A stretch of DNA of 30,114 nt from Thermoproteota archaeon (GTDB lineage Archaea; Korarchaeota; JAOZGF01; JAOZFZ01): the NCBI GenBank assembly GCA_027492035.1, contig JAOZFT010000018.1, forward strand, positions 1 through 30,114, given 5' to 3'. A model generated the notes under the pieces. The model was not told where the DNA came from. It saw only the letters and a list, made by a program, of their open reading frames with translations, and did no database searches. A program made the position numbers and the translations under genes. Numbering within the stretch: the first letter of the stretch is position 1; each line of letters starts with the position of its first letter. This document shows positions 1 to 30,114 of the stretch, piece after piece.

Positions 1-84
1 TATGTACATATCAGGATATTTGTCTTGTAGTTCTCTTGCATGCTTCCTTATCCACCTTATACTCTCAGCGAGCTCGCTACCCAT
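1..84 (-). CDS. Small protein, 3' end cut off by window edge (possibly DUF5678-like)
   Basis: An ATG at 84-82 opens a frame that runs off the left edge after 28 codons with no stop. The visible peptide is hydrophilic and helical, with a stretch reading RELQDKYPDMYI. That resembles the 'short helix, then kyp-x-x-aromatic-Val' opening of the DUF5678 family, but the fragment is too short to settle it. An AT-rich box (about 118-129, read on the minus strand) lies 35-45 nt upstream, a plausible promoter distance. The reading frame is likely real; the family is a guess. Confidence 0.35.
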   Translation of the reverse strand, partial: MGSELAESIRWIRKHARELQDKYPDMYI

Positions 85-414
85 ATTCGCACCTACAACA
101 TAGTTTAGACTACCTACTTAAATATTATTTTTTACCATATGAATCTTTCCCTCCTTTTCCCCAGAAATAATTAATAGCTTCATCTTTCCCAAGAAGAACG
201 TTTGCACTTCGCGACTTATGGTTTAGTCCAAGAGCCCTTTTAATTTTGACTTCAGCCGAAGTTGTACTTTTTTCTCCTGATATCTTTTAAAGGCTTTTAA
301 TGAAGCATCCTTAGAGGTTGAATTTGCCAGAAGTTTCCTTGTGAAACGTAACTACCAAACACGTTCTTTTGCTTACAGTTGGCGCCATTTATTTTGTGGG
401 TGAAAGAATTCTTT
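85..414. other. Intergenic stretch, no supported gene
   Basis: About 330 bases between the edge gene and the MFS transporter. Both strands contain only short frames. The longest (minus, 125-286, about 54 codons) has no ATG, GTG or TTG giving a reasonable product and shares its span with a second open frame in another phase. It may contain decayed coding sequence, but I cannot name it. Confidence 0.4.
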
Positions 415-1584
415 TCAGTTTTCTATGTCCTGTGCTGACGCCCGGTAAAACATCATCATAGCTAAGAAAAGAAGCATAGAGGAGGTAAGGAAAGGTGTAG
501 TTGGGTTTAGATAATCATACATGTAACCTCCAATGTATGGTGATGGAATAGCTGCTACAGCTCGGTAAGTGTTTATTTTAGAGTACTCTAACACCCTGTA
601 CTCCTTTTTTGAGTTCATGGACACTGCTTTGTTGTAAGAAGGTATCCACAACGAAATTGATAATCCAACCATTATCACTCCCAAAATAAGTGAGTAAACA
701 GATTTCAGAACACCTAAAAATAAAGCTGAAGAAAGTCCTGCAAATTCGGAAAGTATCAACCCTTTGATGTAACCTATTTTATCAATCCATTTGCCTGTTA
801 TGTATTGTGTCACTAAGGTGGTGAAACCCATTATGGAGTTTAAAAAACCTACCTCTACGGTTGATAAACCGTATGCCTGACTCATGAAAGCATTTAATAA
901 AGGAGACCATAAGGCCCAACCAAACCTATCCAGAACCGTGGAAATGTAAAGCCAAGTCAATTTCTTTCTAGGTTTCAGAACAGAGGCAATTTCTCCCCAA
1001 GAAATTTTTTCACCTTTCCTTGCAGAAGTTTCTATACTGCCAACCCAAAAAAGTAAGGTTCCTGCCAGCACCGTCACTCCTGCAAAAATAAATGTTAGTC
1101 GGTACCCTACTAAACTAGCTAGTACACCTGACACTGAAGGTATAGATACACGTGCAAGGAAAAACCAAGACACAACTATCCCAAAGGCTTCACCCATTTT
1201 TTCTTTAGAAACAGACTCAGCAACCATTGCCCCTCTTGCTGATTGTCCCCCAAAAAAAGAGAGCATGTTTAAGGCGTATGCTAAAATAAACCATATATAA
1301 AATCTTGTTGAAGCTGTTACGAATAAACTCACAGCTAAAGATAAACCAGCTAAAATTATGAAAGGTTTCCTGCCGTAGTAATCTGCAAATAACCCTAAAA
1401 AAGATATGGGAACAGCTACTGAAAGACTAGATAGTGTAGTTATTTCCCCTATCCTACTCATTCCATACCCTAAAGATACCAAGTAAAGAGGGAAAAGAGT
1501 AAAGAAAGTACTGCTGCCCACACCGCTCAAGAAAGAATATAATGAAAGAATACGAATATTCCTTGTTAAACCCATATGTTTCAT
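415..1584 (-). CDS. Major facilitator superfamily (MFS) transporter
   Basis: A 12-helix membrane carrier of the major facilitator superfamily. Hydrophobic segments run throughout. The family's loop 2-3 motif A is clear (GLFADYYGRKP, about 60 residues in), and a weaker copy (GKWIDKIG) lies in the corresponding loop 8-9 of the second half, as expected for the duplicated six-helix fold. I place the start at the ATG at 1584 (MKHMGLTRN), because the preceding 45 codons of the open frame are not family-like and because archaeal MFS proteins usually have only 10-15 residues before helix 1. An AT-rich box near 1650-1660 could serve as TATA element. The substrate is not predictable; drug or sugar efflux-type families are the nearest in style. 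It follows LysX on the same strand about 190 nt downstream, but a functional link is not shown. Confidence 0.85.
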   Translation of the reverse strand: MKHMGLTRNIRILSLYSFLSGVGSSTFFTLFPLYLVSLGYGMSRIGEITTLSSLSVAVPISFLGLFADYYGRKPFIILAGLSLAVSLFVTASTRFYIWFILAYALNMLSFFGGQSARGAMVAESVSKEKMGEAFGIVVSWFFLARVSIPSVSGVLASLVGYRLTFIFAGVTVLAGTLLFWVGSIETSARKGEKISWGEIASVLKPRKKLTWLYISTVLDRFGWALWSPLLNAFMSQAYGLSTVEVGFLNSIMGFTTLVTQYITGKWIDKIGYIKGLILSEFAGLSSALFLGVLKSVYSLILGVIMVGLSISLWIPSYNKAVSMNSKKEYRVLEYSKINTYRAVAAIPSPYIGGYMYDYLNPTTPFLTSSMLLFLAMMMFYRASAQDIEN

Positions 1585-1772
1585 CTTTAATAAATTTTTC
1601 TTGACTGCACTTCCATGGAAGGAATTTGCCATGAAACATTTAATTCTTAATTTAAAATTTTTTGGTGAAAGCCTTTCTGGGAAAAAAAGAAAAGAAGCAG
1701 TAAAGTATGCAATCAACACTGTAACGTATAATGAATAAACTCAAAAAATCTAAGACTAGGTAAAGAACTGTT

Positions 1773-2633
1773 TTATTTTTTCAGTTTCTCTCTCAGGTAA
1801 CTTATTATTTTACCAGCTATATTCTGCCCTGTAGCAAATGTCAATCCTCTGAATTGAGGTGAATGATTTACTTCATGCACCAACAGTTTGTCCCCTTTCT
1901 CAATTAAGTCTATCCCAACTATTTCGCCGTAAACAGCATCTGAAGCTTTTAAGCTTATTTCAGTTATTTCAGGGGTTATTTTACATTTTATTGCTTTACC
2001 GTTAACAGCTAAATTGCTCCTCCAATCTTTTTCAGCGTTATATCTATACATTGCCGCGACTACTTCATCTCCTACCACGAAAACCCTTATGTCTCTTGTG
2101 TTTTTAATGTATTCTTGAACATAATACACTTTTTGGTATGAATTACCTAGTAGTTCCCTGTCCTCCAAAACTGCTTTCCCTGATTCATAATCATTTACTT
2201 TAGCTACTAACCTACCCCAGCTTCCAATTGAAGGCTTAAGGATGCAAGGAAAACCTATTTTCTCCATTGTTTTAAGAGCTTGCTCTTTATCGAAGGCCAC
2301 AAAAGTTTTTGGAGTTGGCACCTTTCTTCTCAACAAATTTAGAGAAGTAATTATTTTGTCACCGCATAAACTTATGGTTTTAAATGAATTTATGATTTGA
2401 ACCCCCCAATTTTCAAGTAAAGCAGTGGAGTAATAGGCGTCGAAAAAACCCATAACTCTTTGTAAAACAAGTTTCTGCTTCCAATCTTGCCTTAAACCAC
2501 TACATTCAGCAGATATTGGTAAAGATAAATCGTTAATGAAAGCTAAATTTAACTTAAGTCCTTCCTTTTCGCTTTGCTTTAATAAAACTTTTTCTTCCCA
2601 TGAAACCCTGCTGCAAAGAATAGTTGCCTCCAT
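1773..2633 (-). CDS. lysX: LysX-type ATP-grasp ligase (LysW/amino-group carrier-protein ligase)
   Basis: An ATP-grasp enzyme of the RimK/LysX family. LysX attaches alpha-aminoadipate (ArgX: glutamate) through an isopeptide bond to the C-terminal glutamate of the carrier protein LysW, the first step of carrier-protein lysine or arginine synthesis. The central ATP-grasp region is very typical (KPSIGSWGRLVAKVND, then YYVQEYI and RDIRVFVVGDEVVAA). The metal/substrate region near the C terminus reads HEVNHSPQFRGLT. Family members usually have Glu before the Phe here (EVNH/T-x-x-EF); this protein has Gln. Length (286 residues) is normal. No lysW, lysY, lysZ, lysJ or lysK is in the window, so whether it serves lysine, arginine or another product is open. 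A LysE-type exporter lies two genes upstream on the same strand. The ATG at 2633 is the only good start. Confidence 0.82.
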   Translation of the reverse strand: MEATILCSRVSWEEKVLLKQSEKEGLKLNLAFINDLSLPISAECSGLRQDWKQKLVLQRVMGFFDAYYSTALLENWGVQIINSFKTISLCGDKIITSLNLLRRKVPTPKTFVAFDKEQALKTMEKIGFPCILKPSIGSWGRLVAKVNDYESGKAVLEDRELLGNSYQKVYYVQEYIKNTRDIRVFVVGDEVVAAMYRYNAEKDWRSNLAVNGKAIKCKITPEITEISLKASDAVYGEIVGIDLIEKGDKLLVHEVNHSPQFRGLTFATGQNIAGKIISYLREKLKK

Positions 2634-2715
2634 TTAGAACCCTTTTCCTTTTTAGATGGTTTTCAAATTGAAAAAAGTGTTTTTAGAGCTTAAAGCCTTT
2701 ATTTTTAACTTTAAC

Positions 2716-2751
2716 GTAACAAAAGTCACTCCAACTTAGAGTTTTTGTTAC
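2716..2751 (-). promoter_or_regulatory. Hairpin-forming inverted repeat between the dtxR-like gene and lysX
   Basis: Outer arms of 9 bp match perfectly (2716-2724 with 2743-2751), and inner arms of 4 bp (2728-2731 with 2739-2742) close a 7-nt loop, leaving a 3-nt bulge. It sits 52 nt after the DtxR-type gene and about 83 nt before the lysX start. A TATA-like A/T run (2697-2711) follows it in the direction of transcription. It could be a terminator of the upstream gene or an upstream regulator site for lysX; the sequence alone does not decide. Confidence 0.45.
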
Positions 2752-2803
2752 AAGAAGAACAAGGCTTATTTGTTTCTTTCAAGTTTAAATTGAGATAGTT
2801 TCT

Positions 2804-3502
2804 TTAAGATTTACTGCTTACCTGTTTTCCCCCGTAAACAGCAGCTGCAATTCTCCGGTTTAAAACATGTAAATCAGAGTTTATTTCAATGGTTATGTAT
2901 TCTCCAAAAGGGTCTCGACTTCCAATTTTCACTTTTACACCTGGCTTCAAATGAAGTGAAGAAAGGTAATTCAGGATTTCACGGTTTTCATCCGCGATTT
3001 TTACAATGACCACTGTACTTCCTGGTTTAAAATCAATCAAAGGCTTTGAAAAGTCTTCAAACACTCCTCCACATGAGGTAGGTATTGGGTTTCCATGTGG
3101 ACAAGTTTTAGGGTGCCCTAACACTTTTCTAAGCGACTTAATCATGTCCTCAGTCAAACTATGCTCCAATCTACAAGCTAATTCATGAGACTTGTCCCAG
3201 TCCATGTGAAGGATATCAGTTAATAATCTCTCTGCCAATCTATGTTTCATAATTACATTTAAAGCTATTTTTCGTCCTTTTACAGTTAACTTAACGCCTT
3301 TATAAGGTTTATGAACAATGTAACCCTGCTTCTTTAACCTTTTCACAGTATTTGTAATTGTACCTAAGGCAACTTGCATTTGTTGAGCAATTTCGCTTGT
3401 TTTAGCCCATCCCTCTTTCTCTTCAAGCCTGTAAATTGCTTCCAGGTACTCTTCAACTATTTGAGATATCTGTTCCCCTTCTTGAGGAGCTATGTTCACC
3501 AT
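2804..3502 (-). CDS. DtxR/IdeR-family metal-dependent transcriptional regulator
   Basis: A full-length, 232-residue, three-domain metalloregulator. Residues 12-75 form the winged helix (recognition helix around GTITNTVKRLKKQG). Residues 80-150 form the dimerisation and metal domain, with the family signature KHRLAERLL, SHELACRLEH and HPKTCPHGNPIP. Residues 158-225 form the C-terminal SH3/FeoA-like domain. By alignment to DtxR, ligands map to H87, E91, H106, C110, E113 and H114. A cysteine at position 110 (DtxR C102) is the iron-type choice; Mn-type MntR has glutamate there. The residue matching DtxR M10 is a glutamate (about E18), so I call it probably iron-responsive without certainty. The ATG at 3502 is preceded by a weak GAGGGA element. 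A perfect palindrome in its own promoter suggests autoregulation. Targets are not visible, apart from possibly the flanking transporter genes. Confidence 0.88.
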   Translation of the reverse strand: MVNIAPQEGEQISQIVEEYLEAIYRLEEKEGWAKTSEIAQQMQVALGTITNTVKRLKKQGYIVHKPYKGVKLTVKGRKIALNVIMKHRLAERLLTDILHMDWDKSHELACRLEHSLTEDMIKSLRKVLGHPKTCPHGNPIPTSCGGVFEDFSKPLIDFKPGSTVVIVKIADENREILNYLSSLHLKPGVKVKIGSRDPFGEYITIEINSDLHVLNRRIAAAVYGGKQVSSKS

Positions 3503-3526
3503 GTACTAATTCCCTCATTCAATAAG

Positions 3527-3550
3527 TACGATTAATCGTATTTATAAATT
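3527..3550 (-). promoter_or_regulatory. TATA box with abutting 14-bp perfect palindrome (probable DtxR-type operator)
   Basis: On the minus strand an AATTTATAAA box (3541-3550) is followed immediately by the palindrome TACGATTAATCGTA (3527-3540). The expected start of transcription is near 3520, so the palindrome covers the space between TATA and initiation, a classic archaeal repressor position. It lies 25 nt before the start codon of the DtxR-family gene, so autoregulation is the simplest reading. Confidence 0.6.
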
Positions 3551-3661
3551 TTTCTTTTCGCACTTTTCAACCCCTTTTTTCCCAACTTTTGAACTTTAAT
3601 CTAGATTCTAATTCATCCAATTTAAGCGGAGAGGAGGGTGTTTTCAAATAGGTAGCTACTT

Positions 3662-3679
3662 CGAAAAAGATGTTTTTCG
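3662..3679 (-). terminator. Short hairpin after the LysE-type gene
   Basis: A perfect 7-bp inverted repeat (CGAAAAA/TTTTTCG) with a 4-nt loop begins 13 nt after the stop codon of the LysE-family gene. The A/T-rich stem is weak, but the position and the following T-rich tract fit a 3'-end signal. Confidence 0.35.
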
Positions 3680-3691
3680 TCTTTATGATTT

Positions 3692-4384
3692 TTAAGGCAG
3701 AAAAAGTTTAAAATATGGAGCTAGACCTGAGTACATGAATTTAACGCCATAAAACATTATTACGAGTGAAATTAAAACCAAGAAGGCACTATAGATCTTA
3801 CTGCTAAAGAATTTTCTCCCCTTCTCTGCTATGGTGGATAGAATGATAAGCCAGAAATAATCCATCCAAATATGGGAAACAAAAAGTATAAATATACCTA
3901 AGGATCCTGCCAAGTTTAAAGCTTGAATAATTAAGGTTCCTCCTACAAAAACCCACCAAATAAGGAAGTAGGGGTTTAAAGCTGAAAGCAAAACACCTGT
4001 TAATAAAGGGGATTTAATTTTGGAAAAAGTAGAATCCTTAGAATTGCTTAAGGAGTTACTTCCATACCCCTCCTTGACAGTGTCTCTCACCATTAAGTAA
4101 CCTAGAACAATTAAAAGAACCCCTCCTACAACACTTATTAAGTCTCTCAGAAGGCTTCCCGTCAAGAAAAAAGCCAGGTTAGCGGCAATTAATAAAATTA
4201 AAGGGAACTCTACAACCATGTGGCCAGTACTCATCTTTAAACCTGCCTTCCATCCCTCATCTGAACCCATAGCTATTGCTGAGGCGGTTAAAGGGCCAGG
4301 AGCAAAAACTCCAGAGGATGTAATCAAAACAACTTGAAAAATAAAACCTAACAACAATTCTCCCTCGTTTTTGAAAGAAAACAT
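3692..4384 (-). CDS. LysE/RhtB-family amino-acid exporter-like membrane protein
   Basis: A six-helix membrane protein of the LysE superfamily, whose characterised members export lysine, arginine, homoserine or threonine. The family's N-terminal signature is present (GVFAPGPLTASAIAMGSDEGWKAG, shortened here), as is the mid-protein NPYFLIWW motif (usual NPxxxxFW type). A polar loop of about 25 residues (rich in Ser, Lys and Asn) separates helices 3 and 4. I choose the ATG at 4384 (MFSFKNEG) over a TTG 21 nt upstream, because the extra residues add nothing and the ATG is better placed relative to an A/T-rich box at about 4441-4452. The gene precedes the DtxR-type gene on the same strand with about 190 nt between them. 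The substrate is unknown; proximity to lysX makes a basic amino acid attractive but unproven. Confidence 0.8.
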   Translation of the reverse strand: MFSFKNEGELLLGFIFQVVLITSSGVFAPGPLTASAIAMGSDEGWKAGLKMSTGHMVVEFPLILLIAANLAFFLTGSLLRDLISVVGGVLLIVLGYLMVRDTVKEGYGSNSLSNSKDSTFSKIKSPLLTGVLLSALNPYFLIWWVFVGGTLIIQALNLAGSLGIFILFVSHIWMDYFWLIILSTIAEKGRKFFSSKIYSAFLVLISLVIMFYGVKFMYSGLAPYFKLFLP

Positions 4385-4635
4385 CGAGAAAGTTAAGTTT
4401 TTCAATGAGTTTAATTTTTCTCCAAAGGTTAATTCTTATTTTTAAAAATTTTTCTCTTACCGGTTTTATTAACTTATTATTGGTACAATTTTCTGAGGAT
4501 ATGTGAAGTTCGTGGAGTGTGGAAGCAGAGCAAAGTCGCATATTCCCTATATTTTTTGGAGTTTAGTAGTGCTATTTCCCTAAATGCTCAAAAATTTCTT
4601 CCCGCTTAACAAATTTTTAAAAGGGAGTGAATTGG

Positions 4636-4680
4636 TTAAAAAATATGTTTAACAAATATTTGCAAAACAGGTTTTAGGTG
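4636..4680 (+). promoter_or_regulatory. Probable promoter and ribosome-binding site of the acyl-CoA dehydrogenase gene
   Basis: An A/T box (TTAAAAAATAT, 4636-4646) lies about 45 nt before the start codon, predicting a transcript start near 4668. An AGGTG element at 4676-4680 is 7 nt before the ATG. A second A/T run at about 4611-4621 is an alternative TATA element. Confidence 0.35.
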
Positions 4681-4687
4681 TTTTGAA

Positions 4688-5890
4688 ATGGATTTCTCTT
4701 TAAGTGAAGAACAGGAATTAATAAGGAGAAATATTAGGGAATTTTGTGAAAAGGAACTGGAGCCTGTAGCTCCTGAAATAGATGAGAAAGGGGAAATACC
4801 GAGAAGAATAATTAAAAAAATGGGTGAACTCGGCTTTTTTGGCGTTTTTGCATCTTCTGAATACGGTGGGTCTGAAGGTGACTACGTTTCAGCGGCAATT
4901 ATAGCTGAAGAAATAGCTAAAGCAGACATAAGTGTAGCCACCTCTGTTTATTACTTGTTAAATGTTGCATGGGGAAAAATAGTGGAAATGTTTGGAACAG
5001 AAGAGGTCAAAGAAAAATATCTCCCAAAAATGATTAAGGGAGATTTCTTCATAGGAATAGCTTCAACGGAGCCTGGAGGAGGTTCAGACTTGGCTTCAAT
5101 CAAGACAAACGCTGTCAAAAAAGGAAACAAATTTTTTATAAATGGAGAAAAGGCATACATTAGCGGAGTAAGGGAATCCTCACTTTACGGTGGAGGCTAC
5201 GTCACCCTAACGAAAACAGACCCTGCCAAAGGCCATAAGGGAATAAGTCTTTTATTTGTTCCAATAAAAGAAACAAAAGGTATTTCAACAAGTTTGATCC
5301 ATAACATGGGCAGGACAGGTATATCAACGGGAATAATAACTTTTAAAGACGCTGAAGTGTCTGAAAATTACTTAATAGGAGAATATAACAGAGGATTTTA
5401 TCATGCAATGACTGGTTTCAACCATGCAAGACTTCTTGTTGCAGCTGCATGTGTAGGCTCAGCTGAAAAAGCTCTCGAAATAGGAATAAATTACATTAAA
5501 GAAAGGAAAGCATTCGGCAGACCAATAGGGAAATATGAAGGTATACAGTTCCAATTAGTTGACGATTACACGCAACTAGAAGCAGTGAAACTAATTATTT
5601 ACAAAGCAGCATGGATGATAGACCAATACCACAGAAACAAAAGGTTTACTCAAAGAGAAATAGGCACTGTAGTTGCTGAAGCCAAAAGTTTAGCGCCTCA
5701 AATAGCTTTCAAAACAATAAAGGATGTAATGATGTGGCATGGAGCGTTTGGTTACTCGACGGATTCACCTCTTCACAGGGCATTTAAAGGAGTTACATCC
5801 TATGTTGTAGGTGCTGAAGGAGCACAAAACATAATGAAAATCATAATAGGAAGTGCTTTACTTGGGAAAGAATTTGTCCCATACAGATAA
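4688..5890 (+). CDS. Acyl-CoA dehydrogenase (FAD-dependent)
   Basis: A full-length (400 residues) acyl-CoA dehydrogenase, which oxidises an acyl-CoA thioester at the alpha-beta bond using FAD and passes electrons to an electron-transfer flavoprotein or similar acceptor. It has the N-terminal helical domain (starting FSLSEEQELIRRNIREF), the middle beta domain with the signature FIGIASTEPGGGSDLAS, and the C-terminal helical domain with ERKAFGRPIGKYEGIQFQL. The catalytic base in medium- and short-chain enzymes is a Glu in a 'YEGtsqI' motif; here it aligns to E377 in GAEGAQNIM. The substrate chain is not predictable. The next gene, an SDR-fold protein, follows 72 nt later on the same strand, and the pair may belong to one acyl-CoA or branched-acid pathway. 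No ETF, thiolase or CoA ligase is in the window. Confidence 0.9.
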   Translation: MDFSLSEEQELIRRNIREFCEKELEPVAPEIDEKGEIPRRIIKKMGELGFFGVFASSEYGGSEGDYVSAAIIAEEIAKADISVATSVYYLLNVAWGKIVEMFGTEEVKEKYLPKMIKGDFFIGIASTEPGGGSDLASIKTNAVKKGNKFFINGEKAYISGVRESSLYGGGYVTLTKTDPAKGHKGISLLFVPIKETKGISTSLIHNMGRTGISTGIITFKDAEVSENYLIGEYNRGFYHAMTGFNHARLLVAAACVGSAEKALEIGINYIKERKAFGRPIGKYEGIQFQLVDDYTQLEAVKLIIYKAAWMIDQYHRNKRFTQREIGTVVAEAKSLAPQIAFKTIKDVMMWHGAFGYSTDSPLHRAFKGVTSYVVGAEGAQNIMKIIIGSALLGKEFVPYR

Positions 5891-5962
5891 AGATTTTTCC
5901 ACCCCCAAATTCTTATCTTATGCATCGTTTTTTCTATGTTGTAAACAGGGTGGAGGATAAGG

Positions 5963-6754
5963 ATGGATCTGGGTTTGAAAGGTAAAGTTGCTGTTGTAAC
6001 TGCTTCAAGTAAAGGGATAGGTAAAGCTGCAGCTTTTAGCTTGGCTCAAGAGGGAGCTAATGTAGTTCTATGCGCTAGAGGGAAGAAAACTTTGGAAGCG
6101 GCAGCGGAGGAAATTAGGGAAAAAACAGGTGTAAAAGTGTTAGCTGTACAAGCTGATGTTTCAAAACCAATGGATATAAAGAATTTAGTGAACCAAGCAA
6201 TAAAAGAATTCGAAACAATAGATATTCTGGTAAGTAACGCAGGAGGTCCTCCCCCAGGAGAATTCATGGATTTCACAGATGAAGATTGGAACTACGCCTT
6301 AAACCTAAACTTTTTAAGTGTAATTCGTTTAATCAGGGAAGTTATACCTTACATGAAAGAAAAAAGGTGGGGAAGAATAATAAACATCTTGTCTGTGGCA
6401 GCTAAACAGCCTTTCGACAACCTTGTTTTATCTAATGCAGCAAGAGCTGGAGTAATAGGTTTAACTAAAACCTTATCCAAAGAATTTGCGAAATTTAACA
6501 TATTAATCAATAATGTTTGTCCCGGTTTAACAGCAACTGATAGATTGAAAGAAGTCATTAAAGCTAAAGCTGATAAAGATGGAGTAAGCTATGAAGAGGA
6601 AGAAAAAAAGTTTGTTGCTGATGTGCCTTTAAAAAGGTTAGCGAAACCTGAAGAAATAGCCAACTTAATAGTTTTTCTCGCTTCTGAAAAAGCAAGCTTC
6701 ATAACAGGTGCAACCATCCAAGTGGACGGCGGGTTCATAAAGGGAAATTATTGA
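5963..6754 (+). CDS. Atypical short-chain dehydrogenase/reductase (3-oxoacyl-ACP-reductase-like)
   Basis: A 263-residue Rossmann-fold SDR. The cofactor loop TASSKGIGK (residues 13-21), the NAGG motif (92-95) and the C-terminal GATIQVDGGF are standard, and an aspartate after the second strand (ADVS, 64-67) is present. The active site is not standard. Ser144 is kept, but the positions that should hold the YxxxK pair (157 and 161) are Ser and Arg, within the segment LVLSNAARAG. A recognised SDR subgroup resembling beta-ketoacyl-ACP reductase has this SNxxR pattern, so it is probably a conserved variant, not decay. A strong Shine-Dalgarno sequence (GGTGGAGG, 5949-5956) fixes the start. Its partner gene is the acyl-CoA dehydrogenase just upstream. 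The substrate and even the reaction type are uncertain. Confidence 0.82.
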   Translation: MDLGLKGKVAVVTASSKGIGKAAAFSLAQEGANVVLCARGKKTLEAAAEEIREKTGVKVLAVQADVSKPMDIKNLVNQAIKEFETIDILVSNAGGPPPGEFMDFTDEDWNYALNLNFLSVIRLIREVIPYMKEKRWGRIINILSVAAKQPFDNLVLSNAARAGVIGLTKTLSKEFAKFNILINNVCPGLTATDRLKEVIKAKADKDGVSYEEEEKKFVADVPLKRLAKPEEIANLIVFLASEKASFITGATIQVDGGFIKGNY

Positions 6755-6760
6755 GAAATG

Positions 6761-6775
6761 AGGGAAATCTTCCCC
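6761..6775. terminator. Small hairpin between convergent genes
   Basis: A GGGAA/TTCCC inverted repeat with a 3-nt loop occupies the 39-nt gap between the SDR gene and the convergent amidohydrolase gene. It could terminate transcription from both sides; the stem is only 5 bp. Confidence 0.3.
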
Positions 6776-6793
6776 TTAAACCAGTGAAAAAGG

Positions 6794-8026
6794 TTATAAG
6801 TTATATTTTGTTTCTGTTTTATTTTCAACCACTACCTTACCTTTACTTATAACAAATTGTGGTGGTTCATGGTATTGCAAAGCTTCCCATACTGTTTCCG
6901 CATTTAAAACAACTAAGTTTGCAATGTTTCCCTTCTTCAAACCATACCTCGGTATACAAAGTATTTCTGCCGGATACCTAGTTACCATGTCATACAGTGT
7001 TTCCATGTCTTTGATTGTTGTAGCCCATAATATATGTGACGCTAAAAAAGCTATTTCTAACATGTTATTTTGTCCATATGGGTAATAAGCATCTGTTATA
7101 TCGTCTTGGCCTAATGCAACGTTCACTCCTGCTTGTAAAAGCTGTTTAACCTTTGCATGTAAAGGGCCTGTATGAGGGTCAGAAACAACCCCTATTTTTG
7201 CTTTCTTCAACAAATTCATTAATCTTTGGAAATAAGCGTTAGGATATACTTGCATAGCTCTTGCATGGTGTACAGACACCTTTCCAACCCATTCTTCCTT
7301 CAATGTTTTCACGGCCAACATCTCTGTAGTTTTGAAGGTTGGGTCTCCTGTATCATCTGTTAACATAGCTACATTTTTACCGTATTCTTTAGCGATTTCA
7401 AACATTTTATCAATGTGTTTCTGCATATCCTCCTCTGTATCCTCTATCCAAGGTATCCCGCCTACAACCTCCGCACCTGCTTCAACTGCTTCTTTAACGT
7501 ATTTCTCAGTTCCTGGATCCTTTTCTACACCATCTTGTGGAAAAGCAACTACTTGGATTGTGCACACGTCCTGAAATTCCTTTTTAAGCTTAAGAAGTGC
7601 TTTAACACCTTTAAGTTTTGCTTTGGTGTCTACGTCAACGAATGCACGATAATAAAGCACTCCATGTTTCAAACCAAGCATTAAAGCCTTTTTCGCGTTT
7701 CGATATATCTGCTCTTCCCTATGTTTCTCCTTGACTTTTGACGCTATCTCTATTGCTAATGCAGCTTTCGACATTGTAGAGGATTGATAAAGCTTCAAAG
7801 CTTCTTCTCCTACCATTTTCATGGTGTAAACTTTGCACATGTGAATATGAGCATTAACAAATGACTCTGTTACAAGTTTACCCTGTGCATTAATTTCTTC
7901 TTCTCCTTTAGCAAGATTTGAACCTATTTTCGCTATAACCCCGTTATTAACGGCTATGTCTAGTTTTTTGTTTGGGAATGAACGGATCCTAGCGTTTCTA
8001 ACAACTAAATCATATTTCTCAATCAA
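6794..8026 (-). CDS. Cytosine-deaminase-like amidohydrolase with altered metal site
   Basis: A metal-dependent amidohydrolase (410 residues) closest in layout to CodA-type cytosine deaminases. Residues 4-55 and the C-terminal 45 residues form the small beta domain around the TIM barrel. Family residues found are the HxH pair (H60, H62 in NAHIHM), the FPQDG glutamine (Q164), SVHHARAM (H253/H254) and GQDDITDAYYPYG (D308/D309). The motif that should read HVDETxDP reads LTDDTGDP. The iron-ligand His (E. coli H214) is therefore L222, and the proton-shuttle Glu (E217) is D225. The enzyme may bind metal differently, act on another substrate, or be inactive. Translation starts at a TTG (8026) behind a GAGGGGT element; no ATG is available before the metal motif. 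It converges with the SDR gene. Confidence 0.8.
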   Translation of the reverse strand: MIEKYDLVVRNARIRSFPNKKLDIAVNNGVIAKIGSNLAKGEEEINAQGKLVTESFVNAHIHMCKVYTMKMVGEEALKLYQSSTMSKAALAIEIASKVKEKHREEQIYRNAKKALMLGLKHGVLYYRAFVDVDTKAKLKGVKALLKLKKEFQDVCTIQVVAFPQDGVEKDPGTEKYVKEAVEAGAEVVGGIPWIEDTEEDMQKHIDKMFEIAKEYGKNVAMLTDDTGDPTFKTTEMLAVKTLKEEWVGKVSVHHARAMQVYPNAYFQRLMNLLKKAKIGVVSDPHTGPLHAKVKQLLQAGVNVALGQDDITDAYYPYGQNNMLEIAFLASHILWATTIKDMETLYDMVTRYPAEILCIPRYGLKKGNIANLVVLNAETVWEALQYHEPPQFVISKGKVVVENKTETKYNL

Positions 8027-8150
8027 TCCTAACCCCTCTTTCCCTAAAAAAAGGAGATGAAGTTTAAAAAGCTATAAAAAGGGTTAAAGGAAATAAGTGG
8101 TGACGTAGTCACGCAGTGTTGAAGCTTTTTTTTGAGTTGTTTTTGTTCCT

Positions 8151-8552
8151 TTATTTTCTCAGGATTTCCAGAACTATTTTTGACCCCTGCTTCACTTTCT
8201 TAAGTCCTTCCAAGTTATTTCTCACTTTACCTACAACATTTACCGGACTTGCAGGAACTATTTCATCTCCTCTGCTTAGAGGTGTTTGACCAAAAAATAT
8301 ACATATAGCTTTGCCCGGGGGCCAGTAGGCGATGTCTCCCTTTTCAACTTTGGAACTTGTTTTTTCAAGGTTTATTTGTAGATCTGTGGAAAAATAGATT
8401 TCATCCCCCCAAAGGTTCACTCTCCCCTCAATTGGCAATGCCTCCACAATTTTTTGGTAAGTTTTAGGATTAAGCTTTTTAATTAACGTCGCCCTTACTT
8501 CCCCTACTCCCTCTATTTGTATTTTTATTTCTACTTTATCCATTTTATCCAC
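8151..8552 (-). CDS. Archaeal cyclophilin-like fold protein (DUF369/Cyclophil_like family)
   Basis: A 133-residue, beta-rich protein. It matches the archaeal/Thermotoga cyclophilin-like family (TM1367 type) in length and key features: an opening strand (VEIKIQIEGVGEVRATLI), then NLWGDEIYF, then KGDIAYWPPGKAICIFFGQTPLS. The last segment is the family's most conserved part. These proteins share the cyclophilin barrel but lack the residues of peptidyl-prolyl isomerase activity, and no function is established. Two ATGs (8552 and 8543) are both possible starts. It lies about 120 nt after the amidohydrolase start and 130 nt after the radical SAM gene stop, all on the minus strand, probably transcribed separately. 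Confidence 0.8.
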   Translation of the reverse strand: MDKMDKVEIKIQIEGVGEVRATLIKKLNPKTYQKIVEALPIEGRVNLWGDEIYFSTDLQINLEKTSSKVEKGDIAYWPPGKAICIFFGQTPLSRGDEIVPASPVNVVGKVRNNLEGLKKVKQGSKIVLEILRK

Positions 8553-8682
8553 TTTATTTCCCCTGTTTAACAGTTCTTTTACACCTTTTCTTAAACTTAT
8601 TTATGTCTTAAGCAAATTTTTCAATCCTCCTAAAAAAGTGTTGAAAATTTTTCCTTTGTTTAGTTTAAGGAAAACGGAAACA

Positions 8683-9819
8683 TTAACTGCTCCATTTACT
8701 TTTAAGTTCTTCTAACTTAGCTATTCTGCCTTTTTCCAAGTACTCCGTAACTACTTCTTTTATTTTCTTCCCTACTCCGGGTATTTCTGCAAGTTTTCCT
8801 TCTTCATGAAGCGTTTTTATGTTTATTCTCAGCTCCTCAATTGTTTTTGCTGCTTTGTGGTATGCCCATGTAGCGTAAGGGTTCCTTCCCCTCATTTCAT
8901 AAAAGTAAGCTAATAAGAGTAGAGAATAAGAAACTTCAAAATTTTCTTTAAGTTCTCTGTCAAAGTTTGGAGGTTCAATATAATCTTTTATTTTGTATCT
9001 TTTGCATAGATTGAATGCTTTTTGGTTAATTTCGACCATGTACTCCTTTCTCGGTTCCTTATTTCCATCATAAAGTTCTTTATATCTCTCCATCAAATGG
9101 GGCCACTTTTTTCTTAACAAGTTGAGGAACCTTATTTTTTGATTGCTTCTTAAAGTCATTAACCCGTGCAGTAGATATTTTGCTTTTGCTTCAGCTGACT
9201 TCTTTATTACCTCCTTTAGGTTTTCTTCACTGTCTGAAATGAAAGGGATAATGGGTGTAAGCATTACTCCAGAGTTTACTCCTTCCTTCATAAGTTGCTT
9301 AACAAGGTTCAGCCTTTCCTCTGGTTCAGGCGCTAATGGTTCAAACACTTTCGCCAACTCTTCGCTAAAAGTTGTGATAGTGACTGTGACTGTGCACCAA
9401 GAAGTTTTTTGAATTTCTTTAAGCAACTCTATGTCTCTTAAAATTAAAGGTGACTTTGTTCCTAAATGGACAGGGAATTTCTTATTTAACAAAACCTTCA
9501 AAAGATTCTTTGTTATTTCATATTTTCTTTCAGCAGGTTGATAAGTGTCAGTTACTCCACCAAAAGCAATTACGTCCCTTTCAACTTTTTCTGTTTCTTT
9601 CTGCAAAGTTTCAGGTGCATTTACTTTAACATAAATTTTTCTAGAGAAGTCTTTGTAGTTTTCATGAACTAAGTATTTTTCTGTTATTGCGTCACAGTAG
9701 TTGCAAGCGAATTGACAGCCCTTGTAAGGGTTTAAAGTGTAAATGTTCCAGTACCAGTTATCTCTATATTCAAGTTTGTTTATTACTGTTTTACTTCTTA
9801 CCTCAACAAATTCCACCAT
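8683..9819 (-). CDS. SPL-like radical SAM protein fused to a Pol beta/PolX-type helix-hairpin-helix domain
   Basis: The first two thirds are a radical SAM enzyme of the spore-photoproduct-lyase-like group. A CxxxCxxC cluster motif (C35, C39, C42 in GCQFACNYC) should bind a 4Fe-4S cluster and S-adenosylmethionine; GGVTDTYQPAERKYEIT and the HLGTKSPLILRDIELL segment are typical. Residues about 310-375 are a separate helical domain that resembles the 8-kDa N-terminal domain of DNA polymerase beta/PolX: aromatic-containing helices, a helix-hairpin-helix (IPGVGKKI, 346-353), then a helix ending EKGRIAKLEELK. The lysine acting as lyase nucleophile in Pol beta (K72) aligns to Val here, so DNA binding is likelier than dRP-lyase activity. 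I infer a radical enzyme directed to DNA, possibly in repair. The HEAT-repeat gene lies 70 nt upstream on the same strand. Confidence 0.82.
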   Translation of the reverse strand: MVEFVEVRSKTVINKLEYRDNWYWNIYTLNPYKGCQFACNYCDAITEKYLVHENYKDFSRKIYVKVNAPETLQKETEKVERDVIAFGGVTDTYQPAERKYEITKNLLKVLLNKKFPVHLGTKSPLILRDIELLKEIQKTSWCTVTVTITTFSEELAKVFEPLAPEPEERLNLVKQLMKEGVNSGVMLTPIIPFISDSEENLKEVIKKSAEAKAKYLLHGLMTLRSNQKIRFLNLLRKKWPHLMERYKELYDGNKEPRKEYMVEINQKAFNLCKRYKIKDYIEPPNFDRELKENFEVSYSLLLLAYFYEMRGRNPYATWAYHKAAKTIEELRINIKTLHEEGKLAEIPGVGKKIKEVVTEYLEKGRIAKLEELKSKWSS

Positions 9820-9889
9820 ACTTTAAAGACCCCTTTTTAAAGGAAGAAAGTGACTGAGCAACTGTTCAGTCTTTCTTACTTCCTTTTTT

Positions 9890-11212
9890 TCATTTTTTAT
9901 GTTTCTTAAGTTCCTTAAGGCTTTTTTCAACCATTTTCATTGTTTCAGCGGTTCCTTTTATTTCTTTAAGTATTGTTTCAGCTTCATCCCTTCTTTTTTT
10001 CAATAATTTACATGTGTAAGCTGCAGTCCATTTCTTGTTATCATCTTTACCTTTAACCCATGCCTTAAGTTTTTGTAGGAAGGAATCTTCTTTGTTGATA
10101 ATGTTTCTGAGTGAAAAAGCAGCTGTTTTTCTTTGACTCTGTAGATTACTTCCAGCTAATGAATCAATTGTTACTAAAACTTCTTTGTTTTTGAAATAAA
10201 GGTGGGCTAAGCTGTCCCCGATGGACCTATTCACTATAGCCTTTTCGTCTCTGGAGTATTTCAATATTAATTTTAAGGTTTCTTCATTTATCTCTTGAAC
10301 ATTCCTTAAAATGTTTGCTCCAGCTTCTCTAACTTGCCAGTCGTCATCTTTCAGAGCCTTTCTCGAAAAATATAAAATTTTTCTGTCTTCTCCTTTGTAA
10401 ACAAGGCCAGCTGCAAGTACCGCTGTTCTTCTCACCAATCCTCTTTCATCTTTAACCAGATCCTCTAATAAAGGGAAAACATCAACCCCTATCCTGTTTA
10501 GTTCCCTTATTTCTTTCAAGGCCTTTCTTCTTTCACCAGCTTCCTTGTCAGCTGCCAAAGTTTTTATTTTTGAAACATTTAATGTTTGATTTGATGCTTG
10601 TCTTTTAGGGCTTTGTTGAAGAATGCTTTCCTGTTTACCTGGGTCAAGTTTCTTTATTCCGTGTTTAACGATTAGGAAAGTGTAGCGGTTGCCTTCCCTT
10701 AACCATTTCTTACATGTTTCTTCAACCAATTCAGGATCTACTTTCGTTATCTCCCTTAAAATATGGGAAACGGCGTCTCTTACATACTTGTCAGGTTCTG
10801 TCTTAACTTTTTCAATTATATATAGGATTTTCTGCGGTTTCCTCCTTGCAATAAACCTAAGAGACTCAACAGCTGCTCTTTTGACTTTTGAGTTATCATC
10901 CTCAACCCATTCACTCATTTCCTCCAAGAAATCCCTTTCTCTTTTGTGTGAAATCTCTGTTAACGCAGTGGCAACAGCTTCCCTCACTCGCCAATCATCA
11001 TCTGAAGCTGCTTCTTTTAAGGAATTAAAAGCTCTGGAAGGAGTTTGAGTGCCTATTTCGCCCAATAAGAAACAAGCTAAACTTCTCTCTTTCCAATCAC
11101 CATTTTCCAATTCTTTAACTAAACCTAAAATCTCCATTCCATAATTTTTAAACATTTCTTTAGCTAATTTTCTCTGTTCAGTTGATGACTTAGGAACCTG
11201 CAAAACTTTCAC
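9890..11212 (-). CDS. HEAT-repeat protein (PBS-lyase-like repeats)
   Basis: A 440-residue all-helical repeat protein. Two-helix units of about 30-37 residues recur with the signature DDWRVREAVATALTEI or DDWQVREAGANIL, typical of PBS-lyase-type HEAT repeats. At least eight units are discernible, from about residue 30 to 420, with a charged linker near residues 200-240 splitting the solenoid in two. Such proteins are scaffolds or binding adaptors; no catalytic residue is evident. The C terminus is Lys-rich. The start is a GTG at 11212 with no clear ribosome-binding site but a TATA-like run at about 11255-11264, so the mRNA may have a very short leader; the ATG at 11155 is the alternative. It lies upstream of the radical SAM-HhH gene, on the same strand and 70 nt apart, so the two may be co-transcribed. 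Confidence 0.85.
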   Translation of the reverse strand: MKVLQVPKSSTEQRKLAKEMFKNYGMEILGLVKELENGDWKERSLACFLLGEIGTQTPSRAFNSLKEAASDDDWRVREAVATALTEISHKRERDFLEEMSEWVEDDNSKVKRAAVESLRFIARRKPQKILYIIEKVKTEPDKYVRDAVSHILREITKVDPELVEETCKKWLREGNRYTFLIVKHGIKKLDPGKQESILQQSPKRQASNQTLNVSKIKTLAADKEAGERRKALKEIRELNRIGVDVFPLLEDLVKDERGLVRRTAVLAAGLVYKGEDRKILYFSRKALKDDDWQVREAGANILRNVQEINEETLKLILKYSRDEKAIVNRSIGDSLAHLYFKNKEVLVTIDSLAGSNLQSQRKTAAFSLRNIINKEDSFLQKLKAWVKGKDDNKKWTAAYTCKLLKKRRDEAETILKEIKGTAETMKMVEKSLKELKKHKK

Positions 11213-11468
11213 CGTTCAGAATAAAGAAGAGAAGACAATTTTCTTCGATCAATACTTTAAAAAGTTCTTTTTGGAAAAGGAGGCATAAAACTTTTTTACA
11301 AGACATTTTACCGTCTTTAAAAATGCTTCAAAGATTTTTCCAAATTTTTTTACAAGTAATGCTGTGACACTTTAAATAAAAGATCTGTCCCTTCCTTCTA
11401 TTCTCTCTATAAAATGCAAGTTAGGGCAGGGTGTAAAGTCCTTTCTTGAATCCAGTATTTGCCGTCAA

Positions 11469-11603
11469 TTACTTACTTTTTGGTTGGAAATACTTGCACT
11501 CTCTGTCAGTTCTTACGTCCTTTATTCTTACATTGAAACAAGTTCCCTCGTTTGTTTCAGGATCCTCCTGTTTAAGAAATTTACAGTCAATGCATTTAAC
11601 CAT
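11469..11603 (-). CDS. 44-residue four-cysteine mini-protein
   Basis: A short gene with a strong, well-spaced ribosome-binding site (GGGAGGTGA, about 11609-11617) before the ATG at 11603. The product has four cysteines in the order CxxC near the N terminus (C4, C7), one mid-protein (C22, in GTCFNV) and one near the end (C36, in RECKYF). This spacing resembles the small 4Fe-4S subunits of glycyl-radical enzymes such as 4-hydroxyphenylacetate decarboxylase and benzylsuccinate synthase (CxxC...GxC...aCxxF). No glycyl-radical enzyme is in the window, so I call it only a metal-binding (Fe-S or zinc) mini-protein. It is divergent from the TrmB-like regulator, sharing a 123-nt promoter region that contains a short palindrome. 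Confidence 0.7.
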   Translation of the reverse strand: MVKCIDCKFLKQEDPETNEGTCFNVRIKDVRTDRECKYFQPKSK

Positions 11604-11642
11604 TTCTTCACCTCCCTTCATTACTTAACCCTTTTTTAAATG

Positions 11643-11656
11643 TTGAATCATTTCAA
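11643..11656. promoter_or_regulatory. Palindrome in the divergent promoter region
   Basis: TTGAA and TTCAA arms with a 4-nt centre form a perfect inverted repeat between the divergent mini-protein and TrmB-like genes. It lies beside an A/T box serving the minus-strand gene (about 11632-11645). It is a candidate operator for the neighbouring regulator; 5-bp arms can occur by chance in AT-rich DNA. Confidence 0.3.
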
Positions 11657-11696
11657 GTTAGTTTTGTGATTAAGTTTAAATTTTTTGTTCAAAATA

Positions 11697-11705
11697 GTTT
11701 ATAAT
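11697..11705 (+). promoter_or_regulatory. TATA box of the TrmB-like gene
   Basis: GTTTATAAT is centred about 26 nt before the ATG at 11727. This places transcription initiation almost at the start codon, so the mRNA is probably leaderless or nearly so. Confidence 0.5.
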
Positions 11706-11726
11706 TGAATATAAAGGTTGTCACAA

Positions 11727-12734
11727 ATGGAGCTTGATTCAATAAAAACTTTAGGTTTGAATGAAACTGAAACAAAGGTATACTTAACAATTTTAGGCAA
11801 TGAAAACTTAACAGCTTCGGAAGTACAGCGTTTATGTTCATTGTCTAAAGCAACTGTTTACTTAGCTTTGAAAAAACTAAAAGCAATTAATTTAATAACA
11901 GAGTCGGGTAATAACCCAAGAAGGTTTTCCGTAACAGGTGTCAAACCAATTTTACAGTTAAAAGAAGAAATAATGAATAAGGTTGAAGAGGAAACTTCTA
12001 AAGTTGTTGAACTGGTGAATGAGCAGCTTAACAAAAGAAAACATTTCTGTCAAGAAACTAGAAACAAAGTAGTGATTGGAGGCTTATTTTTCGGTAAAGA
12101 AAAAACTATTCATAAATTGGTAGAGTTAATTAGGGAAGCTAAAAAAGAGGTTTATCTGTCAAGCCTTCCTATATGGTTGCTTATGAAACTGAAGCCTCAC
12201 CTTGAAGAAGTGGAAAGGGAAAGAGGGGTAACTGTAAAAATTGCTGTTTCAGATGAAACCTTTATCCCGAAACAGTTGAGGAAGCTTCAAATGTTCCAAT
12301 TCACGTATTTCTTGCCGAAACAAACCGCCTTTTTAGTCAATGGAGAAAAATTCAACAATGGACAAGTATTTGTTGACAGATACCTTTTCGCCAATGTTTA
12401 TTTTAAGGGGGAGGAATTGATACTTGAGTACATTAAGTCACCCAGATGCACTAATTGTGTCCTAAATTTCATACAAAAAATAGCTGAAATAAACAGAAAA
12501 AACCCTGAACTGCAATACATAACCTCCAGAGAAGCTATACTTGTGAAACAGGCGTTAAAAGAAGGCTGCAGGTCAAAAAGGGAACTAAGTTTAGAAACAG
12601 GTTTAAGCGGGAAGAAAGTTAATGAAGCAATATCTCATCTTTTAAAAGAAGGAGCCATAACCCTCAAAAACAAAAAAGGGTATGTCGGCAGACCTAAAAC
12701 AATAGCTTGTCTCATTAAAGCAGATGAAACTTAG
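11727..12734 (+). CDS. TrmB-family transcriptional regulator with an extra C-terminal winged helix
   Basis: A 335-residue regulator. Residues 5-70 are a TrmB-type winged helix (LGLNETETKVYLTIL, then LSKATVYLALKKLKAINLI). Residues 75-108 form a coiled-coil linker. Residues 115-240 look like the TrmB effector/PLD-like domain (IREAKKEVYLSSLPIWLL). Residues 263-335 look like a second winged helix (SREAILVKQALKEGCRSKRELSLETGL, shortened), where TrmB of Thermococcales instead has a sugar-binding domain. A CxxC pair (C241, C244) sits between the effector and second winged-helix domains. The ATG at 11727 is preferred over a TTG 9 nt upstream, given the TATA spacing. Its divergent partner is the four-cysteine mini-protein, a possible target. 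The effector ligand is unknown. Confidence 0.78.
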   Translation: MELDSIKTLGLNETETKVYLTILGNENLTASEVQRLCSLSKATVYLALKKLKAINLITESGNNPRRFSVTGVKPILQLKEEIMNKVEEETSKVVELVNEQLNKRKHFCQETRNKVVIGGLFFGKEKTIHKLVELIREAKKEVYLSSLPIWLLMKLKPHLEEVERERGVTVKIAVSDETFIPKQLRKLQMFQFTYFLPKQTAFLVNGEKFNNGQVFVDRYLFANVYFKGEELILEYIKSPRCTNCVLNFIQKIAEINRKNPELQYITSREAILVKQALKEGCRSKRELSLETGLSGKKVNEAISHLLKEGAITLKNKKGYVGRPKTIACLIKADET

Positions 12735-13009
12735 TTTTCAGAAGCCTTTTTACAAGTCCATTAAACTAGGCACAGACCTTACACACGTCCTTTTTCAACC
12801 CCTTTTTCAACAGAGTTTCTAGAATCAAAGCTTTAAGTTTCAGAAAAAGTGTTAAACAGAAATTTTATTGTCGCCTGCCTCTTTCGAAGGTCTTTTAAAC
12901 ATAGGATTCTTTTGCTCAACTGAACTACCAGAAAACCTGTGGAGAAAATAGAGCCTTAAAGCATTGCTGTTTCAACAAACATTCCCTATTTTCATCTTGC
13001 TGTAAGGGC

Positions 13010-13420
13010 TTAAATTTCTCCGGTTGCTTCAGGGACACAGTCAAGTTTTTTAATGTAGGGTTTGATGTCAATTATGGGTGTGCCTTTCAAGGCATCTATT
13101 TCGTCAATTATTAAAGTGTTTCCTTTCCTTTCAAGCAATTTAGCACAGTAAATCCCTATCAAGTTTGGCCTGGAGGAGCTTCTTGTAGCGAAAACACCCC
13201 TTAAAGGTTTACTTAAGTTTTTTTGTGGATGAACAAGCAAAGTTTCCCTTTCCCTTCTTGAATCGTTTAAATGAAACCAGTAAAAAACAAGTATATGTGA
13301 GAAATCTTCTAAGCCCTTCAAACCTTCAGAGTATTTTTCGTAAATCACTAACTCTACATTTCCCTTCACTTTGTTTTTGATGAAGCCGATGGGGAAAATT
13401 TTGAAGTATGTAGTGCCCAT
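13010..13420 (-). CDS. trmO: TrmO/TsaA-family tRNA methyltransferase
   Basis: A 136-residue protein of the TrmO (YaeB/TsaA) family, a single-domain beta-barrel SAM-dependent enzyme that N6-methylates threonylcarbamoyl-adenosine 37 of tRNA-Thr in bacteria. Recognition features are the opening PIGFIKN, LEDFSHILVFYWFH, the signature ATRSSSRPNLIGIYCAKLL (usual RSPxRPNPIG) and the closing DIKPYIKKLD. It is slightly shorter than bacterial TrmO, which carries a C-terminal extension; archaeal homologues are commonly this size, and their tRNA substrate is less well studied. It has no clear Shine-Dalgarno element. It is followed on the minus strand by unrelated genes at normal spacing. Confidence 0.85.
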   Translation of the reverse strand: MGTTYFKIFPIGFIKNKVKGNVELVIYEKYSEGLKGLEDFSHILVFYWFHLNDSRRERETLLVHPQKNLSKPLRGVFATRSSSRPNLIGIYCAKLLERKGNTLIIDEIDALKGTPIIDIKPYIKKLDCVPEATGEI

Positions 13421-13566
13421 GCCTAACCAACTCTTGCTGAAGGCAATGCTTCCCCCTTTTTGTGGGTAATTTCAGCGCCTCCGCCTCTTACTTAACTAAA
13501 TTATTTAGTGACTGAGGAGGAGGGATTTTGAAAAAGGGTTTGAGAAAAAAGGAAAACCAAGTGATG

Positions 13567-14022
13567 TTAATAGTAAGGAGGGTTCCACCTGCCCATTCCC
13601 TTCCCCCTACCCATGCCTCTGCCCATGCCTCTACCCCTACCCATTCCACGGCCTGGACCGCGCAAACCAGGTGCTCCAGTTGCAGATAAAGGCTGAAGTT
13701 CACCCTTTAAGTACTTCTGCACAGCATCTCTAACTTTTAAACCAGCTCCTGGGAACATTTGGATTCCAGCCTGTTGAAAAGCAGCGAATACGTTTGGTCC
13801 AAAGTTGCCTGCAATAACAGCTCCTACTCCTTGGTTTATGATGAATTGTGCAGCTTGAACACCAGCTCCTGAAAAAGCTGAAGCGGCAGGGTTAGGTACC
13901 ACCTGTGAAGTTTTTATTTCTCCCCCTTGTGTCTCAACAATTGTAAACGTTCTACATCTCCCAAATACCGGGGAAACTAAATCATCTAAACCCCCATTTT
14001 CTGTTGCTACAGCGATTTTCAT
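13567..14022 (-). CDS. NifX/NifB-type (dinitrogenase FeMo-cofactor-like) protein with Gly-Arg-Met-rich tail
   Basis: Residues 1-112 form the NifX/NafY-like fold found in carriers of iron-molybdenum cofactor or its precursors. Typical elements are MKIAVATENGG, SPVFGRCRTFTIVE, FSGAGVQAAQFIINQGV and AGNFGPNVFAAFQQAGI. Residues about 117-151 are a low-complexity tail built from repeated GRGM and GRG units ending in aromatic residues. Small archaeal and bacterial NifX-like proteins often carry such tails, whose function is unknown. No nitrogenase gene is present, so a role as a general metal-cluster carrier is an inference. The repeated CCCATGCCTCTAC-like DNA on the plus strand is only this tail's coding sequence. 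Two homologues lie at 28298 and 28862. An imperfect palindrome precedes the gene. Confidence 0.85.
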   Translation of the reverse strand: MKIAVATENGGLDDLVSPVFGRCRTFTIVETQGGEIKTSQVVPNPAASAFSGAGVQAAQFIINQGVGAVIAGNFGPNVFAAFQQAGIQMFPGAGLKVRDAVQKYLKGELQPLSATGAPGLRGPGRGMGRGRGMGRGMGRGKGMGRWNPPYY

Positions 14023-14044
14023 GTTTTAACATCTCTCACAGAAA

Positions 14045-14065
14045 GTTTAGAAGAGACTTTTAAAC
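14045..14065 (-). promoter_or_regulatory. 21-bp imperfect palindrome before the NifX-like gene
   Basis: Nine-base arms (14045-14053 and 14057-14065) match at eight of nine positions around a 3-nt centre. It lies 22-43 nt before the start codon, just downstream of a TATA-like A/T run (about 14085-14096), where a repressor would block initiation. Confidence 0.4.
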
Positions 14066-14218
14066 CAGAACCTTCAAAGCATTTACAAAATTTTTTCTAT
14101 GGCAAAATAAGACTTTTATAAATAAAAAGTTTTCTGATTTGTCTCTGAAAAAATTAGAGTTTTGAACTGCAGCCTTTTTCAAAGCGTGTCCGCTACATTT
14201 ACATTAGAACATTTAGAT

Positions 14219-14629
14219 TCAGGGGAAGCTGTATGTTTTAAAGGTTTTAAGGAGGAATTTCGGTGTTTCTTCCACTCTAAATAGGTGACTTAAGCATTTA
14301 CAGTCGCTTGAACCAAATTTAGGGACAGGTATCCCTTCCCTACTTACTTCTTTAGCTACTGAACATTCCTCCCTTTTTCTGGTTTCTTTATAGAAAACTC
14401 TTCTAAGTTTCACTTCTGAGCAGTTCAGTAAGTAATCTATGTGCCAAAAAAACTTTTTATTCCCTTTCTTACTTGTTTTGATGTGTCTTTCAACTCTTTT
14501 CTCTAAATTGGTTAATGCTGAACCAACATATACATAAAATCCTTTTTCAAATCGCAGAAAACCAAGTTTACCTATCTCTAACTCCGCGTCTTTAGTTATT
14601 TCAATTAGGAGACAGTAAACCCCCTTCAT
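14219..14629 (-). CDS. Archaeal GIY-YIG-domain protein (DUF123 family)
   Basis: A 136-residue protein of the archaeal GIY-YIG family. The first strand MKGVYCLLIEI and the second KGFYVYVGSAL supply the two motif halves (GVY...YVYVG), followed by LEKRVERHI with the expected catalytic arginine. HIDYLL and the C-terminal half with KFGSSDCKCLSHLF, which is strongly conserved in the family (G-S-SDC-x-C-x-SHL), complete it. GIY-YIG folds are usually metal-dependent nucleases, but this stand-alone archaeal family has no assigned substrate. The start is the ATG at 14629; a TTG lies one codon upstream. It is monocistronic by spacing. Confidence 0.85.
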   Translation of the reverse strand: MKGVYCLLIEITKDAELEIGKLGFLRFEKGFYVYVGSALTNLEKRVERHIKTSKKGNKKFFWHIDYLLNCSEVKLRRVFYKETRKREECSVAKEVSREGIPVPKFGSSDCKCLSHLFRVEETPKFLLKTFKTYSFP

Positions 14630-14817
14630 CAAATTTCAACTTTAACTTACTCAAAGCACTACTTAATTTTCAAGGTTTCCAAAGATTTTTAGGGCTTCCC
14701 TTAAAAAAAAGAACAAATCAAAAATTAAAATTTATAGAGACTAAAAATAGAAAAATTTATTTAAAAATTGCAGGGAAATTCCCTCTTTGCGTTTACAAAA
14801 AAGTAAAGGGAGGCAAC

Positions 14818-14841
14818 ATGGAGGCTGTTTCCTTTGGTTGA
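14818..14841 (+). other. Possible 7-codon upstream mini-ORF overlapping the next gene's start
   Basis: A GGGAGG element (14808-14813) is well placed for the ATG at 14818, which opens a 7-codon frame ending in TGA at 14839-14841. The zinc-ribbon gene begins in another frame inside it (TTG at 14834). It could be a translational-coupling leader, or the sign of a 1-2 nt error at the gene's start. Confidence 0.25.
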
Positions 14842-15475
14842 GTTGAAATCATTTGTGAAAAATTATGAGGATAAATCAGATGATAACGGCTTCCAATTCG
14901 TTTTCTATTGCGACAGATGCGGAAACGGTTACATAACCAGATACAAAAAGTATAGTTTGGCTAAGGTTTCATCTGCTTTAGGTGTTGCTAGCAGCTTGTT
15001 TGGAGGATTTTTTGGCAGGGGAGCTGAAGCTGCTGAAAAGGCAAGATCGTATCAATGGCATTCTGAACATGACAAAGCCTTTTTTGAAGCTGTTGAAGAA
15101 GCAAGGCCCCATTTCAAGCAGTGTCCAAAATGTAGTCGATGGGTTTGTTTCAAATGTTGGAATGATGCAGTGGGTTTATGTGTGGACTGTGCACCTAGAT
15201 TAACGGTTGAAACAGCTAAGTTAGCTGCTGAAACAAAAGTTAAGGCTGTAGAAAAATACATGGAGAAAAAACTTGAGGAGGGAGCCTTTTCAGGAGAAGT
15301 AAAAGCTGCTGCAGAAACAATGGTTACATGTCCAAGATGCGGGAAATTAACTAGGCCTGGTAAATTCTGTGAATTCTGCGGGGCTCCTTTAACTAAAAGG
15401 TATTGTCCGAAATGCGGAGCTGAAGTTTCACCTAATGCAAGGTTTTGTTCTAACTGTGGAGCAAGGCTTGTTTGA
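14834..15475 (+). CDS. Multi-zinc-ribbon protein
   Basis: A 213-residue protein with three cysteine-rich zones. An N-terminal CDRC (C26, C29) is followed by a Gly/Ala-rich stretch (44-72) and a treble of pairs CPKC, CFKC and CVDC (C97-C119). An amphipathic helix (124-160) precedes two classical C-terminal zinc ribbons, CPRC...CEFC (C166-C182) and CPKC...CSNC (C191-C208). The double zinc ribbon is common in archaeal proteins of unknown role. The start is a TTG (14834) about 9 nt behind GGAGG (14820-14824); no in-frame ATG exists before the first cysteine pair. It heads a tight cluster with the coiled-coil gene (24 nt) and agmatinase (23 nt), so all three are probably co-transcribed. No enzymatic motif is visible. 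Confidence 0.75.
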   Translation: MVELKSFVKNYEDKSDDNGFQFVFYCDRCGNGYITRYKKYSLAKVSSALGVASSLFGGFFGRGAEAAEKARSYQWHSEHDKAFFEAVEEARPHFKQCPKCSRWVCFKCWNDAVGLCVDCAPRLTVETAKLAAETKVKAVEKYMEKKLEEGAFSGEVKAAAETMVTCPRCGKLTRPGKFCEFCGAPLTKRYCPKCGAEVSPNARFCSNCGARLV

Positions 15476-15499
15476 AGCTGAATCGAGGATGAAGCGGAT

Positions 15500-15859
15500 A
15501 TGTCCAGCATTGAAGAGTTAGAATTGGCTAAAAAAGAATTGGAGGAAAAGAAAAAGAAACTTGAATCAATGGCTGAAGAAGGGGTTTCGTGGGAGATTCT
15601 ACAGCCTAAAATAGAGGAATGTGAAGGAGAAATAAGGAAAATAAACGAGGAAATAGTTAAAAGGAAAATAGGGGAAAATGAAGTTGCCAGGTTAATGAAT
15701 GAAAAGGACAGAGTGCTTAGACAATTAGCAGTTTTAAAAGAAATGAAAGAAAGAGGAGAAATCTCTTCACAAACCTATAAATCAAAAGAAAAAGAGTTAA
15801 AAAATAAGTTGAATGAGATAGAAAGAAAACTTGTTGATGCACAACTTAACATGATATAG
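15500..15859 (+). CDS. Coiled-coil protein with SHOCT-like hairpin
   Basis: A 119-residue, almost wholly helical, highly charged protein. Heptad-like patterns run through residues 3-60 and 65-115. A central segment, LKEMKERGEISSQTYKSKEKEL, when aligned loosely, fits the short SHOCT pattern (helix, GEIs-x-x-x-Y/F, helix) often found at protein ends as an oligomerisation element. It follows the zinc-ribbon gene by 24 nt and precedes agmatinase. It is likely a partner of the zinc-ribbon protein, by position only. It has no cysteine pairs, signal peptide or membrane segment. Confidence 0.7.
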   Translation: MSSIEELELAKKELEEKKKKLESMAEEGVSWEILQPKIEECEGEIRKINEEIVKRKIGENEVARLMNEKDRVLRQLAVLKEMKERGEISSQTYKSKEKELKNKLNEIERKLVDAQLNMI

Positions 15860-15882
15860 AAAACCAGGTGCATAAAAAAGAA

Positions 15883-16761
15883 ATGAACAATGAATTCCTG
15901 TTCATTACAAAAACAACTTCTCTCCCTTTCGATTATCCATTAGAAAACGCTGAAACAGTTATTTTGGGAGTTCCTTTTGATTCAACCACTTCATATAAGC
16001 CGGGTGCAAGGTTCGGCCCCTCAGCCATAAGGGGAGCCTACCCTGGAATTGAGGAATACCTTCTAGATTATGATTTCAACTTAAGAAAAGTTAAAATTAA
16101 AGACATAGGGGACGTAGAAGTCGTCCATGGAAACGCTTTAGAGACACTGAAAAGAACCGTTCAAACATTAACCACTTTAAGAAAAATAAACAAAAGAGTT
16201 TTCCCAGTTTTACTTGGAGGGGAGCACTTAATAAGTTATGCACCAGTAAAGGCTTTTAAACCTAAAAGTTTCATTGTTTTAGATGCACACCTTGACTTAA
16301 GAGACACTTTCTTAGGTGAAAAATGGAGCCATGCCTGTGTATCTAGAAGAATTCATGAGTTAAATGTTGAAGTAGCTGAGTTCGGAGTAAGGAGCGGGGT
16401 AAAGGAGGAAGTAGATTACGCAAGAAGAGAAGGTATAACTTATATCACCCCAAAAAACCTTACGCTTGAAAAAGTTAAGAAAACACTTGATGAATTAAGG
16501 GAACCAGTATATGTATCTTTGGACATTGACTGTTTAGACCCTTCAATTGCGCCAGCAACAGGAACTCCTGAACCCGGAGGCTTAAGTTTTCAGGATGTAA
16601 CATCCATCCTGGAAATAATTTTTAGAGAGAAAGAGGTAATCGGATTCGACATAGTAGAAGTCTCTTCCCAAACAATAGGAGACATAACATCTGTTATAGC
16701 GCTTAAAACATTATACCATGCTATAGCTTTGAAAAAATTCAAAGAAAAAAGCTTTACTTAA
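15883..16761 (+). CDS. speB: Agmatinase/arginase-family ureohydrolase
   Basis: A binuclear-manganese ureohydrolase. Agmatinase hydrolyses agmatine to putrescine and urea, the usual archaeal route to polyamines. All six metal ligands can be assigned, numbering from the ATG at 15883: H115 (GGEH), D134, H136 and D138 (DAHLD), and D214 and D216 (SLDIDCLDP). The C-terminal VEVSSQTIGDITS keeps the conserved glutamate (E259). APATGTPEPGG is also typical. Agmatinase, arginase and guanidinobutyrase cannot be separated reliably by eye; agmatinase is the commonest archaeal assignment. The ATG is preferred to the GTG at 15868 because AGGTG at 15866-15870 is then the ribosome-binding site. It is the last gene of the zinc-ribbon/coiled-coil cluster, with a T-rich tract (about 16782-16815) after it as likely terminator. 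Confidence 0.87.
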   Translation: MNNEFLFITKTTSLPFDYPLENAETVILGVPFDSTTSYKPGARFGPSAIRGAYPGIEEYLLDYDFNLRKVKIKDIGDVEVVHGNALETLKRTVQTLTTLRKINKRVFPVLLGGEHLISYAPVKAFKPKSFIVLDAHLDLRDTFLGEKWSHACVSRRIHELNVEVAEFGVRSGVKEEVDYARREGITYITPKNLTLEKVKKTLDELREPVYVSLDIDCLDPSIAPATGTPEPGGLSFQDVTSILEIIFREKEVIGFDIVEVSSQTIGDITSVIALKTLYHAIALKKFKEKSFT

Positions 16762-16938
16762 CAAAATAAAGTAAAAACTTATTCCCTTTTTCAACCATTC
16801 ACTTTTTCTTACTGGAGTGAACAAGTTGTCGTGCATTTCCCTCATAAAAAGAGTTCAACTAGATAATCAATAGCTTTTTCAATTCTGGGAAAAAAAGTTT
16901 TAAGAGAGGTATGTGAAGAAGAATTTGAAACTAACAAT

Positions 16939-17514
16939 TTAAAGAGTTATTTGCTCCCCTGTATTTATCACTTTAGCGTTTAAACCTGCTTTTTCCATTT
17001 TACCAACTAATTCTAAGGCTACATCCATCTTTTTTTCAGGGGAATAATGAATCAAGTAAATAGTCTCTGCTTTACATTTCTGAGCTGCTTCAATTATTTC
17101 TTTATGGTAGGGTTTAAAAATTGGAAGAAAAACAATGTCTGTTTCCACTTCAGGGGTTTTGAATGAGTCCCCTAAGTGAAGAATTTTCTTTTTGTCATAT
17201 ATGAGGTAACCCACTGATTCTTTACTTTTCGAACAGAAACTTTCAACAACTTCAATGTTCCCTATTTTATTTCCTGGCTTAACTGGTTCAGCTAAATTTT
17301 CCAAGTTAAAAGCTTTTATTGCAGTTTCAGGAGCATAAAACCTAGCCTTTATTTCTTTAGCTTCTTCCCTGAAATGGTCAGGGTGTTCATGTGTAACCAA
17401 AACATAGTTTAGTTCTTTATTTGGCGGTATCAAATAATTTGGATCTATCAAAATTTTCTTTTTCCCAATTATTTCAACGCAAGCATTCCCTAACCATCTA
17501 ATTGTCAAACTCAC
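16939..17514 (-). CDS. MBL-fold metal-dependent hydrolase (UlaG-like)
   Basis: A compact (about 191 residues) metallo-beta-lactamase-fold protein. It begins with the strand LTIRWLGNACVEI typical of the UlaG-like subgroup, has the metal motif THEHPDHF (H42, H44, D46, H47), and ends with KILHLGDSFKTP and YLIHYSP, which supply the later aspartate and histidine ligands. The subgroup includes phosphodiesterases and lactonases; the substrate here is unknown. I take the GTG at 17514 as start because GGTGG (17520-17524 region) precedes it by 5-6 nt; a GTG 9 nt upstream and a TTG 6 nt downstream are alternatives. It converges with agmatinase. Confidence 0.82.
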   Translation of the reverse strand: MSLTIRWLGNACVEIIGKKKILIDPNYLIPPNKELNYVLVTHEHPDHFREEAKEIKARFYAPETAIKAFNLENLAEPVKPGNKIGNIEVVESFCSKSKESVGYLIYDKKKILHLGDSFKTPEVETDIVFLPIFKPYHKEIIEAAQKCKAETIYLIHYSPEKKMDVALELVGKMEKAGLNAKVINTGEQITL

Positions 17515-17829
17515 AAAAACCACCCACCATGCCGTCTCTTTAAGCCCCTACTTACCAAGTCTCTTCTCCTTGTTAACAAGTAAATTTATTGTTTAAAAAA
17601 TTGAAATGTGTTTTGCAAAAGAAATTTTTAGGAACAAGTTTTTCCAGGTTAAAACGAGTCTCCGATGTTTAAAAACTAATTTGGCAAAGAAAATAGGAGT
17701 TATGGGGAGAGTTTTTAATTAATTTTGGTTAAATTGTAACGTACAGGAGAAGCTTGTTTTCGTTAAGGAATTTATTTAGAAGACTCCCCCTTTAGCTATT
17801 TTTAAAGGTGGAAAATGCAGGATTTTTAA
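17515..17829. other. AT-rich intergenic stretch, no gene seen
   Basis: About 315 bases between two minus-strand genes, the membrane protein's 3' end and the MBL gene's 5' end. It has several A/T runs usable as TATA elements (for example near 17585-17600) and no frame with a start codon and ribosome-binding site. Confidence 0.4.
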
Positions 17830-18264
17830 TCATTCTTGGAAGGTGCTGCAAAGTTTTTCCCGTGACAGGGAGTACCCAACCAGTATTAAAGCAAAGTTGA
17901 TTAAATAAAACGGCAAAGCAGTTAAGTAAACATATTTGAGGTAAGATGAAAGGTCTAAATTTATTTTTAAGGGCCCTATTTTGATTAAAGTGGTTGATTC
18001 AGGAATTGTGAATGTGTAGCTTATGGGCGGAATTTTTATAGGTATCTTCATCCCTCCAAAAGTTTCTACGTTCACTGTCCCAAAGTCAAGTGTTAAAGGA
18101 ATTTCCTGTTTTGGAAGAGTTACAGGTACCTCTTTTTCTCCTATTTCAACCGGGAAATTTGAAAATACTTTGTTTAAGTAAAGAAGGCCCCCTGTCAGGA
18201 ACAAAATGTTTAAGGTACCTATTACTAAAACTAGCCAACCAACAAAATTTTTTCTTTTTCTCAT
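17830..18264 (-). CDS. Two-helix membrane protein with beta-rich extracytoplasmic domain, unknown function
   Basis: 144 residues. A positively charged start (MRKRKNF) is followed by a membrane helix at about 8-30. A beta-strand-rich middle (40-105) is full of alternating Val, Ile, Pro and Thr with almost no cysteine, and a second helix spans about 112-133. With the N terminus inside, the middle domain would face outward. I do not recognise a family. AGGTG about 8 nt before the ATG supports the start. It is divergent from the secreted S-layer-like protein at 18409 (145-nt shared upstream region), and both are envelope proteins, so a shared role at the cell surface is possible. Confidence 0.65.
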   Translation of the reverse strand: MRKRKNFVGWLVLVIGTLNILFLTGGLLYLNKVFSNFPVEIGEKEVPVTLPKQEIPLTLDFGTVNVETFGGMKIPIKIPPISYTFTIPESTTLIKIGPLKINLDLSSYLKYVYLTALPFYLINFALILVGYSLSREKLCSTFQE

Positions 18265-18408
18265 TTATACACACCTGTAAACATAGAAAATTTCTTTCCT
18301 GAAAAACTGAAAGAATCTGTAAACTTTAAATATTTTCTTCCACATCTACACTTCCTCAACTTTTTACTGAACCTAAAGTAAAAGAAGTAAAAGGAAAGGA
18401 GATTAAGT

Positions 18409-19431
18409 ATGGTAGCTGCAAAGAATTTAAAAATTTTATTTGCCACTTTCCTGGTGTCACTGTTTCTGATTCAAGTAACAGCATCTTATCAACAAGAAAC
18501 TCCCCCTGCAGGCAACAAGAAAATTACTATGACACTTCATGGCCAAAGACAGGTTGCATGGATCTATTTAACTTTTCCCTCCAAGTATGAAGGAAAAAAC
18601 TTGGAGGTTTTAACTGATTCGAAAGGGCACAAAATAGTTGTCCAGCTTTGGAAGGGAATAATACCTGAAGAAGATTTCAACAACAGTTTATCTGAAACTT
18701 ACAAGGGAGTATTGGTGGCATCTTCTCCCCAAAAAGAATTCTGCAGCGAAATAAATCCAGTCCTAAACTGGGAAATAAAAGAGGGGTTTTACACTCTTGT
18801 CTTCATTCATTGGCCAAATGAAAGCGTTGGAGAGAAAATTTTCTGCGGATGCAAAAACTATAACCCAATAGAGATGGAGTACACAATCAATTACGGGGCA
18901 ACAATTTATGGACTGCTTTCTGTGAAAGAAGCAAAACTTATCTACGGTGTTAAGGGAGCTAACAAAGATGACGAAGCAATAAATTTACTTGACGAAAAAT
19001 TACCTATAAAAAGCATTTACCCTGACAATGCACCGGCAATAATTAGTGGCGACAACGTAGTTGTGGTAGGCGGGCCCATAGCTAACATTGTTTCGGAGGA
19101 AATAAACTACGACATGAAAGTTAAGTTTAAAAAGAAAAGCTTCGGTATAGAACTCTGGATTCCAAGTTACAAGTTCACTTTCTACTGGGAAGACTTTGGA
19201 AAAAAAGATTACGGCCTAATAACAGCTGCAACGTTTAAAGACAAAACATACTGGACTTTCCAGGGATGCAGTAGATATGGCACTTTAGCAGCAGTTATAT
19301 ACTTCCTTCAACACCCAAGCCGCCTGAGAGATAAATCAATGGCTGTAGTGGAATGGATTGACAGAAACCATGACGGAAAAGTTTCTTACCAGTATGAAAT
19401 CGAGTTAAGATGCACCTTAACAGCCAAATAA
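18409..19431 (+). CDS. Secreted S-layer-like surface protein
   Basis: A 340-residue exported protein. Residues 1-26 are a signal peptide (KNLKILFATFLVSLFLIQ core, cleavage near TASYQQ). The body is beta-rich, with cysteines at 112, 146 and 148. The C-terminal third carries features of archaeal S-layer-type domains: DNVVVVGGPIAN (215-226), DYGLITAATF (267-276) and GCSRYGTLAAVIYFL (286-300). These match the 'vvGGP-xxN ... DYaxI ... G-x-x-x-yGT-xAA' arrangement of those domains. An acidic loop, DRNHDGKVS (318-326), resembles a calcium loop, but its twelfth position is not acidic. No C-terminal membrane anchor is present, so it is either released or held by partners. AAAGGAG at about 18395-18401 is the ribosome-binding site. 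Confidence 0.72.
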   Translation: MVAAKNLKILFATFLVSLFLIQVTASYQQETPPAGNKKITMTLHGQRQVAWIYLTFPSKYEGKNLEVLTDSKGHKIVVQLWKGIIPEEDFNNSLSETYKGVLVASSPQKEFCSEINPVLNWEIKEGFYTLVFIHWPNESVGEKIFCGCKNYNPIEMEYTINYGATIYGLLSVKEAKLIYGVKGANKDDEAINLLDEKLPIKSIYPDNAPAIISGDNVVVVGGPIANIVSEEINYDMKVKFKKKSFGIELWIPSYKFTFYWEDFGKKDYGLITAATFKDKTYWTFQGCSRYGTLAAVIYFLQHPSRLRDKSMAVVEWIDRNHDGKVSYQYEIELRCTLTAK

Positions 19432-19470
19432 ATCCCTTTAAACCTTTTCGAAACAGGAAAATAAAAAAAA

Positions 19471-20637
19471 TTATAACTTATTCAAAACTTCCTGAGCAGC
19501 TTCTAAGCCTTGACCCAAGGTTACTTTGTACCCATTCTTGAAAAGAACTCTTTCTACAGCTGATATTGTCGCTATTATGTCGGATGAATTTACATTCCCC
19601 ATGTGCCCAACTCTAAAGGTTTTCTTTTTAAGAGGACCCAGCCCCCCTGCAACAACCACTCCCTCCTTCAACATTCCATATCGAAAAGCGTTATCTTCTA
19701 CTTCTACAGGGTAATAAACCGCGGTGACTGTGTTAGCTGCATAATCCTCTTTAAGTGGGACTATTTCTAAACCAACAGCCTTAATAGCTTCTCTGAAAGC
19801 CTTAGCGATTAAGGCATGTCTTCTAAATCTCTTTTCCAACCCTTCCTTCAATATCTCAGTTAAACTAGTTTTTAATGCATAAATCAAGTTAATAGGTGGA
19901 GTGGCGAAATAAAACACTTTCCTGTTTATGTAAGAGTTCATGACATTTCTCCAGTTCTGAATATCTAAAAAGTAGGAGTCTACAGGATTTCTCCTTTCCT
20001 GATGAATTTCAACAGCTTTCCTAGAAAAAGCTACAAGTGCAAGCCCTGGAGGAACACTTATTGCTTTCTGAGAAGCAGTTAACAACACATCTATTCCCCA
20101 ACTCTCCATCCTTTCTTCTTCTCCACCTGTAGCACAAACCCCATCTACAATAAAAACAGCATTGGTTTTCTTAATAATTCTTCCAAACTCTTTCACAGGT
20201 GCTTTAACGCTTGTACTTGTATCTACGTGAGTTACTGTCACTGCTTTATACTCCTTCTCCTCCAATTTATTTTTGGCCACCTCTGTTGATATGCAATCCC
20301 CAAATTTCTTAACTTCTTGATAATCTACTTTCAACCTATGCCGTAAACATATTTCCTTAAACCTTTCACCAAACATTCCATTTGAAAGAATTAAAACTTC
20401 ATCACCAGGTTCACACACGTTTACTAAAGCCATTTCCATAGCAAGTGTCCCACTTCCGGCAACAACAAAAACCTCTCCATTTTCAATCATAAAAACTTGC
20501 TTTAACTTCCTTAAAGAATCACCGAAAATTTCTATAAACTCTGAACTACCATGAGACATGACAGGTTTACTCATTTCTTTAAGAACAGAGGAGTTGCACA
20601 TAACAGGACCAGGAATCATTAAGAGCTCTCTTTCCAA
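19471..20637 (-). CDS. Class V PLP aminotransferase (alanine/serine-glyoxylate or -pyruvate type)
   Basis: A 388-residue fold-type I PLP enzyme of the alanine-glyoxylate/serine-pyruvate aminotransferase group. Hallmarks are LLMIPGPVMCNSSVL at the start, the cofactor-phosphate loop GSGTLAME (61-68), VDGVCATGGEE (D165 to the pyridine nitrogen), the Schiff-base lysine K191 in TASQKAISVPPGLA, and FRVGHMGNVN near the end (conserved Arg plus GHMG). The family interconverts glyoxylate or pyruvate and amino acids; the exact pair is not predictable. It starts with TTG (20637) behind GGTGA; the next ATG would remove part of the conserved N terminus. It converges with the S-layer-like gene (39 nt apart). 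Nearby genes give no pathway clue. Confidence 0.87.
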   Translation of the reverse strand: MERELLMIPGPVMCNSSVLKEMSKPVMSHGSSEFIEIFGDSLRKLKQVFMIENGEVFVVAGSGTLAMEMALVNVCEPGDEVLILSNGMFGERFKEICLRHRLKVDYQEVKKFGDCISTEVAKNKLEEKEYKAVTVTHVDTSTSVKAPVKEFGRIIKKTNAVFIVDGVCATGGEEERMESWGIDVLLTASQKAISVPPGLALVAFSRKAVEIHQERRNPVDSYFLDIQNWRNVMNSYINRKVFYFATPPINLIYALKTSLTEILKEGLEKRFRRHALIAKAFREAIKAVGLEIVPLKEDYAANTVTAVYYPVEVEDNAFRYGMLKEGVVVAGGLGPLKKKTFRVGHMGNVNSSDIIATISAVERVLFKNGYKVTLGQGLEAAQEVLNKL

Positions 20638-21027
20638 AGCCTTTCACCAAAAAATTAATTGCTTTAAAAAAAGGGAGCTATGTCTACCTTTAAAAATTTA
20701 TTTTTTCTCACTATTACGAAAATACGGGGTTCTCAATTGTCGAATACGCTGTTCCGATTCTAGTAGCTTCCCTACTAATAAGCAATAGAACTATTATTAA
20801 GAAAGAAAGTATGATATACCTTCACTTTTGTTCACAGGTTTACTTTTTTACATTTCCTTAGTTGTAGTAAATGTTTATTGAATTATTACGTATGAAAAGG
20901 AAGAGAAACAAGTAGTAATATCATAACAAAAAATAATATATTCGTTTCTATAGCATTATTCTTATATACTATTTTTTTATTTCATTGTAATTAAAATTTA
21001 AAAAATTAGGAAAAAATTAACAACTAA
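20638..21027. other. Very AT-rich intergenic stretch
   Basis: About 390 bases, with the part at 20860-21010 composed mainly of A/T runs. A plus-strand frame at 20694-20861 is open for 55 codons and partly hydrophobic but has no usable start. Together with the decayed ATPase remnant next to it, this looks like an old insertion or deletion scar. Confidence 0.4.
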
Positions 21028-21462
21028 CTAGTGAAGCATAACAATTATTCCTGGATCTTTTAAATCAAAACAGTAAACCTTTTTACCTTCAAACTCTTTC
21101 ACGCGCTTGGAGAAACTTTTTGCAAAAACAGCAAAAATTTCTTTGCGCTCTCTATCGCGCCAATGTACATAATTAGATTTTTCCACTAAAGTTTTAACTA
21201 CTTTTTCTGCATTTACTCTGCTTTGCCATTTACATTCTCCAAATAAAATTTCTTTCGTTTTTCATTCAAAGTTACTAGGTCTATCTCCTCATCCTTATGC
21301 CATCATCTGCCTACTTTTGTGAAATTAAAGAATCTTATTCTTTTTTCCTTTATCAGCCTTGAAATAAATTCTTCGAAAATTTTTCCTAAATAGGAATTAA
21401 AATTTTTTGAAAGTTTTTATAGCCCCATATTTACTGTACGACTCTATTTCTGATTGAAACCC
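21028..21462 (-). pseudogene. Remnant of an archaeal AAA ATPase, DUF234 domain only
   Basis: Reading the minus strand across frames reveals a clear DUF234-type C-terminal domain. The order is IESYSKYGAIKTF, then NSYLGKIFEEFISRLIKEK, KVGR-stop-WHKDEEIDLVTLNE, then (next frame) KEILFGECKWQSRVNAEKVV and onward to FDLKDPGIIVMLH-stop at 21028. The family normally reads GRWW here, and the first Trp codon is TGA (21303-21305). At least two frameshifts are needed, near 21400 and near 21258. The N-terminal ATPase domain is entirely missing, since the next gene's stop is only about 120 nt away. Such ATPases are common mobile or expanded families in archaea. No frame retains a start, so it is a dead, truncated copy. 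Confidence 0.8.
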
Positions 21463-21582
21463 TGAAACAATTTAACTCTGAAAGAAGCTGATTCATTAAA
21501 CATATACTTTATCTCCAACAAAGGTTAAATTTAAACCCAAAAAAAGGGGTGGTGAAGTTTAATGTGTCAAAATTTTTTTCCT

Positions 21583-23412
21583 TTACTTAACCATTTTGGA
21601 GAATTTACTTAAACCAAGTTTCTTCAGTTTCTCTTTTGTGGGAACCCCCTCCTCGTCCCATCCTCTCAATTGGTAATATTCCATAAGCATTTTTTCGAAG
21701 TCTTCTTTAGACACTGTTTTTCCTTTAGCAGGCCCTGAAGGTAATGGATCCTTCATCATTCTCTCCGGTAAGTAGTCATTTTTCTTTCTAAACCCTTCAC
21801 GTACATTAAAAACCCTTACAAGGTTCCATATTTTCTCTCCTATTCTTTCAAACTCTGACAGATTCACTTCCTTGCCTGTAACTAACTGATAAAATTTATG
21901 CATGGTTTCAACTGTTACTGGGTAAAAATCACAAAATATCATGCTAAACTTTAAACTGTTTTGATTTTGTTGATCTATAACAAGTTTGGCTTTACCTTCA
22001 GTGGTGAATGGGTTCAGGTCTCCAAAGGCTTCTTCACCAACAGGCCAGGCCCTCATGTGGCATGCTCCCCTATCCGAAGTTGCATATGCTAAAGCCATGC
22101 CTATTGATCCTCTAGGGTCATATCCTGGATACTCTAAACCTTTCACTTCCAAAGCAAACCTTCTAACTCTACCGCCTAATTTGTTAACCATTCCCCGTAC
22201 CCCTTCAGCAAGTAAGTTTCCTGCACCCTCCCTATAAGCTGTTTTCTCAAGTAATTTAATGTAATTATCAACATTTCCGAAACCAGGTTCTATATTGTCA
22301 AGGTCTTCTTTTCTCAAGTACCCCCTTAAATATAATTCAGTAGTGAAAGCTAGAACGTTCCCTGAGGAAATTGTGTCTAATCCCAGATTGTCACAGAGGT
22401 CGTTAAGTTTAATTATGCTTCCGAGGTCGCCTATTCCTAAGTTTGAACCCATTAAAGCTATTGTTTCATACTCCGGTCCTTCAATTGTTAAGCCCTTAAA
22501 TTTACCTTCTCTTACTTCAGCAACGTTTCTACAGCCTATTGGACATTTAAAACAGTTCACTTTCTTAACTAAATACTTTTCCTTTAGCGTATCAGCGTTT
22601 ATGTTTTTGGCTTCTTCGAACACTCCAAATTGGAAATTGTTGGTTGGAAGTAGCCCTTCTTCATTAGACATGTCCACTATTGAGGGGGTTCCGTCTGTTC
22701 TGGCCCAGTCTACGTCGGGGTTTTCCATTATATCCCTCTTCACTACTTCTTTATAAAATTTTTTGTACTCTTCAGGCTTAGCTATCTCTACTTCCCCTTC
22801 CCCTTTAACAGCCACTGCTTTAAGGTTTTTTGAACCCATTACAGCTCCTGGTCCACCTCTGGACAAGTTATGGTGAAGTTCACTGGTTATGCAGGCAAAT
22901 TTAACAAGTTTCTCACCAGCAGGTCCTATACAAGCCACTTTAAAATCTTTTCCCTCCATTTTCTGAATACCTTCAGTTGTTTCGTAAACTCCTTTCCCTT
23001 TAAATTGTGAAGCATCCTTTAACTGGATTTCCTCGTTTCTTATTTCCAAATAAACAAGTTTTTCAGATTTTCCTTTGATGATTATGCCGTCGTAGCCTGC
23101 GAATTTCAGGTCAGCCATGAAGGTTCCGCCAGCGTAACAATCCAGGAAAGTGTTTGTGGCTGGAGATTTTGTTACAACCGTATATTTAGCTGAGGCAGGT
23201 GCGTTGGTTCCGGTTATGGGTCCAGTCATGAAAATCAAGATATTCTCTGGAGATAGAGGATTAACGCCAGGTTTCAATTCTTCTAAAAGATATCTTGCAG
23301 CTAACCCTTTCCCTCCAATGTACTCCTCGGCAAAATCCATGCGTAAAGGCTCCTCTGTGATTTTTTCATTTGTTAAATCAACCTTTAACATTTTGCCTTT
23401 ATACCCGTACAT
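21583..23412 (-). CDS. aor: Tungsten-dependent aldehyde:ferredoxin oxidoreductase
   Basis: A 609-residue AOR-family enzyme, which oxidises aldehydes to carboxylic acids with ferredoxin as acceptor, using a tungsten bis-pyranopterin centre and one 4Fe-4S cluster; it is cytoplasmic. Cluster ligands are C287, C290 and C294 (CxxCxxxC) and C494, the same pattern and near-identical positions as Pyrococcus AOR. EGPEYET (E311, E314), GYDPRG (430-435) and RGACHMR (H452) line the pterin/active-site region. The N-terminal beta domain (GYKGKMLKVDLTN, IGGKGLAARYLL) is complete. Whether it is AOR, formaldehyde or glyceraldehyde-3-phosphate type cannot be fixed; length and cysteine spacing fit AOR. GGAGTGAT 8 nt before the ATG is a strong Shine-Dalgarno sequence. 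Tungsten dependence suggests an anaerobe. The V4R gene lies 167 nt upstream on the same strand. Confidence 0.92.
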   Translation of the reverse strand: MYGYKGKMLKVDLTNEKITEEPLRMDFAEEYIGGKGLAARYLLEELKPGVNPLSPENILIFMTGPITGTNAPASAKYTVVTKSPATNTFLDCYAGGTFMADLKFAGYDGIIIKGKSEKLVYLEIRNEEIQLKDASQFKGKGVYETTEGIQKMEGKDFKVACIGPAGEKLVKFACITSELHHNLSRGGPGAVMGSKNLKAVAVKGEGEVEIAKPEEYKKFYKEVVKRDIMENPDVDWARTDGTPSIVDMSNEEGLLPTNNFQFGVFEEAKNINADTLKEKYLVKKVNCFKCPIGCRNVAEVREGKFKGLTIEGPEYETIALMGSNLGIGDLGSIIKLNDLCDNLGLDTISSGNVLAFTTELYLRGYLRKEDLDNIEPGFGNVDNYIKLLEKTAYREGAGNLLAEGVRGMVNKLGGRVRRFALEVKGLEYPGYDPRGSIGMALAYATSDRGACHMRAWPVGEEAFGDLNPFTTEGKAKLVIDQQNQNSLKFSMIFCDFYPVTVETMHKFYQLVTGKEVNLSEFERIGEKIWNLVRVFNVREGFRKKNDYLPERMMKDPLPSGPAKGKTVSKEDFEKMLMEYYQLRGWDEEGVPTKEKLKKLGLSKFSKMVK

Positions 23413-23579
23413 TTCAGCATCACTCCTTCCGAAAAATTTTCTTTTCAGGAACGTTTTTTTAGGAAAAAGTTGGGCTTAAACTTCCAAGAAGTGTGAATAA
23501 CTTAAAAAATTTATTGGAGTTTTATGTTGCTGAATAGGGTGTAAATGTGTCTAGTTTCTCCGGGTTTAAGGAAGGGTAG

Positions 23580-24068
23580 CTATTTAATATGTTTTATAAC
23601 AAAAAGACATTTTTCGTCTCCTTTAGTTAAGCATTCCTTCTCTTCAACCACTACTTTCCCTTCAACGCCTGCGTTTTTCATTACTTGAGTGAAGAAAGTC
23701 TCTATTACACCCCTGATGAAACCGCAGAAAACAACGTCTGTTTTGAAATTGAAAGCTAAGGGGTTATTGTATACCCTCAAAATATATTGTTCAGCATCAG
23801 GTTTCCAAACAATCTGAGGAAATGAACCTGTTGCAAGTTCATATTTCACAAAGTTCAGTAAATGGTTAGAGATTTTGTTCCACTCCTTTGGCAAATTTAC
23901 TTCAGCGGATTTCGTAGTTTCCTGTAACTCCTTAAACAACTTTACTCCGTATTTCCTTCCCACAAGGTAAAGAACTTCGTAAGTTTTGTTTTCCCCAAGT
24001 AAATTAACAAACATATAAACCATATCATTAACTATTCCCTTCTCCAGGTTTAAATCAGTTGAAAACAT
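23580..24068 (-). CDS. V4R-domain protein
   Basis: A 162-residue protein whose C-terminal half fits the V4R (vinyl-4-reductase) domain: CGFIRGVIETFFTQ (C115), then VVVEEKECLTKGDEKCLFVIKH with C146 and C154. These three conserved cysteines make up the predicted small-molecule or metal-binding site of the domain. V4R proteins act in bacteriochlorophyll biosynthesis in phototrophs and as ligand-sensing domains in regulators and methanogen proteins. There is no DNA-binding domain here, so it is a stand-alone sensor or carrier of unknown ligand. Residues 1-100 are helical and set in front of the domain. It lies upstream of aor on the same strand (167-nt gap), which does not by itself show co-expression. 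Confidence 0.78.
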   Translation of the reverse strand: MFSTDLNLEKGIVNDMVYMFVNLLGENKTYEVLYLVGRKYGVKLFKELQETTKSAEVNLPKEWNKISNHLLNFVKYELATGSFPQIVWKPDAEQYILRVYNNPLAFNFKTDVVFCGFIRGVIETFFTQVMKNAGVEGKVVVEEKECLTKGDEKCLFVIKHIK

Positions 24069-24201
24069 TGCATTATTACCTCTGAAAAAAGGGTAAAATA
24101 TTATTTCAAGTTCTTTATTTTTTAAACTGAAAACAATTTTAAATGTTTATTTTTTTCAAATTATTTTAACTGTTGCTATTTCTTCTTACTTAATTACCTA
24201 A

Positions 24202-24870
24202 TTAAGTTAATAAATCAGGTTTATTAGTAACTAAACCATCTACTCCCAGTTTTTTCAGGTTTAGAGCTATTTCCAAGTCGTCAACTGTCCACGGAACAAC
24301 TTTTACTTTTTCAGAATGGCATTTTTCAACTATTTCTAAATCAACGTACTTATGTTTTTGAAACAAGTAATTTGCACCACTTTCCAAAGCTATCTTGTGC
24401 GGTTTCAAAGGCTTACAAGAGATTATAACCCCAAGATCCACCTTTTCACAAACGTTTCTGATTTTCTTTATGGAAGGGTGGAGGAAGGAGGTTATGATGC
24501 AACGTTTCAGAAAACCTGTTTCTTCAAGCAAGTTTAAAACTTCCTCCTCTATCCCTTCAACCTTTATTTCAATCACTAAGTTAGTTTTTTTCTTTTTCAA
24601 GTAATTTATTACCTCCTTCAAGGTAGGTATCCTTTCATTCCCCTTAACTCTCAATTTCTTAACTTCTTCCAAAGTTAAATTTTCAACTTTCCCTTTACCT
24701 CCAGTTACTCTGCCAACAGTTTCATCATGTAAAAGGATCAGTTCTCCATCTTTAGTTCTTCTTAAGTCTACTTCAACATACTCTGCTTTAAGTTCAACAG
24801 CCTTTTTTATACTTTCCAAGGTGTTTTCAGGTTTATAAGCTGATGCCCCTCTATGAGCCACAATAAACAA
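24202..24870 (-). CDS. Glycerophosphodiester phosphodiesterase family protein
   Basis: A 222-residue GDPD-type TIM barrel. These enzymes hydrolyse glycerophosphodiesters to glycerol phosphate and an alcohol, using a divalent metal. The catalytic set is complete: HRG (H6, R7), PENT (E15, N16), EVD (E33, D35) and LHDE (H48). Later strands NLVIEIKVEG and VVPWTVDD match the barrel, and the closing GVDGLVTNKPDLL is typical of the family. There is no signal peptide, so it is cytoplasmic. The start is a TTG (24870) with GGTGAGGGG (24879-24888) about 8 nt upstream; the residues before HRG are as short as usual. In an archaeon the substrate could be an archaeal glycerol-1-phosphate diester; this is an inference. 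Confidence 0.87.
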   Translation of the reverse strand: MFIVAHRGASAYKPENTLESIKKAVELKAEYVEVDLRRTKDGELILLHDETVGRVTGGKGKVENLTLEEVKKLRVKGNERIPTLKEVINYLKKKKTNLVIEIKVEGIEEEVLNLLEETGFLKRCIITSFLHPSIKKIRNVCEKVDLGVIISCKPLKPHKIALESGANYLFQKHKYVDLEIVEKCHSEKVKVVPWTVDDLEIALNLKKLGVDGLVTNKPDLLT

Positions 24871-24997
24871 GGTTTTAACCCCTCACCCTGTTAAACCTTT
24901 ACTTCAATAAGCCTTCACAATATAAACCATTTCCTTAAATCGTGCTTCTATAACGCTCTGATAACTTTTCTAACAAGTTTAAACAATAAATTTAAAA

Positions 24998-25006
24998 TTA
25001 TAAATA
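24998..25006 (+). promoter_or_regulatory. TATA-like box before the GNAT gene
   Basis: TTATAAATA within a longer A/T run predicts initiation near 25030, giving a leader that carries the GGGGAGG ribosome-binding site for the ATG at 25124. Confidence 0.3.
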
Positions 25007-25123
25007 GTTTTGCCTTTAAAACCTTCAAAACACCTGGTAACTGCAGGTTACTCTTAAAAACTTCAGTGCTCATTCAAAATAATGGCTGCAATTTATTTAG
25101 GGTTTAGAGAAGGGGAGGAAGGA

Positions 25124-25951
25124 ATGAACTATCCCAGTAAGAACTTGAAAGTTGAGAAAATAACTGAGAAGGAATGGAACACTTTTACTTCCAATTTTAT
25201 AGATGAAATTTATAGCGGCGACATTAAGAAATACAGTTTTTGGAAGAAGGAAATGGGTATTTTGCAGAGTTTCTGGGCGTGTAAAGAAGAAAGAGTTTCA
25301 CTTTTAGGGGTTAAACGTAATGGGGAACTGGAAGGAGTCGCTAGGTTGCTTAAAGTAAATGTGCCGTTTCACCAAAGATCACAGTGGGGAAAAGTCAGGG
25401 AGAGGGGGGAGTTTCAAGATGTTTACTTGAAAAGAGGAAACATAAGGCTCTATTCGGTTTTAGTTAAAGAAGGGAGGAGATTGTTATGGGAAGAGAAAAT
25501 TGAGAAATTCGGTGTTTCTGAATGGAAAAGTGAATACTGGAAAATAATTGAAAAACTAGGCTACAGCCCCTACAGCAGATCCGTAATTATTGGTTGGGAA
25601 ACCAACAAAAACATTCCCAAAGAAATAAATCCTAAAGTAAAAGTGAGAAAAGCTTCACCTAAACAAAAAAGCATTTTAAAAAGTATCCAGAAAGGAAGTT
25701 GGGGTTTCTTTATCCCACCAAACTTTGAAAAGGAGGATGTGTTCATAGCTTATTTAAAAAATAAACCTGTAGGAAGTATGTACCTGAACAAATATACTGG
25801 AAACATAGACTTCGGAGTCCATGTTATCAAAAACTTTCAAAGGAGAAGAATAGGAGCAACCCTCTTAACTAAAGCTAAAAACTATTTCAAAGCTAAAGGG
25901 TTCAAAAAAAATGTTTGTAGTAAGGGTGTTAAGGCTGACGAAAATAAATAA
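25124..25951 (+). CDS. GNAT-family acetyltransferase, C terminus lost by a +1 shift
   Basis: A GNAT-like protein. The C-terminal third has the acetyl-CoA-binding motif A (VHVIKNFQRRRIGATLLTKA, with Q-R-R-R-I-G-A contacting the pyrophosphate). The N-terminal half, rich in Trp and Lys (FWKKEMGILQSFW), is a divergent substrate domain. Just after motif A the gene reads through eight consecutive A residues (25904-25911), then 13 non-family codons to a stop at 25951. Removing one A joins it to a frame that encodes the missing last strand and helix (NNADYAALNFYIGCGGKI) up to 26081. The gene is either frameshifted, slippage-regulated, or carries a sequencing error. GGGGAGG (25112-25118) points to the ATG at 25124; an ATG at 25082 without such a site is the alternative. 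The substrate is unknown. Confidence 0.68.
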   Translation: MNYPSKNLKVEKITEKEWNTFTSNFIDEIYSGDIKKYSFWKKEMGILQSFWACKEERVSLLGVKRNGELEGVARLLKVNVPFHQRSQWGKVRERGEFQDVYLKRGNIRLYSVLVKEGRRLLWEEKIEKFGVSEWKSEYWKIIEKLGYSPYSRSVIIGWETNKNIPKEINPKVKVRKASPKQKSILKSIQKGSWGFFIPPNFEKEDVFIAYLKNKPVGSMYLNKYTGNIDFGVHVIKNFQRRRIGATLLTKAKNYFKAKGFKKNVCSKGVKADENK

Positions 25952-26081
25952 TGCAGATTATGCAGCTCTAAATTTTTACATTGGCTGCGGAGGAAAAATA
26001 CTGAGGGAATATAGAGGTTTTAAACAGAAAAAGGCGAATAGAAAAATTTCAATTCCAAACTTGCAAGTTTTCTTACTTTAA
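25911..26081 (+). pseudogene. Out-of-frame 3' end of the GNAT acetyltransferase gene
   Basis: 56 codons plus stop in the +1-shifted frame. It contains KINNADYAALNFYIGCGGKI, the GNAT motif B region (N/D-x-x-A-x-x-x-Y-x-x-x-G), followed by a REYRGFKQKK tail. It would complete the upstream acetyltransferase if one base of the A8 run were absent. Confidence 0.65.
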
Positions 26082-26279
26082 AAAAATATAAAAAATTTTG
26101 GACGTGTCTTCCGGAATTCATTGAATACAAAGCAGGTTTAGGAAGAAGTAGTAGCGAAAAAACTCAATAAAGCCAATACGTTAAAGCTGTGCTTCTGTTG
26201 CGGCTATCAGAGTTTGAGACATAACTGGAAGTTTATATATCCCTAATTCACATGTACAAAACCCTAAACCAAAAAAATT

Positions 26280-26693
26280 TCAGTAAATTAACTTCCACAC
26301 TAAAACTGAAACAACATAACTTATGATCAGTGAAAAACCTGTTTCCAAAAAGCACTTTGCAATAAAGAAAATAATCAACGGAAGTGTTGAAAGAAGAAAA
26401 ACATATTTGTGCTCTAAACCCTTACCAAACATTACAAGAAGGTAAAAAATAAAGATAAAAAGGATTCCTCCTAAACCGTCAACCTTAACAAAGTATTGAA
26501 CAACAACGCTTAAAAGGAAAGAAACAACAGCAAAAAATAAATACTTAATTTTAATTCTCTCTGCAGCCAATTTTTTAGTTGTGAAATTACAATTGGAACA
26601 CCTGTATTCATAAGTTACCCTCCAAGGTCTCAATATAGACCTTGAAGACCTATAAAGAAACAAAGTGTTTTGGCGACACCTTGGACAAATCAT
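26280..26693 (-). CDS. Zinc-ribbon membrane protein, unknown function
   Basis: 137 residues from the ATG at 26693, chosen over a TTG 15 nt upstream because AGGAG lies 7 nt before it. An N-terminal zinc ribbon with CPRC (C3, C6) and CSNC (C32, C35) is followed by a short basic linker and four hydrophobic helices (about 48-64, 70-88, 95-112 and 115-135). The ribbon would be cytoplasmic. Many archaea have such ribbon-TM proteins without known function. It follows the DUF6125 gene on the same strand, 92 nt downstream. No catalytic motif is visible. Confidence 0.68.
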   Translation of the reverse strand: MICPRCRQNTLFLYRSSRSILRPWRVTYEYRCSNCNFTTKKLAAERIKIKYLFFAVVSFLLSVVVQYFVKVDGLGGILFIFIFYLLVMFGKGLEHKYVFLLSTLPLIIFFIAKCFLETGFSLIISYVVSVLVWKLIY

Positions 26694-26785
26694 GTAAAAC
26701 TCCTTCAATAAACCCTTTATAAATAAAAAAGTGATTTTTCAGCCTTTCAGAGGCGGTTTACTCTTTCTTAAATCTTGCTTTTGAG

Positions 26786-27301
26786 CTAAACATGGAACCG
26801 CCACTTACACCACAGGTTTTCCGGGTGTTTGTCAGGTGGACATATTTCACAAGTGACTTTTACGTTTGGGTCTATTTCAGCTGCGAAGTTACTTAAGAAA
26901 CTCCAACGCACTGTTTTACATGGAAACTCTGTCCTTCCTTTCTCTATCCTTTTCAGTTGAGTTCTGCACTTACTAACTTTCAAAATCGCTTGATCACCAG
27001 CTACTTCAAACTCTTTTTCTTCAAGTGAAAGGTACCAACTAGTTGTCTTTAATGCTTCAGCTACACATGGAACTCCTTCACAGTTTAGGTTCAGGGCTTT
27101 CCTTATTCTTTTAGCTTCGATTTTAGCCATTACTTTCCAAACCTGTCGATCAATGGAGGTAGCTTCTTTAGTGCCCCATTTATCTTCAATCCCTAAAAAA
27201 TAGAGACCATCCACACTCCAAATGTTCCTAACTTGTACAAGAAACAAGTTCACCAGGTCTTCCTTAGAAAAATTCATTAAAAAATCTTTACTTGAACTCA
27301 T
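26786..27301 (-). CDS. DUF6125 / L-2-amino-thiazoline-4-carboxylate hydrolase-like protein
   Basis: A 171-residue soluble protein. Its order of segments fits the family related to L-2-amino-thiazoline-4-carboxylic acid hydrolases (DUF6125 type): an N-terminal helix with LVNLFLVQVRNIWSVDGLYF, then EATSIDRQVWKVMAKIEAKRI, and a C-terminal half with KCRTQLKRIEKG, CKTVRWSF, VTCEICPPDKHPENLWCKWRF. It has seven cysteines, four of them in the last 60 residues, and no membrane segment. The reaction is unknown for the archaeal branch. GAGGAGG 7 nt before the ATG is a strong ribosome-binding site. It is divergent from the DUF5320/NifX cluster. Confidence 0.65.
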   Translation of the reverse strand: MSSSKDFLMNFSKEDLVNLFLVQVRNIWSVDGLYFLGIEDKWGTKEATSIDRQVWKVMAKIEAKRIRKALNLNCEGVPCVAEALKTTSWYLSLEEKEFEVAGDQAILKVSKCRTQLKRIEKGRTEFPCKTVRWSFLSNFAAEIDPNVKVTCEICPPDKHPENLWCKWRFHV

Positions 27302-27520
27302 GGGCGCCTCCTCATTCCCTCTTTTATTAAAAAATTAAAAGCTTTCCTTCTGGTTTTTTAAGAATCATTTTTAACAAAGACGAAATTTAAATGTATCTCC
27401 TCCATTTAATTTTCCAGTTTTCTTTTTTTAATGTTTCCCTGCGTTACTTAACCTCGCACTGCTGCTTTTTTCATGTAGGAAAAACAACATAGTTTAATTT
27501 TATTCCTTTTTCCACCATAA

Positions 27521-27564
27521 AATTTTTAAATTAATTTGTGCATTAACACATAAATGGAGGTGAT
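27521..27564 (+). promoter_or_regulatory. Promoter and strong ribosome-binding site of the DUF5320/NifX cluster
   Basis: A TATA-like run (AATTTTTAAATTA, 27521-27533) predicts initiation near 27552. A TGTG-CACA inverted repeat (27537-27550) fills the gap, and GGAGGTGAT (27556-27564) follows. Because the Shine-Dalgarno sequence lies downstream of the first ATG (27554), it argues for translation starting at 27578. Confidence 0.45.
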
Positions 27565-27577
27565 GATTACGGCTTGG

Positions 27578-27934
27578 ATGAATTGGCAAACAGGATTTGG
27601 AGGAAGGGGGAACAGATATAGGTGGATGTATTACTTAACAGGAACACCTGGTTGGTTGAGATTCGGTTTCTCACCAGGCTGGCTTGGCAGGTCACCAACA
27701 GGTTTACCGCCAACGGCACAATGGATTATTTCAAGCGGGTTGCTTCCACAATACACTTCATATCTAGCCCAAAACCCACCAGTAGCACCTGTAGGCCCAT
27801 TTCCAACAGCACCCGTAACACCTACAACACCTGGATTAACAAAGGAGCAAGAAAAACAAATGCTTGAGCAACAAATGAAGATCTTAGAAAGTCAGTTAGA
27901 AGCTATTAAAAAAAGACTTGAAGATTTGAAATGA
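27578..27934 (+). CDS. DUF5320-type aromatic-rich protein with C-terminal coiled coil (first copy)
   Basis: About 118 residues. The N-terminal part is rich in Gly, Arg and aromatic residues (GFGGRGNRYRWMYYLTG) with the PGWLRFGFSPGWLGRSPTGLPP segment that I associate with DUF5320-type proteins. A Pro/Thr-rich linker follows, then a coiled coil from about residue 88 (QEKQMLEQQMKILESQLE). Proteins of this style commonly sit beside NifX-like genes in archaea and anaerobic bacteria; their function is not known. The frame also opens at ATG 27554, but GGAGGTGAT lies inside that extension, so I choose 27578. It is the first gene of a cluster: 16 nt to the next gene, which overlaps the NifX-like gene. 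Confidence 0.72.
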   Translation: MNWQTGFGGRGNRYRWMYYLTGTPGWLRFGFSPGWLGRSPTGLPPTAQWIISSGLLPQYTSYLAQNPPVAPVGPFPTAPVTPTTPGLTKEQEKQMLEQQMKILESQLEAIKKRLEDLK

Positions 27935-27950
27935 AGAGCGGTGAATAGGG

Positions 27951-28301
27951 ATGCCTAGGGGGTGCGGATTCAGAGGGGCCTGGTTTCCAGGCTACTATGG
28001 GGCATGGTTAGGTTGGTCAAGTTATTATTGGCCATGGTTGAACTGGTGGCGTTGCAGATGGTTCCCTTGGCTCCCTAGATGGTGGTGGACAGGTATTTAC
28101 GGCCCGCTTACATGGACCCCTTATGGCCCCAGTATTACGTCCCCTTGGTCAGCAACTACCAGTTACATCCCTTACTATCCCCCTTTTTACTCAGTAACTC
28201 CCTCAAAGGAGCATGAATACTTGTTAGAGCAGAAGAAAGCGTTAGAGGATGAACTTAAAAAAATTGAGAATAGGCTTAAGGAGTTGGAAGAGTCGAAATG
28301 A
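27951..28301 (+). CDS. Tryptophan/tyrosine-rich DUF5320-like protein with C-terminal coiled coil (second copy)
   Basis: 116 residues. The first 75 are extraordinarily aromatic: 14 Trp in the whole protein, with WW and WWW runs and many Tyr, Pro and Gly residues, and no obvious hydrophobic helix of membrane length free of turns. The last 35 residues form a coiled coil (EYLLEQKKALEDELKKIEN) like that of the preceding gene. It looks like a divergent duplicate of that gene with its N-terminal domain changed. The stop codon overlaps the NifX-like start (ATGA, 28298-28301), implying translational coupling and so probable interaction. GGTGA precedes the ATG at 27951. Possible roles are a surface or membrane-interface protein or a scaffold; none is shown. 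Confidence 0.72.
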   Translation: MPRGCGFRGAWFPGYYGAWLGWSSYYWPWLNWWRCRWFPWLPRWWWTGIYGPLTWTPYGPSITSPWSATTSYIPYYPPFYSVTPSKEHEYLLEQKKALEDELKKIENRLKELEESK

Positions 28302-28759
28302 AGATATTATTGGCTACCCAAACTAGAGGGGGATTGAATGACTTTATTTCCCCTGTTTTCGGCAGGGCTTCAACATTCACTATCGTTGAGGTTAAGGATG
28401 GGAAAGTGGAAAAGGTGGAGGTGATTAGGAACCAGGCTGCTGCAGCTTTCTCTGGTGCAGGCATACAAGCTGCACAGTTTGCTGTTAACAAAAATGTAGA
28501 CATGGTTGTAGCTGGTTCTTTCGGACCTAATGCATCAATGGTTCTTGCCCAGTCGGGTGTTATATTCACGGCTGGCTACGCAGGTTTTAAAGTGGAGGAT
28601 GCCATTAAAATCCTTATTAAAGAAGGAAGAATGAGGTTAAGTGTTGAACAGGAAAAAAGGGTTCTTGAAGCAAGGAAAAGGTACATAGAGGACCAATTAC
28701 GCTGGATAAAGGAAAGACTGAAACAATTTGAAGAGAAAAATGAGAAACAGAGTAAGTGA
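28298..28759 (+). CDS. NifX-like protein with C-terminal coiled-coil extension
   Basis: Residues 1-112 are the NifX/FeMo-cofactor-carrier fold (KILLATQTRGGLNDFIS, PVFGRASTFTIVEV, FSGAGIQAAQFAVN, AGSFGPNASMVLAQSG). Residues about 115-150 are a charged helix (EQEKRVLEARKRYIEDQLRW) of the same style as the coiled coils on the two preceding proteins. NifX-like proteins are normally only about 110-120 residues, or have a Gly/Arg/Met tail, so this coiled coil looks like an acquired assembly element. It overlaps the Trp-rich gene by 4 nt. No nif structural genes are present. I infer a cofactor or metal-cluster carrier docked to the DUF5320-type proteins. Confidence 0.82.
   Translation: MKILLATQTRGGLNDFISPVFGRASTFTIVEVKDGKVEKVEVIRNQAAAAFSGAGIQAAQFAVNKNVDMVVAGSFGPNASMVLAQSGVIFTAGYAGFKVEDAIKILIKEGRMRLSVEQEKRVLEARKRYIEDQLRWIKERLKQFEEKNEKQSK
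28354..28380 (+). repeat. 27-nt identical stretch, copy 1
   Basis: Codes for VFGRASTFT in the NifX-like gene. It is identical base for base to 28918-28944 in the next NifX-like gene, although flanking sequence differs. Confidence 0.7.
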
Positions 28760-28861
28760 CGTCCTTGAACAAAAGAAAAACTTCAAATTTAAAAATTTCC
28801 TGTAGGTTTTTTCTCCACTTTCCCCCTTAATTTTTTCAAGGAGTAGTTTGAGGTGAGGGAT

Positions 28862-29206
28862 GTGAAAGTCGCTGTTGCAACTAAAGGCAGTAAGGGCTTG
28901 AAGGATGAGGTTTCAAATGTTTTCGGCAGGGCTTCAACATTCACCCTTATAGAAGTAGAGAATGGAAAAGTGAAGAACGTAACAGTTGTTAATAACCCTG
29001 CAGTTGACTATGAGTTTGGAGCTGGGCCCATAGTTGTGAAAACACTTGTAGATTTGAAAGTAGACACTGTTGTCGCCAGCGAATTTGGAATGGGTGTTTC
29101 AAAACTATTAGACGCTCACAAAATAACAAAATTCAAGGCTGAACCAGGGGAAATAGTGGAGAAAGTGCTTTACAATATTCAAGAAATAAAACAGAAAGAG
29201 ACTTAA
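28862..29206 (+). CDS. NifX-like protein, short form
   Basis: About 114 residues with only the NifX core: KVAVATKGSKGLKDEVS, NVFGRASTFTLIEVENGKV, a central FGAGPIVVKTLVDLKV in place of the usual FSGAGIQAAQ, and ASEFGMGVSKLLD. No tail is present. I take the GTG at 28862 as start, with AGGTGAGGG (28851-28859) upstream, because family members begin at MKVAVAT; a GTG at 28853 is the alternative. It lies about 100 nt after the coiled-coil NifX gene on the same strand and shares a 27-nt identical segment with it. It may carry a different cofactor state or pair with the longer copy. Confidence 0.82.
   Translation: MKVAVATKGSKGLKDEVSNVFGRASTFTLIEVENGKVKNVTVVNNPAVDYEFGAGPIVVKTLVDLKVDTVVASEFGMGVSKLLDAHKITKFKAEPGEIVEKVLYNIQEIKQKET
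28918..28944 (+). repeat. 27-nt identical stretch, copy 2
   Basis: The second copy of the segment at 28354-28380, in the same protein context. Confidence 0.7.
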
Positions 29207-29314
29207 TAGGTTAAAAAAGGGATGCAACTCCTCTTTCTCCACATGATTTTGCAGTTACTTCATTGAAAATTTTTCTTTCATCCTTTTCCTCTTTAAGAAG
29301 AGAGAAGCTGATAA

Positions 29315-30037
29315 ATGTCCCTAGTGCCTCTTAAAAAAGTTAAATTAACAATTCTCTATGACAACTCAATCTACAGTGAAGGATTAACTTCTGCGTGGGG
29401 TTTTTCTTGCTTAATTGAGGCCGGTAACAAAAAAATACTTTTTGACACGGGAGGAGACCAAAACATTTTGCGTAGAAACATGTGGAAAATGAAAATCAAC
29501 CCTGAAGAAATAGAAAAAATCTTTCTTTCACACGCCCATCGAGACCATACAGGCGGTTTACCTGCAGTCCTCCACCCAGGAGTGAAAGTTTACCTCTTGA
29601 AAAATTTTCCAAATATTTTGAAGAAAGAAACTGAAAAGTGTAAGGGAGAAATTTTTGAAATAAATCACCCTTCAAAAATTACTCAAAGCCTGATGAGTAC
29701 AGGTGAACTTAATTCTGTGAAAGAACAGTCCCTACTAATTTCTTCAGTTTCAGGAGTAATTGTTTTGACAGGATGTGCTCATCCAGGGGTAACGAAAATT
29801 GTGGAAAAGGCAAAGAAATTGATGAAGGACAAAATCTACCTTGTGATTGGTGGATATCATTTATTTGGAAGTTCCAGAAGGGAAGTAATGAAGGTAGTTG
29901 ATGAATTCAGGGAAATGGAAGTTGAAAAAGTAGCTCCATGCCATTGCACAGGCCAAAAAGCTAAAGAAATTTTCAGGGAATCGTTTAAAGAAAACTTTGT
30001 AGAGACAGGTGTAGGAAGAGTTATCTCTGTTCCATAA
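29315..30037 (+). CDS. MBL-fold hydrolase (COG1237-type)
   Basis: A 240-residue metallo-beta-lactamase-fold protein. The metal motif is SHAHRDHTGGL, reached by way of a FDTGGDQNIL strand. TGCAHPGV supplies the next histidine and PCHCTGQ the last one. This pattern (SHxHxDHTGGL, then TGCxHxGi, then GGxHL) is that of the COG1237 group, annotated in archaea as a dihydropterin ribofuranosyl-aminobenzene-phosphate synthase of methanopterin synthesis, though few members are tested. The start at the ATG at 29315 has no clear Shine-Dalgarno sequence; GTG 29324 is the alternative. In other archaea such genes neighbour NifX-like genes, as here, hinting at a shared cofactor pathway. Confidence 0.85.
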   Translation: MSLVPLKKVKLTILYDNSIYSEGLTSAWGFSCLIEAGNKKILFDTGGDQNILRRNMWKMKINPEEIEKIFLSHAHRDHTGGLPAVLHPGVKVYLLKNFPNILKKETEKCKGEIFEINHPSKITQSLMSTGELNSVKEQSLLISSVSGVIVLTGCAHPGVTKIVEKAKKLMKDKIYLVIGGYHLFGSSRREVMKVVDEFREMEVEKVAPCHCTGQKAKEIFRESFKENFVETGVGRVISVP

Positions 30038-30114
30038 ATTACTTCACAGAAACATGTCAAGCTTTTTTGGTTGAGTGGCTTGTTAAGGGGTGTAGTGGCA
30101 AACATTAACTTGGA

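Follow-up and report, generated by a model that had tools for sequence, protein, structure and literature searches.

An archaeal radical-SAM protein fused to a Pol beta-type 8-kDa domain and its AlkD-family neighbor point to a two-gene DNA-damage repair module

The 30,114-nucleotide stretch of archaeal DNA analysed here (hereafter the window, from a korarchaeal Thermoproteota genome assembly) encodes a 378-amino-acid protein with an ATG start at positions 8683-9819 of the minus strand, the strand of every feature of this gene and its partner given below. Its sequence confirms it as a genuine fusion between a radical-SAM enzyme and a small domain of the DNA-binding type found in DNA polymerase beta (Pol beta). 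The fusion and the AlkD-family gene that adjoins it point to a two-gene module for the repair of DNA damage. We favor, with moderate confidence, the reading that the fusion is an archaeal radical-SAM enzyme that processes DNA lesions, working with an AlkD-family protein that recognizes them.

The radical-SAM barrel takes up residues 1-285 (8965-9819) and is matched by the Pfam model Radical_SAM (PF04055) over residues 30-201 (E 2.8e-15; 57.3 bits against a curated cutoff of 29.5). The CxxxCxxC motif for the [4Fe-4S] cluster, which an initial annotation had placed at C35, C39 and C42, is indeed present: it reads CQFACNYC (C35-x3-C39-x2-C42, 9694-9717) and is invariant in the family alignment. 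Residues 288-376 (8692-8958) form the Pol beta/PolX-type 8-kDa domain, delimited by Pfam, solved relatives and profile alignment. HHH_8 (PF14716) matches residues 300-365 of the fusion (E 2.9e-12; 47.2 bits, cutoff 30), and rises to 50.9 bits when the C-terminal 97 residues are searched alone. A search of solved structures with the C-terminus ranks Thermus PolX (3au2, 3e-11) first, ahead of Pol lambda and Pol beta, and in a profile of 12 family members columns 289-371 align to Pol beta residues 10-89, so that the complete 8-kDa domain is present, beyond the hairpin alone. The annotation had proposed such a domain and set an unrelated helical domain against it; the HHH_8 and PolX matches speak for the former, and we rejected the latter. 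Its reading of a valine at the lyase position was also correct: the position of Pol beta K72, the Schiff-base lyase lysine, is Val both in the window protein and in the family consensus, as direct reading and the profile alignment of the helix-hairpin-helix (EIPGVGKKIKEVVTEYL, 8737-8787) agree. The likeness to Pol beta and PolX thus runs over the full length of the domain, GVG hairpin included, but the domain is joined to a polymerase there and to a radical-SAM barrel here, with Lys72 replaced by Val. Whole-genome searches of G000, G001, G027 and G183 found HHH_8 solely in the fusion, and no PolX gene was found in these four genomes. In the predicted model the C-terminal domain has a pLDDT mostly below 50, with just two alignment rows reaching that region, and the structural matches of the model cover the barrel only.

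A run-on into a neighboring gene, the other alternative considered by the annotation, was rejected on the conservation of the fusion in five related genomes: G001 (74% identity), G002 (53%), G183 (53%), G027 (38%) and G028 (36%), with HHH_8 above its cutoff in each. Against the 74% homologue (L032), the C-terminal part of the window protein is 81% conserved and the enzyme part 72%, and the nucleotide changes fall mostly on third codon positions. Surveying archaeal homologues, we found the same fusion not only in related archaea but also in at least two further phyla, one of them Asgard-like, and 394 sampled archaeal genomes yielded more full-length relatives. The phylum to which G120 belongs has a strong match in 61 of 195 genomes, and most of these matches, though not all, are full length. 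We read this phylum as Asgard archaea because Ras-type GTPases are abundant in it (22-73 matches per genome versus 0-4 in the other lineages tested), an inference of our own. Judged by its sequence matches, this family of fusions is widespread in archaea. The distribution survey covered archaeal genomes, mainly draft assemblies, in which the absence of a gene from an incomplete assembly is weak evidence. A FastTree tree of the family has a weak backbone and is compatible with one as well as with several origins of the fusion. A scan of a genome-contig collection returned one homologue, and no record in a plasmid collection covered 80% of the query.

As to its branch, the barrel scores 212 bits with the model of the Rv2578c family (NF038135, cutoff 430) and 188 bits with that of the PA0069 family (NF033668, cutoff 360). 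Both matches stop at the end of the barrel and leave the 8-kDa domain outside. These two uncharacterised COG1533 families are the closest named relatives of the barrel; they lack an 8-kDa domain in the model match, whereas the window protein has one. Judged by sequence, the window protein is a relative of the Rv2578c equivalog family, and no member of it. A DNA-repair link for a Streptomyces member of that family has been termed speculative (PMC12924846), and bacterial COG1533 members are under SOS regulation (PMC8565304). Barrel-only relatives were also seen: a second, non-fused radical-SAM gene in G000 (C9:3622-4293, L002; 40% identity over residues 27-260), and COG1533-type proteins on IMG/VR viral contigs (L106-L123; 22-32% identity), which yielded no relatives of any other kind.

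The predicted barrel, compared with solved folds, gives spore photoproduct lyase (SPL) structures as its top six matches (Z 15.8-16.6 over 243-249 residues) at 13% identity. Since SPL is a DNA-repair enzyme, these nearest folds favor a DNA-lesion substrate. The same matches would also suit a bona fide SPL-type enzyme that directly reverses thymine dimers, and this we consider extremely improbable. At E 1 the window protein gives no match to the SPL profile PF20903; no cysteine lies between C42 and C142, and the three cluster ligands C35/C39/C42 are the only invariant cysteines across the family alignment. The hydrogen donor of SPL, which we take to be C140 of the Geobacillus enzyme, about 43 residues past the cluster, would be expected near residue 85 here. 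As this catalytic cysteine is absent, SPL chemistry is not expected, and we rejected a true SPL on the lack of both the profile match and the cysteine. The label of SPL-like enzyme given by the initial annotation is therefore to be kept for the barrel fold and dropped for the branch, which is Rv2578c/PA0069-like. SPL is a radical-SAM enzyme acting on DNA and the nearest solved fold to the barrel (Z 16.6), but only the window protein bears a C-terminal 8-kDa domain. Lower in Z than SPL, the list of folds also contains the RNA modifiers TYW1 and Cfr, as would suit an RNA-modifying radical-SAM enzyme whose helix-hairpin-helix (HhH) binds tRNA or rRNA. However, the type of the 8-kDa domain is specifically that of DNA polymerase X and the partner comes from a DNA-glycosylase family, which makes a role on RNA very unlikely in our judgment.

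This partner is encoded 70 bp upstream of the fusion and in the same direction (9890-11212): a 440-amino-acid HEAT-repeat protein of the AlkC/AlkD superfamily (PF08713, DNA_alkylation; 71.9 bits, cutoff 21). It is homologous to genes that stand beside the radical-SAM gene in G183, G120, G157, G294, G002, G004 and G001, and in the first three of these genomes the two reading frames overlap. By cross-matching the two family searches over the same 394 genomes, we found a radical-SAM gene of this group next to a PF08713 gene in 13 of the 33 archaeal genomes that hold both families (G000, G001, G002, G004, G007, G017, G020, G026, G120, G157, G183, G227 and G294, from seven families). From genome sizes we estimate that chance would place a neighbor within about 3 kb in roughly 0.1 of these genomes. 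In G000, G001, G002, G004, G183, G120, G007, G017, G020 and G472, the sole PF08713 gene found is the one adjoining the radical-SAM gene; the distance is about 1.1 kb in G001 and G004. Among the loci read with their flanks, the pair is present in 18 Asgard-like ones, and the tightest pairing is that of family f57. Gene order varies between lineages without loss of adjacency: the partner precedes the radical-SAM gene in the window, G183, G004 and G444 and follows it in G002 and the f57 genomes. An AlkD-family neighbor next to a protein with a Pol beta/PolX-type domain favors the DNA-lesion reading, and the DNA-repair role that the annotation had called plausible gains independent support from this gene order.

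The pairing has exceptions on both sides. In G243, G441, G191 and G277 the two genes lie apart, and searches of G027, G028 and G221 detected no PF08713 gene, so the fusion can exist without its partner. Conversely, among the genomes with an adjacent pair, G007, G017, G020, G026 and G227 carry a non-fused barrel. A weak AlkD-type neighbor stands beside the non-fused relatives L009-L011, and the partners in G007, G017 and G020 are weak and window-like. Since barrels that are not fused also have AlkD-type neighbors, the pairing appears independent of the HhH domain. In G026 (C95:8535-10112), the radical-SAM gene that stands beside the PF08713 gene is broken by a stop or frameshift in that assembly.

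Residue alignment and structural matches divide the partner into an AlkD2-like N-terminal half (residues 1-193, 10634-11212) and an additional C-terminal HEAT solenoid (residues 205-440, 9893-10600), the latter setting it apart from AlkD, AlkD2 and AlkC and corresponding to a separate ORF in the G001 genome. There, the partner is found as two adjoining ORFs (L060:3886-4593 and 4602-5429) split between the AlkD2-like half and the solenoid. A Foldseek search with the whole predicted model (pLDDT 90) returned mostly generic HEAT scaffolds; a later comparison gave AlkD2 (Z 21.7, 2.0 Å) and DNA-bound AlkC (Z 19.0) for residues 1-193. The catalytic residues differ between lineages. W109, D113, R148 and W187 of AlkD are all kept in every complete partner of the G183, G004, G444 and f57 genomes, and on this ground these partners look competent as alkylpurine glycosylases. 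By contrast, the window partner departs from the AlkD residue set with W/E/R/H at these positions, that is, E for D113 and H for W187. The partners of G001, G020 and G017 have the same pattern (loci including L010:2333-2935 and L011:900-1502), and its occurrence in two separate archaeal families makes it look like a stable subclass and not decay. AlkC likewise uses Glu, so catalysis in this subclass may be altered rather than absent. AlkD2, for its part, has no alkylpurine glycosylase activity and binds abasic DNA weakly (PMC4433238). From the residues and the predicted model, we conclude that recognizing lesions, above excising them, would be the more conserved role of the partner, which in the lineage of the window has probably turned into an AlkD2-like recognition subunit.

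A partner without the standard AlkD catalytic pattern in the window lineage could also speak for a different use of the pair, in which the fusion would put a programmed modification on DNA bases or take it off instead of repairing damage; radical-SAM enzymes often modify nucleic acids. Yet no modification cassette, methyltransferase or restriction gene was recognized alongside the fusion, most partners have the full alkylpurine-glycosylase active site, and matches to defense libraries are weak and non-specific, all of which leads us to regard programmed modification as quite unlikely. A defense system was rejected as well, the PADLOC matches being weak: that of OloA, at 33 bits, falls on the HEAT protein and most likely reflects HEAT repeats.

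Of the other loci read, none has homologues of the fusion's downstream neighbors, a cyclophilin-like gene (8151-8552) and an amidohydrolase gene (6794-8026), next to its radical-SAM gene. A TrmB-type regulator (11718-12734) is divergent from the HEAT and radical-SAM genes, and G001 has one in the same place (L060:5867-6880). G002 has a small Cys-rich DUF3795 gene immediately upstream of its radical-SAM gene (L061:4266-4574), and in G001 one stands beside the HEAT gene (L060:5347-5622); none was seen at the window locus. Farther away, the window contains two small DUF5320-like ORFs, rich in Trp/Gly/Pro and with charged C-termini (27554-28301), adjoining NifX-like genes (28298-29206), a third NifX-like gene (Nitro_FeMo-Co) with a Gly/Met/Arg-rich tail (13567-14022), and a 340-amino-acid ORF (18409-19431) whose N-terminus resembles a signal sequence and for which Pfam gives no match at E 0.01.

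The 8-kDa domain itself is conserved unevenly. The GxG of its hairpin is intact in the window, in G001, G002, G183 and G444 (of family f149), in f143 and in most members of f145, where for f143, f145 and G444 the grading was intact or nearly so. It is degenerate in G221 and in the Asgard-like families f57 and f42, in which the remainder of the domain is still recognizable. HHH_8 is matched individually by six of the 17 members of a profile built from Asgard-type C-termini only, and this profile finds PolX independently (3e-7). The degenerate hairpins, together with a partner that is not always adjacent or present, the AlkD-type neighbors of non-fused barrels and the low-confidence model of the domain, weaken the DNA-lesion reading. 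The hairpin degeneracy could instead mean that the 8-kDa domain is mainly structural or protein-binding, such as by docking the HEAT partner, while barrel and partner contact DNA themselves. Such a role would explain why f57 and f42 retain the domain with a degenerate hairpin, f57 being the family with the tightest AlkD pairing. We nonetheless consider it unlikely: the GxG is intact in all the groups just listed, and the group of the window scores above the curated HHH_8 cutoff.

A precedent for the architecture exists in bacteria, where COG4277, a protein with radical-SAM and HhH domains, is paired with the uracil-DNA glycosylase (UDG) family COG1573 (PMC8565304; see also PMC3765255). That this separate protein is also paired with a glycosylase favors the DNA-lesion reading here. 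COG4277, or TIGR03916 (rSAM_link_UDG), shares with our fusion the radical-SAM domain, the C-terminal HhH and the glycosylase-type gene pairing, but it is a separate radical-SAM family, and the HhH of its archaeal members (VDPNQASYQELIRVPGIGPISAKRI) is of a different type. Its model finds no match in the window protein at E 1, on which ground we rejected membership, and none in the whole G000 genome. Going by these sequence comparisons, the present module looks like a parallel solution, built from another radical-SAM branch, another HhH and another glycosylase family. Our searches of the open-licence literature turned up neither the fusion nor its pairing with AlkD. The annotation knew of no characterised protein with this combination; the uncharacterised COG4277/TIGR03916 already joins a radical-SAM domain to an HhH of another type.

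How the favored DNA-lesion enzyme might work can be outlined. Lesions would be found by the neighboring AlkD-family HEAT protein, which in most lineages may be able to excise alkylated bases too; the 8-kDa domain, without its lyase lysine, would anchor the enzyme on DNA, and the likeliest place is a site that is damaged, gapped or abasic. Both steps are suggested by homology and gene context. The barrel, with its [4Fe-4S] cluster, would cleave SAM to a 5'-deoxyadenosyl radical, and this radical may then attack the damaged or modified nucleotide. The data show the two domains, the conserved fusion, the conserved gene pairing and which AlkD catalytic residues are kept or replaced; that DNA is the substrate, that the two proteins physically cooperate and that a radical reaction takes place are what we infer from the whole. 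A more specific version, which we regard as quite improbable, is an oxygen-independent repair of alkylated bases, in which the AlkD-family protein would recognize lesions without flipping the base out, leaving it to the radical-SAM enzyme to remove or process them by radical chemistry. None of the 20 genomes tested yielded an AlkB-family gene, and other HhH-GPD glycosylases are present in G000. An aldehyde ferredoxin oxidoreductase (AFOR) gene in the window (21583-23412) is consistent with an anaerobic host. If this version were true, the pair would fill in anaerobic archaea the role of the oxygen-dependent AlkB dioxygenase.

To our knowledge, hardly any radical-SAM enzyme besides spore photoproduct lyase has a demonstrated role in DNA repair. 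Here, a relative of the widespread Rv2578c family carries a DNA-binding domain of the DNA-polymerase type, and its gene order links it to a glycosylase family of alkylation repair, a link that spans distant archaea, Asgard-like genomes included. After COG4277 with its UDG, this is a second and apparently independent pairing between a glycosylase and a radical-SAM/HhH protein, and it provides a concrete pair of proteins with which to ask whether radical chemistry repairs DNA damage other than that caused by UV.
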